Both the position numbers and the translations under genes were made by a program. The notes under the pieces were generated by a model that worked only from the letters and a program-made list of their open reading frames with translations, made no database searches and had not been told where the DNA came from. From Ferrimonas lipolytica (GTDB lineage: Bacteria; Pseudomonadota; Gammaproteobacteria; Enterobacterales; Shewanellaceae): a stretch of 64,000 nt of DNA. Positions 1-64,000 of this stretch are shown piece by piece (position 1 is the stretch's first letter; each line of letters begins with the position of its first letter). The stretch spans positions 434,001 through 498,000 of the forward strand of contig NZ_CP051180.1 of NCBI RefSeq assembly GCF_012295575.1, written 5' to 3'.

Positions 1-15
1 GACCCTTGACGATAT

Positions 16-178
16 GTCGCGCCCCCTGCGGGCGCGTGGATTGAAACACTTTCGATTGCTTGTCGTTCGTATGGATCTTGTGTCGCGCCCCCTGCGGGCG
101 CGTGGATTGAAACTATAATCAATTACCAAGCATCCCCTTATGTCACGTCGCGCCCCCTGCGGGCGCGTGGATTGAAAC
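16..178 (+). CRISPR. CRISPR array, distal end, type I-C-like repeat
   Basis: Three identical 32-bp repeats lie at 16-47, 82-113 and 147-178, separated by unique spacers of 34 and 33 bp. The repeat begins GTCGCGCC and ends GTGGATTGAAAC, the form known from subtype I-C arrays. With ATTGAAAC as the 3' end of the repeat, transcription runs left to right, so the leader and any cas genes lie outside the window to the left and this is the old (trailer) end. After the last repeat come 35 bases (179-213), about one spacer long, and then the duplicated block starts at 214 where another repeat would be expected. No cas gene is present in the window. Confidence 0.93.
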
Positions 179-215
179 AAAGCTGAGGCTTGCTGTCTTA
201 CCGTTTTCGCTCTCT

Positions 216-704
216 GGCTTCATCACCATCACATTACCTAGTGAACTGAATGAATTTGAGAGAAAAAGTACAACCTATCAGTGCCTTATAGATGCTGAAA
301 TTAGTGTTATCTCAAGCTCAATGATCTATAAAGAAACCGCCAAATACGAAGGGCTGATGCGTTATGTAATGCAGCGTTCGTCTGAGTATCTTTACGCCAG
401 TAGGGATATGGCGTTGATGCGGTCGCTACTTAAAAAGAGAGAAAACATCGCATTGCGGCTAATGGTCTTGTGTGTCTCAATGGAGGGCTATTGTTTCAAC
501 CTTACCATGGATGAAATTAGCCTTATCAGCGGCGTCAGCCCTAAGTACTGTGCTGATTACATTAAAGATCTAGAGCAGCGCGGCATTTTGAAAAAAGGCT
601 ACCGTACTATCTGCATTCGCGATCTCGAACGGCTAATGGCTGAGATCAATCCTCAGGTTTTGGCTTTTTTTGGCAATTATTTAAAACTTAATAAAAATAA
701 GTAA
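216..704 (+). pseudogene. 5'-truncated Crp/Fnr-family regulator (duplicate fragment)
   Basis: This is a copy of the last 163 codons of the intact regulator at 6718-7437, in the same frame, lacking the first 77 codons, promoter and ribosome site. The longest ATG-initiated reading frame starts at 321 and would give 127 residues containing the winged-helix region only. One silent-looking base change (position 354) separates it from the intact copy in the part compared. Whether a shortened HTH protein is made is unknown; no Shine-Dalgarno sequence is evident before 321. Confidence 0.85.
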
Positions 705-849
705 TCGATAACTGGTTAAGTTGGATCTTGCAAACTGTTGGCGCTTGGCTGGGAATGGTCGTTTTAAGTGTAAATTCCAGCGAACGATAAAAACCGCTGA
801 CGGATATCAGCGAGTTTTCTGTGTAATAGCCAGCTATAAAACTTCAGAT

Positions 850-1356
850 TTACACTTGTTCGCTCGGGTGCCCCCACATTAGGGGGGCGGCGTAAGGACC
901 GGTAATGCTGGAGGTGGATTTGCCCACACCGTCAAGTGCCCCTTTGGTTAACTCTCGAGCAAACCAGCACTCCAGTGGAGCTTGGGTTCTAACGGGAGGC
1001 AGAACCTTGTGAGGGGTGTTGTAGCGATTTCCGTAGTGGAAAGGTTCGCCCATCACGAAGATCACATCAGCGTCCAGTTGCTGCTCAGCTTCTTCCATGA
1101 GCCTTGTGGCGTACCCTTGTTGTTGGTACGCCGGAAGCACCGCTAATGGGGCCAAGATATAGCACTTGAGATGAGGTGCTGCGTCCACGGTTATTGGGGT
1201 GTAACAGGCGTGTGCTACTCCCTCAAATACGATAGAAAAACTACCGTCTTCGATCAGATCGTCAGCGAAATTGGCATACAATTTAGCGTGCCGTTCATCA
1301 TAGAGACCGCCTGCGGCTGCAAAGGTCTCGAATTGAATTTGGTGGGGTGTTTTCAT
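850..1356 (-). CDS. GNAT family N-acetyltransferase, left copy
   Basis: 168-residue protein of the GNAT superfamily (YhbS-like), expected to transfer an acetyl group from acetyl-CoA to an unidentified amine. The acetyl-CoA-binding motif A is visible as LAPLAVLPAYQQQGYATRLM at about residues 69-88 (the QQQGYA segment is the Q/RxxGxG/A loop). It is a duplicate of the gene at 7611-8087. Two one-base homopolymer differences near the 3' end remove the stop used there, so this copy reads ten residues further (LMWGHPSEQV). It would lie downstream of a TetR gene, but here that gene is broken and its operator is missing, so expression is doubtful. Confidence 0.8.
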   Translation of the reverse strand: MKTPHQIQFETFAAAGGLYDERHAKLYANFADDLIEDGSFSIVFEGVAHACYTPITVDAAPHLKCYILAPLAVLPAYQQQGYATRLMEEAEQQLDADVIFVMGEPFHYGNRYNTPHKVLPPVRTQAPLECWFARELTKGALDGVGKSTSSITGPYAAPLMWGHPSEQV

Positions 1357-1414
1357 TGGGAAAACTCCTAGTTATGTATTTTGTATTTATCGCGGCCTGT
1401 GGTGAGGCTTGCTG

Positions 1415-1868
1415 TTAGAGACCTAGCAACAACAGGTACTTGTTGATGAAGCGCTCTTTGATTTCGTCCAGTGGATAGTCATCCTCGGCGAACAAGTAAT
1501 TCAGGGCGATACCGTCAATTTCGGCGATTAACATATGGCTATCTACTACGCTATTCGCCGAAGGAACGTCAGACAAAATTGATTGGAAAGAGTCCATCAT
1601 TAGCTGGTATCGCTCGTCGAGTAAGTCTTTCAAAATTATCCGCATAGAGGATTGAGACAATACTTGGAAGTCGAATTGGTAATACAACTTTTGCTCGGCG
1701 GAACTCATCGATAAAAAGATATGCTCTAGCAAATTCACCAAGCGCTCTTTCGGGGGCTGGCCCTCATTTATTCCCTCAATATTGTCGCCAACCTCGTTGA
1801 TGATCTCAGCCATACGGATGAACACCTCGCGGAGCAACTCATCCTTATTTTTGAAATGATGGAACACT
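1415..1868 (-). pseudogene. TetR-family regulator, N-terminus lost (duplicate fragment)
   Basis: Residues 41-191 of the intact TetR at 8146-8721 are reproduced, ending in the same stop. The helix-turn-helix (residues 1-40 of the intact protein) is replaced at 1869 by sequence of the dispersed element, so the open frame that continues to 2029 encodes an unrelated N-terminus read out of non-coding repeat DNA. A chimeric 204-residue product could not bind DNA as a TetR protein. The promoter and palindromic operator of the intact gene are absent. Confidence 0.88.
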
Positions 1869-1870
1869 AC

Positions 1871-2032
1871 ATTTTGGATTGCGATAAGGCAAAGGCGGAC
1901 TCCAAAGGGGACGAAGCTCCCTCCTAATGCATACAAGAATGTGCCGCCATCGCGACATCCCCCCCTTAAGAGTACTGCAATTGGTAGAGCTGAAGACTTG
2001 ATGTAAACCTCAATACTTAACTGTGGCAAAGC
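1871..2032 (+). mobile_element. MITE-like element, 3' half only (fragment)
   Basis: Matches the right half of the dispersed element seen complete at 39897-40185, including the AATGTGCCG...GCGACAT hairpin segment and the degraded right end (CTTAACTGTGGCAAAGC instead of CTTAACTGTGACACAGCC). The left half is missing and the fragment joins the duplicated TetR remnant directly at about 1869. This junction suggests that the element took part in the rearrangement that created the left copy. Confidence 0.8.
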
Positions 2033-2423
2033 TTTTTTAATCGCAGTTAAAAGTAGAGGCTAAGCGGCCATCAGTGGCGACTTATCGCTTTTTGACTCGG
2101 GGCTAATCGTCGGGTTGGCTGCTTTGTTGTGTTCAAGGTTTAATTACATAAACCTGCAGCTAGACAAGGTTTACGGCGATATTGTGAGGAGCGTCGATAT
2201 CTTTTCTAAACCTCATGCAGAGGAATTTAGTCATGCTAATTTGGGCGTAATTGCTTTCTCTCAAAAGCGTTAGCAAGAGCTGGACGAATCCCCCGAAAGT
2301 GCAGTTTTTGAATTCCGTTATTTTGTCATCATCAGCGCCTCAAAATTACATTTGATTATTGAAGCTCAGCTTTGAAGCAAACCGTAACCATATTGCCGTC
2401 AGGCGATATTGTAAGGAATGAAA
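2033..2423. other. Intergenic region upstream of dmsA
   Basis: No convincing gene. It should contain the dms promoter. I looked for an FNR site (TTGAT-N4-ATCAA) because DMSO reductase operons are usually anaerobically induced and found only poor partial matches (for example TTGATTATTGAAG near 2352), so none is called. A purine-rich TAAGGA at 2412-2417 serves as the ribosome site for dmsA. Confidence 0.5.
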
Positions 2424-4850
2424 ATGACAACTAACTCTTTGACACGCCGTGGCTTTATAAAGCTATCCAGCGCAGCTGGTAGTCTGGCAGCTCTAGCTGG
2501 TGGCGTCAGTCTGCCGTTTTTTAGTCGAGCAGCAGAAAAGAACGACACTACGGCGGCTGACAAGCAAGTGGTTTGGAGTGCTTGTACCGTAAACTGTGGT
2601 AGCCGTTGCCCTTTGCGTATGCACGTAAAAGATGGTGAGATTATATTCGTCGAAACCGATAACACCGGCGAAGATGATTATGACAAGCAAGACGTCCAGG
2701 TACGAGCTTGCTTACGTGGCCGGTCATTACGTCGTCGTATCTATAACCCAGACAGGTTGAAGTACCCATTAAAGCGCATCGGCGCACGGGGTGAAGGCAA
2801 GTTCAAGCGCATCAGCTGGGATGAAGCTTACGACGAGATTGTGGCAAGTCTAGCTCGCATTCGTAAGGATTATGGTAACGAAGCAATCTACTTAAACTAT
2901 GGTACCGGCACTCTTGGGGGCACCGTAACTAAATCTTGGCCTCAAGGACGGTCACTCATAGCTCGGCTAATGAACCTTAATGGCGGTTACCTTAACCATT
3001 ATGGGGACTACTCTACTGGCCAGATCACCCAAGGTCTCGATTACACCTACGGCGGTGGTTGGGGTTACGGCAACTCTTTCTCTGATCTCGTTAACGCGAA
3101 ACTGGTTGTCCAATTTGGCAACAACCCAGCGGAAACTCGGATGTCTGGTGGCGGCTTAGTCCATCATTACGTTGAGAGCGTAAATCGTTCTGACGCCAAG
3201 GTGATCATGATCGATCCGCGCCACAATGACACCGTTGCTGGTCGAAACGATCAGTGGGTGCCATTGCGTCCGGGTACTGATACCGCGCTTATTAGCGCTA
3301 TCGCCTATGAGATGATCTGCAATGACTGGGTCGACCAGCCATTCCTGGATAAATACTGTGTTGGCTATGATGCCAAGAGCTTGCCAGCTAGTGCGCCTAA
3401 GAATAGTGATTACAAGTCCTACATCCTTGGCAAAGGTGAAGATAATACTGCCAAAACTCCACTGTGGGCTGAGCCCATCTGTGGTATTCCCGCAGACGTA
3501 ATTAAAGATCTAGCGAAACAAATCGGTACTACTAAGCCGTGTGCCATTTTACAAGGTTGGGGCCTTCAGCGAACCGCAAACGGTGAAATCGCTTCGCGTG
3601 CGGTAGCTATGCTAGCCATCCTAACGGGTAATGTTGGCATTAACGGAGGCGGTACTGGGGCGCGCGAATCTGACTCGTCGATCCCATTTGTACGTTTTCC
3701 TGCCTTAACCAATCCAGTGGAGACCGCCATATCACACTTTATGTGGACCGATGCAATTGCGCGCGGTACGCAGATGACGGCAACTAAAGATGGTGTTCGT
3801 GGTAAAGATAAGCTGGACGTACCAATCAAGTTTATCTGGAATTACGCAGGCAACTGCTTGATCAATCAGCACTCAGACATCAACCGCACTGACGCTATTC
3901 TTAAGAACGAAAAAGACTGTGAGATGATCGTGGTGATCGATAATCACATGACTTCTTCAGCTAAATACGCAGACATTGTGCTACCGGATCTAACCATTGC
4001 CGAGCAGTCCGATTTCGCGATGGATGGCAAAGCGGCCAACATGCCGTACTTTATCTTTGCTGATAAAGCGATCGAGCCGCAGTTTGAGTCTCGTGGTATT
4101 TACCAAATTTGTTCTGATCTGGCTAAGCGCCTTGGTGTTGAGCAGGAGTTTACTGAAGGTCGCACTCAAGAGGGCTGGCTCCGCCACCTGTACCAGTTGA
4201 CTCGGGCCAACGATCCTATGTTGCCGGACTTTGAAACTATGCGCCAGCAGGGGATCTACAAACGCCCAGTAAAAGAGCATTTCGTTGCCTACAAGGATTT
4301 CCGTAAGGACCCAATAAACAACCCATTGGGTACTCCATCAGGCAAGATTGAGATCTACTCTGAGCGCCTAGCAAATATCGCGCAAAGCTGGGAGCTAACT
4401 GAGGGGGATGTTATCCATCCACTGCCAGTACATGTGTCCCACGCGGAAGGCTACGATGACCCGCTGCGTAAAGAATATCCATTACAGCTGGTTGGTTTCC
4501 ATTTTAAGTCACGTACCCACTCTACATACGGCAGCGTAGACGTACTTAAAGGGGCTGCTCGCGACACGCTATGGATGAACCCTTTAGATGCCCACTCTCG
4601 AGGTGTAGAAAACGGCGATCGCATTCGCATCTTTAATGGCCGTGGTGAGATCCACATTGAGGCTAAGGTCACCCCTCGCATCATGCCAGGTACCGTCGCT
4701 CTTAGTCAGGGAGCGTGGTACGCACCCGATGGATCCAAGGTCGATCAAGGCGCTTGTATCAATACCCTAACGAGCCAGCGACCAAGTCCGCTAGCTAAGA
4801 GTAATCCACAGCACACCAACCTAGTTGAAGTGCAGGCACTGCAGGCATAA
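2424..4850 (+). CDS. dmsA: DMSO reductase catalytic subunit A, Tat-exported
   Basis: Molybdopterin oxidoreductase of the DMSO reductase family, 808 residues from the ATG at 2424 (E. coli DmsA about 814). I prefer this ATG to the one at 2418 because TAAGGA (2412-2417) touches 2418 but is well spaced from 2424. A twin-arginine signal is clear (SLTRRGFIKLS, Arg8-Arg9), so the enzyme is exported folded with its cofactor. Cys54, Cys58, Cys62 and Cys96 can hold the N-terminal [4Fe-4S] cluster. The segment HYGDYSTGQI contains the expected Mo-ligand serine (about Ser197). Similarity to enteric DmsA extends over the whole length. It heads an operon with dmsB, a DmsD-like chaperone, a NapF-like ferredoxin and a regulator. 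No dmsC anchor gene is present. Confidence 0.95.
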   Translation: MTTNSLTRRGFIKLSSAAGSLAALAGGVSLPFFSRAAEKNDTTAADKQVVWSACTVNCGSRCPLRMHVKDGEIIFVETDNTGEDDYDKQDVQVRACLRGRSLRRRIYNPDRLKYPLKRIGARGEGKFKRISWDEAYDEIVASLARIRKDYGNEAIYLNYGTGTLGGTVTKSWPQGRSLIARLMNLNGGYLNHYGDYSTGQITQGLDYTYGGGWGYGNSFSDLVNAKLVVQFGNNPAETRMSGGGLVHHYVESVNRSDAKVIMIDPRHNDTVAGRNDQWVPLRPGTDTALISAIAYEMICNDWVDQPFLDKYCVGYDAKSLPASAPKNSDYKSYILGKGEDNTAKTPLWAEPICGIPADVIKDLAKQIGTTKPCAILQGWGLQRTANGEIASRAVAMLAILTGNVGINGGGTGARESDSSIPFVRFPALTNPVETAISHFMWTDAIARGTQMTATKDGVRGKDKLDVPIKFIWNYAGNCLINQHSDINRTDAILKNEKDCEMIVVIDNHMTSSAKYADIVLPDLTIAEQSDFAMDGKAANMPYFIFADKAIEPQFESRGIYQICSDLAKRLGVEQEFTEGRTQEGWLRHLYQLTRANDPMLPDFETMRQQGIYKRPVKEHFVAYKDFRKDPINNPLGTPSGKIEIYSERLANIAQSWELTEGDVIHPLPVHVSHAEGYDDPLRKEYPLQLVGFHFKSRTHSTYGSVDVLKGAARDTLWMNPLDAHSRGVENGDRIRIFNGRGEIHIEAKVTPRIMPGTVALSQGAWYAPDGSKVDQGACINTLTSQRPSPLAKSNPQHTNLVEVQALQA

Positions 4851-4860
4851 GAGGTAAAAA

Positions 4861-5493
4861 ATGGCTCAATATGGTTTCTACCTAAATACCGCTAAGTGCA
4901 CCGGTTGTAAGACTTGTCAGTTATCGTGTAAAGACTACAAAGATCTAGATGTTAAACGTAATTTTCGCCGTGTTTATGAGTACACCGGTGGGCAGTGGAA
5001 GCAAGACGGTAATGGCTTCCGCCAAGATGTTTTTGCGTACTATGCCTCTATCTCCTGTAACCACTGTGACAAACCAGTTTGTGTGGCTAAATGCCCAACA
5101 GGCGCAATGCACAAGCGCAAACAAGATGGCCTTGTCGTTGTAAATCAGGACGACTGTATTGGCTGTCGTCGCTGTGCCAAAAACTGTCCTTATGGTGCAC
5201 CACAGTACGATAAGTCCAAGCGAAAGATGAGCAAGTGTGATGGCTGTTTCGAGCGTTTAGCTGCTGGCCAACAACCTATCTGTGTTGAGGCTTGTCCTTT
5301 GCGGGCGCTTGAGTTTGGCGAGATCGAGTTGTTGCGTGCTAAGCACGGCAGTGTTGCTGAGATAGCACCACTGCCTAGCGCAAGCAAGACTAAACCGAAC
5401 TTAGTGTTAGGTTTAGGTAAACATAGTCAACCTGTAGGCAGCACCAAGGGAGTTCAAATTAACACCCATGAAGTGAAGCCAATGAAGGTTTAA
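4861..5493 (+). CDS. dmsB: DMSO reductase iron-sulfur subunit B
   Basis: Electron-transfer subunit with four [4Fe-4S] clusters, 210 residues (E. coli DmsB 205). Four cysteine groups are visible: CTGCKTCQLSC at 13-23, CNHCDKPVCVAKCP, CIGCRRCAKNCP and a CDGC...CVEACP set. It starts ten bases after dmsA with AAGAGG as ribosome site. In the known complex DmsB passes electrons from a membrane quinol-oxidising anchor (DmsC) to DmsA. No anchor follows here, so its electron donor is unclear. The last 25 residues, after the conserved APLP and TKPN segments, are rather different from the enteric protein. Confidence 0.95.
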   Translation: MAQYGFYLNTAKCTGCKTCQLSCKDYKDLDVKRNFRRVYEYTGGQWKQDGNGFRQDVFAYYASISCNHCDKPVCVAKCPTGAMHKRKQDGLVVVNQDDCIGCRRCAKNCPYGAPQYDKSKRKMSKCDGCFERLAAGQQPICVEACPLRALEFGEIELLRAKHGSVAEIAPLPSASKTKPNLVLGLGKHSQPVGSTKGVQINTHEVKPMKV

Positions 5494-5512
5494 TCGACCC
5501 GATTACGACCAC

Positions 5513-5534
5513 GGCGGGCAGCTTGCTGCCTGCC
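5513..5534 (+). other. Strong intra-operon hairpin between dmsB and the chaperone gene
   Basis: GGCGGGCAG, loop CTTG, CTGCCTGCC forms a nine-pair stem with one G-T pair. It is not followed by a T-run, so it is more likely an mRNA stability or processing element that sets the ratio of DmsAB to the accessory proteins than a terminator. Function is inferred. Confidence 0.5.
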
Positions 5535-5554
5535 TATTATCTAAGAGAGATAAC

Positions 5555-6139
5555 ATGGATAACCTAGGCGCGATTAGCAAAATCCTTGGAAGCTTGTTTT
5601 ACTACCCAATTAATCATCAACATAACCACGCTCTGGTACAGGCACTAAGAGCCGATGTCGATGTTATGAAGACGGAACTGGCTCCGCTGCTTAACCTTAT
5701 TAAGAGCGAAGAACCGGAGCAGCTAAATCAAGATTTTCTAAACTTATTTGAAGGCGCTGGTGTTATGTCGGCACCACCTTGGGGCTCGGTCTATTTGGAC
5801 AAGCAAGAGGTTATCTTTGGTGACTCGCTGCTTGAATACCGAGCGTTTCTCAAAGAGTCTGGTATTGAGCTGGACACAGGCATGCGTGAACCAGAAGATC
5901 AATTTGGGCTTATGCTTCTTGCGGTGGCTAAATTGGTCGAGAACGGCGCTACTCAATACGTGATTAAAGAAGCCTTTGAGCAACACCTGTTGCCTTGGGG
6001 TTTCCGTTACCTCGAGTTGGCTAAACAGCACGCGCAAAGCCAGACTTACCAAACGTTGGCTACTCTAACTAACCAATGGCTCGTTGAGTTTGTTGAAGAG
6101 ATGCAGCTTACCGTTGCCAAGCGCAAATTGTACCGATAA
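5555..6139 (+). CDS. TorD/DmsD-family molybdoenzyme maturation chaperone
   Basis: 194 residues, all-helical chaperone family that binds the twin-arginine leader of DmsA and holds export until the molybdenum cofactor is inserted. The family hallmark is visible as FEGAGVMSAPPWGSVYLD (about residues 65-82), close to the APPWGSVYLD segment of DmsD, followed by EPEDQFGLML. Ribosome site AGAGAG lies before the ATG. Its stop overlaps the next start (TAATG), which suggests translational coupling. Operon position behind dmsAB makes DmsA the likely client. It could equally be named dmsD or dmsG. Confidence 0.85.
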   Translation: MDNLGAISKILGSLFYYPINHQHNHALVQALRADVDVMKTELAPLLNLIKSEEPEQLNQDFLNLFEGAGVMSAPPWGSVYLDKQEVIFGDSLLEYRAFLKESGIELDTGMREPEDQFGLMLLAVAKLVENGATQYVIKEAFEQHLLPWGFRYLELAKQHAQSQTYQTLATLTNQWLVEFVEEMQLTVAKRKLYR

Positions 6140-6699
6140 TGAGCGACCATAACTCCCGCTATTACCGTGCTTACCTTGAATGCCATCAAGTAAGCCGGCG
6201 CGGGCTGCTGCGAGGGTTGCTGCGCGGGGCTGAGAGGGCTCAAGTGGTCGATGAGAAGTTGCCTCGTCAGGCGATACGACCACCGCATGCGGCGCCGGAA
6301 GCCCTTTTTCTGCAGCGGTGTGACGGCTGTGGCCTATGCCAGCAAGCGTGTCAGCAATGTGTGATTGAAGTGGTTGATGGCCGAGCTCAGCTAAACCTCG
6401 ACTATGGGGCTTGTAATGGCTGTGACCAGTGTCTGCTTGCTTGTACAACTGCCGCGTTAAGTAAGGCTAGCTATGCTGCGGATACCGGCTTTAGACCTAA
6501 CTTTGCACGTTGTCAGAATGAGTTAGGTACCAGTTGCGCTATGTGTGCTCACTGCTGCCCCACCAAAGCCGTTACACTGGATGATGATTTATTTCCAACA
6601 GTTGATGACAGTAAATGCATTGGCTGTGGCGTGTGTCGGCAGACGTGCCCCTTTAATAGAATTTCACCAGAGCCTTTAATAGCCAGCGATAAAAGATAA
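6139..6699 (+). CDS. NapF-like multi-cluster ferredoxin-type protein
   Basis: 186 residues with several [4Fe-4S] motifs: CDGCGLCQQACQQC, CNGCDQCLLAC, a CAMCAHCCP group, and CIGCGVCRQTCP. It has no signal peptide or membrane helix, so it is cytoplasmic. The order and spacing resemble NapF, which in nitrate reductase operons helps iron-sulfur assembly or supply of electrons to the catalytic subunit before export. A basic RRGLLRGLLRG stretch occurs at about residues 16-26. In this operon it presumably serves DmsA/DmsB maturation. Overlaps the chaperone stop codon by one base. Confidence 0.8.
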   Translation: MSDHNSRYYRAYLECHQVSRRGLLRGLLRGAERAQVVDEKLPRQAIRPPHAAPEALFLQRCDGCGLCQQACQQCVIEVVDGRAQLNLDYGACNGCDQCLLACTTAALSKASYAADTGFRPNFARCQNELGTSCAMCAHCCPTKAVTLDDDLFPTVDDSKCIGCGVCRQTCPFNRISPEPLIASDKR

Positions 6700-6717
6700 T
6701 AAGTTGGAGATCCAATA

Positions 6718-7437
6718 GTGTCACTTCTACGTACCGTCAGCTTATCAATGGAGCTGATTGGTTCAGGTATAAAATCTGAAGTCGCCGAGTCTTTGGTTAA
6801 GTCCAGCTACTCAATATCGCTTAAGAAAGGCGAGTTGTTCCACGCGAGTGTTGAAGATGCAATGCTATTGTACGTTCGCTCCGGTTGCCTTGTTGATATG
6901 CTTCAGGTTTCCGACGACCATACGGCGAGCTCGCTGCTTTGGACCCCTGGCTTCATCACCATCACATTACCTAGTGAACTGAATGAATTTGAGAGAAAAA
7001 GTACAACCTATCAGTGCCTTATAGATGCTGAAATTAGTGTTATCTCAAGCTCAATGATCTATAAAGAAACCGCCAAATACGAAGGGTTGATGCGTTATGT
7101 AATGCAGCGTTCGTCTGAGTATCTTTACGCCAGTAGGGATATGGCGTTGATGCGGTCGCTACTTAAAAAGAGAGAAAACATCGCATTGCGGCTAATGGTC
7201 TTGTGTGTCTCAATGGAGGGCTATTGTTTCAACCTTACCATGGATGAAATTAGCCTTATCAGCGGCGTCAGCCCTAAGTACTGTGCTGATTACATTAAAG
7301 ATCTAGAGCAGCGCGGCATTTTGAAAAAAGGCTACCGTACTATCTGCATTCGCGATCTCGAACGGCTAATGGCTGAGATCAATCCTCAGGTTTTGGCTTT
7401 TTTTGGCAATTATTTAAAACTTAATAAAAATAAGTAA
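6718..7437 (+). CDS. Crp/Fnr-family transcriptional regulator of the dms operon
   Basis: 239 residues from a GTG start preceded by GGAG. The C-terminal winged helix is recognisable around FNLTMDEISLISGVSPKYCA (about residues 161-180), followed by the EQRGILKKG wing. The N-terminal half fits a cyclic-nucleotide-binding-like beta-roll but has no Fnr-type N-terminal cysteine cluster, so it is not a canonical oxygen sensor; it resembles YeiL/other divergent Crp members. Being last in the dms operon, it may control it. The last 163 codons are duplicated at 216-704. An alternative ATG is codon 11. Confidence 0.75.
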   Translation: MSLLRTVSLSMELIGSGIKSEVAESLVKSSYSISLKKGELFHASVEDAMLLYVRSGCLVDMLQVSDDHTASSLLWTPGFITITLPSELNEFERKSTTYQCLIDAEISVISSSMIYKETAKYEGLMRYVMQRSSEYLYASRDMALMRSLLKKRENIALRLMVLCVSMEGYCFNLTMDEISLISGVSPKYCADYIKDLEQRGILKKGYRTICIRDLERLMAEINPQVLAFFGNYLKLNKNK

Positions 7438-7527
7438 TCGATAACTGGTTAAGTTGGATCTTGCAAACTGTTGGCGCTTGGCTGGGAATGGTCGTTTTAA
7501 GTGTAAATTCCAGCGAACGATAAAAAC

Positions 7528-7552
7528 CGCTGACGGATATCAGCGAGTTTTC
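7528..7552 (+). terminator. Possible terminator after the dms operon
   Basis: CGCTGA, loop CGGATA, TCAGCG followed by AGTTTTCT. Short stem and weak T-run, so only tentative. The same hairpin is duplicated in the left repeat at about 796-820. Confidence 0.4.
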
Positions 7553-7610
7553 TGTGTAATAGCCAGCTATAAAACTTCAGATTTACACTTGTTCGCTCGG
7601 GTGCCCCACA

Positions 7611-8087
7611 TTAGGGGGCGGCGTAAGGACCGGTAATGCTGGAGGTGGATTTGCCCACACCGTCAAGTGCCCCTTTGGTTAACTCTCGAGCAAACCAGCA
7701 CTCCAGTGGAGCTTGGGTTCTAACGGGAGGCAGAACCTTGTGAGGGGTGTTGTAGCGATTTCCGTAGTGGAAAGGTTCGCCCATCACGAAGATCACATCA
7801 GCGTCCAGTTGCTGCTCAGCTTCTTCCATGAGCCTTGTGGCGTACCCTTGTTGTTGGTACGCCGGAAGCACCGCTAATGGGGCCAAGATATAGCACTTGA
7901 GATGAGGTGCTGCGTCCACGGTTATTGGGGTGTAACAGGCGTGTGCTACTCCCTCAAATACGATAGAAAAACTACCGTCTTCGATCAGATCGTCAGCGAA
8001 ATTGGCATACAATTTAGCGTGCCGTTCATCATAGAGGCCGCCTGCGGCTACAAAGGTCTCGAATTGAATTTGGTGGGGTGTTTTCAT
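7611..8087 (-). CDS. GNAT family N-acetyltransferase, right copy
   Basis: 158-residue YhbS-like GNAT protein with the acetyl-CoA loop LPAYQQQGYATRLMEEAE. The substrate cannot be told from sequence. It follows the TetR gene at 8146-8721 on the same strand with a 58-bp gap, so the two are probably one transcription unit under TetR control. It is ten residues shorter than its duplicate at 850-1356 because a one-base-shorter homopolymer brings a TAA into frame after GPYAAP. Confidence 0.85.
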   Translation of the reverse strand: MKTPHQIQFETFVAAGGLYDERHAKLYANFADDLIEDGSFSIVFEGVAHACYTPITVDAAPHLKCYILAPLAVLPAYQQQGYATRLMEEAEQQLDADVIFVMGEPFHYGNRYNTPHKVLPPVRTQAPLECWFARELTKGALDGVGKSTSSITGPYAAP

Positions 8088-8145
8088 TGGGAAAACTCCT
8101 AGTTATGGATTTTGTATTTACCGCGGCCTGTGGTGAGGCTTGCTG

Positions 8146-8721
8146 TTAGAGACCTAGCAACAACAGGTACTTGTTGATGAAGCGCTCTTTGATTTCGTCC
8201 AGTGGATAGTCATCCTCGGCGAACAAGTAATTCAGGGCGATACCGTCAATTTCGGCGATTAACATATGGCTATCTACTACGCTATTCGCCGAAGGAACGT
8301 CAGACAAAATTGATTGGAAAGAGTCCATCATTAGCTGGTATCGCTCGTCGAGTAAGTCTTTCAAAATTATCCGCATAGAGGATTGAGACAATACTTGGAA
8401 GTCGAATTGGTAATACAACTTTTGCTCGGCGGAACTCATCGATAAAAAGATATGCTCTAGCAAATTCACCAAGCGCTCTTTCGGGGGCTGGCCCTCATTT
8501 ATTCCCTCAATATTGTCGCCAACCTCGTTGATGATCTCAGCCATACGGATGAACACCTCGCGGAGCAACTCATCCTTATTTTTGAAATGATGGAACACTG
8601 CGCCCTTTGACACCTTTGCATGCTCGCAAATAGTGGCGATGGATGTCTTCTCATAACCTTGTGTTGCAAACAGTTCGATAGCTGTTTGAACGATGTGCTG
8701 CTTCTTGTTCATGGCACTCAC
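8146..8721 (-). CDS. TetR/AcrR-family repressor
   Basis: 191 residues. The N-terminal helix-turn-helix is typical (IVQTAIELFATQGYEKTSI...CEHAKVSKGAVFHHFKNKDELL, residues 9-53), followed by an all-helical ligand domain. A 20-bp near-perfect palindrome begins ten bases upstream of the start codon, the position expected for autorepression. It likely also governs the GNAT gene downstream. A nearby start at 8712 (MNKK) is possible. The ligand is unknown. Confidence 0.9.
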   Translation of the reverse strand: MSAMNKKQHIVQTAIELFATQGYEKTSIATICEHAKVSKGAVFHHFKNKDELLREVFIRMAEIINEVGDNIEGINEGQPPKERLVNLLEHIFLSMSSAEQKLYYQFDFQVLSQSSMRIILKDLLDERYQLMMDSFQSILSDVPSANSVVDSHMLIAEIDGIALNYLFAEDDYPLDEIKERFINKYLLLLGL

Positions 8722-8730
8722 TTACATGGG

Positions 8731-8750
8731 CAAACCAACCGGTCGGTTTG
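8731..8750. promoter_or_regulatory. Palindromic TetR operator
   Basis: CAAACCAACCGGTCGGTTTG is an 18/20 palindrome centred on ACCGGT, directly upstream of the TetR start. Such ACCG-CGGT inverted repeats are typical TetR-family operators. Absent from the left duplicate. Confidence 0.65.
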
Positions 8751-8925
8751 TTGGGTGACTCTAGAGCAGCCCCCTTTGCTTGCAAGAACTATCTCTCATT
8801 GAGTTTAGATACCCCCCCAACTGTGACTGGCAGTTCCAGGCCGATTGGCGACAGTAAAGGCGAATTATCATAGTGATAGCTCCAGTTCATCTAAGGATCT
8901 GGATTATGCGCAACCCGAAAGCAAA

Positions 8926-9005
8926 GGCTGTGTCGTAGTTAAGCGTTGAGGTTTATATCAAACCTTTGGCTGTACCGATTTCGGTGCTTTAGGGGAGGAT
9001 GTCGC
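8926..9005 (-). mobile_element. MITE-like element, one-end fragment
   Basis: Begins with the right-end terminal repeat (GGCTGTGTCGTAGTTAAGCG) and matches the first 80 bases of the inverted copy at 18019-18327, then stops at the GTCGC hairpin segment. The remainder is missing. Confidence 0.75.
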
Positions 9006-9082
9006 CAGTAACTGCCGAAAATCGGTTTAAAGCAGTGTCCGGAATTGGTTGACCATTACAATCACAACAGTGCTGCGGCGCA

Positions 9083-9165
9083 TCGATTATTAAGCTTCCT
9101 TTAAAACAGAATCGTCTCTCTGGCTAATTATCATTGGTGAGGCTGAACGGTACACTTCGAACAGT
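9083..9165 (+). promoter_or_regulatory. Promoter region with conserved upstream block (copy 1)
   Basis: About 83 bp that align with 16995-17079. The first 30 bases (ATCGATTATTAA..TTCCTTTAAAAC.GAATCG) are nearly identical, then TTATCA and TACACT are kept at exactly 17-bp spacing, fitting a sigma-70 -35/-10 pair. It lies upstream of the enoyl-CoA hydratase gene. The conserved upstream part may bind a shared regulator. Confidence 0.5.
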
Positions 9166-9260
9166 GAGTCCCTAGACAGTTCTCATCATCAGCTAAGGTG
9201 TGGTGTCGTTGTATAGCTGGTCTATCTGCTTTCTAACACTATATGCAAGGGTTGGTATTT

Positions 9261-10106
9261 ATGTATTACGAAAACTTTCAGACATTTAAGGTTGAAGTAA
9301 AGGGGGGCGTAGCGTGGGTTACCTTCGACTTCCCACCAGTCAACGTTCAAGGGCAACAGATGCTTGCGGATCTTAATGCGCTGGCTTTCCGCTTAGAGAA
9401 TGACCGCGATGTAAAGGTTGTGGTGTTCCAGTCTGCCAACCCTGATATTTGGGTATGCCACTACGACACCGATCTGTTGAAAGAGATGCCAACTGAAGCT
9501 ATTGCGCGTAATGAAGCGCAAGTATTAGACCTGCAAGCCGTATGCGAACGCATGAGCAAAGTACCGCAGGCAACTATTGCCAAGCTTGAAGGCATGGCCC
9601 GTGGCGGCGGCCATGAGTTTGCATTAGCGCTGGATATGCGTTTTGCCGCTCGTGGGAAATACAAGATGATGCAGATGGAAGTAGCGATGGGGATCCTGCC
9701 TTGTGGCGGCGGTGCTTCACGTATGGCGCGCCAAGCTGGCTTGGGGCGGGCGTTGGAGATCTGCTTAAGTGCCCGTGACTTTGACGCCGATGAAGCCGAA
9801 GCGTACGGCACCATCAATAAGGCAATGGAGCCTGATGAGATTGGCCCATACGTTGAAAACTTAGCGAATCGTATCGCTAAGTGGCCGGCTCATTCAATTA
9901 ATGCCACTAAGAAGATGGTGTATGAATCAATTGATCAGCCAATTGTGGACGCACTCAAAGCCGAGGCTTACTGGTTGTATCAGGCCACTAGCCACACTCC
10001 TGCGGTTAAACGCTTTAAGTGGGCTGATGACGAAGGTGCTCAGTACACTCTAGAAAACCAGAAAAACTGGGAACAGTTGGTTGTGAACATTCAGGACGTG
10101 AACTAA
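9261..10106 (+). CDS. Enoyl-CoA hydratase/isomerase (crotonase) family protein
   Basis: 281 residues from the ATG at 9261, chosen because AAGGG lies nine bases before it while the upstream ATG at 9243 has no ribosome site. The oxyanion-hole segment MARGGGHEFALALDMR and the second catalytic block MQMEVAMGILPCGGG both keep their glutamates, corresponding to the two catalytic Glu residues of enoyl-CoA hydratase, so hydratase-type activity is plausible. The stop overlaps the next start by one base, indicating a two-gene operon with the SnoaL-like protein. Actual substrate unknown; the pairing suggests a small-molecule catabolic or detoxifying step rather than core beta-oxidation. Confidence 0.85.
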   Translation: MYYENFQTFKVEVKGGVAWVTFDFPPVNVQGQQMLADLNALAFRLENDRDVKVVVFQSANPDIWVCHYDTDLLKEMPTEAIARNEAQVLDLQAVCERMSKVPQATIAKLEGMARGGGHEFALALDMRFAARGKYKMMQMEVAMGILPCGGGASRMARQAGLGRALEICLSARDFDADEAEAYGTINKAMEPDEIGPYVENLANRIAKWPAHSINATKKMVYESIDQPIVDALKAEAYWLYQATSHTPAVKRFKWADDEGAQYTLENQKNWEQLVVNIQDVN

Positions 10107-10498
10107 TGAACACTAACCAGCAACTGGTCACGCAGTTCTGGCAGTGTTTTGCTGCGACCGATCTCAATGGTGCTGCGGCACTGCTTCATGAGGACGCCAA
10201 CTGGTGTGCCATGGGGGAGCAAGGTGGCTTGCCGCTCTCAGGTGAAATGGATGTTTCTGGGATTCTTTCATTGATGCAGTCGGTGCGTGATCTGTCTGAG
10301 GACGGTTTAGCACTCACAATGAAAGAGTGGACGGTGCAGGGGGAGCGCGTTGCGGTTGAGATGGAGGGATACGCCAAGATGACCAATGGCAAGGTGTATC
10401 ATAATAAGTATCACTTCTTGATTGTTATTCGTGATGGCAAAATTTGCACCTTGCGCGAATATGGCGATACCGACTTAGTGCGGCGAACATTCCTTTAG
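10106..10498 (+). CDS. SnoaL/NTF2-like family protein
   Basis: 130 residues with the cone-shaped NTF2-like fold pattern: QLVTQFWQCFAATDLNGAAALLHEDANW at the start and YHFLIVIRDGKICTLREYGDT near the end, typical of ketosteroid-isomerase-like/SnoaL proteins. These act as isomerases, cyclases or binding proteins for small hydrophobic compounds. Coupled to the crotonase gene by a one-base overlap and followed by a strong terminator, so the two form a complete bicistron. Confidence 0.8.
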   Translation: MNTNQQLVTQFWQCFAATDLNGAAALLHEDANWCAMGEQGGLPLSGEMDVSGILSLMQSVRDLSEDGLALTMKEWTVQGERVAVEMEGYAKMTNGKVYHNKYHFLIVIRDGKICTLREYGDTDLVRRTFL

Positions 10499-10547
10499 TG
10501 TTAATAACACTAAAGGAATAGTCTTGCGCTAACGTACAGGAATCAAA

Positions 10548-10577
10548 TCCGAGCCCATCAAGGCTCGGACTTTTTAT
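10548..10577 (+). terminator. Rho-independent terminator
   Basis: TCCGAGCC, loop CATCAA, GGCTCGGA then C and TTTTT. Ends the crotonase/SnoaL unit. Confidence 0.88.
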
Positions 10578-10599
10578 TGCTAATTAACCAGTGTTTAAA

Positions 10600-11361
10600 T
10601 CAAAAATGGTAGCCAAACGTGATGTCGACGTTGTTTCCGTTTTCGTTGTAGCCGCCCCAATCATGCTCGTGTTGGTAGCTAATTGTGGCATCTAAGTTGT
10701 CAGCGAAACGGTATTGCAGGCCGGCAACTGCTAAAAATCCATCTTCACTATCGCGACCATAGAGGCTCTGGATATCTAACTCTCGTCCCCAACGTGCATC
10801 GTATAAAGAGAACAGTACGATTGATGGGCTAATAGGGTAACCAAGGCTGATTCGCGTCGCCACCCCATTCATAGCCTCTTCACGTTTACCAGTCACGCTA
10901 TTGTGGCCTTGAGCATATTCAATGCCAGCAGCTACTTTTGCATTAAGTTTGCCGAGCTTAATTTTTTGTGCGACACCTAGTACGACATCGGTTTCCCAAA
11001 TATAGTCATTAGAGTTGGTGAACACGTCAAACCATAACTGAGTGTTTTTTGAACCCAAATTGTAATAAAGCTGTCCAAAAAATTTGTTATTGGTCCAAGC
11101 CTCGGCGCCATTAGGTGTCGTATCTTCTGTATGGCCAAGGTTTTCAATACGGTACTTCGCCATTACCTCGCCCCAGTCGTAGAAAGAGCGGTGTTGAATC
11201 TGAATTAAGGAGCGATCAAATAGATTGGATTTATCAGAATCATCACCCACTTCAAAGCGGTAACCGATAGATATATTGTTATCTACTTTTAATGTTTCTG
11301 ATTGAGCTTGACCAACTGCCATAACAGCAAGTACTAAAGAGACTACCTTGTTGTATTTCAT
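10600..11361 (-). CDS. Outer-membrane beta-barrel protein, unassigned
   Basis: 253 residues. A signal peptide is evident (MKYNKVVSLVLAVMAVGQAQS, cleavage about residue 21), followed by alternating hydrophobic/aromatic strands (for example MAKYRIENLG, FFGQLYYNLG, LQYRFADNLDATISYQ) and a terminal phenylalanine in VDITFGYHF, the standard barrel-insertion signature. Size suits a 10-12 strand monomeric porin; it loosely recalls the KdgM-type acidic-sugar porins but I cannot assign it. It lies upstream on the same strand side as a LysR gene and an arylsulfate sulfotransferase, so it might admit their substrates. Confidence 0.75.
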   Translation of the reverse strand: MKYNKVVSLVLAVMAVGQAQSETLKVDNNISIGYRFEVGDDSDKSNLFDRSLIQIQHRSFYDWGEVMAKYRIENLGHTEDTTPNGAEAWTNNKFFGQLYYNLGSKNTQLWFDVFTNSNDYIWETDVVLGVAQKIKLGKLNAKVAAGIEYAQGHNSVTGKREEAMNGVATRISLGYPISPSIVLFSLYDARWGRELDIQSLYGRDSEDGFLAVAGLQYRFADNLDATISYQHEHDWGGYNENGNNVDITFGYHF

Positions 11362-11631
11362 TTTTATATTCCATTTTATTTAAAGGGTTAAATGGAAGGT
11401 ATGACAAATTTTAATTTAAAGTTGTTATGGCTATCACATTGGGAAGACGTTAATTGTCGGACTGTATTAATTGCGATTGATATTAAAATATCAATTATAT
11501 AAACATAAAATTAAATATCGCCAACCTAAATTTTAATGCGTCATTAAATATGCTTGTTATGTTAGCTGTCTATTGGTAATTGGTTACGAATTTTGTTGTT
11601 GTGAATTTTAATTTGATCTTAAATATGGTTA
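11362..11631. other. AT-rich intergenic region
   Basis: 270 bp between the barrel gene and a LysR gene, both on the minus strand. Strongly AT-rich, likely holding the barrel gene promoter. No clear operator or gene seen. Confidence 0.4.
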
Positions 11632-12609
11632 TTACCCAAAAGTGGTAGCAGTAGACAGAGCTTTGTCTTTAATTTGCTGTTTTTTGTCGCTGAACCTTTT
11701 AAAAGATGAAGATAAAAATTCAATCATCCAGGTGCTTTCTTGAGAACCATATCGATTCGATGGGATATACATTTTGTACGACACATGAGTTTCATCTAGC
11801 TCTTTCGGCGCCGAAATTATATTTAAGCCATTGATATCCTCAGGAATAGAGTTTGTAGCCACATAAGCAATGGCGTTACTATTCTTAATTATATTAAGTA
11901 TGCCGCCAATTACGCCAATCTTGGCATCAAATTTAAATGGTAACTTTGCTTTCGACATTGCTGTTTCAATCGTCGATTGACCAAAGTTATTCCAACCCGC
12001 TAAATCATGAAGGATTACTGGAAACTGAGTTAGGTCAGATAGTGACACAGGGCGATGTTGATTAGACAAGTAATGCCCTTCGCGCACTACAAGGGCACGG
12101 TTGCAATAAGTTAAGTCAACACTAAACAATTCTGAACTGTTGGCGGGAATGACATGAATACCAAAATTCATGGTTCCATTTTTTATCTCATTAAACGATT
12201 GCGGATTCCATGGGCGCACACATAGCGTACAGTATGGCGCTACCGATTTTAGCTCTTGATAAATTTCAGGGATCCAATCTAAGTTTGAATCGTCAATGCT
12301 AAGCCATATCTCTTTTTTTATCGCTAGTGGGTTGAAGTCTCCCGCATGGTATAGATCAGACTCGACTTGATTAACAATGTTTGCCCCAATTCGTTCCAAT
12401 TGTCGGCAGTATTCTGTTGGGACTAAGCCGTTAGTGGTTCTTGTGAATAGCTCATCAGAAAAAGTAACTCTTAACTTTTTTAAGCGATAGCTGACACTTG
12501 ATTGACTTAATCCTAGATCTAGGCCAGCAACACTGCTATTCCCATGTTTAACTAAACTACTTATTAGATGTAAATCGATGATAGCTAAGTTAAGTAGTGC
12601 TTTGATCAT
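11632..12609 (-). CDS. LysR-family transcriptional regulator
   Basis: 325 residues. The N-terminal winged helix is visible at about residues 10-65 (LISSLVKHGNSSVAGLDLGLSQSSVSYRLKKLR, then LFTRTTNGLVPT), and a periplasmic-binding-protein-like effector domain follows. It sits between the barrel gene and the arylsulfate sulfotransferase, all on the minus strand, so it is a candidate regulator of one or both. Base composition is lower in GC than most of the window, as for its two neighbours, which hints that this three-gene group was acquired together. Confidence 0.88.
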   Translation of the reverse strand: MIKALLNLAIIDLHLISSLVKHGNSSVAGLDLGLSQSSVSYRLKKLRVTFSDELFTRTTNGLVPTEYCRQLERIGANIVNQVESDLYHAGDFNPLAIKKEIWLSIDDSNLDWIPEIYQELKSVAPYCTLCVRPWNPQSFNEIKNGTMNFGIHVIPANSSELFSVDLTYCNRALVVREGHYLSNQHRPVSLSDLTQFPVILHDLAGWNNFGQSTIETAMSKAKLPFKFDAKIGVIGGILNIIKNSNAIAYVATNSIPEDINGLNIISAPKELDETHVSYKMYIPSNRYGSQESTWMIEFLSSSFKRFSDKKQQIKDKALSTATTFG

Positions 12610-12688
12610 GTGTCATTATCTTTTATGGACCGTGAAGCTGAGATTACAGCGTTTCTAGTGAACAAAGTTTGAGTCGCAGCATAAATAA

Positions 12689-12714
12689 CAAAAAAAAGGG
12701 TGGCAATGCCACCC
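12689..12714 (-). terminator. Rho-independent terminator of the sulfotransferase gene
   Basis: On the minus strand GGGTGG, loop CATTG, CCACCC is followed by a run of nine T. It lies ten bases after the assT stop codon. Confidence 0.88.
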
Positions 12715-12723
12715 CTATATCAA

Positions 12724-14502
12724 TTATTTCACATTAAACATTTTGTTCGGTTTCACTAGCAAAGCACGATAGTGAGGCGCATTCTTCTTGGCTGAAAGCA
12801 CATCAATTTCTACTTTGACTTCTTTGGTATCGTAATCAATTTCATTGATCTTACCGATTGAGCGGGCACCAGGTTCGAACAGGTGGATTGAGCCGCCAAA
12901 ACCAAACATGGTGTTGCGATCAGACATGTACTCGACGTTGGAGGTAATCGGGCTGTACCAGTCGTAGCCGCGCTCTTTACCGTACTCCCAAGTCTGTTCA
13001 ACAGTGCCTTTGTCTTCATCAATCTTGTATTCAACGAAACGAGAGTACTTCATGGTTGGCATTGCTGGCTGGGTGTAACCACGGCCATCACCGTTATCAA
13101 ATACGGTTAATGTCCCTTTGTCTGACCACCAAGCGGTGTGTTGAGTGTAGGTCCAGTCGAAATCAGTACCGTCACAGGCGGCGCCGTCACAGTTTAGTTT
13201 ACGGCCTTTGCTGTCTACCGGAGTCAGTACTTTGTCTGACAGATCGCCCCACCCTAAATCAGGTGCAAGGATCCAATCGACTTTTTTGTCTCGACCAATT
13301 TTAACGATGCCTTGGTGACGTAATGACAATACGATGCTGTCGTCTTCTGCATTGTAATCAATGGAATTTACGTGAGCCCAGTTACGGCCTGCACCAACAC
13401 CTACAACGTCACCGTAAGGCGCATCAACTTTGAACTCTTCGGTGCTTTGACCTTGATGATCCGCGTCAACATTCAAACAAACCGCCCCCATATCCAAACC
13501 AACCAAAAGGTTGTCACGGAATGGATTGAGTATTTCAGGCAATGCCCAAACGTCAACTAGGTTGCCTTGTTGATCTACTTCAATGATGTGGTCACGAACA
13601 GTATGAACTTTTTCGCCCGCTTTATTTAAGTAGTGACTTTTGGCGGCACGAATAAGTACGTTACCGTTTGGCATGGTTGTGGTTTCATGAGAAGCATCAA
13701 TGTAACCACGCGGTAAACGGAAGGTGGTAAATTTACCCATCAAATCCATATAACCCCACTTTTGTCCCAATAGGAACGTGAAGTTACCTTTATTATCTGG
13801 CTCGAAGCCCATCATGATGCCACGGTTATTTACATCGATGTCAAAACCGTCATATACCGCATCTTGATTCATCCACCAGCGATATTCACCTTGAGTATCG
13901 ATAATAAAGTTCATTGGCGGTTGATCGAAAGTCATTGAACCGGCAGATGGTGAAGGATCTAAAATATGCGCAGAAGCACTTTTAGGACCTGCCCAATGAA
14001 GGTCCGAACCCATTTGAGGGGTATCGTTGGAGTTAATAAAGTACAGACGATCTTCAAAACCTTTCGCTACGGTTTTAACTTGGGTTTCTTGTAAGGCGGT
14101 AACGTTGCGGTTATCGATATAATTGTTGGTTATAGCAGAAGTGATTACATCATAATTCTCTGATGTTTTTTCACCATCTAATTCGTAAGAAATCGTAACT
14201 TTGTTTTTATGATCGGCATAGAGGCCAAATACTGGAATGCCGTCGTGACGCAGTATGATCTTTCGGCTAACATCATATTTAATATCTACGCCATTTTTTC
14301 CCTTGCCATGTACGATTACTTTAGCAGAGTCAATTTTTTTTCCGCCAAGGTCAATCAATGCAGTTAATGGTGAGTTACTGTATGGGTTAACGATAACTGC
14401 ACCTAGTTGTCCTGCAGCAGGTGCTGGGGCAAAACCAGCTGCAAATATAGAAGGTGATATTGCAGCTAGCAGTGCTGCAGCAACAAACGTTTTTTTAATC
14501 AT
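12724..14502 (-). CDS. assT: Periplasmic arylsulfate sulfotransferase
   Basis: 592 residues from the internal ATG at 14502, preferred because AAGGG precedes it and a signal peptide follows directly (MIKKTFVAAALLAAISPSIFA). ASST enzymes move sulfate from one phenolic ester to another phenol in the periplasm through a sulfohistidine. Conserved signatures are present: WAHVNSIDY, LSLRHQGIVKIGRD and TYTQHTAWW, which carry the catalytic/binding His and Arg residues of the family, and a CDGAAC pair that matches the disulfide of the E. coli enzyme. In uropathogenic E. coli the gene travels with dsbL-dsbI for this disulfide; neither is here, so general DsbA must suffice. Confidence 0.92.
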   Translation of the reverse strand: MIKKTFVAAALLAAISPSIFAAGFAPAPAAGQLGAVIVNPYSNSPLTALIDLGGKKIDSAKVIVHGKGKNGVDIKYDVSRKIILRHDGIPVFGLYADHKNKVTISYELDGEKTSENYDVITSAITNNYIDNRNVTALQETQVKTVAKGFEDRLYFINSNDTPQMGSDLHWAGPKSASAHILDPSPSAGSMTFDQPPMNFIIDTQGEYRWWMNQDAVYDGFDIDVNNRGIMMGFEPDNKGNFTFLLGQKWGYMDLMGKFTTFRLPRGYIDASHETTTMPNGNVLIRAAKSHYLNKAGEKVHTVRDHIIEVDQQGNLVDVWALPEILNPFRDNLLVGLDMGAVCLNVDADHQGQSTEEFKVDAPYGDVVGVGAGRNWAHVNSIDYNAEDDSIVLSLRHQGIVKIGRDKKVDWILAPDLGWGDLSDKVLTPVDSKGRKLNCDGAACDGTDFDWTYTQHTAWWSDKGTLTVFDNGDGRGYTQPAMPTMKYSRFVEYKIDEDKGTVEQTWEYGKERGYDWYSPITSNVEYMSDRNTMFGFGGSIHLFEPGARSIGKINEIDYDTKEVKVEIDVLSAKKNAPHYRALLVKPNKMFNVK

Positions 14503-14882
14503 AGAACACCCTTGAGTTATTTTGGTAAATATATCTTGTGAATTATTTTGGGCATATCTAAACGGTATTAGTTTGCGTTGGATCACATAGTCTATTTATC
14601 TATGGTTTCATCAAATTAAACCACTGAGCACATCATAGTAAAATGAGCGTTATTGCATAATTCGATTAAGCCGATTTGATCTTTTTAGTTGTTGCCATAT
14701 TTGATTTTTAACCGTATTTCAGCTGAGCTCAAAAAAAATACAATTTGGCGGTAAGTTTTTTCGAGTAAGTAGGGGTGATTATTTTCGCTCGTAACCCAAT
14801 TTTAAGTCACATTGGTTATAAGAAGATTCTAACTGTTGTCAGTGATTATTATTCTTTAGATAAAATTGTTTTTATTCAAGGG
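14503..14882. other. AT-rich intergenic region upstream of assT
   Basis: 380 bp with no gene. It must hold the assT promoter and leader, and downstream of it the 3' end of a LysR gene. No clear palindrome or terminator recognised. Confidence 0.4.
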
Positions 14883-15782
14883 TCAATTCACAACATCCCA
14901 ATACGTTGGGGCGCTGTAGTATTGCGCTAGGTAATCAATAAACACCCGCACCTTTGGGGCTAACAGGCGCGAGCTTGGGTACACTGCCCATACTGCGGCA
15001 TCATCCTGTAATGGGTAATCCTGCAGTATTGGCACTAGTTCACCTCGTTGAATGTGTTGGTAGGCTATCCATGTGGCACACATGGCTATGCCCACACCAT
15101 CAACACAGAGGTCGCGTACCGCTTCACCATGGTTAACACGAATGCTGCCCTTTTGTTTGATGCTGATTGGTTCGTCGGCGGTGCTGAAGGTCCAGCCTTC
15201 GAGCCCTGCCTGGTTAATACACTGGTGTTGGCGCAAATCATCCGGCGTTTGCGGTGTGCCATGTTCAGCCAAATACTGAGGTGAAGCACAGATGATCCGT
15301 TTGTCATGAGCTAACTTTTTGGCGATAAGGCTAGAGTCGCGCAATTGCGCATTACGAATAGCCACATCAAAGCCGCCATCAACGAGGTCAATAATTGAAT
15401 CCGTTAATGAGATATCCACTGACAGATCAGGATAGAGTGCAAAGAAGCCTTTCATTGCGGGCATGACGTGCATACGGCCGAACGAGGCTGGAGCAGTAAT
15501 TCGCAGCACCCCTTTGGGTAACGAGCAAGCTGAGCCCACCGAGGCGAGCCCCTCGTCAACAGACAGCAAGATAGCCTTGGCGTGAGGCAGGAATGCACTG
15601 CCCTCTTCGGTAAGCGCTACCTTACGTGTAGTACGGTGTACCAAGCGTGCCCCAAGGCTCTCTTCTAACCGACTAATGTGAGCGCTGGCTACCGGTGGAG
15701 ATAGACCTAGCTCTTGTCCTGCTTGGCTAATGTTGTGGGTGGAAGCCAACCGGACAAACAATTTGAGGTGTTCAATATTCAT
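14883..15782 (-). CDS. LysR-family regulator (AaeR/DmlR-like)
   Basis: 299 residues, full-length LysR protein: helix-turn-helix in residues 1-60 (LFVRLASTHNISQAGQELGLSPPVASAHISRLEE) and the effector domain with PKGVLRITAPASFGR and DVAIRNAQLRDSSLIAKKL segments typical of the AaeR/DmlR-like subgroup. It is divergent from the SDR gene starting at 16093 across a 310-bp gap, the usual arrangement for a LysR and its target. Confidence 0.9.
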   Translation of the reverse strand: MNIEHLKLFVRLASTHNISQAGQELGLSPPVASAHISRLEESLGARLVHRTTRKVALTEEGSAFLPHAKAILLSVDEGLASVGSACSLPKGVLRITAPASFGRMHVMPAMKGFFALYPDLSVDISLTDSIIDLVDGGFDVAIRNAQLRDSSLIAKKLAHDKRIICASPQYLAEHGTPQTPDDLRQHQCINQAGLEGWTFSTADEPISIKQKGSIRVNHGEAVRDLCVDGVGIAMCATWIAYQHIQRGELVPILQDYPLQDDAAVWAVYPSSRLLAPKVRVFIDYLAQYYSAPTYWDVVN

Positions 15783-16092
15783 AATTAAATATTAGAATGA
15801 ATTGCGCTGAACTGATGTCTATCAAGGTCGATAAGCTACGGTTTTGTAGATGTAACATTGTGGCTGTGATTGCCGCAACTGTTGCTAATTGCGGCGATAA
15901 CCATACGGTTAACGGCAATGATTGAATCCAATATTGCTCTAACTGACGTTGTCGGTGCGGACTAGGCTATCTTAGCAAGTGTCACTTGCAGTAGTGCATT
16001 GCTCTAATTCGATGCGATTTTTCCAGGCGTCATTGCCGTGACTAACAGCGCTCGCAGTGGCTCAAACAACCGTATTTAGTGAAGCAAACAAT
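15783..16092. other. Divergent LysR/SDR control region
   Basis: 310 bp holding the two divergent promoters. Several short dyads occur (for example ATTGCGGCGATAA) but none is convincing enough to call as the LysR site. Confidence 0.4.
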
Positions 16093-16905
16093 ATGACTAA
16101 AGTAATTCTGATTACCGGCTCAACCGATGGAATTGGTTTTGAGACCGCAAAAATGGTGGTGTCGCAAGGGCACCACGTCCTTATCCATGGCCGAAGCCCG
16201 GCCAAGCTTGAGCGAGTGGTTACTGAACTGAGCCAACTTGCAGGTGCCGGCACTATAGAAAGCCACGCCTGCGACCTGTCGAGTCTGGCTGAGGTAAGTG
16301 CTTTTGCTGATCTGCTCACGGCTAAGTACGGCAGGCTAGATGTGCTAATCAACAATGCCGGTGTTTATAAAGTGCCTGAGATCACCACCAGCGAAAATCT
16401 GGATGTACGTTTTGTGGTTAATACCATCGCGCCATTTTTGCTTACCACACGCTTGTTGCCTCTGTTGGATCAAACGGGACGCATTATTAACCTGTCCTCA
16501 GCGGCGCAGGCACCAGTAAATTTAAATGCGCTAGTTAGTGACAACGCGGGTTCGTCGGATAGCGCGGTATATGCCCAAAGCAAGTTGGCGCTAACCATGT
16601 GGTCGGTTGATATGGCCCAGAAACTGGGTAATCAAGGCCCAGCTGTGATTGCAGTTAACCCAGCCTCATTCCTTGGCAGCAAGCTGGTAAAAGAAGCGTA
16701 TGGTGTGGCGGGTAATGATCTGCAGATCGGTGCAGATATTCTCTATCGTGCCGCATTGGCCGATGAGTTTGCTAACGCGTCAGGTAAGTATTTTGACAAC
16801 GACGCGGGGCAATTCCGCTCACCGCATGCTGACGCGTCAAACGCCGCAAAAAATGCTGCACTGGTGGCAGTGTTGGAACGTACCATTAGCCCTTACAGCA
16901 ACTAA
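16093..16905 (+). CDS. Short-chain dehydrogenase/reductase
   Basis: 270 residues from the ATG at 16093 (MTKVILITGSTDGIGFE); an upstream ATG at 16057 would add twelve unconserved residues. Classical SDR marks are present: the GSTDGIG nucleotide-binding turn at 9-15, NNAG, and the catalytic S-YAQSK set (Tyr and Lys of YxxxK). The cofactor is NAD(P)H; substrate unknown. It is divergent from a LysR gene and ends in a strong terminator, so it is monocistronic and likely LysR-controlled. Confidence 0.88.
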   Translation: MTKVILITGSTDGIGFETAKMVVSQGHHVLIHGRSPAKLERVVTELSQLAGAGTIESHACDLSSLAEVSAFADLLTAKYGRLDVLINNAGVYKVPEITTSENLDVRFVVNTIAPFLLTTRLLPLLDQTGRIINLSSAAQAPVNLNALVSDNAGSSDSAVYAQSKLALTMWSVDMAQKLGNQGPAVIAVNPASFLGSKLVKEAYGVAGNDLQIGADILYRAALADEFANASGKYFDNDAGQFRSPHADASNAAKNAALVAVLERTISPYSN

Positions 16906-16923
16906 CCTACCGCAATGTTAGCG

Positions 16924-16955
16924 CGCCACCGACAGCTTCTGTCGGTGGCGTTTTT
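16924..16955 (+). terminator. Rho-independent terminator
   Basis: CGCCACCGAC, loop AGCTTCT, GTCGGTGGCG followed by TTTTT: ten perfect pairs. Ends the SDR gene. Confidence 0.92.
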
Positions 16956-16994
16956 GCGTGTGCAGTCCCCACGTTGAGCTGGCTGGAGCGCAAT

Positions 16995-17079
16995 ATCGAT
17001 TATTAATCTTCCTTTAAAACTGAATCGCTACTAGGCCCAATTATCATCGGCATGGTAGAGCGATACACTTTGCCGCAGT
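16995..17079 (+). promoter_or_regulatory. Promoter region with conserved upstream block (copy 2)
   Basis: Partner of 9083-9165: same ATCGATTATTAA..TTCCTTTAAAAC.GAATCG block, then TTATCA-N17-TACACT. It lies upstream of the radical SAM gene. Confidence 0.5.
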
Positions 17080-17122
17080 TGTTATTAAGCGCCGCTGTGA
17101 TTAAGCAGGCAGAGGAGAAAAT

Positions 17123-17998
17123 ATGCATTATCAAGGCAAAGTCTATCGTCCCTGGATGGAGGCGGACAGCGTTCTAATTCAGACCACGTTAGGTTGCAGC
17201 AACAGTCAATGTACCTTCTGCACCATGTTTGACGACAAGCGCTTTAAAGTACGTCAGCTGGAAGATATCTTTGCGGATATTGACCAAGCACGGCGTTACT
17301 ATCCGCAGGTACGCTCGATCTTTCTAATTGACGGCAACGTGATGGCTATCCGTACCGAAATGCTGATCAAAATCTTGGATAAAATTAAGGCTACCTTTCC
17401 TGAGATCCAAAATATCTCATTGTACTCCGGCTTTAATGACTTCCGTCGTAAGAGCATCAGCGAGCTTAAGGAGATTAAGTCGGCGGGCTTAGATATGGCA
17501 TATTCCGGTTTAGAGTCAGGTGATCCGCTGGTACTTGAGCGCATCCAAAAGCGGATGACTCGTGAACATGCGATTGAAGGCATGGCGATGGCAAAAGAGG
17601 CGGGTATTAAGGTACTGGCATCGTTTATCTTTGGTCTCGGTGGCAAAGAGCGCTCAGTTGAGCACGCGATTAATACCACCAGTATCCTTAACATTATGCA
17701 ACCTGATGCGATTGCACCAATGGCGTTAGCGGTGCAGCCGGGATCAGTGCTGGAGCAGGAGATTGGTCGAGGTGAGTTTACCTTGCCAACACCCCTGCAG
17801 ATCCTCGAAGAGGAGAAATACCTGCTAGAGAATCTGGTCGATTTTGACTGCTACTACTGGGGCGACCACGGCAATAATATTTCACCGATGCGCGGCATGT
17901 TTCCGGCGATTCGGGAGCCGTTCCTGCAGAAGCTCGAACGAGATATAACCCATAACCCGATCACCAAGCAAAACGCCATTCAAACCTTTGCTTGGTAG
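17123..17998 (+). CDS. Radical SAM protein (YgiQ/HemN-like B12-independent group), unassigned
   Basis: 291 residues. The cluster-binding motif is CSNSQCTFC (Cys25, Cys30, Cys33), that is CX4CX2C rather than the common CX3CX2C; this spacing is known in a subset of radical SAM proteins of the COG1032 type. SAM-binding features follow (LIDGNVM, YSGLESGDPLVLERIQKRMT, FIFGLGG). No B12-binding or additional cluster domain is visible. It stands alone with its own promoter, and a MITE-like element is inserted 20 bp behind its stop. The substrate cannot be inferred. Confidence 0.85.
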   Translation: MHYQGKVYRPWMEADSVLIQTTLGCSNSQCTFCTMFDDKRFKVRQLEDIFADIDQARRYYPQVRSIFLIDGNVMAIRTEMLIKILDKIKATFPEIQNISLYSGFNDFRRKSISELKEIKSAGLDMAYSGLESGDPLVLERIQKRMTREHAIEGMAMAKEAGIKVLASFIFGLGGKERSVEHAINTTSILNIMQPDAIAPMALAVQPGSVLEQEIGRGEFTLPTPLQILEEEKYLLENLVDFDCYYWGDHGNNISPMRGMFPAIREPFLQKLERDITHNPITKQNAIQTFAW

Positions 17999-18018
17999 AT
18001 TACAGGTAGCTAACAAAG

Positions 18019-18327
18019 GGCTGTGTCGTAGTTAGCTGTTGAAGTTTATCTTAAGCCTTCGGCTGTACCGATTGCGGTGCTTTAGGGGAGGATGTCGCGG
18101 TGGCGACGGCACATTTTGGTATGTATTTTTTGTATGCATTAGGGGGGGGGGAGCTTCGTCCCCTTTGGCATCCCCCTTTGCCTTAGGTCGCAGTCTAAAG
18201 CGCTTCGCTGGACTATTCCAATGCGGCAGCAGATCAATTTCGATTGTGCTTTACCCTTTGTATCGCGACTCGCCTAGCCAGTGCTTTAACTGCATTAGAA
18301 AGAACAACACTTAGTTGGTACACAGCC
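18019..18327 (-). mobile_element. MITE-like element, complete, inverted orientation (copy A)
   Basis: 309 bp. Ends GGCTGTGTCGTAGTTAGCTGTTG and (as reverse complement of the right end) GGCTGTGTACCAACTAAGTGTTGTT form imperfect terminal inverted repeats. An exact 8-bp target duplication TAACAAAG flanks it (18011-18018 and 18328-18335). No transposase or credible coding sequence inside; the internal GTCGCGGTGGCGAC and AAGGGG...CCCC segments can form hairpins. Confidence 0.88.
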
Positions 18328-18465
18328 TAACAAAGCCGCTGCCATTGTAGTGGTGGTGTGTGATTGTTGATGGCTGTGTCGAGCCGATGCTTTAGTACTG
18401 GCAACGCACCAGTTAACAGCTTGCAAGGCTTACTTTAAGTGTTAACTCGCTGAGTTACGGTGCAA

Positions 18466-19125
18466 CTAAGACGCCACGTCTGGCCCTAAGCATGTTGGCA
18501 GTAACGGGCAACCGTCGCACTTGGGCTTAGGGCGGCAAAACTGCTGTCCATGCTCGACAATTAAGCCATGGTAGTAGGCGTAAAGTTCGGTTTGGCGTGG
18601 GATAGCTTGTTCAACTAACTGTTGAAAATCGTCGTATCTCTTTGGCACCTTGACACCATTGCGGCTGAGGATCCGCCGCGCGTAAGCATCAATAACAAAC
18701 GATGGCTTATGGGTGGCATAAACCAAAATGGCATCGGCGGTTTCGCCACCAATGCCCTTAATAGCCAGTAACTCTTGGCGCAGTAGCGATTGTTCGACCT
18801 GCTTAACTAAAGCGATGTCGTAGTTATAGCCTTCATACCACTGAGTTAACGCCTTAAGCTTGAGTGCCTTTTGGTTGTAGTAGCCGCTAGGTCGTATGCG
18901 CTCGGCCAGCTTCTCTAATGGCAAGGCCGCGATGCCTTGGGGCGAACAGTGTTCGGCCAGATTGGTTAGTGCCTTCTCGGCGTTGTTCCAGTTGGTGTTT
19001 TGCACCAGTATCGCGCCCATCATCACCTCAAATGGGGCTTCGTTGAGCCACCATTCAAAGCAACCAAAATGGTTCTGCAAAGTTTCAAATACGTGTTCAA
19101 TAATCTCGGTTTGGCTGCGATTCAT
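18466..19125 (-). CDS. Endonuclease III/MagIII-like DNA glycosylase
   Basis: 219 residues from the ATG at 19125; the frame extends upstream but that part is unconserved and overlaps the divergent gene. Helix-hairpin-helix LLAIKGIGGETADAILVYA is followed by FVIDAYARRIL, which supplies the catalytic Asp. The Lys that makes endonuclease III a lyase is Glu here (GGETAD), as in MagIII 3-methyladenine glycosylases (KGIGKESADAIL), so a monofunctional alkylated-base glycosylase is more likely than a bifunctional endonuclease III. A C-terminal cysteine set CRPKPKCDGCPLLPTC (CX5CX2CX5C) could hold a [4Fe-4S] cluster, one residue shorter than the usual CX6CX2CX5C. Confidence 0.85.
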   Translation of the reverse strand: MNRSQTEIIEHVFETLQNHFGCFEWWLNEAPFEVMMGAILVQNTNWNNAEKALTNLAEHCSPQGIAALPLEKLAERIRPSGYYNQKALKLKALTQWYEGYNYDIALVKQVEQSLLRQELLAIKGIGGETADAILVYATHKPSFVIDAYARRILSRNGVKVPKRYDDFQQLVEQAIPRQTELYAYYHGLIVEHGQQFCRPKPKCDGCPLLPTCLGPDVAS

Positions 19126-19234
19126 TAGCTGACCTGAAGTACGGGTTACGCGCTTAGTGGGAATATTGCCACAACAACGATGGCCACTACACTTAACGCT
19201 TAGACTCATACTCCGTTTGATTACAGGACTTATT

Positions 19235-20098
19235 ATGCGTTGGCGAAACTTACGTCGTAGCTCCAATATCGATGATCGTCGTGGACGTTCATCAGCTGCT
19301 GCTGGCTTACCAATTGCGGCTATTATGCGTTTTCTGCCACTGTTGATGCGCACTAAACTCGGCAAAGTAGCCTTGGTTATCGGCGCGTTATACCTAGGCT
19401 ATCAGCAGTTTAGTGGCCAAGGCCTAGGGCTACAACAAGCCACTGAGAGCAGCTCCCAAACTGGCGCGGCAGTTGAAGATGATAACAGCGCCTTTGTTGC
19501 GGCGATATTAGCGACGACAGAGTCGATGTGGTCGCAGCTGATGCCAGGCTATAAAGAACCAACCTTAGTGCTTTATAGCGATGTAACCAACACCGGTTGC
19601 GGTGTCGGCCAAGCGCAATCTGGTCCGTTTTATTGTCCTGCGGATCAGCAGATCTACATCGACTTGAGCTTTATGGATGAGTTGAAAAATCTAGGTGCGC
19701 CTGGGGATTTTGCTTTTGCTTATGTGGTTGCCCATGAAGTTGCACACCATGTACAAAACCTTGAGGGTTCTAGCACCAAGGTCCACCAGCTGCAGCAACA
19801 GGTGAGCAAAATTGAAGCCAATAAACTCAGTGTCGCGCTGGAGTTGCAGGCGGACTGCTACTCCGGGGTATGGGGCCACCATGTATCGGAGCAGCTGGGG
19901 ATTTTAGATGACGGTGATATTGAGGAGGGGCTGCAGGCAGCAAGCGCCATTGGTGATGATCGCTTACAGAAGATGTCCGGCCGAGCGGTGCAACCAGAAG
20001 CCTTCACCCACGGCTCATCCGCGCAACGGGTAAAGTGGTTTAAACAGGGCTTTAATAGTGGCAACCCAAACAGCTGCAATACCTTCGAAAAGCGGTAA
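19235..20098 (+). CDS. ypfJ: YpfJ-type neutral zinc metallopeptidase
   Basis: 287 residues from the ATG at 19235 (MRWRNLRRSSNIDDRRG, the family's characteristic start). One membrane segment near residues 45-65 (LGKVALVIGALYLGYQQF) anchors the protein, with the catalytic part outside the cytoplasm. The zinc motif HEVAH is at 167-171 (VVAHEVAHHVQN), with a downstream ELQADCYSGVWGH segment that carries the third-ligand Glu region. The physiological substrate is unknown. Divergent from the glycosylase gene, and convergent with the HAD gene with only five bases between stops. Confidence 0.9.
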   Translation: MRWRNLRRSSNIDDRRGRSSAAAGLPIAAIMRFLPLLMRTKLGKVALVIGALYLGYQQFSGQGLGLQQATESSSQTGAAVEDDNSAFVAAILATTESMWSQLMPGYKEPTLVLYSDVTNTGCGVGQAQSGPFYCPADQQIYIDLSFMDELKNLGAPGDFAFAYVVAHEVAHHVQNLEGSSTKVHQLQQQVSKIEANKLSVALELQADCYSGVWGHHVSEQLGILDDGDIEEGLQAASAIGDDRLQKMSGRAVQPEAFTHGSSAQRVKWFKQGFNSGNPNSCNTFEKR

Positions 20099-20103
20099 TG
20101 TCG

Positions 20104-20769
20104 CTATCGAACTAATGGCATCAAGCCCTGTAACGAATCGATGATTGCTGTTGGTTGTTGCGGCCATGGATCAAACACCATCTGCTTGGAGCGGCGTAGC
20201 CACGCTGATTGCCAGCCGCTTGCTTTAGCACCGACTACGTCAAAAGGGTTGCTTGATACTAACCAAGTCTGGGCTGCGGTTGTGTCAGCACGCTGCAAAA
20301 AGTGCCGGTAGATCACCGGCGAGGGCTTAAAGGTTTGCACCTCATCGGCGCTAACTGTGCCCTCAAAATAGTGATCGATATTGGCACTTTGAAGTAGCTT
20401 TTGCAGTGATTCGGGTTCGCCATTCGAGAATGCGAATAACCGATGGTTAGCGGCTTTGAGTTCGGCTAGCGCCGGTTCAACATCAGTAAATGCCGGTAAG
20501 CTTTGATAGGCGTCAAGCAGGTGCTTTTTTTGGGCGGCGCTGAGTGCGATAGCCAAACTGTCGCAGCTGTAGTTCAGTGCGTCACGGGTACAGCTGGAGA
20601 AAGGAGCATAGAGACCCATCGCGGCGCGTCGAAACGAATATTCCAGCTGCTTGCTGCGCCACAGCTCGGATAGCGTTTCGGCGTTGTAGCCAACCATTAG
20701 TTGCAACTCCTTGACCACGCCATGAGGGTTAATCAAGGTGCCATACACATCGAATGCCAAGGTGGTCAT
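20104..20769 (-). CDS. HAD-superfamily hydrolase, L-2-haloacid dehalogenase type
   Basis: 221 residues from the ATG at 20769, seven bases after AAGGA (an in-frame TTG two codons upstream is less likely). All HAD motifs are visible: nucleophile DVYGTL (Asp8), FSNG, KPSP with the motif III lysine, and SSNPFDVVGAKASG for motif IV. The arrangement and lengths match type II haloacid dehalogenases, although many members act on other small substrates. Confidence 0.88.
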   Translation of the reverse strand: MTTLAFDVYGTLINPHGVVKELQLMVGYNAETLSELWRSKQLEYSFRRAAMGLYAPFSSCTRDALNYSCDSLAIALSAAQKKHLLDAYQSLPAFTDVEPALAELKAANHRLFAFSNGEPESLQKLLQSANIDHYFEGTVSADEVQTFKPSPVIYRHFLQRADTTAAQTWLVSSNPFDVVGAKASGWQSAWLRRSKQMVFDPWPQQPTAIIDSLQGLMPLVR

Positions 20770-20792
20770 ATTCAAGTCCTTTTTGAATAGGT

Positions 20793-20829
20793 AAAAAATC
20801 AGTCAGCCTAAAAATAGGCTGGCTGATTT
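20793..20829 (-). terminator. Rho-independent terminator of the GST gene
   Basis: AAATCAGTCAGCCTA, loop AAAA, TAGGCTGGCTGATTT: 15 pairs with one G-T. On the minus strand it runs into six T. It lies downstream of the GST at 20959-21627 and upstream of the HAD gene. Confidence 0.75.
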
Positions 20830-20958
20830 ATCATAGGGTTAGCGAGCGTGTTTACCCATCTATTGCCCCAGTTTGTCGTAACGCTGTTGTACCTTAATCA
20901 GCTTGTTGCCGATGTTTCATCGAGCTTATCTGTGGTGGTAGTAATCTGGCCGCTACAG

Positions 20959-21627
20959 TTAGTAGTTCGACGGGTACAGAGCATGCTTGGCTTCATCATC
21001 TACGGTTGATTTGAACTCAACATCGTGGCCTAGGGTACGGGCACGGGCAACAGCTTCACGGGAGTCGATACTGGCAAACCAACGCTGCAGGTTAGGGTAG
21101 GGGGTTAGTCCTTCATCACCAAGTACGACGGCGGCTTTATCGATCCAGCCCCATGCTGAAATATCTGCAATGGTGAGTGATTCACCGACAATAAAGTTGC
21201 GGCCAGTTAAGTGTTTGTCTAACACGCTGTAATGGCGCTGGGCTTCACGTAGGTAACGGTTAATGGCGTACGGTTGCTCAACTGGTGCAGCGTGACGGAA
21301 GTGAACCGATTGGCCTGAAAATGGGCCAATACCCGTGGCGATAAACATCATCCATGACAGCAGTTCACCGCGATCCTCAGGGCTACCAGCCAAGGTACCA
21401 TGCTTATCGGCCAGATAGAGCAAAATAGCGCTGGAATCGAATACGCGCACCCCGTTGTCCTCTATCGCTGGTACCTTAGCATTAGGGTTAATGGCTAAGA
21501 ACTCGGCCGAGTGTTGCTCGCCCTTTAAGGTATCAACGGCCACTTTTTGGTGTGGGATCCCCGTTTCTTCCAGAAACAGCGCGATCTTCATAGGGTTTGG
21601 GGCTTTGTTGAAAAAGAACTTAAGCAT
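20959..21627 (-). CDS. Glutathione S-transferase family protein
   Basis: 222 residues with the two-domain GST layout. The thioredoxin-like N-domain shows FNKAPNPMKIALFLEETG, the cis-proline segment NAKVPAIEDNG and the glutathione-binding FDSSAILLYLA (Glu replaced by Asp before SSA). The helical C-domain has NFIVGESLTIADISAWGW, the N-capping box of GSTs. It resembles the Ure2p/YfcG-like bacterial GSTs that reduce disulfides or conjugate electrophiles. It is the last of three minus-strand genes behind the TetR-type operators at 23359-23395, although the gaps (132 and 242 bp) make a single transcript uncertain. Confidence 0.88.
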   Translation of the reverse strand: MLKFFFNKAPNPMKIALFLEETGIPHQKVAVDTLKGEQHSAEFLAINPNAKVPAIEDNGVRVFDSSAILLYLADKHGTLAGSPEDRGELLSWMMFIATGIGPFSGQSVHFRHAAPVEQPYAINRYLREAQRHYSVLDKHLTGRNFIVGESLTIADISAWGWIDKAAVVLGDEGLTPYPNLQRWFASIDSREAVARARTLGHDVEFKSTVDDEAKHALYPSNY

Positions 21628-21766
21628 ATTTCTCTCCGTAGATGTAATGGCTGAAGCAGTTTTGAGTTAACTCGAGGGTAGACCAATAAAAAAGAAACGG
21701 TTTCCGCAAGGTGATGTGGTTACTGATAACGTCATTTGGGCGACGGTATGAGTAACAACATCTCCA

Positions 21767-21845
21767 GCAAAGCACGGTTAGACGCGCTTTGCCGGAACGA
21801 CGCGAATCAGCATTTTGACAAAGCATGGTTAGGCGTCATGCTTTG
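21767..21845. repeat. Two tandem related hairpins
   Basis: GCAAAGC...GCTTTGC at 21767-21792 and CAAAGCATG...CATGCTTTG at 21819-21845 are two stem-loops sharing the stem CAAAGC and loop core GGTTAGRCG. They lie between an SDR gene and a GST gene, both on the minus strand. They may attenuate or stabilise the transcript. Confidence 0.5.
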
Positions 21846-21869
21846 CCCAAATTAGGCCAATTAAGTCTA

Positions 21870-22604
21870 TTACTCGGAGATGTCCGCCAAGATGATGTTG
21901 TCGGCGAAGCTCTGGTAAGCGCCTTCAAACTGTTTGGCCATTTCGTCAGGGAATAGCAGGAACTTGCCTTTTGCTAACGCGTCAACAATGCCTTCAGAGA
22001 CGGAGTTGGTAGAAGCTCCATTGGTGAAACCAGCACTGCTTCCCATGTCGGTGGCAATCGGGCCAGGGTGTACGCTAACAATTTGAACGCCTTTAGGGCC
22101 TAATTCATCACGCAAACCTTGAGTGATGGAGTAAGACGCCGACTTAGACGCAGCATAGCTGGTTACGTGTGAGAAGTTCTTGATAGATGCCACTGAGTTG
22201 AGCTGCACCAAAGCACCTTGGTTGTTAACCAACGTATCAGCAAACGCTTGAGCAATACGAAGTAAACCGTATACGTTGATGTCCATTTCATGGGCCAGTA
22301 CATCAAAAACATCGTCCGCTAATGGGGTAGTTGTACCCAGTACACCGGCGTTGTTTACCACTACATCTACGTCGGTAGCTTGTGCTGCGGCGCGATTGAC
22401 GGAATCGGTGTCGGCAACATCGGCGGCAATGGTCACAACTTTGTCACCAAACTTGGCTTCGAGCTCTTTGGTTGATTCCACGTTGCGCACTGCTAGGTAC
22501 ACTTTTTTAGCGCCGTGCTGCAGGAACGACTCAACAATGGACTTGCCGATACCGCGGTTAGCACCAGTTACGAAGGCAACTTTGTCTTTGATAGTAAAGC
22601 TCAT
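21870..22604 (-). CDS. Short-chain dehydrogenase/reductase
   Basis: 244 residues. Classical SDR: TGANRGIG at 14-21, NNAGVLG, and the catalytic Ser with YAASK. Conserved DV after the fourth strand (ADVADTDS). It lies in the group of redox/electrophile defence genes, between the AhpD-like gene upstream and the GST downstream, so it may reduce reactive carbonyls; that role is inferred from context only. Confidence 0.88.
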   Translation of the reverse strand: MSFTIKDKVAFVTGANRGIGKSIVESFLQHGAKKVYLAVRNVESTKELEAKFGDKVVTIAADVADTDSVNRAAAQATDVDVVVNNAGVLGTTTPLADDVFDVLAHEMDINVYGLLRIAQAFADTLVNNQGALVQLNSVASIKNFSHVTSYAASKSASYSITQGLRDELGPKGVQIVSVHPGPIATDMGSSAGFTNGASTNSVSEGIVDALAKGKFLLFPDEMAKQFEGAYQSFADNIILADISE

Positions 22605-22735
22605 GGGAAATTCCTAATAGGGCGTTGCGGCGGCGTCTTATCGCTTAGTTGAGCGCAGCGGCAAACAAGTTTGAAATAACTAAAGGTGTTGCAACTAGCT
22701 TGGGCGAGTTGGCTGCAGCCAACTCGTTAAATCAA

Positions 22736-23284
22736 TTACTTCTGCCAAACAAACTTTTCGAACGGCTTATCTAGTGGGGTTTCAGCAATGTGGTTGGTGT
22801 AGTTGCTGATCACTTTCTGCGATAGACCAAGAATGATGTCCAACAGGTGGCGCTGTTCATAACCAGCGGCAAAGAAAGCGTTTAACTCAGCTTCGGTCAG
22901 TTGGCCACGACTACGAACCATCGCCAGAGTGGTTTCGTGCAGTACCTGTAGCTTCTCGGTTGGCATCAATTCGCCATTACGAAGTGCTTCAGTCAGTTCA
23001 GGGTTTACTTTCATTGAGTGAGCGATGCCGGTGTGGGCAGGAACACAGTAATGACACTGGTGTTCAACGTTGATGGTTTGCCATACCACGGTTAACTCTT
23101 CTGCATTGAACGAGGAGTTGTTGAACAGACGATGCAGGATTTGGTATGCCTCTAGTAGCTGTGGTGACTCAGCCAATACCGCGTGCAGGTTAGGGATCAT
23201 ACCGAACGCCTTCAGTGAGCCTTCTAACAATGGTTTGCTGCCAGCAGGTGCGGTTTCCAAAGTATGCAGTTTAGTGTTGCTCAT
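22736..23284 (-). CDS. AhpD-like carboxymuconolactone decarboxylase-family protein
   Basis: 182 residues, all-helical. The redox motif CHYC in EHQCHYCVPAHTGIA (about residues 75-89) matches the CxxC plus nearby His of AhpD-type alkylhydroperoxidases, so a thiol peroxidase-type role is likely. Two palindromes with the core GAAC-N4-GTTC lie 75-111 bp upstream of the start, the same type found in front of the TetR gene at 25731-26321; this gene is therefore a probable target of that repressor. It is the first of three minus-strand genes (AhpD-like, SDR, GST). Confidence 0.88.
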   Translation of the reverse strand: MSNTKLHTLETAPAGSKPLLEGSLKAFGMIPNLHAVLAESPQLLEAYQILHRLFNNSSFNAEELTVVWQTINVEHQCHYCVPAHTGIAHSMKVNPELTEALRNGELMPTEKLQVLHETTLAMVRSRGQLTEAELNAFFAAGYEQRHLLDIILGLSQKVISNYTNHIAETPLDKPFEKFVWQK

Positions 23285-23358
23285 GAGTTGTTACTCCAAT
23301 GATTATTTGTCGTTTGCGACGTTGTGTGCCGCGGTATGGGAAATACTATAGATGCACC

Positions 23359-23395
23359 TGAACGATCGTTCAAGCTAATTTGAACAATCGTTCAA
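23359..23395. promoter_or_regulatory. Pair of TetR-type operators
   Basis: TGAACGATCGTTCA (23359-23372) is a perfect palindrome; TTGAACAATCGTTCAA (23380-23395) is a second one matching 14/16. The centres are about 22 bp (two helical turns) apart. The same motif pair occurs at 26336-26374 beside the TetR gene. Confidence 0.7.
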
Positions 23396-23566
23396 TAAGG
23401 GGGGTGTTGTGGAACATTGCTTACTACTAGTAAGTTAAATTTTTATCTTTATATAACAATTATTTAGGTCGGTTCGTCGGGGCTAACATTATTTTTATAT
23501 ATTGAGGGCAGGCGCCGGGCTGGCGACTCACAACTGAGATTATTGTTGGTTAGATAGACATTTTTA

Positions 23567-23823
23567 GGCTGTGTACCAACTAAGTGTTGTTTTTTCTAAT
23601 GCTGTTAAAGCCTCGGCTAGACGAGTGTTGATACAAGGGGAAAGCACTGCCGCGGTTGATCTGCTGCCGTTTTCGACTGCGACCTAAGGAAAGGGGGATG
23701 CCAAAGGGGGCGAAGCTCCCCGCTAATGCATACCAGAGCGTGTCGTCGCCACTGCGACATAATCACCGCAATTAGCACAATCGAAGGCTTGATATAACCT
23801 CAACACTTAACTGTGACAGAGCC
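23567..23823 (+). mobile_element. MITE-like element, complete (copy B)
   Basis: 257 bp from GGCTGTGTACCAACTAAGTG to CTTAACTGTGACAGAGCC. Internal sequence aligns with the other copies but has several small deletions. No target duplication could be seen, so this is probably an old insertion. The flanks 23396-23566 and 23824-23999 hold no recognisable gene. Confidence 0.82.
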
Positions 23824-23999
23824 TAACGAATGGCTGCGGCAGTAATAGCGGCTGTCTGATGGCGAAGTAATAGTTGACCATGGGTATCAGTACTAGGTGT
23901 TAGTTTTAGGTATTACTAGTGACAGTTAAATGGTTGAAAATTAGGTTGTAGTTGATGATTACCTAAGCATGGATAGCTGACTTATTAATCATTGCGAAA

Positions 24000-24780
24000 A
24001 GGGGGAAAGGTCGCTTCATAATGTGGTTATATTCCCTGTCCCACATGGAGTCGTGCTCCAATGGCTTACAAGCGCTTTAAAAAGTAAAACAAGCGGATAA
24101 CAGTGCGTCTTATCAATTGATGGTGATGGACTGGCAGATGCCGGTTAGTGACGGCATTGAGACCACTGGTTTGCTGCAAGCCGACAGCAGCATCGAAAAT
24201 GTGCTCAGCTGCATTATGGTTACCGCTTATGGCAAAGAGAACGCAATGGAAGCAGTCACAGGGGTAGAGCCCGATTTCTTTTTGACTAAGCCAGTAACAC
24301 CGAAGGCACTGCTGCACATCAGTGGTATTGGCAACAGCAAAGCTCACCGTCAGCCGTAGTTAGCACAACATTGCCGCTGAGCAACAGCTGGCGCAGCAGT
24401 AAGGTGCTGTCGGTCGAAGACAACGAACTAAATCAATAGTTAGCGATAGAGTTATTGCGAATGAATGGGCTTGAGGTAGTGATGAGCTGGAAACGGCCTG
24501 CAAAATGTAATAATCCGACGAACTTATTGAATCAATGGTGGTGCAAACGGCCGAGGAGACAGAGCGGTTAGTTCATCTCTCTTGGCTTTGGAGCAACAAG
24601 CTACGGTAGTGGAGACAGCAGTCGCAGCAGGCAGCTCTGAGCTAACTCAACTGGTATCATTGCTGCCATTTAAGGCAGAGCTTGAACAGATAGCAGCCAC
24701 ATTGAGCACCCGCGATGTCGACCAAGCAACCACCTTGACTGACAAACTGGAACTGGTATTCACTCAGGCAAATGCTTAAA
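24000..24780 (+). pseudogene. Decayed hybrid sensor histidine kinase (receiver domains)
   Basis: A response-regulator receiver domain is readable but broken. One frame gives SNGLQAL, a stop, then KVKQADNSASYQLMVMDWQMPVSDG (phospho-acceptor Asp in MVMDWQMP) and later CIMVTAYGKE and FLTKPVTP, then a stop at 24357. Another frame from about 24395 gives LSVEDNELNQ, a stop, LAIELLRMNGLEVVMS, the start of a second receiver. The end (24582-24780) keeps an open frame resembling a C-terminal helical tail. Stops and frame changes show it is inactive. The histidine kinase part is missing. Confidence 0.75.
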
Positions 24781-24784
24781 TGAT

Positions 24785-24821
24785 AAAGGCGCATTGGGAG
24801 GTTAACCCCAATGCGCCTTTG
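24785..24821 (-). terminator. Rho-independent terminator of yghU (possibly bidirectional)
   Basis: AAAGGCGCATTGGG, loop AGGTTA, (A)CCCCAATGCGCCTTT. It lies 19 bases after the stop codon of the GST gene on the minus strand. Confidence 0.85.
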
Positions 24822-24839
24822 TACAATCGATTGGTGTGA

Positions 24840-25679
24840 TTAGCTGATGTCGGCGGCGCTGTGGCGCTCTTCAACTTGCAGCTCTTCAGGCCCCCACACC
24901 TTGTTTACTCGCTCACCGCGCTGCACTGCCGGACGCTGGCGGATCTGTGTCGCCCAGCGAGTCACATGTTTGTAAGATGCGGTATCAAGGAACTCTTGCG
25001 CTTGGTAGATAGTGCCGGTTACCAACTCGCCATACCAAGCAAATATAGCCATATCAGCAATGCTGTACTCGTCCCCACAGAAAAATTCTTTATCAGCGAG
25101 ATGCTTATCCAACACGTCTAATTGGCGCTTTACTTCCATGGCGTAGCGGTTGATTGGATATTCGTATTTTTCTGGCGCGTAAGCGTAAAAATGGCCAAAG
25201 CCACCACCTAGAAATGGGGCTGAACCCATCTGCCAGAATAACCACGACATACACTCGGTACGAGCCGCAATCTCTTTGGGAATGAACCGATCAAATTTTT
25301 CCGCTAAATAGAGCATGATGGAAGCGGATTCAAAGATGCGGATCGGTGGATTAACGCTTTGATCCATCAGTGCTGGGATCTTCGAGTTAGGGTTTAACTC
25401 AACGAAACCACTACCAAACTGATCGCCTTCGCCAACCTTGATGGTGTAAGCGTCGTATTCAGCTTGTTCAACCCCAGCGGCCAACAACTCTTCTAATAAA
25501 ATGGTGACCTTAACGCCGTTTGGAGTCGCCAGTGAATGCAGCTGGAGCGGATGCTCACCTACCGGCAGTACTTTGTCATGGGTTGCGCCAGAGACTGGAC
25601 GGTTGATGTTGGCAAACTTGCCGCCACTGGCGGAATCCCATTGCCATACTTTTGGCGGTACGTAGTTGTTGTCACTCAT
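24840..25679 (-). CDS. yghU: YghU-type glutathione S-transferase (disulfide-bond reductase)
   Basis: 279 residues from the ATG at 25679 (MSDNNYVPPKVWQWD), preceded by AGGGAT; the frame extends eight codons further without a ribosome site. It follows E. coli YghU closely, including GGKFANINRPVSG, LPVGEHPLQL, TPNGVKVTILLEELL, NPNSKIPALMDQ, ESASIMLYLAEKF and APFLGGGFGHFY. YghU proteins bind two glutathiones and have strong disulfide reductase and weak organic hydroperoxidase activity. It is 51 bp downstream of the TetR gene on the same strand and probably forms an operon with it. Confidence 0.93.
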   Translation of the reverse strand: MSDNNYVPPKVWQWDSASGGKFANINRPVSGATHDKVLPVGEHPLQLHSLATPNGVKVTILLEELLAAGVEQAEYDAYTIKVGEGDQFGSGFVELNPNSKIPALMDQSVNPPIRIFESASIMLYLAEKFDRFIPKEIAARTECMSWLFWQMGSAPFLGGGFGHFYAYAPEKYEYPINRYAMEVKRQLDVLDKHLADKEFFCGDEYSIADMAIFAWYGELVTGTIYQAQEFLDTASYKHVTRWATQIRQRPAVQRGERVNKVWGPEELQVEERHSAADIS

Positions 25680-25730
25680 TAAATTATCCCTATTGGTCGG
25701 CACAGTAGTGGTTGGCTAACAGAAGTGGGG

Positions 25731-26321
25731 TTACTCCCAGCCAGTGAGCGTTTCAAAAATATCGTCGATGGTTTGCAGTACCGAGGCCTTATCGCTATTA
25801 ACACGACCGTAGGTGCGTAACCCCATTAACTGTACCTGCAGGAATCGCGCGATACGCTGTGCCCCTTTGTCGGCGGACAGCTGCTCAGCGGCAATGCCCT
25901 CTTCGATGATGGCAACAAGCTCCTGCTCCATCAGCTTGAGCCATTTTTTTGCGTCTTCTAGCAGTTCATCGTGTTCACCGGTGAGCTCTGCCACCGTCTT
26001 AACCAGCATACACATGCCACTTGGAGCGGACTCGCGGCTGTCCAATACAATGGCTTGCACCACTTGCTGTAGTGCATCAATGGGGCTTTCTGCCTGCTCG
26101 CGGATAGCACGAACAGCGGCAATATTAAGGTTGGCGTAATGTTCTAGCGATTCTTTGAACAATCCCTCCTTACTGCCAAAGCTGGCATAGATGCTACCGG
26201 GACGAAGATCGACAACCTCTTGCAGATTGCGCATCGAGGTCGCGTGAAATCCCTTTTCCCAATATAGGTTAGTAGCCTTTTCAATCACCTCCTGGCGATT
26301 GTGCTTTGCGGATTTAGCCAT
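25731..26321 (-). CDS. TetR/AcrR-family repressor of the GST/AhpD/peroxiredoxin group
   Basis: 196-197 residues from the ATG at 26321 (MAKSAKHNRQEVIEKATNLYWEKGF); the longer frame reads through the operators and is rejected. Helix-turn-helix ATSMRNLQEVVDLRPGSIYASFGSKEGLF is of the type seen in TetR proteins that sense electrophiles. Two palindromes (26336-26351, 26359-26374) lie just upstream, between this gene and the divergent peroxiredoxin-like gene, and the same palindromes occur upstream of the AhpD-like gene 3 kb away. This supports autorepression and control of at least three transcription units. Confidence 0.88.
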   Translation of the reverse strand: MAKSAKHNRQEVIEKATNLYWEKGFHATSMRNLQEVVDLRPGSIYASFGSKEGLFKESLEHYANLNIAAVRAIREQAESPIDALQQVVQAIVLDSRESAPSGMCMLVKTVAELTGEHDELLEDAKKWLKLMEQELVAIIEEGIAAEQLSADKGAQRIARFLQVQLMGLRTYGRVNSDKASVLQTIDDIFETLTGWE

Positions 26322-26335
26322 GATTGCGGTCTCTT

Positions 26336-26374
26336 TTGAACGATTGCTCAATTTTATATTGAACAACCGTTCAA
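26336..26374. promoter_or_regulatory. Pair of TetR-type operators in divergent promoter
   Basis: TTGAACGATTGCTCAA (26336-26351) and TTGAACAACCGTTCAA (26359-26374) are two imperfect inverted repeats with the GAAC-N4-GTTC core, spaced as at 23359-23395. Confidence 0.68.
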
Positions 26375-26453
26375 TGGCAACTATAGTTTGTCGCAATTAA
26401 CCCGTGGTGACGGTGAATAGCCGCTACCGCATTTGAATAGTAGAGAGTAAATC

Positions 26454-27266
26454 ATGCAGTTTATGGCTATTGGTTTTGCCTTTGTTGGGCTGGTTATCAC
26501 CCTGACTGGGGGGGCCGTTTACCTTAACAAGCTCAAACAGAGTCGTGCACCGAAGCATCCAGTTGGTTTTTCAGCAGCATTGATTAGTGCGACTGTTATT
26601 GGTACTTACGCCGTGTATCTGGCTTGGCCGAGTGCGTTAAGTACTGTAATTACGGTGCTACCACTGCTGTTCACAGCGATGCTGGCATTTGTGTTCTTCT
26701 TTTTCCTTGGGCAAAAGAACCCTCCGCTGAACGACATCAAAATTAAGGTTGGCGAACCAATACTGCCGTTTACCGTGCCAGCACACGACGGCAGCTTATT
26801 TGATTCAGAAAAACTGAAAGGTCGCCGCACCTTGTTGAAGTTCTTCCGAGGCTCGTGGTGCCCATATTGCAGTGCGGAATTAAAGATGTTTGAACAGATG
26901 CGCGCTGAACTAGAGGCGAAAGGCATCGATATTGTGGCGTTGTCGGACGACACGATTGAGCAAGCACAATTACATCACCAGCGTGACCAACTGCAGTTTA
27001 CGTTATTGTCTGATCCGTCCCTGCGGGTGATCCGCGCTTATGGCGTTGAACACCACAAAGCGTTAGGTTTTAAGTCGGAAAACATCAAGCAGGTGTTGGG
27101 GTTGTCGATGGCAATGTTGAAACCAAGCTACCGCTCTATGGCGATTCCAACTTCAGTATTAGTGGATGAGTTCGGTGTGGTGCAATGGATTGATCAATCA
27201 GAGGATTACCGCCTCCGTGCCAGTAAAGACAGTGTAATGGCGGCGATAGAGCGCAGCTTTAACTAG
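26454..27266 (+). CDS. Membrane-anchored peroxiredoxin-like (AhpC/TSA, thioredoxin-fold) protein
   Basis: 270 residues. Three predicted membrane helices fill residues 1-90 (MQFMAIGFAFVGLVITLTGG, GFSAALISATVIGTYAVYLA, VITVLPLLFTAMLAFVFFFF). A thioredoxin-fold domain follows, with the redox motif GSWCPYC (about residues 134-140), the EQAQLHHQRDQLQFTLLSDPS segment of peroxiredoxins and a cis-proline AIPTSVLVDEFG. It may reduce peroxides or disulfides at the membrane. It is divergent from the TetR gene and shares its operators. Fusion of three N-terminal helices to this fold is less common than the soluble form. Confidence 0.85.
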   Translation: MQFMAIGFAFVGLVITLTGGAVYLNKLKQSRAPKHPVGFSAALISATVIGTYAVYLAWPSALSTVITVLPLLFTAMLAFVFFFFLGQKNPPLNDIKIKVGEPILPFTVPAHDGSLFDSEKLKGRRTLLKFFRGSWCPYCSAELKMFEQMRAELEAKGIDIVALSDDTIEQAQLHHQRDQLQFTLLSDPSLRVIRAYGVEHHKALGFKSENIKQVLGLSMAMLKPSYRSMAIPTSVLVDEFGVVQWIDQSEDYRLRASKDSVMAAIERSFN

Positions 27267-27394
27267 TTGACTGTATCCGCCTGTTGTAAAGCTGGCCAAG
27301 CAACATCTTAAGAGTGGTTATAATTGGCATAGATGAGTTGACCACTGGCGGCTGAGGCGTCGGTAACGGACTTGATCGCCTGAATCATTAATTG

Positions 27395-27674
27395 GGCTGT
27401 GTACCAACTAAGTGTTGTTCTTTCCAATGCTGTTAAAGCACCGGCTAGGGGAGTTTTGATACAAGGATAAAGCACTACCGCCGTTGCTCTTCTGCCGCAT
27501 TGGAGCAGTCCCGCGAAGCGTTTTGGACGGCGACCTAAGGCAAGGGGGATTCCAAAGGGGGCGAAGTGCATACAAGAATGTGCCGTCGCCACCGCGACAT
27601 AGCCCCTTTCAAGCGCCACAATCGGTAAAGCCGAAGGCTTGAGATAAATCTCAATAGCTAACTACGACACAGCC
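27395..27674 (+). mobile_element. MITE-like element, complete (copy C)
   Basis: 280 bp, GGCTGTGTACCAACTAAGTG to CTAACTACGACACAGCC. Flanked by ATTAATTG (27387-27394) and ATTAATTA (27675-27682), an 8-bp target duplication with one mismatch. Non-coding. Confidence 0.87.
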
Positions 27675-28055
27675 ATTAATTAGCGCGGCAGCAGATGATT
27701 AACTCTGAAAATCAGTGGTTAAAGTTGAGGGTAACTCAGCAGCAACCATGGCGTTCTGATCGCGCTCTGACACTCACTTGCACCTCCCCAGTTGACGCTT
27801 TTCGGCGATTTCTAGCCTAGTTCCTTATTTAAGAGGCGATGCTGAATCCAATCGGGTAGCTACAGCAGGTTGGTGGACAATGCCAGCACCAGTTAGTGGT
27901 TATTACAGCGCTGATTACCCCTGCTAATATCGCCAATATTAAACTCTATTCCACTGATATCTTGTGAATAACCTACGCTGATTAATGTCGCTACAGTGGG
28001 CACGACAGCGCTGATTCGACAGTATGGTGACGGTTTAATGGGGTAGGGATAGCGG
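27675..28055. other. Intergenic region upstream of the large exported protein
   Basis: 381 bp. No gene or RNA recognised. Short repeated ACAGCGCTGATT (27905 and 28005 regions) is the only feature noticed; it could be an operator pair but is not supported further. Confidence 0.35.
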
Positions 28056-30971
28056 ATGAACAACACTAGACGAGGGACAATCGCGCTGCTGCTGGCGTTG
28101 GTCGGTCTATATTCGTCTATTGCCGTCGCCGCCGAGTCGCGTTCCCTTGCCACCATCGTTGAACAGTTGAAGGTCCAGCCTAAGGGGCCATTCTGGCGCC
28201 TACGCTGGTTTTGTAATGATGGCAGTGTGTTGCCACCACAAGCCAACGGTTGCCGTGATCACCAAGGTGGACTGCAGTATGGCCAATGGAACAGTGATGC
28301 TGAAGAATTGCATCAGGCGGGCTTTCCAGTAGCGAATGTTTTGGCAGGATTAACCGCGACGGATTTCGGTGAAACGGCAGCAAAGCAGCGTCACTTTCGT
28401 TACCTTGTGCTCGAACATTTTCTGATTGAAAACGACGATGGTTGGATTTTTCGCCAAGTTCGTAGCTACCGCGGTGCCAAAAATGTTAACGACGAACACA
28501 CCAGTGCCTATCAGTTATTGACGCGTTTGGGCGGAGAACCGCGGTGGCAACAGCAGCGATTTTTATTGCTGATTGAAGCTGCACGATTAATTCCCCATGG
28601 CCACTATGGCAAGCGTTGGCAAACTGTACGGTCACAGGTGGCGGCACTCTACCAACAACAACCACAATTTAAGTCACTGCGTAATAAGATCCTCAATCAG
28701 CCGGATAAGTTTGATGCCGATAGGGTAAGGAGTTTTGCCATCGGCTCAGCGCGGGCACGGTTGATCCCAGCCTATGAGCAACTCGCGCAACAACTTGATT
28801 TACTGTTTGCGGCAGAGCCGATGGCAACGCTGTTACAGCGTTATATCGATACCGAAAAAGCTCCAGAGCTGCGTTCGTTAGCTACTGCAGCGCTGCAGCG
28901 ATGGCCTGAGCTAACTAACGCTGAGGAGCAGCTCGAGCTACTTAGCCGCTTGATTATGGCGATACGGCATCAGTTTGAACGCTGTTCACACCCACTGGAA
29001 AGCTTGGATCTGCTGTTGAGTTTAGAGCAACATATTTTGCCGCTCGGTTACCAAGCAGTGGTGCAACAGCAATTTTTAAATCGCGGCCAGCTGTTGCAGC
29101 ATATTCAGGCGCTGCTGCGCGCCAGCTACGGAGTTGGTTTGCTGTCCAGATTGGAGTTCGAGCTGGGTCAGAAGCAACTCAAGCTGCTTACCAGCAAGCC
29201 GCTGACATTGGCGAATTATCGAAAAGCCCTAAATCAACTGGCTCGGCTTAGCCATTGGTCTGAGCGGCGGTTGTCATTCTATTTTGGCGAGACAATTACG
29301 CATTTTGCGACTATCGAGCCCAAAGTGATGGGTTACATCGCTAATCGTCTGCAATTGAGCGCAATACACCCGTTGTCGCAGCTGGTTACTTTGTTGCAGC
29401 AGGAGATCCAGTTTATTAGCCCCAGCGCTGATCCTGCCGGGGTAGCATCATCGGCATTGGCGCTCATCCCGGGCATCGCTACTGGAACCATACGAACTGT
29501 GGCGCAACTGGAACATGCCACCACAGCGAGTATTCTCTTGGTTAATGCCGACGAACTGTTACTTCAGTCGCTCCCAGCTGCTGTTGAAGCGTTAATTCTA
29601 GTGTCTGCGGATGCAGCTTATATGCCTTGGCGCCGACAGCTGGTGCTGCGAGATACACCCACTATTGTGATTAAACCGGAGCAAGCGGCGACCATGCAAA
29701 CCCATGTGGGCGAGCGCATCAACCTGCTCGTCAGTGCCAATGGTTATGTTGAGATGGAATCGGCCAAACAGCGGTTATCACTGCAAACCCAGGCTTTGGT
29801 TGATGCAGAGCCGTTAACCGTTAATTTTGAACAGTATGATCTGCAAACCGCCACGCCGATTTCGACGCGGCAATTGTGGCCCAGCGACCGTGGGGTTCGT
29901 ATTGGCTTTCAGGCGGCGCAGCAAGCGCAATTGGCCCGTTTCTTTCCGAATGATGTTGCCCCAAGTCTGGCCATTCCATTTGGCAGCTACGCTACGCTCC
30001 TCACTATGGGGCAGTATAAAGAGCACAACCGTTTTGACTGGTTGCAACAGCGCTTTGCGGCTATTGCTGAACTTAACGGCCAACCAGAGCAACGCCCTTT
30101 GATTGAGCAAACTGCGCAGCGACTGCAGCAATGGTCTGGGCAACATTTATTGATGCTGGCGGCTAAGAATAGCCTTGAATCTGCTCTGGTACGTGAATTT
30201 GGGCTGACGCCAGATCATGGCTTGGATTTGTTGACTGAAACCAATTTAGAGGGGCTCAACTTAGCTGAGCAGCGGCGTTTACAGCGTCAGTCAGTTAATG
30301 TCATTGGCGTTGATGAGTTGCTGCTCGCGATTGATGAGCACTGGCGCCAACTGTCGAGTATCAGCACGTTGCAATGGCGCGCTCAACGGATGCGCGAGCC
30401 TGCGCAGCTCTATCCATCAATGTTGATTAAGGAGTCGATTAACTTTGATGTTACTGGGGTGATGGTAGCGCCAATACACAAGTCTGAATCAACACGGACG
30501 GCAACGGTATTGCTGTCTCCGGGCGCGATGCCGCTGAGTGGTTGGCATCAGGCGGAGATGGCGGATTTTGACCTCGACAGTGGCGTCATTAGCGTGCTCC
30601 ATTTTGCCGCGGCTCCACAGCAACAAGTGCTCAACTACAATGGCGGCGTTGATACCACTGCGGTAGCACAGATAACGCAGTTAATCTCTGCCAACTACGT
30701 TAAGCAGTTGCAGCGCGTGGTGGCTCGATTGCCGCAATGGTTCGGTAGCGATTTCGATAAAGCCAACCCCAACGCCGTTGTTCGTTTTGGTTTTCGCTAC
30801 GGCAAGCTCTATCTACAGCAGCTGTTGCCGTTGCATAAGTACCAATGGCCGCTGCCTAATACACTGCGCAATCGCCAGCAATTATTGCAGTTCGACGCTG
30901 CTCAACTGCCTGAAGATGAGCTATTTATCGATGTAACTCAATTGGTAAAAACCTCTCAGTCCACACAGTAA
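28056..30971 (+). CDS. Exported PEP-synthase/glucan-water-dikinase-like protein, probably a pseudoenzyme
   Basis: 971 residues with a clear signal peptide (MNNTRRGTIALLLALVGLYSSIAVAA). Residues about 50-70 contain two Cys in a WFCNDGSVLPP...NGC segment. Around 455-570 lies a region like a phosphohistidine swivel domain (LIPGIATGTIRTV, SILLVNADELLLQSLPAAVEALILVS, LRDTPTIVI, VSANGYVEM). From about 680-870 it resembles the PEP/pyruvate-binding ATP-grasp domain: TETNLEGLNLAEQ in place of RSSANxEDLxGxxxAG, DELLLAIDEHWRQLSS, then MLIKESINFDVTGVM. The order swivel-then-nucleotide-binding is that of glucan water dikinases, not PEP synthase. The catalytic His and the RSS of the ATP site are not found. 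Function unknown; periplasmic location would anyway lack ATP. Confidence 0.7.
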   Translation: MNNTRRGTIALLLALVGLYSSIAVAAESRSLATIVEQLKVQPKGPFWRLRWFCNDGSVLPPQANGCRDHQGGLQYGQWNSDAEELHQAGFPVANVLAGLTATDFGETAAKQRHFRYLVLEHFLIENDDGWIFRQVRSYRGAKNVNDEHTSAYQLLTRLGGEPRWQQQRFLLLIEAARLIPHGHYGKRWQTVRSQVAALYQQQPQFKSLRNKILNQPDKFDADRVRSFAIGSARARLIPAYEQLAQQLDLLFAAEPMATLLQRYIDTEKAPELRSLATAALQRWPELTNAEEQLELLSRLIMAIRHQFERCSHPLESLDLLLSLEQHILPLGYQAVVQQQFLNRGQLLQHIQALLRASYGVGLLSRLEFELGQKQLKLLTSKPLTLANYRKALNQLARLSHWSERRLSFYFGETITHFATIEPKVMGYIANRLQLSAIHPLSQLVTLLQQEIQFISPSADPAGVASSALALIPGIATGTIRTVAQLEHATTASILLVNADELLLQSLPAAVEALILVSADAAYMPWRRQLVLRDTPTIVIKPEQAATMQTHVGERINLLVSANGYVEMESAKQRLSLQTQALVDAEPLTVNFEQYDLQTATPISTRQLWPSDRGVRIGFQAAQQAQLARFFPNDVAPSLAIPFGSYATLLTMGQYKEHNRFDWLQQRFAAIAELNGQPEQRPLIEQTAQRLQQWSGQHLLMLAAKNSLESALVREFGLTPDHGLDLLTETNLEGLNLAEQRRLQRQSVNVIGVDELLLAIDEHWRQLSSISTLQWRAQRMREPAQLYPSMLIKESINFDVTGVMVAPIHKSESTRTATVLLSPGAMPLSGWHQAEMADFDLDSGVISVLHFAAAPQQQVLNYNGGVDTTAVAQITQLISANYVKQLQRVVARLPQWFGSDFDKANPNAVVRFGFRYGKLYLQQLLPLHKYQWPLPNTLRNRQQLLQFDAAQLPEDELFIDVTQLVKTSQSTQ

Positions 30972-30987
30972 GTTAGCCGCCGTTGTT

Positions 30988-31866
30988 TTACTGCAATAAC
31001 TGCTCGCACTGCTCCTCTAACCACCGCTGACCCAGCCCTTTGGCACTGTTTAGAGGGGTTACTCGGTCAACTGGCACCGACCAGGTTTCGATATCAAAAC
31101 TTACCGGCAATTTGACTAATCGTTGGTTATCAACCTCGCTCTGAGCCAAGTGGGCTGGTAAATACCCCCAACCGAGATTGGCTATCGCTAATTGTTTTAA
31201 GGCTTCGAAGTCGTTAGACCAATACACCTTAGGGGAGATCGGTTGCAGCTGTTCGACCGCCTTGTTGTTACTGTTTTTGGTGATTAGTTGCCGATGCAAT
31301 GTTATCTCGCTGCGGCTTACGCTTTGCAGTTGCGCTAACGGATGCAATGGCGATGCGACGGCGTAAAACGGCAGTTGGCCGAGTAAGCCTAGGTTAACCC
31401 CCGCTGGCATATCTTGACCCGTCAACATCAGTCCAATGTGGGCTCTACCTTGCCGGACCAATGGCGGGATCTGGTTACTCTGGCAGATCTCAAGTACCAG
31501 CTCGGTGGCGTGGAAGCGTTGGCTAAAACGTTGAATTAATTGGTAGAGGCTTGGTAGGGTCAGTGCCTGATCTAGCGCGATGGTTAGCGAGGGCTCCGTT
31601 TCCGGTGTGAGTGCCGCGGCAGTGGCTTGCAGATCTTGAGCTTGCTGCATAACCGCTTGCGCTTGTTGCAACAGGATTTGACCGTGAGGGGTTAGGGTCG
31701 GTTTACGACTGCTGCGGTCAAACAGGGTTTGGCCTAGGTCGATTTCGAGATTAGCGATGGCTTGGCTTACCACCGACTGAGCTTTACCGAGGCGTCGAGC
31801 CGCCGCAGAGAAAGAGCCAGCTTGGGCACAGTGAATAAAAGTATTGAGTTGTTGCAGGCTTAACAT
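30988..31866 (-). CDS. LysR-family regulator, AceR-like by context
   Basis: 292 residues, standard LysR: helix-turn-helix in residues 1-60 (FIHCAQAGSFSAAARRLGKAQSVVSQAIANLE) and an effector domain. It is divergent from the PACE efflux gene with an 83-bp gap, the arrangement of aceR-aceI in Acinetobacter, where the LysR protein activates the exporter on ligand binding. Ends 14 bp after the convergent exported dikinase-like gene. Confidence 0.88.
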   Translation of the reverse strand: MLSLQQLNTFIHCAQAGSFSAAARRLGKAQSVVSQAIANLEIDLGQTLFDRSSRKPTLTPHGQILLQQAQAVMQQAQDLQATAAALTPETEPSLTIALDQALTLPSLYQLIQRFSQRFHATELVLEICQSNQIPPLVRQGRAHIGLMLTGQDMPAGVNLGLLGQLPFYAVASPLHPLAQLQSVSRSEITLHRQLITKNSNNKAVEQLQPISPKVYWSNDFEALKQLAIANLGWGYLPAHLAQSEVDNQRLVKLPVSFDIETWSVPVDRVTPLNSAKGLGQRWLEEQCEQLLQ

Positions 31867-31881
31867 ATCGATAAAACCGAT
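31867..31881. promoter_or_regulatory. Possible LysR box
   Basis: ATCG-N7-CGAT, an inverted repeat directly upstream of the LysR start codon in the LysR/PACE intergenic region, with T and A placed as in a T-N11-A motif. Tentative. Confidence 0.35.
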
Positions 31882-31949
31882 AGTAACTAACTTTATTGCA
31901 TCTTATATCATGATGATAATAGCGTCATTAGTCGTTGTAGAGAGGCGTT

Positions 31950-32375
31950 ATGACCACCAAAGATCGGGTTATTCACAGTGTATTGTTTGAAGTAATTGGT
32001 TTGATCCTGCTGGTGCCAGTCGCCAGTTTAATTAGTGGTGTTGCCCCAAGTATCATGACCGGGATTGCGGTACTGGTGAGCTTAATCGCGATGGCATGGA
32101 ACTACGGCTATAACGTGTTGTTCGATAAGCTGTTTGGGCAAGACCGCATTAACCGTGGCTTGATTGTACGGATGGCTCATAGCGCTGGTTTTGAGATTGG
32201 TTTATTGAGCATTAGTTTACCGCTACTGGTATTGATGACAGGCATGGGCTGGTGGGATGCGTTGATATTAGATCTGGGCATGGTGGTGTTTTATTTGGTT
32301 TATACGCTGGTGTTTAACTGGTGCTACGATCATGGTCGTCATTACCTGATGAACCGTAAGTTGATGGCTGACTAA
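31950..32375 (+). CDS. PACE-family proton-coupled multidrug efflux protein
   Basis: 141 residues, four membrane helices made of two repeated halves. The four PACE signatures are present: RVIHSVLFE in helix 1, WNYGYNVLFD after helix 2, RMAHSAGFE in helix 3 and VYTLVFNWCYDHG in helix 4. The conserved Glu in helix 1 (FE) is the proton-coupling residue of AceI. Family members export chlorhexidine and other biocides and, physiologically, short diamines. Divergent LysR gene supports inducible control. Confidence 0.93.
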   Translation: MTTKDRVIHSVLFEVIGLILLVPVASLISGVAPSIMTGIAVLVSLIAMAWNYGYNVLFDKLFGQDRINRGLIVRMAHSAGFEIGLLSISLPLLVLMTGMGWWDALILDLGMVVFYLVYTLVFNWCYDHGRHYLMNRKLMAD

Positions 32376-32491
32376 TTGATGCAGAACTACCGCCTCTAAC
32401 CTTCAGCCGCCACCGGGATATGATGCCGTTAAAGCACCATAGTCGTTGGCGCCGTAGAGTTTAGGCAAACCTAGCAGCGACTACAAAGCCT

Positions 32492-32526
32492 AAAAATGCC
32501 ACATGCTTCCCAACAAGTGGCATTTT
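32492..32526. terminator. Bidirectional terminator
   Basis: AAAAATGCCAC ... GTGGCATTTT with a 14-base loop, lying between the PACE gene (+) and the alkylsulfatase gene (-). Confidence 0.75.
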
Positions 32527-32544
32527 GTTATTCGCGCTTTGAGC

Positions 32545-34533
32545 CTAGTCGCGCTTGGTGCCTGGCAAGATCTCGAAGTCAGTTGGGAAAACGGTTATCG
32601 CCTGCAACATCTTAGCAAGGATCTGTACATCTCCTTCTGCGCTGGCGCGGCCGGCCTTCAGTTGGCTAGCAAAGCTGGCTCGCTGCATCATAATCGGTAC
32701 CAGATCGCTGCGATTGATGCGATAGCTTAAGTCTGGTTGTACTGCTTGTTGGCCAGCGATGGTGGTGAGGGTGGCATTGCTTAACTCAATCACAAAGGTC
32801 TCACCGGTATCTGGGGTGGCAAAATTAATCACAAAGTTAAGCCCGTCAACCTTAGCTGCATCCATGCGGATAGCCAATGCATCGAAGAACAGCTCCGTTG
32901 GCAATGCGGAGATGATCTCTTCGCTAGCGGTATTGGGTTCGAAGCCAGTCTTGATGCCATCGCGCAGCTCATAGGCGCCCTGCAAAAAGCTGTTACGTAA
33001 GCCGGGGTTCTCCTGCTGATAACCCAGTTGTTCATAGCAGTCAGCTAACAGATCATGCACCTGAGTATTGCTCGGCTCGGCTTGCAGTAGCTTGTCGAGG
33101 ATCTCCACTGCCAGCTTGTATTGGCCGCTGTCATGAAGGCTTTTGCCCTTGCGCAGAATCGCTTTGGCACCGCCCATCATCTCAACGTATAACGGTGCAG
33201 AATCACTAGGAGACAAAGGAATAAGTGTGGCTGGATTGTTGTCCCAATAACCAAGGTAACGGTTAATTACGCCACGGCTGTTGTGCTCCGGTGAACCGTG
33301 ATAACCGCGGTTGTACCATTGGTCAGATAAGCTTTTAGGCGTTTCAAACTCATTGTGGATCTGGTTAATAGTGACGCCTTGGTTAGCTAGATGGAGCACC
33401 TGATTATTGATGTTGGCGTACAGATCCCGCTGACCACGCAGCACCTCTTGTATGCGCTCGTTGCCCCAACGCGGCCAGTGGTGTGACGCCATCATAATTT
33501 CGGCTTCTTGGCCATATTCATACAGCATCTCGTTGATGTACTTTGACCATGCTAATGCATCGCGCACCTGAGCGCCGCGTAAGGTATAGATGTTGTGGAA
33601 GGTGCCGGTGACATTCTCTGCTGCCCACAACAGTTTCTTATCTGGGAAGTAGGTGTTCATCTCAGTCGGTGCTTCGGTGCCAGGGGTGAGTTGAAACACC
33701 ATCTTCACGCCGTCGATGATGATGGTTTCTTCCGCTTCACTAACAAAGCGTGATGGGGTGATTAAGCCAACGGTACCGCGGGAGATAGTCTGCGCTAACC
33801 CCTGACCTGCGTGACCATAAGGGCTAGCAGGCAGTGCTACGCCGTATTGGTAGTACATGCGTCGGGTCATGGCATTGCCGGCATAGACGTTTTCGCTAAC
33901 TGCATGCTCGGTAAAGCCCACTGGTGCAATCAGCGGTACCTTGCCAGAGCGAACATCCTGCTCTGAAACTACCCCGCGGACACCACCCCAGTGGTCGCCA
34001 TGGCTGTGAGAAAATACCACTGCCTTTACCGGCAGTTCAGCGATCTCTTGGCTAATCAAATCCAGCGCTGCGCTGGAGGTCTCTTGCGAGGTCAAAGGAT
34101 CAAACACAATCCAGCCACTCTCGCCGCGAACAAAGGTGATGTTGGCCAAGTCGAAGCCACGCACTTGATAGACGTCTTCCATCACTTGATACAAACCAAA
34201 GCTCATATTGAGTTGTGATTGGCGTACCAATGAAGGGTGGATACTGTCGCTGTTATTGGCTTGATCAATGAAATTAAAGCGTTGCAGATCGAAGACAACA
34301 TTTCCCTGTTGATCTTTGATCACCCGTGACTTGGGGGCGGCGATAAAACCCCGCCGTTGCTCCTCAAAATCACGCTTGTCGCTAAAGGGCAGTGCAGCAC
34401 GAGCGTCAGCAAGAACAGCCTTGGTGTATTGCGATGGTGCTTTCCCTTTCGGGTGAAAATGTTGTTCTGGTGCGGCACCAGCGGTGGCGATAAAAAGTGC
34501 CAAACCGGCGGTAACCAGTTGTTGTGGATTCAT
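32545..34533 (-). CDS. SdsA1-like linear alkylsulfatase, exported
   Basis: 662 residues from the ATG at 34533 (MNPQQLVTAGLALFIATAGAAPEQ, a signal peptide), preceded by GGGAGAA. It is a metallo-beta-lactamase-fold sulfatase that releases sulfate from primary alkyl sulfates such as SDS. The zinc motif HSHGDH is at 176-181, and the order fits the SdsA1 family: catalytic domain, an alpha-helical dimerisation part (LAVEILDKLLQAEPSNTQVHDLLADCYEQLGYQ) and a C-terminal SCP2-like domain (about 555-660). No regulator adjoins it. Confidence 0.93.
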   Translation of the reverse strand: MNPQQLVTAGLALFIATAGAAPEQHFHPKGKAPSQYTKAVLADARAALPFSDKRDFEEQRRGFIAAPKSRVIKDQQGNVVFDLQRFNFIDQANNSDSIHPSLVRQSQLNMSFGLYQVMEDVYQVRGFDLANITFVRGESGWIVFDPLTSQETSSAALDLISQEIAELPVKAVVFSHSHGDHWGGVRGVVSEQDVRSGKVPLIAPVGFTEHAVSENVYAGNAMTRRMYYQYGVALPASPYGHAGQGLAQTISRGTVGLITPSRFVSEAEETIIIDGVKMVFQLTPGTEAPTEMNTYFPDKKLLWAAENVTGTFHNIYTLRGAQVRDALAWSKYINEMLYEYGQEAEIMMASHHWPRWGNERIQEVLRGQRDLYANINNQVLHLANQGVTINQIHNEFETPKSLSDQWYNRGYHGSPEHNSRGVINRYLGYWDNNPATLIPLSPSDSAPLYVEMMGGAKAILRKGKSLHDSGQYKLAVEILDKLLQAEPSNTQVHDLLADCYEQLGYQQENPGLRNSFLQGAYELRDGIKTGFEPNTASEEIISALPTELFFDALAIRMDAAKVDGLNFVINFATPDTGETFVIELSNATLTTIAGQQAVQPDLSYRINRSDLVPIMMQRASFASQLKAGRASAEGDVQILAKMLQAITVFPTDFEILPGTKRD

Positions 34534-34735
34534 CTGCTTCTCCCTCAATCAGATTGAATGTAACTGACTCAACGGTAATGACAATCCGTCTTAGTTAAGT
34601 ACTAACCTGTTGGATTTTTTTGCAAATGTAAACGCTTGTTTGAATGGTCGGTGCAGTGGTTGAGCGAAAGCGAATGCTGACAAATCATTCGCTGGCGGTT
34701 AGCATGTGCGCCGTTTTCCTCGATGAAAGAGAAGT

Positions 34736-35239
34736 ATGATGGCTGAGCCAAAGTTGATGATTGGGTTAACCAACCCCAAGAGCCCAACCAATGTTGGTGC
34801 GGTGATGCGGGCGGCAGGATGCTACGGCGTTGATGAAGTTCGCTACACCGGTGCCCGTTACGAGCGTGCAGCAAAGTTTCATACTGATACGCACAGTGCT
34901 TCTGATGCGATCCCATTAACGCGAGTGGAAGAGCTGCGAGCGGATCTGCCGGCGGGTACTAAAATTGTTTGTATTGAGCTGGTTGAAGGGGCGGTAGCTT
35001 TGCCTAACTTTGACCACCCAGAACAGGCAATCTATCTGTTTGGCCCAGAAGATGGCAGTCTATCCCAGCAAGTGGTTTCGGCTGCTGATGCAGTTGTTTA
35101 CGTGCCAACCAATGGTTGCATGAACCTTGCCGCCACCGTCAATGTGCTGCTGTACGATCGCATGGCTAAGTCAGAGTTTTCCCAAGGGGATGAACTGGTA
35201 CGCCAGAGCCGCGATATCAACAATCGTTTACGTTGCTAG
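34736..35239 (+). CDS. TrmH (SpoU)-family RNA methyltransferase
   Basis: 167 residues. The SPOUT knot motifs are clear: NPKSPTNVGAVMRAAGCYGV (motif 1), IYLFGPEDGSLSQ (motif 2) and MNLAATVNVLLYDR (motif 3). The motif 1 Arg (VMRAAG) is the catalytic arginine of ribose 2'-O methylation in this family. There is no extra RNA-binding domain, so the target (tRNA or rRNA) cannot be stated. An ATG one codon later is an equal start. The stop codon lies inside a tandem CTAGTCGT repeat (35236-35258). Confidence 0.85.
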   Translation: MMAEPKLMIGLTNPKSPTNVGAVMRAAGCYGVDEVRYTGARYERAAKFHTDTHSASDAIPLTRVEELRADLPAGTKIVCIELVEGAVALPNFDHPEQAIYLFGPEDGSLSQQVVSAADAVVYVPTNGCMNLAATVNVLLYDRMAKSEFSQGDELVRQSRDINNRLRC

Positions 35240-35258
35240 TCGTCTAGTCGTCTAGTCG
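35236..35258 (+). repeat. CTAGTCGT short tandem repeat
   Basis: Nearly three copies of the 8-mer CTAGTCGT. The first copy supplies the TAG stop of the TrmH-like gene. Copy-number change would not alter the protein. Confidence 0.7.
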
Positions 35259-35286
35259 CATTACTGTTGTTGCGATTCAGCCATAC

Positions 35287-35322
35287 AAAACAGCCCTAGG
35301 ACGTGAGTCCTAGGGCTGTTTT
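35287..35322. terminator. Bidirectional rho-independent terminator
   Basis: AACAGCCCTAGGAC, loop GTGA, GTCCTAGGGCTGTT then TT; A-run on the other side. Shared by the convergent TrmH-like and ion channel genes. Confidence 0.9.
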
Positions 35323-35337
35323 GCTTTAGCTTTGAGC

Positions 35338-36042
35338 TTACTTATCTTCCATCTCACGGGCTTCGCCGAGGGCTGACGCCACCATGCCCGCAGGGATAGA
35401 GACGATCCCTAAGCCGAGGATCAGGATAAGAAAGGTAAAGACCTTACCTCCAGCGGTAATTGGGTAGATATCGCCATAGCCAACAGTGGTGAGAGTCGCC
35501 ACCGCCCACCAGAGACTAGAAAATATTGAACTGAATGAGTCTGGCTGGGCTGGGTTCTCAAAAAAATAGATACCAACTGCCGCTACATAAAGGGTTAGGA
35601 TGGTGGCAAACACAAACATCACCAGTTCTTCTTTGGCGATGACAAAAGCACAGTGGAGGCGCTTCATTGCTTTGTTGTAGCGGGCGAGCTTAAGTAGCCG
35701 AACTAATCGCAACATCCGTAACCCACGTACCGCACGAAGATCCAGCCCTAAGGCGAGGTAAAACGGCAAGATTGCGACTAAATCGACGATACCAAAGAAT
35801 GAAAACACAAACTTTTTTCTGTTTTTTGCCGCCAATAATCGTGCTAGATATTCAACGGTAAATATCGCCACAAAGATGACTTCACAATAGCGCAGTAGTT
35901 GCCGTGAACGTTCATCCAGATCTGGTAGGGTTTCAATCGAAAATGTAACCAAGGACAGGATAATAAGTCCCTGCAACAGCAAGTTAAAACGACGTCCTAC
36001 GGTTGAGGTTTCATCGTCTAATAGTTGGCGTAACCAGTTCAT
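35338..36042 (-). CDS. Voltage-gated potassium channel-like protein
   Basis: 234 residues from the ATG at 36042 (MNWLRQLLDDE). Six-helix Kv layout: S1 (LLLQGLIILSLVTFSIETL), S2-S3, an arginine-rich S4 (RAVRGLRMLRLVRLLKLARY), S5, and a pore with the selectivity filter TLTTVGYGD. S6 is FLILILGLGIVSIPAGMVASAL. It should form a tetrameric K+ channel in the inner membrane. No cytoplasmic regulatory domain follows, unlike Kch. Confidence 0.92.
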   Translation of the reverse strand: MNWLRQLLDDETSTVGRRFNLLLQGLIILSLVTFSIETLPDLDERSRQLLRYCEVIFVAIFTVEYLARLLAAKNRKKFVFSFFGIVDLVAILPFYLALGLDLRAVRGLRMLRLVRLLKLARYNKAMKRLHCAFVIAKEELVMFVFATILTLYVAAVGIYFFENPAQPDSFSSIFSSLWWAVATLTTVGYGDIYPITAGGKVFTFLILILGLGIVSIPAGMVASALGEAREMEDK

Positions 36043-36206
36043 AGCGGACTCTAAAAAAAATTTCGGCAAAGGTAACAAGGCGAAAATTTGGTTGCCACGA
36101 GCTGGATCTCACTGTTGACAGTAATTGGTAGTCACTTACGATTCTTTACAGAACTGCAGCTTCGATTCCGCTAGGATCAGTAAAGTATTCTTTTCTGGAG
36201 TAACCT

Positions 36207-36731
36207 ATGAAACCCATTTTGATATCCTTGGTGATAGCCACCTTAGCTGCAACTCCAGCGTTGGCAAAGAATGGCCATGGTCACGACAATAACCATAAGA
36301 AGACCCATAACAAAGTGATAGTGGTAAAGCCGGGTAAGCATTATAAAACCCCGAAGCACCGCAGTTATTACCGTCGCGACATCCGTGATATTGCCACCTT
36401 TGCTGTATTCGCCGGCATCAGTTATGCGGTAATTGATAACGTTTTTTATCGCCAGCAGGGGGATCAGTACGTTTACGTTTCGCAGCCACCGGTTGGCAGT
36501 TATACCGTAACCACTACGCAAACTACTACCACGCCCACTGCAGCGGTTTCAGCAACGGCTGCTCCTGCTGCCAGTTATGGTGGATACACCATCGGTAGCA
36601 TTGTTTCTGCATTGCCCGCGGGCCATAAAGCAGTGTCGGTGGATGGCGTCAGCTACCGCCAATACCAAGGCGTTTGGTTTGCCCCGATCGCGGGTTCTAG
36701 CCAGTTTGTGGTGGTTAACTCGCCGCTATAA
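36207..36731 (+). CDS. Exported His/Thr-rich protein, DUF6515-like
   Basis: 174 residues with a signal peptide (MKPILISLVIATLAATPALA) and a His/Lys-rich mature start (KNGHGHDNNHKKTHNK), possibly metal-binding. The middle is a low-complexity Thr/Ala linker (TVTTTQTTTTPTAAVSATAA). The C-terminal 50 residues (VSALPAGHKAVSVDGVSYRQYQGVWFAPIAGSSQFVVV) resemble the repeated segment of DUF6515 envelope proteins. GGAG precedes the ATG. Function unknown. Confidence 0.75.
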   Translation: MKPILISLVIATLAATPALAKNGHGHDNNHKKTHNKVIVVKPGKHYKTPKHRSYYRRDIRDIATFAVFAGISYAVIDNVFYRQQGDQYVYVSQPPVGSYTVTTTQTTTTPTAAVSATAAPAASYGGYTIGSIVSALPAGHKAVSVDGVSYRQYQGVWFAPIAGSSQFVVVNSPL

Positions 36732-36752
36732 CCGGTGTTCATTGCAAAAAAG

Positions 36753-37024
36753 GGCGGTGTACCAATTAAGTGTTGTTCCTTCTAGTACAGTTAAAGCATC
36801 GGCTAGGCGAGCGCCGATACAAGGGGTTAAGCACTACCGCCGTTGACCTTCTGCCGCTTTGGACTGCGACCTAAGGCAAGGGGGGGGATTCCAAAGGGGG
36901 CGAAGCTCCCCCCTAATGCATACAGGAATGTGCCGTCGCCACCGCGACATCCTCCTCTAAAAGCACCGAAACCGGTGAAGCCGAAGGCTTAAGATAAATT
37001 TCAACAGCTAACTACGACACAGCC
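36753..37024 (+). mobile_element. MITE-like element, complete (copy D)
   Basis: 272 bp from GGCGGTGTACCAATTAAGTG to CTAACTACGACACAGCC. The flanks CAAAAAAG and AAAAACAG agree at only six of eight positions, so the target duplication is uncertain. It separates the DUF6515-like gene from the terminator that follows. Confidence 0.84.
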
Positions 37025-37026
37025 AA

Positions 37027-37058
37027 AAACAGCCCCGCCAATGTGCGGGGCTGTTTGA
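37027..37058. terminator. Rho-independent terminator
   Basis: AAACAGCCCCGC, loop CAATGT, GCGGGGCTGTTT. Lies downstream of the DUF2325 gene (minus strand), with A- and T-rich flanks on both sides. Confidence 0.85.
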
Positions 37059-37092
37059 TTTTAAGCTCGGGAGTAACGCTAAGGCTTAGCGT

Positions 37093-38370
37093 TTAAGCCA
37101 CATCGGTTTGTTCGAGCTGGCTGGATAGCTTACCAACGGTTTGGGCGAAGCTGGATAGGCTCGACGACTCCATAAAAATATGGCGTTTGCCGTGCTGTTT
37201 GCAGAAGCGTTTGAGCTTGTAATAGGCGTCGTGACTAACGCAATCGACCGCGCAGATCACAGTGTCGGCGGCGGCGAGCATCGATTCTAATCGTTTCCGG
37301 CTGTCCTCTTTACCCCCATCGTGATGGCTAAAGTTACCGTTGCTGCGCTCAATGATGGCGCGGTATTGGTCAACCAAGCGATGCAAACCACCAACGCACA
37401 GCACGTTTTGACCGGCAAGATCTGGGCAAGCACTGCAATCGCTGCTACCACAGCTGCTACAACCGCTGGCACTAGCAACCGGCCCGAATGCGGCCTCCAG
37501 CGTACGCACGTCTTGATCGTGCTGGGCTTTGATCTTATCCAGTTTTCGCTGGTAGGTGAGGGCGGTCATGTGCCAATGGTCGCGTTGCTCGGTGGCGCGT
37601 TGAAGTGCAGCTTGGCTGTCTTGGAATCGTTGCTCTAACTGTTGATTTTGCTGTTGCAGTTGTTCGTTGCTAGTGTCGTCCGCTGGGGTTAACTGATGCT
37701 GTTCATTGGTAATCTCCAGCTGGCGGTTACGCAACTGCTGTGCTTCTAACTCGTCCCGCAGCTGTTGCAATTGCTTGTCTTTGTCGTGCAACTGCTGGTT
37801 AGTCTTCTTTATCTGCTTAGCTTGCTCTTGTTTGAGCCCAACTAACTCCGCTTCGGCCTGCGTTAGCCGCTTAAGATCCGCTTGCTGTCCAGCACCAATC
37901 TGATGGGAAAGCATGTGGATGGTCTCAAAGGCTTCCTCTTTCAGCTCGTCGGTACATTGGCCATGGGTGGTGGTGGCCCATAACGCCTCTGCCGTGGCAC
38001 CACGCGCTAAGAAGTCTTCCCACATTAACCGTAAGGTGGCGGCATCCTTTGCTTGGGCAAACTGACGCACCGCCGAGGAGTATTTACGCTCTAGATACTT
38101 ATAGGTCGCCAATGATAACTTGTTTTTGCCTTGGGTATTGGTGACAAAGAAGGTGTGTAGCCAATAGTCGTTCTTACCGGCAGCGTAGCGATCACCGTGT
38201 TTTTTAGCCAACGTGCGCAACTCAGCGTTGGTTAGGCAGGTGCCGATAACGGGACAATGCAACTTGGTTTCTAGCTCCCACAGCTTGTGACGTAGCCGAG
38301 TGGTTGAGCCCTGAGGTTTAGCCGGGATCAGCGGTGATGGTTCAATCGGTTCAGGGCGAGCTAGGCACAT
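37093..38370 (-). CDS. DUF2325 domain protein with long coiled coil, Fur-regulated
   Basis: 425 residues from the ATG at 38370 (MCLARPEPIEPSP); longer starts would run into the Fur box. N-terminal conserved helical part (to about 190), a Gln-rich coiled coil (about 190-300), a cysteine cluster GCSSCGSSDCSACP (near 325-340) that could bind metal, and the C-terminal DUF2325 domain: VLCVGGLHRLVDQYRAIIE, HHDGGKEDSRKRLESMLAAADTVICAVDCVSHDAYYKLKRFC, SSSLSSFAQTV. The domain's role is unknown. A Fur-type operator 59 bp upstream indicates repression by iron. Confidence 0.85.
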   Translation of the reverse strand: MCLARPEPIEPSPLIPAKPQGSTTRLRHKLWELETKLHCPVIGTCLTNAELRTLAKKHGDRYAAGKNDYWLHTFFVTNTQGKNKLSLATYKYLERKYSSAVRQFAQAKDAATLRLMWEDFLARGATAEALWATTTHGQCTDELKEEAFETIHMLSHQIGAGQQADLKRLTQAEAELVGLKQEQAKQIKKTNQQLHDKDKQLQQLRDELEAQQLRNRQLEITNEQHQLTPADDTSNEQLQQQNQQLEQRFQDSQAALQRATEQRDHWHMTALTYQRKLDKIKAQHDQDVRTLEAAFGPVASASGCSSCGSSDCSACPDLAGQNVLCVGGLHRLVDQYRAIIERSNGNFSHHDGGKEDSRKRLESMLAAADTVICAVDCVSHDAYYKLKRFCKQHGKRHIFMESSSLSSFAQTVGKLSSQLEQTDVA

Positions 38371-38428
38371 AGTGGCGTATTCCGAAGCAGAGGTTAAGGT
38401 TAAGTGTATGAAGTGACGAATAGTTGTC

Positions 38429-38447
38429 AATGATAATTATTATCATT
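38429..38447. promoter_or_regulatory. Fur box
   Basis: AATGATAATTATTATCATT is a perfect 19-bp palindrome with the GATAAT-type hexamers of the Fur consensus. It lies upstream of the DUF2325 start on the minus strand and about 160 bp before fabV on the plus strand. Confidence 0.75.
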
Positions 38448-38609
38448 TGCATGCTTATCGACACTGTTAGCACGTTCGCGAAGGGCTAGGATGGTCGGAT
38501 CAGCATAACTCAGCTTTGTCATATTGCTGCTATACGTTACCCTTGCGCCAGTAATTTCAATAGCGTACGGCCGTTTAGATAATGTGCCGTCGTTTTTTAG
38601 GGATCAGCC

Positions 38610-39812
38610 ATGATTATCAAACCAAAAATTCGCGGATTTATTTGTACCACAACTCACCCTGTCGGTTGCGACAAAAACGTGAATGACCAAATCGCTTACG
38701 TCCAAGCGCAGCCAAAGTTAAACGATGGACCTAAGCGTGTATTAGTCGTGGGCTCCTCCAGTGGTTACGGTTTGGCATCGCGGATCTCCGCTGCATTTGG
38801 TAGTGACGCAGCTACCATCGGCGTATTTTTTGAGAAGCCAGCGACTGAACGCAAGCCGGGCACTGCAGGCTGGTACAACTCTGCTTCATTTGAGCAAGCG
38901 GCTCATAAGGCGGGCTTATACGCCAAAAGCATCAATGGCGATGCGTTCTCCCACCAAGCCAAAGAGAAAGTTATCGAGCTGATTAAGGAGGATCTTGGTC
39001 AGATTGATATGGTGGTGTACTCACTGGCGTCACCGGTACGTAAACTACCGGACTCTGGTGAAGTGGTCCGTTCATGCTTAAAGCCGATGGGTCAGACCTA
39101 CACTGCAACCGCGGTCGATACGAATAAAGACCAGTTGTTTGAAGCATCGGTTGAACCGGCTACTGAGGAAGAGATCGCCAACACCGTAACGGTTATGGGG
39201 GGGCAAGACTGGGAGCTGTGGATCAACGCGTTGAATGATGCTGGTGTACTGGCTAACGGTTGCCGTACAGTGGCTTACAGTTACATTGGTACCGAAATTA
39301 CCTGGCCGATCTACTGGGATGGTGCCTTGGGCGAAGCTAAGAAAGATCTCGACCGTGCTGCTAAGGCACTCGACGCAAAGTTAGGTGGCATTGATGGTGG
39401 CGCGAACGTTGCCGTACTGAAGAGTGTGGTTACTCAAGCGTCCTCTGCGATTCCTGTTATGCCTCTCTACATTGCGATGGTGTTCAAGAAGATGCGGGAA
39501 GAGGGGGTACACGAAGGCTGTATCGAGCAGGTATGGCGCATGCTGACCGATCGTTTATACAACGGTGCTGAGCTGCCAACCGATGAACACAATCGCATCC
39601 GTCTGGATGATTGGGAACTGCGTGAAGATATTCAAGCGCACTGCAAGGCGTTGTGGCCAAAGCTAACCGATGACAATTTGGCGGAGCTGTCTGATTACAA
39701 CCAATACAAGCAGGAGTTCTTAAGCCTGTTTGGATTCGGTCTTGATGGTATCGACTACGATGCCGATGTTGACCCAGTGGTACCGTTTGATGTGATTACG
39801 CTGGAGAGCTGA
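38610..39812 (+). CDS. fabV: FabV-type trans-2-enoyl-[ACP]/CoA reductase
   Basis: 400 residues, typical for FabV. It carries out the last, NADH-dependent reduction of the fatty acid elongation cycle and is resistant to triclosan. The elongated Rossmann motif [20 protein letters not shown] begins at about residue 45, and the catalytic Tyr and Lys of FabV occur as [10 protein letters not shown] (Y-X8-K). The C-terminal part ends with the family's [17 protein letters not shown] segment. Whether a FabI also exists is not visible here. Confidence 0.95.
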
Positions 39813-39840
39813 TTGAGCTGCTTCAGTTAGCGTTACAAAC

Positions 39841-39865
39841 AAAGGCGACCGTTTGGTCGCCTTTG
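39841..39865 (+). terminator. Rho-independent terminator of fabV
   Basis: AAAGGCGACC, loop GTTT, GGTCGCCTTT then GTTG. Confidence 0.88.
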
Positions 39866-39896
39866 TTGTAGCTGAAGCTTGGTGGAGCATAACAAT

Positions 39897-40185
39897 GGTT
39901 GTGTACCAACTAAGTGTTGTTGTTTCCAATGCTGTTAAAGCACCGGCTAGGCGAGTTTTGATACAAGGGGAAAGTACCACCGCCGTTGATCTTTTGCCGC
40001 ATTGGGCAGTCCAGCGAAGCGTTTTGGACTGCGACCTAAGGCAAAGGGGGATTCCAAAGGGGCGGAGCTCGCCCTAATGCATACCAGAATGTGCCGTTGC
40101 CACCGCGACATAACCCCTTAAGAGCACTGCAATCACTACAGCCAAAGGCTTGATATAAACCTCAACACTTAACTGTGACACAGCC
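39897..40185 (+). mobile_element. MITE-like element, complete (copy E)
   Basis: 289 bp, GGTTGTGTACCAACTAAGTG to CTTAACTGTGACACAGCC. Flanked by perfect 8-bp direct repeats ATAACAAT (39889-39896 and 40186-40193). Best-preserved copy; shows all internal segments of the family including the CGAAGCGTTTTGGACTGCG part. Confidence 0.9.
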
Positions 40186-40298
40186 ATAACAATAGTACTG
40201 ATTCAAAAACTACCGCTGGCCAAATTAAAGTTCGAGGCTGCCGTAATTCGAAACGTTGTTAGCTATTTCTATTTATGAATCTACCTGTAGTAATGCAA

Positions 40299-41084
40299 TC
40301 AGTTCCGTGGTCGCAACACCTGCTGCTCAATCAAACGCTTAGTGTATTCATGTTGGGGGTGGGCAAAGACTTCATCGGTAGTGCCTTCCTCAACCACTTT
40401 ACCCTTGCGCAGCACAATGACCCGATCAGCGATGTGCTGTACCAAGTTTAAGTCGTGCGACATAAAAATGTAGCTCAGACCGAGTTTACGTTGCAGCTGC
40501 AGCAGCAAGTTGATGCACTGAGCTCGAAGGGTGGTGTCGAGGCCACCAAAGGCTTCATCAGAGATCAGTACCTTAGGTTCAAGCATCAATGCGCGGGCAA
40601 TCGCTACCCGCTGACGTTGCCCATTGGCCAGCATCAATGGATAAAAATCCGCGTGTTCACGCAATAATCCAACCTGCACCAACGCTTTTTCGACCGTATT
40701 AATCCGCTCGGCGGCAGTCATATTGGTGTTGAATCGAAGCGGTTTTTCCAACTGCTCTCCCACCCGCAAGCGAGGGTTTAATGAGGTGGCAGGGTCTTGG
40801 AAGATCATCCGAATATTACGGCTGCGCTGATGGTGGTTCTGACTGTGTAACTCTTTGCCATTGAGAAATATTTGGCCACCACTGCGAGCCTTAGCACCAC
40901 TTAAGATCTGTGCCAATGAGGTACGGCCGGAGCCTGCTTCGCCAACAAACGCTAAGGTTTCGCCGGCAGCGAGTTCAAACGACAGCGGCGCGATGGCTTG
41001 CTTGTATTCACGACGGAACCAAGAGCGGCTTTTGGAGTAATGTTTGTGCAGATCTCTTACCTGCAACTGCGGCACATCGGTCAC
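40299..41084 (-). CDS. sapF: Peptide ABC transporter ATP-binding protein SapF
   Basis: 261 residues. Walker A GEAGSGRTS, signature segment LANGQRQRVAIARALM and Walker B VLISDEAFGG are present. The Walker A Lys is replaced by Arg (GSGRTS), as noted for enteric SapF-type subunits. It is the last gene of a tightly overlapping five-gene unit sapABCDF; its start overlaps the sapD stop by four bases. The Sap system imports cationic antimicrobial peptides for degradation, and the ATPase also supports K+ uptake and putrescine export in E. coli. Confidence 0.9.
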   Translation of the reverse strand: MTDVPQLQVRDLHKHYSKSRSWFRREYKQAIAPLSFELAAGETLAFVGEAGSGRTSLAQILSGAKARSGGQIFLNGKELHSQNHHQRSRNIRMIFQDPATSLNPRLRVGEQLEKPLRFNTNMTAAERINTVEKALVQVGLLREHADFYPLMLANGQRQRVAIARALMLEPKVLISDEAFGGLDTTLRAQCINLLLQLQRKLGLSYIFMSHDLNLVQHIADRVIVLRKGKVVEEGTTDEVFAHPQHEYTKRLIEQQVLRPRN

Positions 41085-42073
41085 GCTTTGTCCTTCTGCT
41101 CAATGGGAAAGTGGCAGCGATAGGCATGGCCATTGACGCTACGGATAACCGGTGCCTTAACGCACTCTTTTTGCGCCCGAGGGCATCGCGGCCCTAAGCG
41201 ACAACCGACCGGCAGATGCTGCAACAGTGGCACTGCACCGCGCAGTGCAGGTAATTCCGCCTTATGAGGCAGATGGAAGGTGTTGCTGAGAGAGCTTTCA
41301 AGTAACGCTTGGGTATAGGGGTGACGAAAGTTGCCAAGCACCTTTTTGGCGACGCCAGATTCCATCATATGACCGCAATACAGCACCGTTACTTTATCTG
41401 ACCAACGACCAACCGCTTGCAGATCGTGACTGATAAACAAAATGGCAACGTTATGGAGCTGGTTGAGCTTCTCAAGCATACGAAAGATCTGTGCTTGAGT
41501 TGCGGTTTCGAGGCCAGTGGTTGGCTCGTCGGCCACAATCAGTTTAGGTTTACGTGCTAAAGCCATGGCCAGCATTACTTTGTGGGCTTCACTTTCGGTC
41601 AGCTCCCATGGGTAAGCTTCCAGCAATGGTTGATGTTGCTTCACGCCGACTTTGTGCAGCAGCTGGATCGCCAGTTTGCGCCGTTGCTTGCCCCGCTTCC
41701 ACCACGAAACCTCTGTGTTGTTCGGCATCGATTCGATGAGCTGTGAACCGATTTTGGCGGAAGGGTCTAAACAGGCGGCGGGCTCTTGAAAGATCATCGC
41801 AATCTCGTTACTCATCAATTGCCGTCGCTCACGACTGCTCATCGACAGCATGTTTTTGCCATTCCAATTAAGGCGGTCGGCGCGGACATGAGTACGGCGA
41901 TCGGTGATGCCTAAGATCGCCTTAGCCAGCAAGCTTTTGCCTGAGCCAGACTCGCCAACCAGACCGTGAATTTCGCCTTCGGTCATGCGTAGGCTGAACT
42001 TCTCAAGAGCAACGAAGCGGCCGTGTGGGGTATCCAGTTCGATGGTTAGGTTACGAATATCGAGCAGCTGCAT
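41081..42073 (-). CDS. sapD: Peptide ABC transporter ATP-binding protein SapD
   Basis: 330 residues. Walker A GESGSGKSLL at about 40-48, a signature region LTESEAHKVMLAMALA that departs from LSGGQ as in the SapD/DppD group, Walker B LIVADEPTTG, and the C-terminal oligopeptide-transporter extension with cysteines (CRLGPRCPRAQKEC...CHFP) seen in Opp/Dpp ATPases, which in some members binds an iron-sulfur cluster. Overlaps its neighbours on both sides. Confidence 0.92.
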   Translation of the reverse strand: MQLLDIRNLTIELDTPHGRFVALEKFSLRMTEGEIHGLVGESGSGKSLLAKAILGITDRRTHVRADRLNWNGKNMLSMSSRERRQLMSNEIAMIFQEPAACLDPSAKIGSQLIESMPNNTEVSWWKRGKQRRKLAIQLLHKVGVKQHQPLLEAYPWELTESEAHKVMLAMALARKPKLIVADEPTTGLETATQAQIFRMLEKLNQLHNVAILFISHDLQAVGRWSDKVTVLYCGHMMESGVAKKVLGNFRHPYTQALLESSLSNTFHLPHKAELPALRGAVPLLQHLPVGCRLGPRCPRAQKECVKAPVIRSVNGHAYRCHFPIEQKDKA

Positions 42074-42963
42074 TAATCACGCTCCTCGGAGATGGCGTGA
42101 CCAAGGCCATCTCCAACCAAGTTGGTGGCCAGTACTGCTAGCAGTATCGCCAAACCCGGCATGGTCACCGTCCACGGGGCGCTAAGCACATTGCTGATGC
42201 CATCGCGTACCATCGCTCCCCACTCTGGCGAAGGCGCTTGAGCACCGAGATTAAGGAAACCTAAGGCTGCGATATCCAAGATAGCGGCGGAGAAGGTTAG
42301 GGTGGTGCGCATCACCATAATATCGGCGATGTTGGGCAAGATGGCATAACGCAGAATTTGGTAACGGTTGGCACCATCGAGTTTGGCTGCCATTACGTAC
42401 TGTTTTTGGTTCTCTTCGTAGACGGCGTTGTGAACGGTGCGAACGATACTTGGCAGCAACGATAAACCCACAGCCCAAAATACGTTATTCAAGCCCGGCC
42501 CCATTACCGCCACCATCAGTAACGCTAAAATCACTGAGGGCAGTGATAACAAGGCATCGAGCAGGTGTCCCAATACCGAAGCGCGAAGGCCATGGGCGGT
42601 ACCGGATAGGGTGCCAATCAAAAAGCCAACTGCGATGGTGACAATTACAATCAGGGCGGCGTAGCCAAAGGTGAGGTGAGCGCCGTGCAACAAGCGCGAC
42701 CAGATATCTCGGCCCAAGCTGTCGGTACCAAAGAAGAATTTGACGTCTCCATCAGCGTGCCAAGAGGGGGGCGCTAACAACATTTCCGAGGCTTGCTCAG
42801 TGGCGCTAAATGGCGCTAAAAATGGCCCGAGTAGAGACAGCAGCAGCATAAAGCCGATGGCCCAAAGGCCGACGTACGCGGTTGGACGATTGCGGAAGTG
42901 GATCCAGATCTGGGTCCATGTCGATGGGATCTTGTCCTCGTGATAAAGCTGTGGACTACCCAT
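42073..42963 (-). CDS. sapC: Peptide ABC transporter permease SapC
   Basis: 296 residues, six predicted membrane helices beginning LWAIGFMLLLSLLGPFLAPF. The FFGTDSLGRDIWSRLLHG segment and the cytoplasmic EAA-type loop (VMAAKLDGANRYQILRYAILPNI) mark it as a DppC-like permease. Overlaps sapB by eight bases. Confidence 0.92.
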   Translation of the reverse strand: MGSPQLYHEDKIPSTWTQIWIHFRNRPTAYVGLWAIGFMLLLSLLGPFLAPFSATEQASEMLLAPPSWHADGDVKFFFGTDSLGRDIWSRLLHGAHLTFGYAALIVIVTIAVGFLIGTLSGTAHGLRASVLGHLLDALLSLPSVILALLMVAVMGPGLNNVFWAVGLSLLPSIVRTVHNAVYEENQKQYVMAAKLDGANRYQILRYAILPNIADIMVMRTTLTFSAAILDIAALGFLNLGAQAPSPEWGAMVRDGISNVLSAPWTVTMPGLAILLAVLATNLVGDGLGHAISEERD

Positions 42964-43978
42964 GGATCTCCTTACGGCTGACTGGATTTAACAGTGCGTG
43001 CGCCACTTCTAAAACGATCGAGACAACAATAATAAATACCGACATAACGATGATGCCGCTGTGCAGCGCGGTGTAGTCGCCTTGATATAGGGCTGACATC
43101 AGATAGGAGCCGATCCCCGGCCAGTTAAAGATGGTTTCAACCACCACTAAGGTGGAGGCGATGGGGCCCAGTTGCAAGGTCATGGTACGGAACATCGGTG
43201 CTACTGAGTTAGGGATAGCGTGGTTGATCACTAAGCTCAACTTGGCTACGCCGCGCGCTTTCAAAGCGCGAATATAGGGTTTCTCTACCTCAGCTAACAT
43301 GCTGACGCGGACGGTGCGGATCATCAGTGTGGTAGGCAAGGCGGCCATTACCATTACTGGCATTACCAGATGAACCATCGCATCGTTTAATGCTTGCCAG
43401 CGCCACGGTGCCGCAGACATGGGGATATCAATCAGCATAAATCCTGTTTGATAGGGCACATCGTAGAGTAGATTTAGTCGGCCCGATGGCGGCAATAGAT
43501 CCAGATCAAGACCAAAGGTGATCAGCAGTAAGATCCCCAACCAAAACGCTGGCAGACTGAAGCTAAGCAGCGTCATTGCCCAAAGGAGCTTGGGCCATAA
43601 CCCGGTGCGACCGGCCGCGAGAATACCCAGGGGCACACCAACTACTAATGCCAACATTAATGCGATAAGGGATAACTCTAAGGTCGCCGGTAAGGTTTTA
43701 CTAAGCTCAGCGGCTACGGTTGCGCCAGAGACTTGTGATTGGCCTAAGTCACCGCTGAGGCGGGTACTAACAAAGGCGATATAGCCACGAACCATGCCTT
43801 GGTCAAGGCGATACTGTTCAACAATTTGTGCCCGTTGTGGCTCGGTGGGATTGGTGATGCCACTGAGGTTGGTTACCGGATCGCCAGGCATATTTAAGGT
43901 GGCGATGTAGATTAAGCCGCTGAGCACCAAACTGGTTAAAATCAGCAGATTTATTCGCCGCAGAAGGTAGGAGATCAT
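42956..43978 (-). CDS. sapB: Peptide ABC transporter permease SapB
   Basis: 340 residues from the ATG at 43978 (MISYLLRRINLLILTSLVLS), which overlaps the sapA stop as ATGA; a longer frame is rejected on this ground. DppB-like permease with the EAA loop PYIRALKARGVAKLSLVINHAIPNS near residues 225-250. About twenty residues longer than the E. coli protein. Confidence 0.92.
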   Translation of the reverse strand: MISYLLRRINLLILTSLVLSGLIYIATLNMPGDPVTNLSGITNPTEPQRAQIVEQYRLDQGMVRGYIAFVSTRLSGDLGQSQVSGATVAAELSKTLPATLELSLIALMLALVVGVPLGILAAGRTGLWPKLLWAMTLLSFSLPAFWLGILLLITFGLDLDLLPPSGRLNLLYDVPYQTGFMLIDIPMSAAPWRWQALNDAMVHLVMPVMVMAALPTTLMIRTVRVSMLAEVEKPYIRALKARGVAKLSLVINHAIPNSVAPMFRTMTLQLGPIASTLVVVETIFNWPGIGSYLMSALYQGDYTALHSGIIVMSVFIIVVSIVLEVAHALLNPVSRKEIHG

Positions 43979-45579
43979 AGTGGCTCCCTGCCTACAGTGG
44001 TGAAGTCGATGCCACCACTGGTATGAAGAATACGGCCATGCCAATGGCGCTTACGGCCGAGGATGCGGCTGGCGTGAGCTATTGGCACCAATGGAGTGTG
44101 TTGCTGCAATTGATACTCCAACTGGCTATAGAGTCGCTGTCGTTGTTGTGGATCCTGAGCATCGCGAGCGGCAACGATGAGTTGGTCAAACTCCTCGTTG
44201 CACCATTGGGAGCGATTGGAGCCATATTCGAGCGCGGTGCAAGTAAGTAACGGGCTAAAGAAATTGTCGGGATCGAGGTTGTCGGCCGACCAGCCAATCA
44301 GTACTGAGTCGTAATCGCGGCTTTCCAGCTGCGCCAGAAAACGGCTCCAGTCGTAGCTGTGGATGGTGGCGTTAATCCCAATCTTAGCCAAGTCCTGTTT
44401 AATCAGTTTGGCGGTGTCGATCGCGTCTGGGTTGTAGATCCGCGCTACCGGCATAGCCCAGATATCGATAGTCAGTGCGCCAACGTCGGCATTTTCCAGC
44501 AGGCGAGTGGCTAATGCTGGGTTATAAGCTCGCTCGGGGAGATCGGGATCATAAGCCCACGAGATTGGCGGTAACATGCCTTTGCCGACAACTGCAGTGT
44601 TGTGATAAATCGCTTGCAGAATCCGCTTTTTATCAACCGCTAGGCTCAGTGCTTGGCGGACTTGGGGGTTATCAAACGGTGCTCTAGTGGTGTTGAAAGC
44701 CCAATAGGCCACGTTTAGCCCTGGCATTACATCGAGCGCTAGATCGTCATAACCTTGAATATGGCCAAGCTCACTGAGTTGCGGCAGTGCGGCGACATCG
44801 CAATCGCCACCAATCAGCTTCACTACTCGGGACGCGGCCGCTTGGGTGATGTCGTACACCAATTGATCCAGCTTGGCGTTTTCGCCCCAATACTGTTCAT
44901 GGCGGTCGTAACGGATGTATTGGTTACGAACGTAATCGCGCAGCTTAAAAGGGCCGGTACCGATCGGTTGGCTATCTAGCGCTTCCGGGGTACCTGCGGT
45001 GAGCTGCTGAAAGCCATACTCTTTTGAAAGGATAACCGCGAAATCTGTGGCTATCTCAGCTAAGAAGTTGGCGCGTGGCTCCAGCAGTTCAAACTCCACT
45101 TGATAGTCATTGAGCTTGTGCAGTTTAACGTTGGTGTGATCTAGGTTAATGCTTTGGAAAAAGGGGTAACGACCGCCACCAACCTGATAAAATGGGTGTG
45201 AGCGAAGCAACCAACGATTGAAGCTAAACAATACGTCGTCGGCATTAAAGGCCCGAGTCGGGCTGAAGTAATCGGTATGGTGAAACTGCACCTGCTGGCG
45301 CAAGCTAAAGCGATAGCGAAGGCCATCGCTGCTGATGTTCCACGCCACCGCGAGCTCCGGTGATAGCTCACCACTTTGGGGATCGATCTGGATTAAGCGG
45401 TTGTATAACTGCTTTGAGGTAGCATCGATGGCGGTACCTGAGACGGTCAACTGCGGGTTGAAGGTTTCGGGGTTACCTTCGGAGCAATAGACTAACCCAT
45501 TCTCAATGTACTGCTGCTGTTCGCTGCACCCAGCAACGAACAGCAGGATAAAGACTATTAAAAGGCGCGACATGGCCAT
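43975..45579 (-). CDS. sapA: Peptide-binding lipoprotein SapA
   Basis: 534 residues, extracytoplasmic family 5 solute-binding protein. The lipobox LFVAGCS puts the lipidated cysteine at about residue 18, unlike the soluble enteric SapA. Family landmarks include NPETFNPQLT, FSLRQQVQFHHTDYFSPTRAFNADDVLFSFNRW, GTGPFKL and NPQVRQALSLAVDKKRIL. It heads the sap operon and is expected to capture antimicrobial or other peptides. No clear ribosome site; an internal ATG at codon 3 is possible. pspF lies 55 bp upstream on the same strand. Confidence 0.92.
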   Translation of the reverse strand: MAMSRLLIVFILLFVAGCSEQQQYIENGLVYCSEGNPETFNPQLTVSGTAIDATSKQLYNRLIQIDPQSGELSPELAVAWNISSDGLRYRFSLRQQVQFHHTDYFSPTRAFNADDVLFSFNRWLLRSHPFYQVGGGRYPFFQSINLDHTNVKLHKLNDYQVEFELLEPRANFLAEIATDFAVILSKEYGFQQLTAGTPEALDSQPIGTGPFKLRDYVRNQYIRYDRHEQYWGENAKLDQLVYDITQAAASRVVKLIGGDCDVAALPQLSELGHIQGYDDLALDVMPGLNVAYWAFNTTRAPFDNPQVRQALSLAVDKKRILQAIYHNTAVVGKGMLPPISWAYDPDLPERAYNPALATRLLENADVGALTIDIWAMPVARIYNPDAIDTAKLIKQDLAKIGINATIHSYDWSRFLAQLESRDYDSVLIGWSADNLDPDNFFSPLLTCTALEYGSNRSQWCNEEFDQLIVAARDAQDPQQRQRLYSQLEYQLQQHTPLVPIAHASRILGRKRHWHGRILHTSGGIDFTTVGREPL

Positions 45580-45634
45580 GATTTCAGTTCACAACTTATT
45601 GATCGCTGTAGTCTAACAGGGCGTCGCAGAGTGC

Positions 45635-46687
45635 TCAATTTTCCTGCCCTAGCATATCGTATTTCTTTAATATCCCACGCAGTTGGTGATAGGTAAGCGC
45701 CAGATTTTCTGCGGCTTTCTTTTGGTTATATTGGCTATGCACCAACGCCTGTTGCAGTAGCGATTTCTCATTATCTTGGCAGACCTGCTTGAAGTCGATA
45801 GGGAACTCGCTAGCTCCCTGTGTTGCCGCGGGCATGACTTCTGGCTCAGCTGCGCTAGCTTGCTCTACAGTTGGGGCATTGGTGCGGATAAGTTGGGTGG
45901 GGCGCCACGGTGACTCGAACGGGTCAAGTACAATCTCATGCAGTGGCACATGGGCGTTGTTATGTCGATAAACACTACGTTCAATGGCGTTTTTAAGCTC
46001 ACGCACGTTGCCGGGCCACGGGTACCCCTGCAGGGTTTTTAGGGCGTTGTTACTAAAACCGGCAAACAGTTCTAGCCCCAATTGACGGGTCATCTGCATG
46101 GCAAAGTGATCCGCTAAGATGAGGATATCCTCTTTGCGCACTCGCAGCGGCGGCAGGGTAATAACATCGAAGGCTAAGCGATCGAGCAGATCGGCGCGAA
46201 ACTTTCCTTGCGCGGCGAGCTGAGGCAGATCCTCGTTGGTGGCGCAAATCAAGCGGACGTCACTGCGAACGGTACGGGTGCCACCCACTCGTTCAAACTC
46301 GCCGTATTCAATGACACGCAGTAACTTTTCTTGTACTAAGCCGGAGGTATTGGCGAGTTCGTCGAGGAATAGGGTGCCTTTATCAGCGCGTTCAAATCGA
46401 CCTTCGTGGCGCTTACTGGCCCCAGTAAATGCCCCAGATTCGTGGCCAAACAGCTCACTTTCCAGTAGATTTTCATTTAGGGCGGCACAGTTAAGCTTGA
46501 CGTAGTTTTGTTCCCATCGGCTAGATAAGAAGTGTAGACGCTCGGCAATCAACTCTTTGCCGGTACCGCGCTCACCGATAATTAATACCGGCTTATTCAA
46601 TGGCGCGACCTTAGATACGTGCTCTAGCACCTCGTGAAAGGCGGTCGATTGGCCGATTAGATTGTCATTTGGTCTTTGTGATGGCAT
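45635..46687 (-). CDS. pspF: Phage shock protein operon transcriptional activator
   Basis: 350 residues, sigma-54 enhancer-binding protein without an N-terminal sensor domain, as usual for PspF. AAA+ motifs: Walker A GERGTGKE, the sigma-54 contact loop ESGAFTGA, Walker B GTLFLDELA, and R-finger region. The C-terminal Fis-type helix-turn-helix is NQKKAAENLALTYHQLRGILKKYDML. It is divergent from pspA, the standard arrangement in which PspA inhibits PspF until envelope stress. Confidence 0.95.
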   Translation of the reverse strand: MPSQRPNDNLIGQSTAFHEVLEHVSKVAPLNKPVLIIGERGTGKELIAERLHFLSSRWEQNYVKLNCAALNENLLESELFGHESGAFTGASKRHEGRFERADKGTLFLDELANTSGLVQEKLLRVIEYGEFERVGGTRTVRSDVRLICATNEDLPQLAAQGKFRADLLDRLAFDVITLPPLRVRKEDILILADHFAMQMTRQLGLELFAGFSNNALKTLQGYPWPGNVRELKNAIERSVYRHNNAHVPLHEIVLDPFESPWRPTQLIRTNAPTVEQASAAEPEVMPAATQGASEFPIDFKQVCQDNEKSLLQQALVHSQYNQKKAAENLALTYHQLRGILKKYDMLGQEN

Positions 46688-46810
46688 CCCTGTTCCAACG
46701 TGGTTAATTTCACTATCGAGTAGTCAAATCCATAATATGGGTTAATGGTCGAAATACCAACACTAAAATAAAATCTTATTAAAACAAGTGGTTAAAGCTA
46801 ATTTAAAAGT

Positions 46811-46826
46811 TGGCACGGGAAATGTA
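46811..46826 (+). promoter_or_regulatory. Sigma-54 promoter of pspA
   Basis: TGGCACGGGAAATGTA: the -24 TGGCACG is exact; the -12 part (ATGT) departs from TTGC. Located 42 bp upstream of pspA, with an AT-rich stretch (46730-46805) upstream that could bind IHF and PspF. Confidence 0.6.
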
Positions 46827-46867
46827 TATGACTAACCGAGGGCAACATTTTTTATGAGGATTTAATT

Positions 46868-47536
46868 ATGGGTATTTTTTCTCGTTTCGCTGATATTGTG
46901 AATTCGAACCTTAGTTCATTATTGGATAAGGCTGAAGATCCAGAAAAGATGGTGCGCTTAATCATCCAAGAGATGGAAGACACACTGGTCGAGGTTCGTT
47001 CAACCTCTGCGCGAATTTTAGCAGATAAGAAAGAGTCGCTGCGTCGCATTCAACGAGCGGAAGCTCAGGTTGAAGATTGGCAGGGCAAAGCGGAGTTGGC
47101 GCTGTCAAAAGGCCGCGAAGATCTGGCTCGTGCGGCACTGGCTGAGAAGCAGAACGCAGTAGAGATGGTTGATGCGATTAAGCTAGAGTTGGTTACCATT
47201 GAGCAGCAGTTAGAGCGCTTGAAAGAAGAGGTTTCGCAACTGCAAGACAAGCTTAATGATGCACGTGCTCGCCAGAAGACCATCATCATGCGTAAGCAAG
47301 CAGCCACCTCTCGTTTGGATGTTCGCAAGCAACTAGATACCAATAAGATTGATCAAGCGATGAGTCGTTTTGAGCAATACGAACGCCGAGTTGAGGGGAT
47401 TGAGTCTGAAGTAGAAGCCTACCAGATGACCCAGCCTCGTGGTTTGCAAGATGAGTTTGCGGCTTTGGAAGCTGAAGATAAGGTAAGCCAAGAGCTAGAG
47501 GCTTTGAAAAAAAGCATGGCTAAGAAAAACGCTTGA
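46868..47536 (+). CDS. pspA: Phage shock protein A
   Basis: 222 residues (E. coli 222). Begins with the amphipathic helix MGIFSRFADIVNSNLSSLLDKAEDPEKM and continues as a long coiled coil, the ESCRT-III-related fold. In the cytoplasm it binds and inhibits PspF; under membrane stress it binds the inner membrane and forms scaffolds. First gene of pspABC. Confidence 0.96.
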   Translation: MGIFSRFADIVNSNLSSLLDKAEDPEKMVRLIIQEMEDTLVEVRSTSARILADKKESLRRIQRAEAQVEDWQGKAELALSKGREDLARAALAEKQNAVEMVDAIKLELVTIEQQLERLKEEVSQLQDKLNDARARQKTIIMRKQAATSRLDVRKQLDTNKIDQAMSRFEQYERRVEGIESEVEAYQMTQPRGLQDEFAALEAEDKVSQELEALKKSMAKKNA

Positions 47537-47565
47537 TCTGAAATTGAACGGTAGAGGAGAAAATA

Positions 47566-47811
47566 ATGGAAGAGCTATTTGCTTTATTGGTTGCGCCGCT
47601 GATTATCTTTATGTTGTTGGTGGCGCCAATCTGGCTCATTCTGCACTACCGCAGCAAAAAACAGATCAATCAGGGGCTGACCGAGGAAGAGTATCAGCAG
47701 TTGAATGAGTTGCTGCGGCGTGCGGATAAAATGGCCGAACGCGTAGATAGTCTAGAACGTATATTAGATACCGAAGCACCTGAATGGAGACGTAAACATG
47801 AACAGCAATAA
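47566..47811 (+). CDS. pspB: Phage shock protein B
   Basis: 81 residues: one N-terminal membrane helix (LLVAPLIIFMLLVAPIWLIL) and a cytoplasmic coiled coil with LTEEEYQQLNELLRRADKMAERVDSLERIL. With PspC it senses envelope damage and sequesters PspA. Overlaps pspC by 14 bases. Confidence 0.95.
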   Translation: MEELFALLVAPLIIFMLLVAPIWLILHYRSKKQINQGLTEEEYQQLNELLRRADKMAERVDSLERILDTEAPEWRRKHEQQ

Positions 47812-48187
47812 CACTGAATCATTATATCGTATTCCCGCTAAAGGCAAGGTTGCTGGGGTTTGTGCCGGCGTGGCCGAACGTTTTAATCTTGAGGTGTGGT
47901 TGGTTCGAATTGTCGCGTTTTCAGCACTTATCTTAACTGGAATATTCAGCTTCGTTCTGCTTGGTTATATCGTTGCTTGGGTACTGCTCGATAAGAAGCC
48001 AGAGCAACTGCAAAGCCACGGTGCTGAGGTAAAAACCAAGATCTGGCAAGCCGGTGAATCCCCGCGGGTAGTGTTCCGCGACATCAACTCGAAATTTCGT
48101 TCCATTGAACTGCGGATCCGTAACATAGAGCGCCATGTTACCTCCGATGCTTACGCGCTCGGTCGTGAGATCGACGGATTAAAATAA
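47798..48187 (+). CDS. pspC: Phage shock protein C
   Basis: 129 residues. PspC domain YRIPAKGKVAGVCAGVAERFNLEVWLVRI followed by one membrane helix (FSALILTGIFSFVLLGYIVAWVLL) and a C-terminal helical region. Partner of PspB in stress sensing. Confidence 0.95.
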   Translation: MNSNNTESLYRIPAKGKVAGVCAGVAERFNLEVWLVRIVAFSALILTGIFSFVLLGYIVAWVLLDKKPEQLQSHGAEVKTKIWQAGESPRVVFRDINSKFRSIELRIRNIERHVTSDAYALGREIDGLK

Positions 48188-48199
48188 GTCCTCAACTTC

Positions 48200-48220
48200 A
48201 GGGAGCCATAGGCTCCCTTT
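48200..48220 (+). terminator. Weak terminator-like hairpin after pspC
   Basis: AGGGAGCC, loop ATA, GGCTCCCT followed by TT only. It may give partial readthrough into ycjX. Confidence 0.5.
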
Positions 48221-48244
48221 GCTGTATTTAAGGCTCCCCACTGC

Positions 48245-49633
48245 ATGGTTAGTTTGACTCCCCACCTAAAGCGTTTCGGCAAGCAACTGGAACAGATAGC
48301 CTATCGCGGGCTGGACCAACATCTTCGTATCGGTATCACCGGGTTATCTCGAGCAGGTAAAACCGCGTTGATCACCTCGATAGTGCATCAGCTAACCCAC
48401 GCTAATCGGCAGCAGTTACCGATGTGGCAAGCGTTAGCACAGGGTAGGGTGTTGGGGGTACAGCGCGTGCCGCAACCGGATCTCACCATGTTGCCGTTCG
48501 ATTACGATGGCGCGATGACGGCTTTAACCTCGAATCCACCGCAGTGGCCGGAATCAACCCGAGGCTTGGCCGAGATCCGCTTAGCGATTCGGTTTGCACC
48601 TCAGGGGGGGATCAAACGTCAGCTAGCGGATCACCTCACTCTGTATCTGGATCTAGTGGATTACCCTGGAGAGTGGCTGCTGGATCTACCGTTACTTGAA
48701 TTGGATTACGGTAGTTGGTGTCAGCAACAGTGGCAGTGGTTGGAGCAACAGCCGTGGCTTGAGGTAAGCCAGCGCTGGTTGCAACTGAGCCAGCAGCAAA
48801 GTGGTGCGGATGAGACTCAGGTTGCCGAGGTGGCACAGCATTACAGCAAGCTGTTACAGCAGCTTCGATTGGAACAGGGAGCGACCTTTCTGCAACCTGG
48901 ACGAGCGTTGTTGCCTGGCGATTTAGAGGGCACGCCGATCTTGGCGTTCTATCCACAGCAGCCACAACAGGTTGATCAAAACTCAGCGTTGACGCAGATG
49001 TTGACCCAGCGCTTTGAAGCCTACAAAGAACAGGTGGTGAAGCCTTTTTATCGCAACCATTTTTCTAAATTTGATCGGCAGTTGGTGTTGATTGATTCGT
49101 TAGCGGCGTTGAACCACGGCCGGGCTCAAGTGGAGCAGATGAGTCAGTCGCTGCAGGGGGTACTGCAAAGCTTCCATTATGGCCCCGGCTCATTACTGCG
49201 GCGAATGCTGTCGCCGCGTATTGATAAGCTGTTGTTTGTTGCCGGTAAAGCCGACCACATCAGCATAGACCAACACACTAACCTATTAGCACTAACTGAT
49301 AGTCTGATGGGCGCGAGTGGTAAACGAATTCGCTTTAGCGGTGCTCAGTCAGAAAGCATGGTACTCAGTGCGATTCGCGCCAGCGAACCGGGACAGGTGG
49401 ATGACGGCAGTGGTCCTGTAGCGGTCATCCGCGGCTTTGACCAACAACAAAATCGAGTGATGCGCTTCCCTGGTGAGGTGCCACGGCAACTGCCGCCGGA
49501 ACACTTTTGGCGGCAACAAGGCTTCGACTTTACCCCGCTGGCACCACCCCGAGAACTTACGGTTGACGGGCCAATGCCCCATATGCGCATGGATCACCTG
49601 ATTGATTGGATGCTGGGAGATAAGCTTTCATGA
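48245..49633 (+). CDS. ycjX: YcjX-family P-loop NTPase
   Basis: 462 residues. Walker A GLSRAGKT at about 33-40 and a conserved LVDYPGEWLLDLPLL segment. YcjX and YcjF are co-induced with the psp genes in enterobacteria and belong to the Psp regulon, though their function is unknown. The stop overlaps the ycjF start by four bases. Confidence 0.92.
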   Translation: MVSLTPHLKRFGKQLEQIAYRGLDQHLRIGITGLSRAGKTALITSIVHQLTHANRQQLPMWQALAQGRVLGVQRVPQPDLTMLPFDYDGAMTALTSNPPQWPESTRGLAEIRLAIRFAPQGGIKRQLADHLTLYLDLVDYPGEWLLDLPLLELDYGSWCQQQWQWLEQQPWLEVSQRWLQLSQQQSGADETQVAEVAQHYSKLLQQLRLEQGATFLQPGRALLPGDLEGTPILAFYPQQPQQVDQNSALTQMLTQRFEAYKEQVVKPFYRNHFSKFDRQLVLIDSLAALNHGRAQVEQMSQSLQGVLQSFHYGPGSLLRRMLSPRIDKLLFVAGKADHISIDQHTNLLALTDSLMGASGKRIRFSGAQSESMVLSAIRASEPGQVDDGSGPVAVIRGFDQQQNRVMRFPGEVPRQLPPEHFWRQQGFDFTPLAPPRELTVDGPMPHMRMDHLIDWMLGDKLS

Positions 49634-50676
49634 GCAAACTAAAAGCAGCAAAAGAGTTTGATATCGATGCCGTCGATGCTAATGCGCCGTTAGAGCCCAC
49701 TCTATCACCAGCGCAAGATATTGATGAAACCCAGTGGCGACAGGCACTGGAACCTGAGATGGAGATTGAAGCGGCTCGACCGAAGCGGTCGCTGCTACTG
49801 CGGTTGGTATTAATTGCTGTCACCGTGTTAGTCGTGGCAGAGACCGGTTGGAGTTTGTGGCAAGCGTGGTTACGTGGCCCCATCTGGTTTGGGCTTTATG
49901 GGGTTACGATCGGTGGTGCGGTGCTGCTGTTGGGCGGCATGCTCCTGCGGGAGTTGCGACGTTTGCGCCAACTCAAACGTAACGGTGACCAACGGCAGGC
50001 GGGCTTGCGGATCAGCGCCAGTGCTCAAAGCGGTGAGGCACAGCAGCTATTGAAGCAAATAAGTAGCACTGTACCAGCTGAATTTGCACAGGCTACTGAA
50101 CATTGGCGAGAGTGCCAACAAGCCCACCATAACGACAGCGAACAATTACAGCTTTACGAACGGACGGTGTTGCAACAGCAGGACGAGGCTGCGCAGCGAT
50201 GCATCTACCGCTATGCAGCTCAAGCCAGCCTGTTGTTGGCTGCCAGCCCGATGGCCAGTCTAGATATGGGCCTGATGTTATGGCGTAACCAAACCATGTT
50301 GGATCAGGTGGCGCGGATTTACGGCATCGAACCGGGCTACTGGAGCCGTATTAAGTTAATACGACAGATGTTGAAGAATCTGCTCTTTGCGGGTGGGTCA
50401 CAGGTGGCGCTGGATCTTGGCACACAAATGTTGTCGGCGGAGCTAACTGGCAAGTTGTCGGCTCGGGTTGCGCAAGGGTTAGGGGCAGGACTGCTTACAG
50501 CTCGGTTAGGCTATGCCGCTTGCTCTGAGTGCCGGCCATTGCCTTACCAGTCTCAATCTCAGCCGAGCCTGTTAACGGTGCAGGGTAAGTTGCTGAGCGA
50601 GTTAAAGAGTGTTAGTGCGGAAGCGCTGCAGAGCGTTCGCGCCCATAAACAACGTAACGAACAATTTACGAAGTGA
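49630..50676 (+). CDS. ycjF: YcjF-family inner membrane protein
   Basis: 348 residues. Two membrane helices near residues 55-105 (LLLRLVLIAVTVLVVAETGW, IWFGLYGVTIGGAVLLLGG) separate an acidic N-terminal tail from a C-terminal cytoplasmic domain (family TIGR01620) with ASPMASLDMGLMLWRNQTMLDQVARIYGI. Translationally coupled to ycjX, as part of the extended Psp regulon. Confidence 0.92.
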   Translation: MSKLKAAKEFDIDAVDANAPLEPTLSPAQDIDETQWRQALEPEMEIEAARPKRSLLLRLVLIAVTVLVVAETGWSLWQAWLRGPIWFGLYGVTIGGAVLLLGGMLLRELRRLRQLKRNGDQRQAGLRISASAQSGEAQQLLKQISSTVPAEFAQATEHWRECQQAHHNDSEQLQLYERTVLQQQDEAAQRCIYRYAAQASLLLAASPMASLDMGLMLWRNQTMLDQVARIYGIEPGYWSRIKLIRQMLKNLLFAGGSQVALDLGTQMLSAELTGKLSARVAQGLGAGLLTARLGYAACSECRPLPYQSQSQPSLLTVQGKLLSELKSVSAEALQSVRAHKQRNEQFTK

Positions 50677-50798
50677 ATTAGCATCGATTGCGCCTCAAAG
50701 GATTCTCCTCTTGTACGGTTGTCATATGTTAGAGACTTGTTGCACGGACACAACTACACCTCTAATTATCGTCCGGCATCTTAAATGGGGAGAATTCT

Positions 50799-52007
50799 AT
50801 GGATGCATCAATGCACCCAGAGACTTGTGTTATTCATGGCGGCCACCAGCGTGATAGTAGTGGCAGCCTTACCACGCCATTATTGCAAACAGCGACCTTT
50901 GCTTTTGATGATTGCCATAGTGGTGGCCAGCGCTTTGCTGGGGAGCAAGCGGGACCCATCTATACTCGGCTAGGTAACCCAACCACCAACGAACTGGAAC
51001 GCCGCATCGCTTTGCTTGAAGGCAGCGAGGATGCTTTGGCGTTTGCTAGCGGCATGGGGGCAGTGGCAGCGGCGCTATTGGGAACATTGCAAAGTGGTGA
51101 TCACTTGATTGTGGCCACCTCTTTGTATGGTTGCAGTCACTCACTGGCGACCGAACAGCTGCCGCGGTTTGGGATTGAAGTGACCCAAGTGGATTTCGCT
51201 CAGCTGGCAGAAGTTGAGTCGGCTATTCAAGCCAATACCAAACTGATGCTGCTGGAAACGCCGGTCAATCCGCACCTGCAAGCCTACGATCTGGACAGCT
51301 TGGTTTCGATAGCCAAAGCACACGACATCATTACAGTGGTCGACAACACTTTTATGACGCCACTGCTGCAAAAGCCACTAAGCCATGGCGTTGATCTGGT
51401 GCTCCACAGTGCCACCAAATACCTTAATGGCCACGGTGATGTGATCGCCGGTTTAGTGTGTGGCCGTGCTGAGATGATAGATCCCCTTCGTAATCAGATC
51501 CGTAAGGATTTTGGGGCGGTGCTTTCGCCCCATGATGCGTGGTTGATATTACGAGGCATGAAGACCCTAGCGCTGCGGATGGAACGCCATTGCGACAGCG
51601 CTCTTAAAATAGCCCGTTATTTACAAACTCACCCAACGGTGGCCGCGGTGCATTATCCGGGCCTAGAGAGTCACATGGGCTACGGCTTGATCGGCACTCA
51701 GATGAAGGCCGGTGGCGGTGTTGTCGCGATTGAATTATGTGGTGACTATCAAACCGCCTTGAGCTTTGTCGATGCCCTAAGGTTGTTCACTATCGCCGTC
51801 AGTTTAGGGGATCCAGAGTCGTTGGTGCAGCACCCAGCATCGATGACTCACAGCTGTTACCAGCAAGAGGAGCGACGGGCGGCGGGGATCAGCGATAACT
51901 TAGTTCGTTTGGCGATTGGCCTCGAGCATTGCGATGATCTAATTGCTGATCTCGAACAGGCACTTAGTCATTGCCATACCAAGGAGCGGCGTGATGAAAC
52001 AGTCTAA
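50799..52007 (+). CDS. mdeA: Methionine gamma-lyase (Cys/Met metabolism PLP enzyme)
   Basis: 402 residues. GGGGAGA precedes the ATG. PLP enzyme of the cystathionine gamma family; the lysine is in HSATKYLNGHGD. The loop SLYGCSHSL carries Cys112, the cysteine that distinguishes methionine gamma-lyase (Cys116 in Pseudomonas) from cystathionine lyases, so production of methanethiol, 2-oxobutyrate and ammonia from methionine is favoured. Overlaps phhA by 14 bases, which places it in the aromatic amino acid operon. Cystathionine gamma-lyase remains an alternative. Confidence 0.88.
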   Translation: MDASMHPETCVIHGGHQRDSSGSLTTPLLQTATFAFDDCHSGGQRFAGEQAGPIYTRLGNPTTNELERRIALLEGSEDALAFASGMGAVAAALLGTLQSGDHLIVATSLYGCSHSLATEQLPRFGIEVTQVDFAQLAEVESAIQANTKLMLLETPVNPHLQAYDLDSLVSIAKAHDIITVVDNTFMTPLLQKPLSHGVDLVLHSATKYLNGHGDVIAGLVCGRAEMIDPLRNQIRKDFGAVLSPHDAWLILRGMKTLALRMERHCDSALKIARYLQTHPTVAAVHYPGLESHMGYGLIGTQMKAGGGVVAIELCGDYQTALSFVDALRLFTIAVSLGDPESLVQHPASMTHSCYQQEERRAAGISDNLVRLAIGLEHCDDLIADLEQALSHCHTKERRDETV

Positions 52008-52785
52008 ATACCAAGCTCGAATGCCCAATGCCGATGGCATCATCGATTACCCCGCAGCGGAACATCAGATCTGGGCCGAGCTGGTGGAGCGTCAACTGAC
52101 ACTGCTGCCTGGGCGAGCTTGTGACGAGTACCTGAAAGGGCTCGACACCTTGGCATTACCAACCGATAGAATCCCGCAGTTGGGGGAAGTGGATAAGGTG
52201 TTACAGCGTACCACCGGCTGGCAAACTGCACCGGTACCAGCGTTGATTTCGTTCGAACGATTCTTCGAGTTATTGGCCAGCAAACGTTTTCCGGTCGCTA
52301 CCTTTATCCGCACACGGCAAGAGTTCGATTACCTGCAAGAGCCGGATATCTTCCATGAGTTGTTTGGCCACTGTCCGTTGCTGACCAACCCCGCCTTTGC
52401 GCATTTTACTCACACCTATGGCAAGCTTGGCTTGGCGTCAACACCTCAGCAACGGGTCTTCTTGGCACGATTGTATTGGTTTACGGTTGAGTTTGGTTTG
52501 GTTGAGACCGAGCAGGGAATGCGGATCTATGGGGGCGGGATCCTGTCTAGTCCGGGTGAAACTCACTATGCGCTGTCGCAACAACCAACCATCAATTCGA
52601 TGTCTGTGGTAGATGCGATGCGAACCCCATATCGTATCGACATTATGCAACCTATCTATTACGCCCTAACCAATATCAATCAGCTCTATGATTTAGCTCA
52701 ACTCGATTTGATGGCATTGGTAACTCAGGCGCAGCAACTGGGGCTATTTGAGCCGCAGTTCCCATCCAAACAACAAGTAAGTTAA
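51994..52785 (+). CDS. phhA: Phenylalanine 4-monooxygenase
   Basis: 263 residues from the ATG at 51994, placed after AAGGAG within the end of mdeA; the longer frame from 51943 lacks conservation. Converts phenylalanine to tyrosine with tetrahydropterin and O2. The iron site HELFGHCP (two His) and the Glu in FTVEFGLVE form the 2-His-1-Glu facial triad. Followed nine bases later by phhB, which recycles its cofactor. Confidence 0.95.
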
Positions 52786-52793
52786 GGATAACC

Positions 52794-53129
52794 ATGACCA
52801 CGTTAAGCGAGATGAAATGCGAAGCCTGCCAAGCGGGTGCCCCACAAGTGAGTGATATAGAGTTAGCTGAGTTGATAGGGCAACTGCCGGATTGGTCTAC
52901 TCCGGTCCGCGCCGGTGTAATGCAGCTAGAGCGCGTTTATACCTTTAAGAATTTTAAGCAGGCTTGGGCATTCAGTAACAAAATTGCCGAGTTGGCAGAA
53001 GCGGAGTTTCACCACCCAGGGATTTTATTAGAGTGGGGGAAAGTGACAGTAACCTGGTGGACCCATGCCATCTCTGGCCTGCATCGCAATGATTTCATTA
53101 TGGCGGCTAAGACTGATCAATTACTCTAA
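52794..53129 (+). CDS. phhB: Pterin-4a-carbinolamine dehydratase
   Basis: 111 residues. Contains the PCD signature [20 protein letters not shown]; the HH pair and a second His (GLHRND) form the active site. It regenerates the pterin cofactor used by PhhA. AAGGA lies before the ATG. Confidence 0.94.
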
Positions 53130-53233
53130 TTGGCAGTACGCTGGGCGTTACAGCCCAGTTCTGTTGCGTTAACCCTGAAAAGTGTGATGGTGTCGACGAA
53201 AAGTCGGCATTTTTGATCTAGTTATCACTATGA

Positions 53234-53251
53234 TGTACAGCAATTTTTACA
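53234..53251. promoter_or_regulatory. TyrR box upstream of tyrR
   Basis: TGTACA-GCAATT-TTTACA matches the TyrR consensus TGTAAA-N6-TTTACA at eleven of twelve positions. It lies 55 bp before the tyrR start and after phhB, implying autoregulation. Confidence 0.7.
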
Positions 53252-53305
53252 GTATTATCCGACAGACTGCTCTCAACAATCAGATCAAAATAAAGGGAAG
53301 AGCCG

Positions 53306-54856
53306 ATGCGGATACGAGTAAGTTGCCAAGACCGAATTGGATTGGCTAGGGAAATTCTAGAGGTTCTGGAAAAGTACAATATCAACGTTAATGCGATTGA
53401 TGCGGCCAGTGAAGGCTTTGTGTATATGCAATTGCCAGCCCCGTCATTCGAACAGCTGCAAGAGTTGATGCCAATGTTACGGAAGATCCCCAACGTAACC
53501 GACGTACGCACCGTACCGTACATGCCATCGGAGCGGGAACATTACGCGATGGAAGTGCTGCTGAAAACGTTGCCAGATCCAATCCTCTCGATAGATCTTA
53601 AAGGTAACCTCAATACGGCCAATGTTTCGGCGCTAGCGGTACTAGGTTGTGAGCTTGATGAGGTAATCGATCAACCAGCGGCGAACTTTATCCATGGCTT
53701 CTCTTTCCTACGGTGGTTGAGTGCGGATGAGGTGTTACCCCAAGCTACCAAAGTCAATATTCACGGCAATCAGTTTCTTGCTGAAGTGCTGCCAATCGAT
53801 CTGCCCGATGATGAGGGCACAAGTATCTTAGCTGGCGCAATGGTGCAGTTAAAATCTCCAGCTCGAGTAGGTAAACAGTTTAAGGCATTGCGTAAGCGCA
53901 GCAGTGGTTTTGAAACCATGATTGCTGAGAGCGAACGCATGCAACAACTTTTGGAAGAAGCGTCTCGTATGGCGCAACTGGACGCGCCCCTGCTGATCCT
54001 TGGTGAAACCGGCACCGGTAAAGAGCAGATGGCCCGAGCCTGTCACCAAGACAGCTTGCGGCACGATAAGAGCTTCGTGGTGATCAATTGCGCCTCGCTG
54101 CCCGATGACGTAGCCGAGAGTGAGTTGTTTGGCTTGGCTTCAAGCCCCGGTGAAGTGGTTAAACGCGGGGTGATTGAACAAGCCAATGGCGGCACAGTGT
54201 TCCTTGATGAGGTCGCGGATATGACGCCAGCGCTTCAAGTGAAGTTGCTCCGGTTGATTCAAGACGGGCACTTCCGCCGAGTCGGTGATGATGCTGAAAT
54301 TAAGGTCGATATTCGTATTATCTGCGCTAGTCAGAAGGATCTATCAGAGCTGTGTCAGAAAGGCGAGTTTCGTGAGGATCTCTATTACCGCATCAACGTA
54401 CTGAATCTGCATCTACCGCCGCTACGTGATCGCAAAGCTGACATCGTCCCATTAGCTGAATTGTTTATGGAGCACTACAGTGAGCAGCTTTCTACTCCGT
54501 TACGTCAGCTTTCCTCTGAGTGTCGAGATTACATTAAGAACTACGCTTGGCCCGGCAATGTGCGACAGCTGAAGAATGCTATCTTCCGTGCGGTATCGAT
54601 GGCCGAAGAGCGGGGCGATTTGAGTCCTGAACAACTTCGGTTGCCGGCATGGAGCGAAGGCTTTGGCTACTTTGACCAAGAGTTTGAAGGTAGCCTCGAC
54701 CAAGCGGTAAAGCAGTTTGAAGCTAACCTTCTACGGCGCCTGTATCCAGCCTACCCATCCACTCGTCAGCTGGCTCGCAAGCTAGGGGTTTCGCATACGG
54801 CCATCGCCAATAAGCTACGAGAGTACCGAATTGGCAAACAGCGCCAAACAAGCTAG
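53306..54856 (+). CDS. tyrR: Aromatic amino acid regulator TyrR
   Basis: 516 residues (E. coli 513). Domain order ACT (MRIRVSCQDRIGLAREILEVLEKYNINVNAID, 1-75), PAS (78-190), AAA+ (about 205-430; Walker A GETGTGKE, Walker B GTVFLDEVA) and a C-terminal Fis-like helix-turn-helix (TRQLARKLGVSHTAIANKLREY). The GAFTGA loop is replaced (ELFGLASSPGEVV), as in TyrR, so it acts with sigma-70. It sits between phhAB and hpd-fah-maiA and probably controls both. Confidence 0.94.
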   Translation: MRIRVSCQDRIGLAREILEVLEKYNINVNAIDAASEGFVYMQLPAPSFEQLQELMPMLRKIPNVTDVRTVPYMPSEREHYAMEVLLKTLPDPILSIDLKGNLNTANVSALAVLGCELDEVIDQPAANFIHGFSFLRWLSADEVLPQATKVNIHGNQFLAEVLPIDLPDDEGTSILAGAMVQLKSPARVGKQFKALRKRSSGFETMIAESERMQQLLEEASRMAQLDAPLLILGETGTGKEQMARACHQDSLRHDKSFVVINCASLPDDVAESELFGLASSPGEVVKRGVIEQANGGTVFLDEVADMTPALQVKLLRLIQDGHFRRVGDDAEIKVDIRIICASQKDLSELCQKGEFREDLYYRINVLNLHLPPLRDRKADIVPLAELFMEHYSEQLSTPLRQLSSECRDYIKNYAWPGNVRQLKNAIFRAVSMAEERGDLSPEQLRLPAWSEGFGYFDQEFEGSLDQAVKQFEANLLRRLYPAYPSTRQLARKLGVSHTAIANKLREYRIGKQRQTS

Positions 54857-54877
54857 CTAATCTATTGATAAATAGAC

Positions 54878-54911
54878 GGTTGTCACCGCCTGTAAAGGCT
54901 AGGTGACAACC
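54878..54911 (+). terminator. Large hairpin after tyrR, overlapping a TyrR-like half-palindrome
   Basis: GGTTGTCACC and GGTGACAACC form a ten-pair stem with an inner GCC/GGC. No T-run follows, so termination is uncertain. TGTAAA-GGCTAG-GTGACA at 54891-54908 has TGT-N12-ACA spacing and could be a weak TyrR box. Confidence 0.5.
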
Positions 54912-54928
54912 TCATACCCTCTCAAGGT

Positions 54929-54948
54929 AATGTGATTCAAGTCACATT
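54929..54948. promoter_or_regulatory. CRP-type site upstream of hpd
   Basis: AATGTGATTCAAGTCACATT is a near-perfect palindrome with the exact TGTGA-N6-TCACA of the CRP consensus. It lies 80 bp before hpd, suggesting cAMP-CRP activation of tyrosine catabolism. Confidence 0.7.
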
Positions 54949-55027
54949 GTTTATTGTTCGAGTGCAAATGAGGTAAACCAGTATCTAACGCGTAACGCTT
55001 GCGCATTTCGATAATGGAGATCTTCAC

Positions 55028-56101
55028 GTGACTCAAGCCAACCCAGATTGGAACCCACTTGCCACCGACGGCTTTGAATTTGTTGAATACACCGCCCCGG
55101 ATGCAGCTGGCATTACCGCGCTTAAAGATCTGTTTAGCCATCTTGGTTTTGCTGAGATAGCCAAACACCGCAGCAAAGAAGCCTGGCTGTACCGTCAAGG
55201 CGATATCAATTTCATTATTAACGCCCAACCCCATTCGCAAGCTGCCGAGTTTGCTAAATTACATGGCCCAAGTGTCTGCGGTATGGCGTGGCGCGTGGCT
55301 GACGCTGGCGCTGCATTGCAATACGCACTAGATAATGGCGCTACTGAGTTTGCTGGCAACATCGGCCCAATGGAGCTGATGATTCCAGCAGTGGAGGGGA
55401 TTGGTGACTCAACCCTCTATTTCGTTGATCGCTATGGTGAGCGTTCTATCTACGATGTCGATTTCATCTTCTATCACGATTACAAACAGCGCCTCAGTAG
55501 CAAAGATACTGGTTTGTATGAGATTGACCACCTGACTCACAACGTATTCCAAGGCAACATGAACAAGTGGGCTGGCTTTTATGAGCGCATTGGTAACTTT
55601 CGTGAGATCCGATACTTCGATATCGAAGGCAAACTGACAGGCTTAGTTAGCCGAGCGATGACTGGCCCATGCGGTAAGATCCGAATTCCAATTAATGAAT
55701 CGTCTGACGATAAGAGCCAGATCGAAGAGTATTTGCGTGAATATCAAGGTGAGGGGATCCAGCACATTGCCATGAGTTCCGACAACATCTATGAAACCGT
55801 GCGGAAACTGCGTGCTGGCGGCATGGAGTTTATGCCGACACCGGATACCTATTACGACAAAGTGGATGAGCGTGTAGCGGGTCATGGCGAAGATTTAGCG
55901 GCGATGAAAGAGCTCAAGGTGTTGGTGGATGGCGCACCAAGTAAAGATGGGATCTTGCTGCAGATTTTTACTCAGACGGTGATTGGCCCAGTATTTTTCG
56001 AGATTATCCAACGTAAGGGCAATGAGGGGTTCGGTGAGGGTAACTTTAAGGCCCTGTTTGAATCGATTGAAGAGGATCAGATCCGCCGTGGCGTGATCTA
56101 G
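55028..56101 (+). CDS. hpd: 4-hydroxyphenylpyruvate dioxygenase
   Basis: 357 residues from a GTG start seven bases after GGAGA. Converts 4-hydroxyphenylpyruvate to homogentisate using Fe(II) and O2. Metal ligands are visible in IDHLTHNV, GIQHIAM and FFEIIQRKG; the C-terminal GFGEGNFKALFESIEEDQIRRG is the family's closing helix. First gene of hpd-fah-maiA. Confidence 0.96.
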   Translation: MTQANPDWNPLATDGFEFVEYTAPDAAGITALKDLFSHLGFAEIAKHRSKEAWLYRQGDINFIINAQPHSQAAEFAKLHGPSVCGMAWRVADAGAALQYALDNGATEFAGNIGPMELMIPAVEGIGDSTLYFVDRYGERSIYDVDFIFYHDYKQRLSSKDTGLYEIDHLTHNVFQGNMNKWAGFYERIGNFREIRYFDIEGKLTGLVSRAMTGPCGKIRIPINESSDDKSQIEEYLREYQGEGIQHIAMSSDNIYETVRKLRAGGMEFMPTPDTYYDKVDERVAGHGEDLAAMKELKVLVDGAPSKDGILLQIFTQTVIGPVFFEIIQRKGNEGFGEGNFKALFESIEEDQIRRGVI

Positions 56102-56126
56102 CTTGTTGCGAGTTAAGGAATAACAG

Positions 56127-57113
56127 ATGAAGTTAGCAACACTGAAAAATGGACGTCGCGATGGTCAGTTAGTCGTGGTTAGTAAGGATCTTAGTCACGC
56201 CGTTACTGTCGGGGATATTGCCGTAACGATGCAACAAGCCTTGGACGATTGGGCAACTGTCGCACCGCAGCTCGAACTTGTGTCCCAGCAGCTCAATCTT
56301 GGCCAACGCAGTGACGCCATCGACTTCGACCAAAACGCTTGTTTGTCACCATTGCCACGAGCCTATCAATGGGTTGATGGCAGTGCCTATGTCAATCACG
56401 TAGAGCTGGTTCGTAAGGCGCGCGGAGCCGAGATGCCAGAGTCGTTTTGGACTGATCCGCTGGTTTACCAGGGGGGCTCAGATGCCTTCTTAGCACCGCG
56501 GCAAGATATTGAAATGGGTAGCACCGACTGGGGCGTCGATTTCGAATCTGAGGTGGCGATTATCACTGATGATGTGCCGATGGGGTGTAACGCCGAGCAG
56601 GGCTTAGAGCACATCAAGTTATTGATGTTGGTTAATGATGTGTCATTGCGAAACCTTATCCCAGCTGAGCTTGCTAAAGGCTTTGGATTTTATCAATCCA
56701 AGCCATCGAGCGCGTTTTCACCGGTGGCAGTAACCCCGGATGAGCTTGGCGACGATTGGCGCGACGGTAAGGTACATCTACCATTGATTACCCACCTCAA
56801 TGGTGAGCTGTTTGGCCGCCCTAATGCCGGAGTCGATATGACCTTTGATTTTCCTACGTTGGTGGAGCATGCCGCGAAAACTCGGCCATTGGCTTCGGGT
56901 TGCATCATCGGCTCGGGTACGGTCTCAAATTACGACCGTAGCGCCGGTTCTTCATGCTTGGCAGAGCTGCGAATGTTGGAAATTATTGCCGATGGCAAGC
57001 CGTCTACGCCCTTCATGCAATACGGAGATATCGTTAAAATTGAAATGGTTGCCTCAGATCAGTCTATATTTGGATCAATTGAACAAACGTTGATTCATTA
57101 TACAGGAAGCTAG
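56127..57113 (+). CDS. fahA: Fumarylacetoacetate hydrolase
   Basis: 328 residues, FAH-superfamily enzyme of the short bacterial type. Metal and catalytic residues are in DFESEVAIITDD and LIP-type loops; SGCIIGSGTVSNYD is the family GTGT-like segment. Splits fumarylacetoacetate into fumarate and acetoacetate, the last step of tyrosine breakdown. AAGGA before the ATG; maiA begins right after the stop. Confidence 0.92.
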   Translation: MKLATLKNGRRDGQLVVVSKDLSHAVTVGDIAVTMQQALDDWATVAPQLELVSQQLNLGQRSDAIDFDQNACLSPLPRAYQWVDGSAYVNHVELVRKARGAEMPESFWTDPLVYQGGSDAFLAPRQDIEMGSTDWGVDFESEVAIITDDVPMGCNAEQGLEHIKLLMLVNDVSLRNLIPAELAKGFGFYQSKPSSAFSPVAVTPDELGDDWRDGKVHLPLITHLNGELFGRPNAGVDMTFDFPTLVEHAAKTRPLASGCIIGSGTVSNYDRSAGSSCLAELRMLEIIADGKPSTPFMQYGDIVKIEMVASDQSIFGSIEQTLIHYTGS

Positions 57114-57755
57114 ATGATCAAATTGTATGGGTACTGGCGTTCAAGTGCCGCGTATCGTGTTCGAATCGCGTGTCATCACAAAGGCCTAGCCTTTGAGAAC
57201 ATCTCCGTTAATTTGGTTAAGGGTGGCGGCGAGCAGTTTTTGCCCGGGTATTCAGTCCTTAACCCTAATAAGTTGGTTCCAACCTTGGTGGATGGCGATC
57301 GGATTTTAAATCAGTCCTTGGCCATCATTGAGTATTTGGATGAGGCCTATCCAGAAAAGCCGTTATTGCCTGAGCGGGCGTTCGATCGAGCGCAAGTTCG
57401 GGCATTAGCGAACAACATAGCTGCGGACTGTCATCCACTGAATAACCTACGGGTGTTGAAGTACCTTGGAAACGAGTTGGGGCAGGAGCAAGAGGCAAAG
57501 ACCCGCTGGTATCACCATTGGGTTACCCAAGCCTTTGATGGATTGGAGCTACAGCTTGAGCACAGCGCTGGCTTATTTTGTTTTGGTGATCAGGTTACCA
57601 CTGCAGATCTGTGTTTGGTGCCTCAGGTGTATAATGCAGAGCGGTTTAACGTGCCCATGGGGCAATACCCGCGCATTAGGGGAATCGTCGAGCGTTGTCG
57701 AGCTTTGCCTGCATTTGAATTAGCTCAACCAGAGCTGCAGCCGGATGCAGTATAG
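57114..57755 (+). CDS. maiA: Maleylacetoacetate isomerase (zeta-class GST)
   Basis: 213 residues. The zeta-class motif SSAAYRVRIACHHKG lies at residues 10-24 and the glutathione contact NQSLAIIEYLDE follows. Isomerises maleylacetoacetate to fumarylacetoacetate. No gap to fahA, and a terminator follows. Confidence 0.94.
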   Translation: MIKLYGYWRSSAAYRVRIACHHKGLAFENISVNLVKGGGEQFLPGYSVLNPNKLVPTLVDGDRILNQSLAIIEYLDEAYPEKPLLPERAFDRAQVRALANNIAADCHPLNNLRVLKYLGNELGQEQEAKTRWYHHWVTQAFDGLELQLEHSAGLFCFGDQVTTADLCLVPQVYNAERFNVPMGQYPRIRGIVERCRALPAFELAQPELQPDAV

Positions 57756-57760
57756 GCACA

Positions 57761-57792
57761 CAATAAGGGCAGCCTAGTAGCTGCCCTTATTA
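57761..57792. terminator. Bidirectional rho-independent terminator
   Basis: AATAAGGGCAGC, loop CTAGTA, GCTGCCCTTATT; twelve pairs with A/T-rich outer ends. Separates maiA and the convergent LysR gene. Confidence 0.88.
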
Positions 57793-57826
57793 CATCTGCG
57801 GTGTTTGTTCCGGCTGAACTTAAAAG

Positions 57827-58702
57827 TCAGTCAGTCTTCTGTTCAAGCAGGAAGTCGAGGAAGGTACGATCGGCTTGAGTTAGGGCGCGGCCGCTCTTCC
57901 AACCAACATGAAGATCCATGTGGATAGGTTCTTTAAATGGCAGAGCCTTAATTTCTGGGTCGTTCTCGACCACCATCTTCAGGACGGTGGTAATAGCAAA
58001 ACCTTGGCGGACAATGCTTCGAATCAGTTCGAGGAGGTTCGTTTCGAAGGCAATCTCAGGCTTTTGGCCGGTTTCAGCTGCCATTTCATGTACCAGCTCG
58101 CGGTGGTAATAACCGCGTTTAAACATGACCAATTCATGCTGGAAAAACTCCTCCCAGCTGATCTCATCTTGCGACGATAGTGGGTGCTCGTAACCGACCG
58201 CAGCGACCATCTCTGCTCTGGTTAACGGAACTGTCTCTAAACCGTATTGTTCACCCGGTTGGGCAATGATGCCGATATCAACCTCATCACGCTCAAGCAT
58301 GCCGCGGATTTCGCCAGTACCAGCTTCGTACATCGACAGCTTAAGATCGGGATAGCGATGATGGAATGCCATCAACAATGCAGGGAAATAGTAGGAACCG
58401 ATCATACCTGGTAACGCGATGCGTACTTCGCCGCGGTCCAAGTCACGCAGACGAGCCATCGCTTGAGTGGCTTGTTCTACTCGCTGCAATATGGCTTGAG
58501 CATGGGGCAACAACTCACGCCCTTCTGCGGTCAGCTGCACCCGCTTGTCTTGCCGATGTAACAGCACCAGGCCAAGATCTTTTTCGAGTTTTTTTATTGC
58601 GGTGCTAACGGCGGGTTGAGCAACCCCTAAGACCTTTGCTGCACGTGTGAAGCTGGCGTGTTCAGCAACCATGACAAAATTACGTAATTGGCGGAGATCC
58701 AT
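57827..58702 (-). CDS. LysR-family regulator
   Basis: 291 residues; LysR helix-turn-helix (FVMVAEHASFTRAAKVLGVAQPAVSTAIKKLEKDL) and effector domain. It resembles CynR/GltC-type members. It is convergent with maiA and 77 bp upstream in transcription order of the MFS gene, which is on the same strand but ahead of it. A role in tyrosine catabolism is possible from position but not shown. Confidence 0.88.
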   Translation of the reverse strand: MDLRQLRNFVMVAEHASFTRAAKVLGVAQPAVSTAIKKLEKDLGLVLLHRQDKRVQLTAEGRELLPHAQAILQRVEQATQAMARLRDLDRGEVRIALPGMIGSYYFPALLMAFHHRYPDLKLSMYEAGTGEIRGMLERDEVDIGIIAQPGEQYGLETVPLTRAEMVAAVGYEHPLSSQDEISWEEFFQHELVMFKRGYYHRELVHEMAAETGQKPEIAFETNLLELIRSIVRQGFAITTVLKMVVENDPEIKALPFKEPIHMDLHVGWKSGRALTQADRTFLDFLLEQKTD

Positions 58703-58778
58703 AGCTTTATTGCATCCGTTTATATCGACCGTGCTAACACTATGACAGCAGATATAAAAGTCTCAAGTCTTCAATGCG

Positions 58779-59993
58779 TTATTGCTCAGTTATTTGCGAA
58801 GAAATATGTTCACGCCATAAGGTTCTTTGATAATGATGTTTATAAAATTGCCACGTTGCAATAAGCCCAAGCAAAGCGGAACCCGCCAGAGCCAAGCGGG
58901 TATCGATTAGCGCTAACAGTGACCCGATGATGGCCATAGCAACGTTGCCTATGCAGAAGGTGGTGGTCATTAATCCCATCAGTTGCCCCTGGCCACCACC
59001 ATCACTGCCCAATTCTGATAGGTAACTGGGTAACATGGCGTTAAATAACGCGATAGAGGCACCGATAACGATAAAGGTCACTAAGTAAAATTGGGGTAGC
59101 AAGGTAAAACACAGCAGCGCAATGGCGTAGACAAACATCGATAGGCAAGCCGTAGAGGCCATGCCAAAACGTCGCTTAATCGGCATGACCAATAAGGTCG
59201 CTGCGATGATCATTGAGGCGGTGATAATGACCGTGCTCCAGGCAATCTGCATGCTGTTAAATCCCAACATCTCCACCTGCAGTACTGGATAGAACTCGTA
59301 GAAGCCATTAAGCGCTAACATCAGCGCGAGGTACATGTAGAAAAATGGTTTGATGGTCGGTAGCCGGATTAATGACAAGCTGTGGCTGCTACCCTCACTA
59401 GCCGTCGGTTTATCCGCAGGGAGCATCACAACAATCATTACTACTGAAATCAAACACGCTAAGGCCGCTACTGCAAAGGCGAGCTCGGCGCCCATGGGTA
59501 ATAGGAAACCGCCAATTAGTGGGCCGACAAGATAACCGGCATAGCTGGTGGCACTGAGCAGTGAAAAGGCACGAGTACGGTCAATGGTAGGGTGTAGATC
59601 CGCTGCGATGGCGCGGGCGATACTGAGGTTGCCCTCGCACAAGCCGGTAAGCAGACGACTTAGGCAAAATAACACAAAGCTTCCCTGCATTACGGCAAAT
59701 GCCGATAGAAGGTAACCAAGGACAGCGCCAAACATCGTTATTGCTAACGCTTTTTTACGGCCGATACGATCTGACCACGAGCCGATAATGTTACTGCCCA
59801 CGAGAATGCCCAAGGGGTAGATTGCCAACGATATTCCCAGTAACAATTTGGGAGGCAAACCAGCGAAACTCGCCAATGGGTGTTGCAGCTCAATAAAAAG
59901 CGGCGCGAGAATGGGATAGGGCAGGGCGATGCCAGAAACGCTGATAAGTGAAACTGCGAGCGTCACCAGCAGCGTTTTTCGAGCTTGTTGCAT
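58779..59993 (-). CDS. MFS transporter (drug:H+ antiporter-like)
   Basis: 404 residues, twelve predicted helices. The loop 2-3 signature GSWSDRIGRKKALAITM and the SRLLTGLCEGNLSIARA segment in helix 4 are typical of the tetracycline/multidrug branch. ISVSGIALPYPILAPLF begins helix 1. Substrate not predictable. Followed on the same strand by the LysR gene at 57827-58702. Confidence 0.88.
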   Translation of the reverse strand: MQQARKTLLVTLAVSLISVSGIALPYPILAPLFIELQHPLASFAGLPPKLLLGISLAIYPLGILVGSNIIGSWSDRIGRKKALAITMFGAVLGYLLSAFAVMQGSFVLFCLSRLLTGLCEGNLSIARAIAADLHPTIDRTRAFSLLSATSYAGYLVGPLIGGFLLPMGAELAFAVAALACLISVVMIVVMLPADKPTASEGSSHSLSLIRLPTIKPFFYMYLALMLALNGFYEFYPVLQVEMLGFNSMQIAWSTVIITASMIIAATLLVMPIKRRFGMASTACLSMFVYAIALLCFTLLPQFYLVTFIVIGASIALFNAMLPSYLSELGSDGGGQGQLMGLMTTTFCIGNVAMAIIGSLLALIDTRLALAGSALLGLIATWQFYKHHYQRTLWREHISSQITEQ

Positions 59994-60055
59994 TTGGTCA
60001 GCTTAGATTTAATAAAGTTTATTGTTTATAAATTAAACCAGCTGGCGCATTTTGT

Positions 60056-60283
60056 CTATTTTTCCTGCATGCGAGCTAATACGTCGTCACTGGGAATAAG
60101 CGCTAGATGGCCCTGCTCATCGAAATACCACCCTTCGATATAGCCTTGGCGCTGCATCCGTTGAAAATCATGGATGATCTGCTGCGCCTCTAGTTGCGCT
60201 TGCTGTTCATCAAGGCCGTTGACGCGTTTAAGATAACTGCTGATGCTGGCAAGCGGTGCCGACTGGGAGATGTTATCAGACAT
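60056..60283 (-). CDS. Small conserved-looking protein of unknown function
   Basis: 75 residues from the ATG at 60283, six bases after GGAG; an ATG four codons upstream overlaps this ribosome site. Helical N-terminal half (SYLKRVNGLDEQQAQLEAQQIIHDFQRMQRQGYIEGWYFDEQGH) and a short C-terminal strand region. No signal or membrane segment, no known motif. Divergent from gltX. Not recognised. Confidence 0.65.
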   Translation of the reverse strand: MSDNISQSAPLASISSYLKRVNGLDEQQAQLEAQQIIHDFQRMQRQGYIEGWYFDEQGHLALIPSDDVLARMQEK

Positions 60284-60447
60284 GGCATACTCCAATTCTC
60301 CATTAGACCTACCCCCAATGTTAGAACAGATAGCCGCCTCGGCTCACAATCAAATTGGATTAGCGTTGGTGCTGCTCGATGAGGCTGCTAAACTATCGTG
60401 CTTAAATGGCCTAAGGCCTGTTCCATGAACTGTTTTTCGAGACGAAT

Positions 60448-61857
60448 ATGACCGTAAAAACTCGCTTCGCTCCAAGCCCAACTGGATTTTTGCATGTTGG
60501 TGGCGCCCGTACTGCTCTTTACTCTTGGCTATATGCCCGTAACCAAGGCGGCCAGTTTGTGTTGCGTATCGAAGATACTGACATCGAGCGCTCCACTCAG
60601 GAAGCTATCGACGCCATTATTGAAGGTATGGATTGGCTCGGATTGAACTGGGAAGAGGGTCCGTACTATCAGACCAAGCGTTTCGATCGCTACAACAGCC
60701 TGATTGACCAGCTGCTGGAAGAGGGCAAAGCCTACAAATGTTATTGCTCGCGCGAGCGTTTAGATGGTTTGCGTGAACAACAGATGGCTGATGGCGAGAA
60801 ACCTCGTTATGACGGTAAGTGTCGTGACGGTGCCGAGCATGACGCAGACGCGCCATTTGTTATTCGTTTCCGTAACCCACAAGAGGGAACGGTAACCTTT
60901 GATGACCACGTGCGTGGCTCGATCGAAGTGGCTAACGGCGAGTTGGATGATTTGATTATCCGCCGCACCGACGGCAGCCCAACCTATAACTTCTGTGTAG
61001 TGGTTGATGACTGGGATATGGGTATTACTCAAGTTGTTCGTGGCGAAGACCACATCAACAACACCCCTCGTCAGATCAACATCTATCACGCTTTAGGCGC
61101 TCCAGTACCGGAGTTTGCTCACGTATCTATGATCTTGGGTGACGATGGTGCCAAGCTGTCTAAACGTCATGGTGCAGTTAGCGTGATGCAATACCGCGAT
61201 GACGGTTACCTGCCAGAAGCGCTATTGAACTATCTTGTACGCTTAGGCTGGTCTAACGGTGACCAAGAGATCTTCTCTAAGCAGGAGATGATCGAGCTAT
61301 TCTCGTTAAAAGCGATCAGTAAGTCGGCGTCCGCATTTAATACTGAAAAACTGTTATGGTTGAACCAGCATTATATGAAGACCATGTCCGCCGATTATGT
61401 CGCAGAGCAATTGGCTTGGCATTTCAACGATCAAAAGATCGATGTTGCCAATGGCCCCGCTTTGACTGAATTGGTGCCAGTAATGGCAGAACGCTGTCAT
61501 ACACTTAAAGAGCTGGCAGAAAGTAGTCGTTATTACTATGAAGACTTTGCCCAGTTCGATGCGGCGGCAGCGAAGAAGCATTTGCGCCCAGTAGCTCAAG
61601 CCCCGCTGGAGCTGGTTAAAGACAAATTGGCAGCACTTACTGACTGGAATGCAGAAGCAATTCACCAGTGTATTCAAGATGCTGCGGCTGAATTAGAGCT
61701 TGGTATGGGTAAAGTTGGTATGCCACTGCGCGTTGCCGTTACTGGTGCCGGACAGTCTCCAAGCTTGGATCAAACCATATTGCTCATAGGTCAGACACGC
61801 GCTGTTGAGAGAATCGGCAAAGCGGTTGAATTTGTAGCAAACAGAGCAAATTCCTGA
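60448..61857 (+). CDS. gltX: Glutamyl-tRNA synthetase
   Basis: 469 residues, class I synthetase. HIGH-like motif [20 protein letters not shown] at 7-26 and KMSKS-like [12 protein letters not shown] near 230-241. It charges tRNA-Glu, eight genes for which follow immediately downstream, so synthetase and substrate are closely linked. No terminator separates gltX from the tRNA array, but a strong promoter starts the array. Confidence 0.97.
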
Positions 61858-61865
61858 AAAACGTG

Positions 61866-61894
61866 TTGACTACTTAGGGGTGGATTCCTAAAAT
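61866..61894 (+). promoter_or_regulatory. Stable-RNA promoter of the tRNA array
   Basis: TTGACT (61866-61871), 17-bp spacer, TAAAAT (61889-61894), followed by the GC-rich discriminator GCGCCTCGC. This combination is typical of stringently controlled tRNA/rRNA promoters. Confidence 0.82.
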
Positions 61895-61939
61895 GCGCCT
61901 CGCACTGACGGGGATGACCTTGAAGAAGCAATATGGCTT

Positions 61940-62015
<76 letters not shown>

Positions 62016-62061
62016 AGTTTTTAATAAGAGGCCGCTTATTGAGCGGCCTTTTATATCCGGG

Positions 62062-62137
62062 GTCCCCTTCGTCTAGAGGCCTAGGACACCGCCCTTTCAC
62101 GGCGGTAACAGGGGTTCGAATCCCCTAGGGGACGCCA
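62062..62137 (+). tRNA. tRNA-Glu (TTC), copy 1
   Basis: 76 nt, encoded GCCA end; loop CTTTCAC gives anticodon TTC; acceptor GTCCCCT/AGGGGAC. Confidence 0.97.
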
Positions 62138-62218
62138 CTTATTTTGTGGCTCATCCAAAATGGATGAACACTGATATTTTTGATATTGCCTAGGCCGGCG
62201 GTATCAAATCAAAGAATT

Positions 62219-62294
62219 GGGCGATTAGCTCAGTTGGGAGAGCACCTGCCTTACAAGCAGGGGGTCACTGGTTCAAGCCCAGTATCGCCCACCA
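62219..62294 (+). tRNA. tRNA-Val (TAC), copy 1
   Basis: 76 nt with encoded ACCA; loop CTTACAA gives anticodon TAC; acceptor GGGCGAT/ATCGCCC. Confidence 0.97.
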
Positions 62295-62336
62295 ATTCTT
62301 ATACTCTTGTCGTCGGAGTTTAAACGATGGTCCGGG

Positions 62337-62412
62337 GTCCCCTTCGTCTAGAGGCCTAGGACACCGCCCTTTCACGGCGGTAACAGGGGTTCGAATCCCC
62401 TAGGGGACGCCA
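62337..62412 (+). tRNA. tRNA-Glu (TTC), copy 2
   Basis: Identical in sequence to copy 1. Starts the regular 223-bp repeat. Confidence 0.97.
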
Positions 62413-62447
62413 CTTTTTCAAATGATGTGTTGTTTAACATGTTGTTT

Positions 62448-62523
62448 GGGCGATTAGCTCAGTTGGGAGAGCACCTGCCTTACAAGCAGGGGGTCACTGG
62501 TTCAAGCCCAGTATCGCCCACCA
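62448..62523 (+). tRNA. tRNA-Val (TAC), copy 2
   Basis: Identical to copy 1; followed by an AGTTCG/CGAACT spacer hairpin. Confidence 0.97.
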
Positions 62524-62559
62524 TTTTCTTTAGTTCGGAATTAAAACGAACTGTCCGGG

Positions 62560-62635
62560 GTCCCCTTCGTCTAGAGGCCTAGGACACCGCCCTTTCACGG
62601 CGGTAACAGGGGTTCGAATCCCCTAGGGGACGCCA
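62560..62635 (+). tRNA. tRNA-Glu (TTC), copy 3
   Basis: Identical gene, 223 bp after copy 2. Confidence 0.97.
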
Positions 62636-62670
62636 CTTTTTCAAATGATGTGTTGATTAACATATTGTTT

Positions 62671-62746
62671 GGGCGATTAGCTCAGTTGGGAGAGCACCTG
62701 CCTTACAAGCAGGGGGTCACTGGTTCAAGCCCAGTATCGCCCACCA
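62671..62746 (+). tRNA. tRNA-Val (TAC), copy 3
   Basis: Identical gene, 223 bp after copy 2. Confidence 0.97.
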
Positions 62747-62782
62747 CTTTCTTTAGTTCGGAATTAAAACGAACTGTCCGGG

Positions 62783-62858
62783 GTCCCCTTCGTCTAGAGG
62801 CCTAGGACACCGCCCTTTCACGGCGGTAACAGGGGTTCGAATCCCCTAGGGGACGCCA
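62783..62858 (+). tRNA. tRNA-Glu (TTC), copy 4
   Basis: Identical gene, 223 bp after copy 3. Confidence 0.97.
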
Positions 62859-62893
62859 CTTTTTCAAATGATGTGTTGATTAACATATTGTTT

Positions 62894-62969
62894 GGGCGAT
62901 TAGCTCAGTTGGGAGAGCACCTGCCTTACAAGCAGGGGGTCACTGGTTCAAGCCCAGTATCGCCCACCA
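62894..62969 (+). tRNA. tRNA-Val (TAC), copy 4
   Basis: Identical gene, 223 bp after copy 3. Confidence 0.97.
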
Positions 62970-63005
62970 TTTTCTTTAGTTCGGAATTAAAACGAACTGT
63001 CCGGG

Positions 63006-63081
63006 GTCCCCTTCGTCTAGAGGCCTAGGACACCGCCCTTTCACGGCGGTAACAGGGGTTCGAATCCCCTAGGGGACGCCA
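63006..63081 (+). tRNA. tRNA-Glu (TTC), copy 5
   Basis: Identical gene; followed by a different 77-bp spacer that recurs after copy 8. Confidence 0.97.
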
Positions 63082-63158
63082 CTTATTTTGTGGCTCATCT
63101 ATTGCAGATGAACACATTGAGTTAAGTCATTAGGCCGACTTGATTCAACCGTAGATTT

Positions 63159-63234
63159 GGGCGATTAGCTCAGTTGGGAGAGCACCTGCCTTACAAGCAG
63201 GGGGTCACTGGTTCAAGCCCAGTATCGCCCACCA
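63159..63234 (+). tRNA. tRNA-Val (TAC), copy 5
   Basis: Identical gene; only seven bases before the second tRNA-Ala. Confidence 0.97.
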
Positions 63235-63241
63235 AATCTAT

Positions 63242-63317
<76 letters not shown>

Positions 63318-63351
63318 ACTCTTTTCATCGGAGTTTAAACGATGGTCCGGG

Positions 63352-63427
63352 GTCCCCTTCGTCTAGAGGCCTAGGACACCGCCCTTTCACGGCGGTAACA
63401 GGGGTTCGAATCCCCTAGGGGACGCCA
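63352..63427 (+). tRNA. tRNA-Glu (TTC), copy 6
   Basis: Identical gene; the spacer before it matches that before Glu copy 2 (CGGAGTTTAAACGATGGTCC). Confidence 0.97.
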
Positions 63428-63463
63428 CTTTTTTCAAATGATGTGTTGATTAACATATTGTTT

Positions 63464-63539
63464 GGGCGATTAGCTCAGTTGGGAGAGCACCTGCCTTACA
63501 AGCAGGGGGTCACTGGTTCAAGCCCAGTATCGCCCACCA
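63464..63539 (+). tRNA. tRNA-Val (TAC), copy 6
   Basis: Identical gene. Confidence 0.97.
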
Positions 63540-63575
63540 TTTTCTTTAGTTCGGAATTAAAACGAACTGTCCGGG

Positions 63576-63651
63576 GTCCCCTTCGTCTAGAGGCCTAGGA
63601 CACCGCCCTTTCACGGCGGTAACAGGGGTTCGAATCCCCTAGGGGACGCCA
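63576..63651 (+). tRNA. tRNA-Glu (TTC), copy 7
   Basis: Identical gene, 224 bp after copy 6. Confidence 0.97.
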
Positions 63652-63686
63652 CTTTTTCAAATGATGTGTTGATTAACATATTGTTT

Positions 63687-63762
63687 GGGCGATTAGCTCA
63701 GTTGGGAGAGCACCTGCCTTACAAGCAGGGGGTCACTGGTTCAAGCCCAGTATCGCCCACCA
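63687..63762 (+). tRNA. tRNA-Val (TAC), copy 7
   Basis: Identical gene, 223 bp after copy 6. Confidence 0.97.
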
Positions 63763-63798
63763 TTTTCTTTAGTTCGGAATTAAAACGAACTGTCCGGG

Positions 63799-63874
63799 GT
63801 CCCCTTCGTCTAGAGGCCTAGGACACCGCCCTTTCACGGCGGTAACAGGGGTTCGAATCCCCTAGGGGACGCCA
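63799..63874 (+). tRNA. tRNA-Glu (TTC), copy 8
   Basis: Identical gene, 223 bp after copy 7. Confidence 0.97.
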
Positions 63875-63951
63875 CTTATTTTGTGGCTCATCTATTGCAG
63901 ATGAACACATTGAGTTAAGTCATTAGGCCGACTTGATTCAACCGTAGATTT

Positions 63952-64000
63952 GGGCGATTAGCTCAGTTGGGAGAGCACCTGCCTTACAAGCAGGGGGTCA
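63952..64000 (+). tRNA. tRNA-Val (TAC), copy 8, cut by window end
   Basis: First 49 nt of the gene, identical to the other copies as far as they go, including anticodon TAC. Confidence 0.93.

Follow-up and report, generated by a model that had tools for sequence, protein, structure and literature searches.

In plant glucan water dikinases (GWD), which are plastid or cytosolic starch enzymes, a swivel domain precedes a C-terminal ATP-grasp domain. In rifampin phosphotransferase (RPH) and PEP synthase, the ATP-grasp leads and the His module occupies the last or a central position, different from the probably exported family described here, in which the swivel lies before a C-terminal ATP-grasp. 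For RPH, zero activity is reported for the K22A variant and no product for R117A, and activity remained upon Glu297Ala exchange (PMC4844700). The phenol dikinases HpeHI, CreHI and PpsAB are two-component catabolic kinases, for which the accessible part of the source gives no SxxK/TLC-type cassette (PMC12167813).

Here, we analysed a dikinase-like gene within a 64,000-nucleotide stretch of the Ferrimonas lipolytica genome (referred to as the window; host genome G000, 4.13 Mb, one contig). A preliminary description had proposed an exported protein built like a GWD and lacking catalytic residues. Going beyond this, we show the loss of catalytic residues being peculiar to the window protein, its family being otherwise intact and found in a conserved gene setting. 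Within open-licence PubMed Central papers, we found no description of this exported dikinase family or of its gene setting.

Results

Domain architecture of the window protein

The open reading frame (28056-30971, plus strand) encodes 971 amino acids and is real with exact coordinates, as confirmed by an ORF check; its features are collected in Table 1. The window protein alone yields no Pfam family match up to an E-value of 10 and a single NCBIfam match, to the PEP synthase model (E 0.026, aa 742-926). Both Pfam PPDK_N (best E 3.2e-36) and PEP-utilizers are matched by all 28 relatives scanned; for the latter the best E-value is 2.5e-6, the one member displayed completely scoring under the family cut-off. 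In addition, 30 places in genomes of the class as well as the best 80 named loci align over most of their length, with homology extending over N-half, swivel and ATP-grasp. The proposed order of a swivel followed by a C-terminal ATP-grasp therefore holds for the window protein as judged through homology. The Pfam scan of the window protein and the 28 relatives revealed no PEP/pyruvate barrel or rifampin-binding domain, and no carbohydrate-binding or other Pfam family was found for the N-half.

AlphaFold models were obtained for the window protein (pLDDT 87.6, pTM 0.88) and for the intact relative L032 (pLDDT 88.9, pTM 0.88). The ATP-grasp fold is found in the former, for which that of rifampin phosphotransferase is a structural match (5hv6_B; E 4.8e-11, target TM 0.80), a fold that does not represent independent evidence since the input alignment included 71 intact relatives and favours the dikinase fold. 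At E 0.001, 8 PDB matches for the window model and 11 for L032 were obtained, to RPH and the PEP synthase ATP-grasp; among the matches listed for both models none is recognisable for the N-half.

Table 1. Features of the dikinase-like gene and its flanks (positions in the window)
Feature	Position	Strand	Remark
Upstream flanking gene	26454-27266	+	
N-terminal signal-like segment, aa 1-26	28056..28133	+	hydrophobic 13-mer; cleavage site judged by eye
Conserved N-half, aa 29-465	28140..29450	+	small beta part, then helices (DSSP of model); no Pfam family
Degenerate swivel (PEP-utilizers-like) module, aa 466-585	29451..29810	+	relatives match PEP-utilizers; their alignment covers the PEP synthase and RPH swivels
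Swivel His site, here Arg526	29631..29633	+	aligned with His of PEP synthase 8a8e and RPH
Degenerate ATP-grasp (PPDK_N-like) module, aa 586-935	29811..30860	+	invariant columns, fold match
RSD site of ATP site, here Leu-Thr-Glu 726-728	30231..30239	+	R matches Arg of the RSS motif of PEP synthase and RPH
C-terminal ATP-site residues	30783..30827	+	Glu to Arg910, Gln922 kept, Arg to Leu924
Downstream LysR-type gene	30988-31866	-	starts 17 bases past the dikinase-like gene

The window protein and its kin are probably exported, as suggested indirectly by hydropathy and a conserved Cys pair. Within the first 45 residues, the window protein contains a hydrophobic 13-mer with a mean hydropathy of 2.19, supporting the signal peptide proposed before; values above 1.9 are reached by 73% of 106 relatives and 75% of 57 proteins encoded by the neighbouring gene g1 (see below) compared to 1% of 106 internal control stretches. 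Every relative with a letter at these positions has Cys53 and Cys66 (106/106), and 77/107 rows have exactly two Cys after residue 30, the pair being compatible with a disulphide.

Distribution of the family

A tblastn-type search (E 0.01) gave matches in 41 of 369 genomes of the class; excluding the window's own genome and five weak matches (E 1e-4 to 7e-3), 35 relative-bearing genomes remain. The class relatives show 26-30% identity, nearly over the full length where contigs allow, and about 24-33% across alignments. In a scan of assembled genome contigs at least 593 matching stretches were detected and at least 573 confirmed, the best 80 being kept; by record title, the matches listed include Gammaproteobacteria, Mariprofundus, Betaproteobacteria, Desulfobacterales, other delta-type bacteria and Nitrospirae. 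One of the two scan patterns demands RSDTN, so that intact members are favoured among the best 80 of at least 593 stretches; this pattern bias does not apply to the 27 class loci entering the comparison. One genome holds, next to an ordinary member, a distant paralogue of about 24% identity (L151, G232:C179), which keeps SHVQLLAR and IRSDTNVEDL.

Within the order of the host, the gene was detected in none of 393 other genomes (1/394, the window's genome alone), and it was not found in the 59 nearest relatives of the host; the degenerate form is known from one genome only. No further copy of the family was detected in the own genome, the one other PPDK_N protein of which is a predicted PEP synthase-like protein of 812 aa, presumably cytoplasmic. 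The family-alignment profile matches 145/146 genomes of the host's taxonomic family, and besides the window gene the matches cover parts of proteins, mostly 793-837 aa long, which we read as ordinary PEP synthases. In a 55-row tree, the end branch of the window protein comprises 2.3 changes per column compared to a median of 0.36.

Catalytic residues are intact in the relatives and lost in the window protein

We aligned 107 relatives (the best 80 of at least 593 stretches and 27 class loci), 97 of them being distinct in the core. In a profile alignment, His and RSD of the family coincide with His and RSS of both PEP synthase (8a8e) and RPH, and we equate the Lys of the GPK motif, from its position, with Lys22 of RPH. 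The swivel Ser-His, the GPK Lys and each of Arg, Ser and Asp of RSDTN are present in 97/97 distinct relatives; the window protein has Pro-Arg (His replaced by Arg526), Gln619 and Leu726-Thr-Glu, confirming the absence of catalytic residues noted earlier. The glycine-rich loop is lost as well and a conserved Asp is replaced by Val908. Further towards the C-terminus, Glu at 910 (95/95 distinct relatives with letters) is Arg910 and Arg at 924 (94/94) is Leu924, with Gln922 (94/94) still being present, and Asn730 and Glu732 remain as well.

The preliminary description had left room for a loss common to the whole family, which is ruled out by all 97 distinct relatives, and even the paralogue L151, being intact. 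A shift of the residues to other positions, which would have undermined the claim of their absence, is likewise not observed: neither a displaced RSD nor a displaced swivel His was found in the window protein, its SH/TH dipeptides being the four at 311, 399, 415 and 549. A frame-shift hiding the motifs gained no support, the best off-frame match having an E-value of 0.044.

Erosion is concentrated in the catalytic modules

The residue loss is local to the swivel and the ATP-grasp, the N-half being largely spared. Using the intact relative L032 as yardstick, the identity of the window protein to its kin amounts to 0.83-0.91 of the expected value for aa 29-465, 0.66-0.71 for aa 586-720 and 0.47-0.54 for both the swivel and the C-terminal part of the ATP-grasp. 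The invariant columns show the same regional pattern, with 29/36 kept in the N-half (19/23, 5/6 and 5/7 by part), 7/23 in the swivel, 10/12 in aa 586-720 and 20/45 in aa 721-935, compared to leave-one-out values among relatives of at least 0.91 for the swivel and at least 0.96 for the C-terminal ATP-grasp. For aa 29-145, the window protein (19/23; 0.826) is at the level of the lowest relative. The N-half is not untouched, as the invariant residues His75, Arg86 and His213 are changed.

Intact relatives are encoded in a conserved cassette

Clustering of 784 neighbouring ORFs placed one gene, g1, directly downstream of the dikinase gene. The overlap with the dikinase stop amounts to 4 bases in 39/57 loci, suggesting translational coupling, and in 56/57 the two genes are at most 50 bases apart. 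Among 65 named loci with 1.3 kb of downstream sequence, 62 have g1, in 59 of them on the same strand directly downstream, and three are without it. Of the 30 loci for which 7 kb of sequence flank the gene on either side, we found g1 in 28, a second gene, g2, in 25 and a TLC-like gene in 23, seven being without the latter. Both g1 and g2 match Pfam Beta-lactamase2 (2/2 tested each) and conserve the motifs S-x-x-K, S-x-N and K-S-G, and the putative enzymes appear SxxK-type and penicillin-binding-like, g1 being predicted to be exported. The third neighbour is weakly assigned as a TLC, ATP/ADP-carrier-like transporter: for Pfam TLC (ATP/ADP transporter), four of six tested score over the cut-off, one just under and one not at all, and the NCBIfam NTP/NDP exchange model matches 5/6, far below its cut-off (best 61 bits vs 387).

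Across the class, g1 occurs in 36/369 genomes, i.e. in all dikinase genomes (35/35) and as a fragment in G263. TLC is found in 67/369 genomes, with 32/35 dikinase genomes vs 35/333 others (Fisher p 5e-24, genomes being counted as independent and kinship being ignored); it is located on the contig of the dikinase gene in 24/32 genomes, at a distance of at most 12 kb in 23, and the dikinase genomes G291, G389 and G400 are without a match. The g1 setting, present in 35/35 other dikinase genomes, is absent for the window gene, and these searches of 369 class genomes found neither g1 nor TLC in the window's genome; g2 was not found there in a search run without a positive control. The window's genome encodes two Beta-lactamase2-type proteins, which are no clear orthologues of g1 or g2, with best tblastn E-values of 0.003 and 0.048.

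Reading frame and genomic context

The part encoding aa 466-971 contains no stop codon; in 500 base shuffles, stops averaged 21.8 and were never fewer than 11. The GC content of the gene is 51.9% (window 49.4%) and its codon use is the 5th nearest to the window among 20 ORFs, so that the open frame and the host-like codon use show a gene that is no obvious pseudogene and, by GC and codon use, looks at home. A phage or plasmid origin was considered and rejected: tblastn against plasmids gave 0 matches, as did scanning viral contigs with a pattern. No remnant of the gene was seen at the matching site in G010, G009 and G002 (3 of 13 same-genus genomes).

The downstream LysR-type gene and an adjoining small membrane-protein gene (30988-32375) stay paired in three same-genus genomes (L148, L149 and L150), where LysR has a different neighbourhood on its other side, which carries no dikinase gene. 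At the end of the window, 17 tRNA genes are arrayed at positions 61940-63874, Glu(ttc) and Val(tac) alternating for the most part and two Ala(ggc) being among them, and an 18th tRNA gene starting at 63952 is cut by the window end.

Discussion

The window protein descends from a family of dikinase-like proteins intact in its catalytic motifs. We consider it likely that it is an exported pseudo-dikinase, in which ATP binding and His phosphorylation are gone along with the gene partners and the N-half is still under near-normal constraint; a partnerless protein retained for its N-half is the best reading of our data. Its ancestors may have obtained the dikinase gene without the SxxK partner and the ATP-carrier-like transporter, or may have lost both later. 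In the absence of ATP beyond the inner membrane, nothing would have kept the catalytic modules from decaying, the simplest account of the timing being that catalysis became useless once partner and ATP supply were missing. The N-half might still bind the target of the intact enzymes, perhaps a cell-envelope component because of the SxxK partners, and could serve as a scaffold, sink or decoy; the swivel and ATP-grasp modules, although dead, would persist as a folded body.

The absence of the gene from the 393 other genomes searched in the order, the long end branch and the loss of catalytic residues in both modules would also suit a gene in slow decay, acquired without its partners, functionless now and with a frame open by luck or recency. 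We regard this as rather unlikely, as 971 codons stayed open despite 2.3 changes per site, where shuffling produces about 22 stops in the C-terminal part, as the erosion is sharply unequal between the modules and as the host-like codon use speaks against recency. Pseudoenzymes often regulate active kin, which counts for a regulatory or docking role towards an active dikinase from another locus of the host. A precedent is PspR, reported to be a PEP-synthase-like protein turned repressor (PMC10948481); such a role appears extremely improbable here, the own genome having no second family copy and its other PPDK_N protein, of 812 aa, presumably residing in the cytoplasm. An active enzyme with a rebuilt active site, e.g. 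in the Arg526 region, performing other chemistry on ATP or another nucleotide could draw on the remaining Asn730, Glu732 and Gln922, on other dikinase kin having changed their chemistry, such as the prodigiosin ligases, models of which match the dikinase family, and on RPH still being active with Ala at Glu297 (PMC4844700). This is very unlikely in view of the joint disappearance of the glycine-rich loop, His, Lys and the RSD Arg and, for RPH, of K22A being inactive and R117A giving no product (PMC4844700).

Read as a partnerless exported pseudo-dikinase retained for its N-half, the window protein represents a natural control, in which the frame is kept, the catalytic modules are dead and the partners are absent, thereby pointing to the N-half as the part meeting the substrate. 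The intact cassette may point to a so far undescribed reaction driven by ATP beyond the inner membrane, in a compartment, the periplasm, which to our knowledge is considered to lack an ATP supply; there are obligate intracellular bacteria which do possess one. With the probably exported ATP-grasp family being linked to an SxxK enzyme almost without exception, and strongly to a TLC transporter, the question of periplasmic ATP becomes testable in cultured strains, carriers of an intact gene including Halioglobus pacificus and Hydrocarboniphaga effusa. We tentatively put forward a model, which we hold for possible rather than probable, according to which Gram-negative and related bacteria perform a periplasmic ATP-dependent dikinase reaction, in which an exported swivel-His/ATP-grasp enzyme, coupled in translation to an exported SxxK serine enzyme and with ATP supplied by a dedicated inner-membrane TLC-type carrier, would modify a component of the cell envelope; the window gene would then be a natural knock-out, the modules of which decayed without partners and ATP and the substrate-facing N-half of which stayed.

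Comparison with described systems places the family closest to RPH and PEP synthase: the ATP-grasp is homologous (family profile A2 against 5hv6, E 7.7e-25, and 8a8e, E 3.3e-32) and the swivel His module aligns with that of the exported family. These differ from the exported family in its N-half, which is unrelated by Pfam, in the proteins looking exported and in the window protein being without catalytic residues. The earlier choice of GWD as model finds no support in this form, the domain order being the common feature and the ATP-grasp being nearest to PEP synthase and RPH by sequence and fold. GWD1_pHisD is matched weakly by 7/28 relatives (best 0.0081) and not by the window protein, and different from GWD, neither the window protein nor the 28 relatives have a carbohydrate- or starch-binding module by Pfam; membership in the GWD group was set aside, the GWD-type match being weak at best and a starch-binding domain not being found by Pfam. 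HpeHI, CreHI and PpsAB share both modules with the exported family, and the window model matches the HpeI structure (9goj, E 4.7e-10). PspR of Haloferax differs in that it is DNA-binding, keeps its His residue and is not exported, and resembles the window protein in being a PEP-synthase-like protein whose enzyme activity is gone and which has taken another role (PMC10948481).
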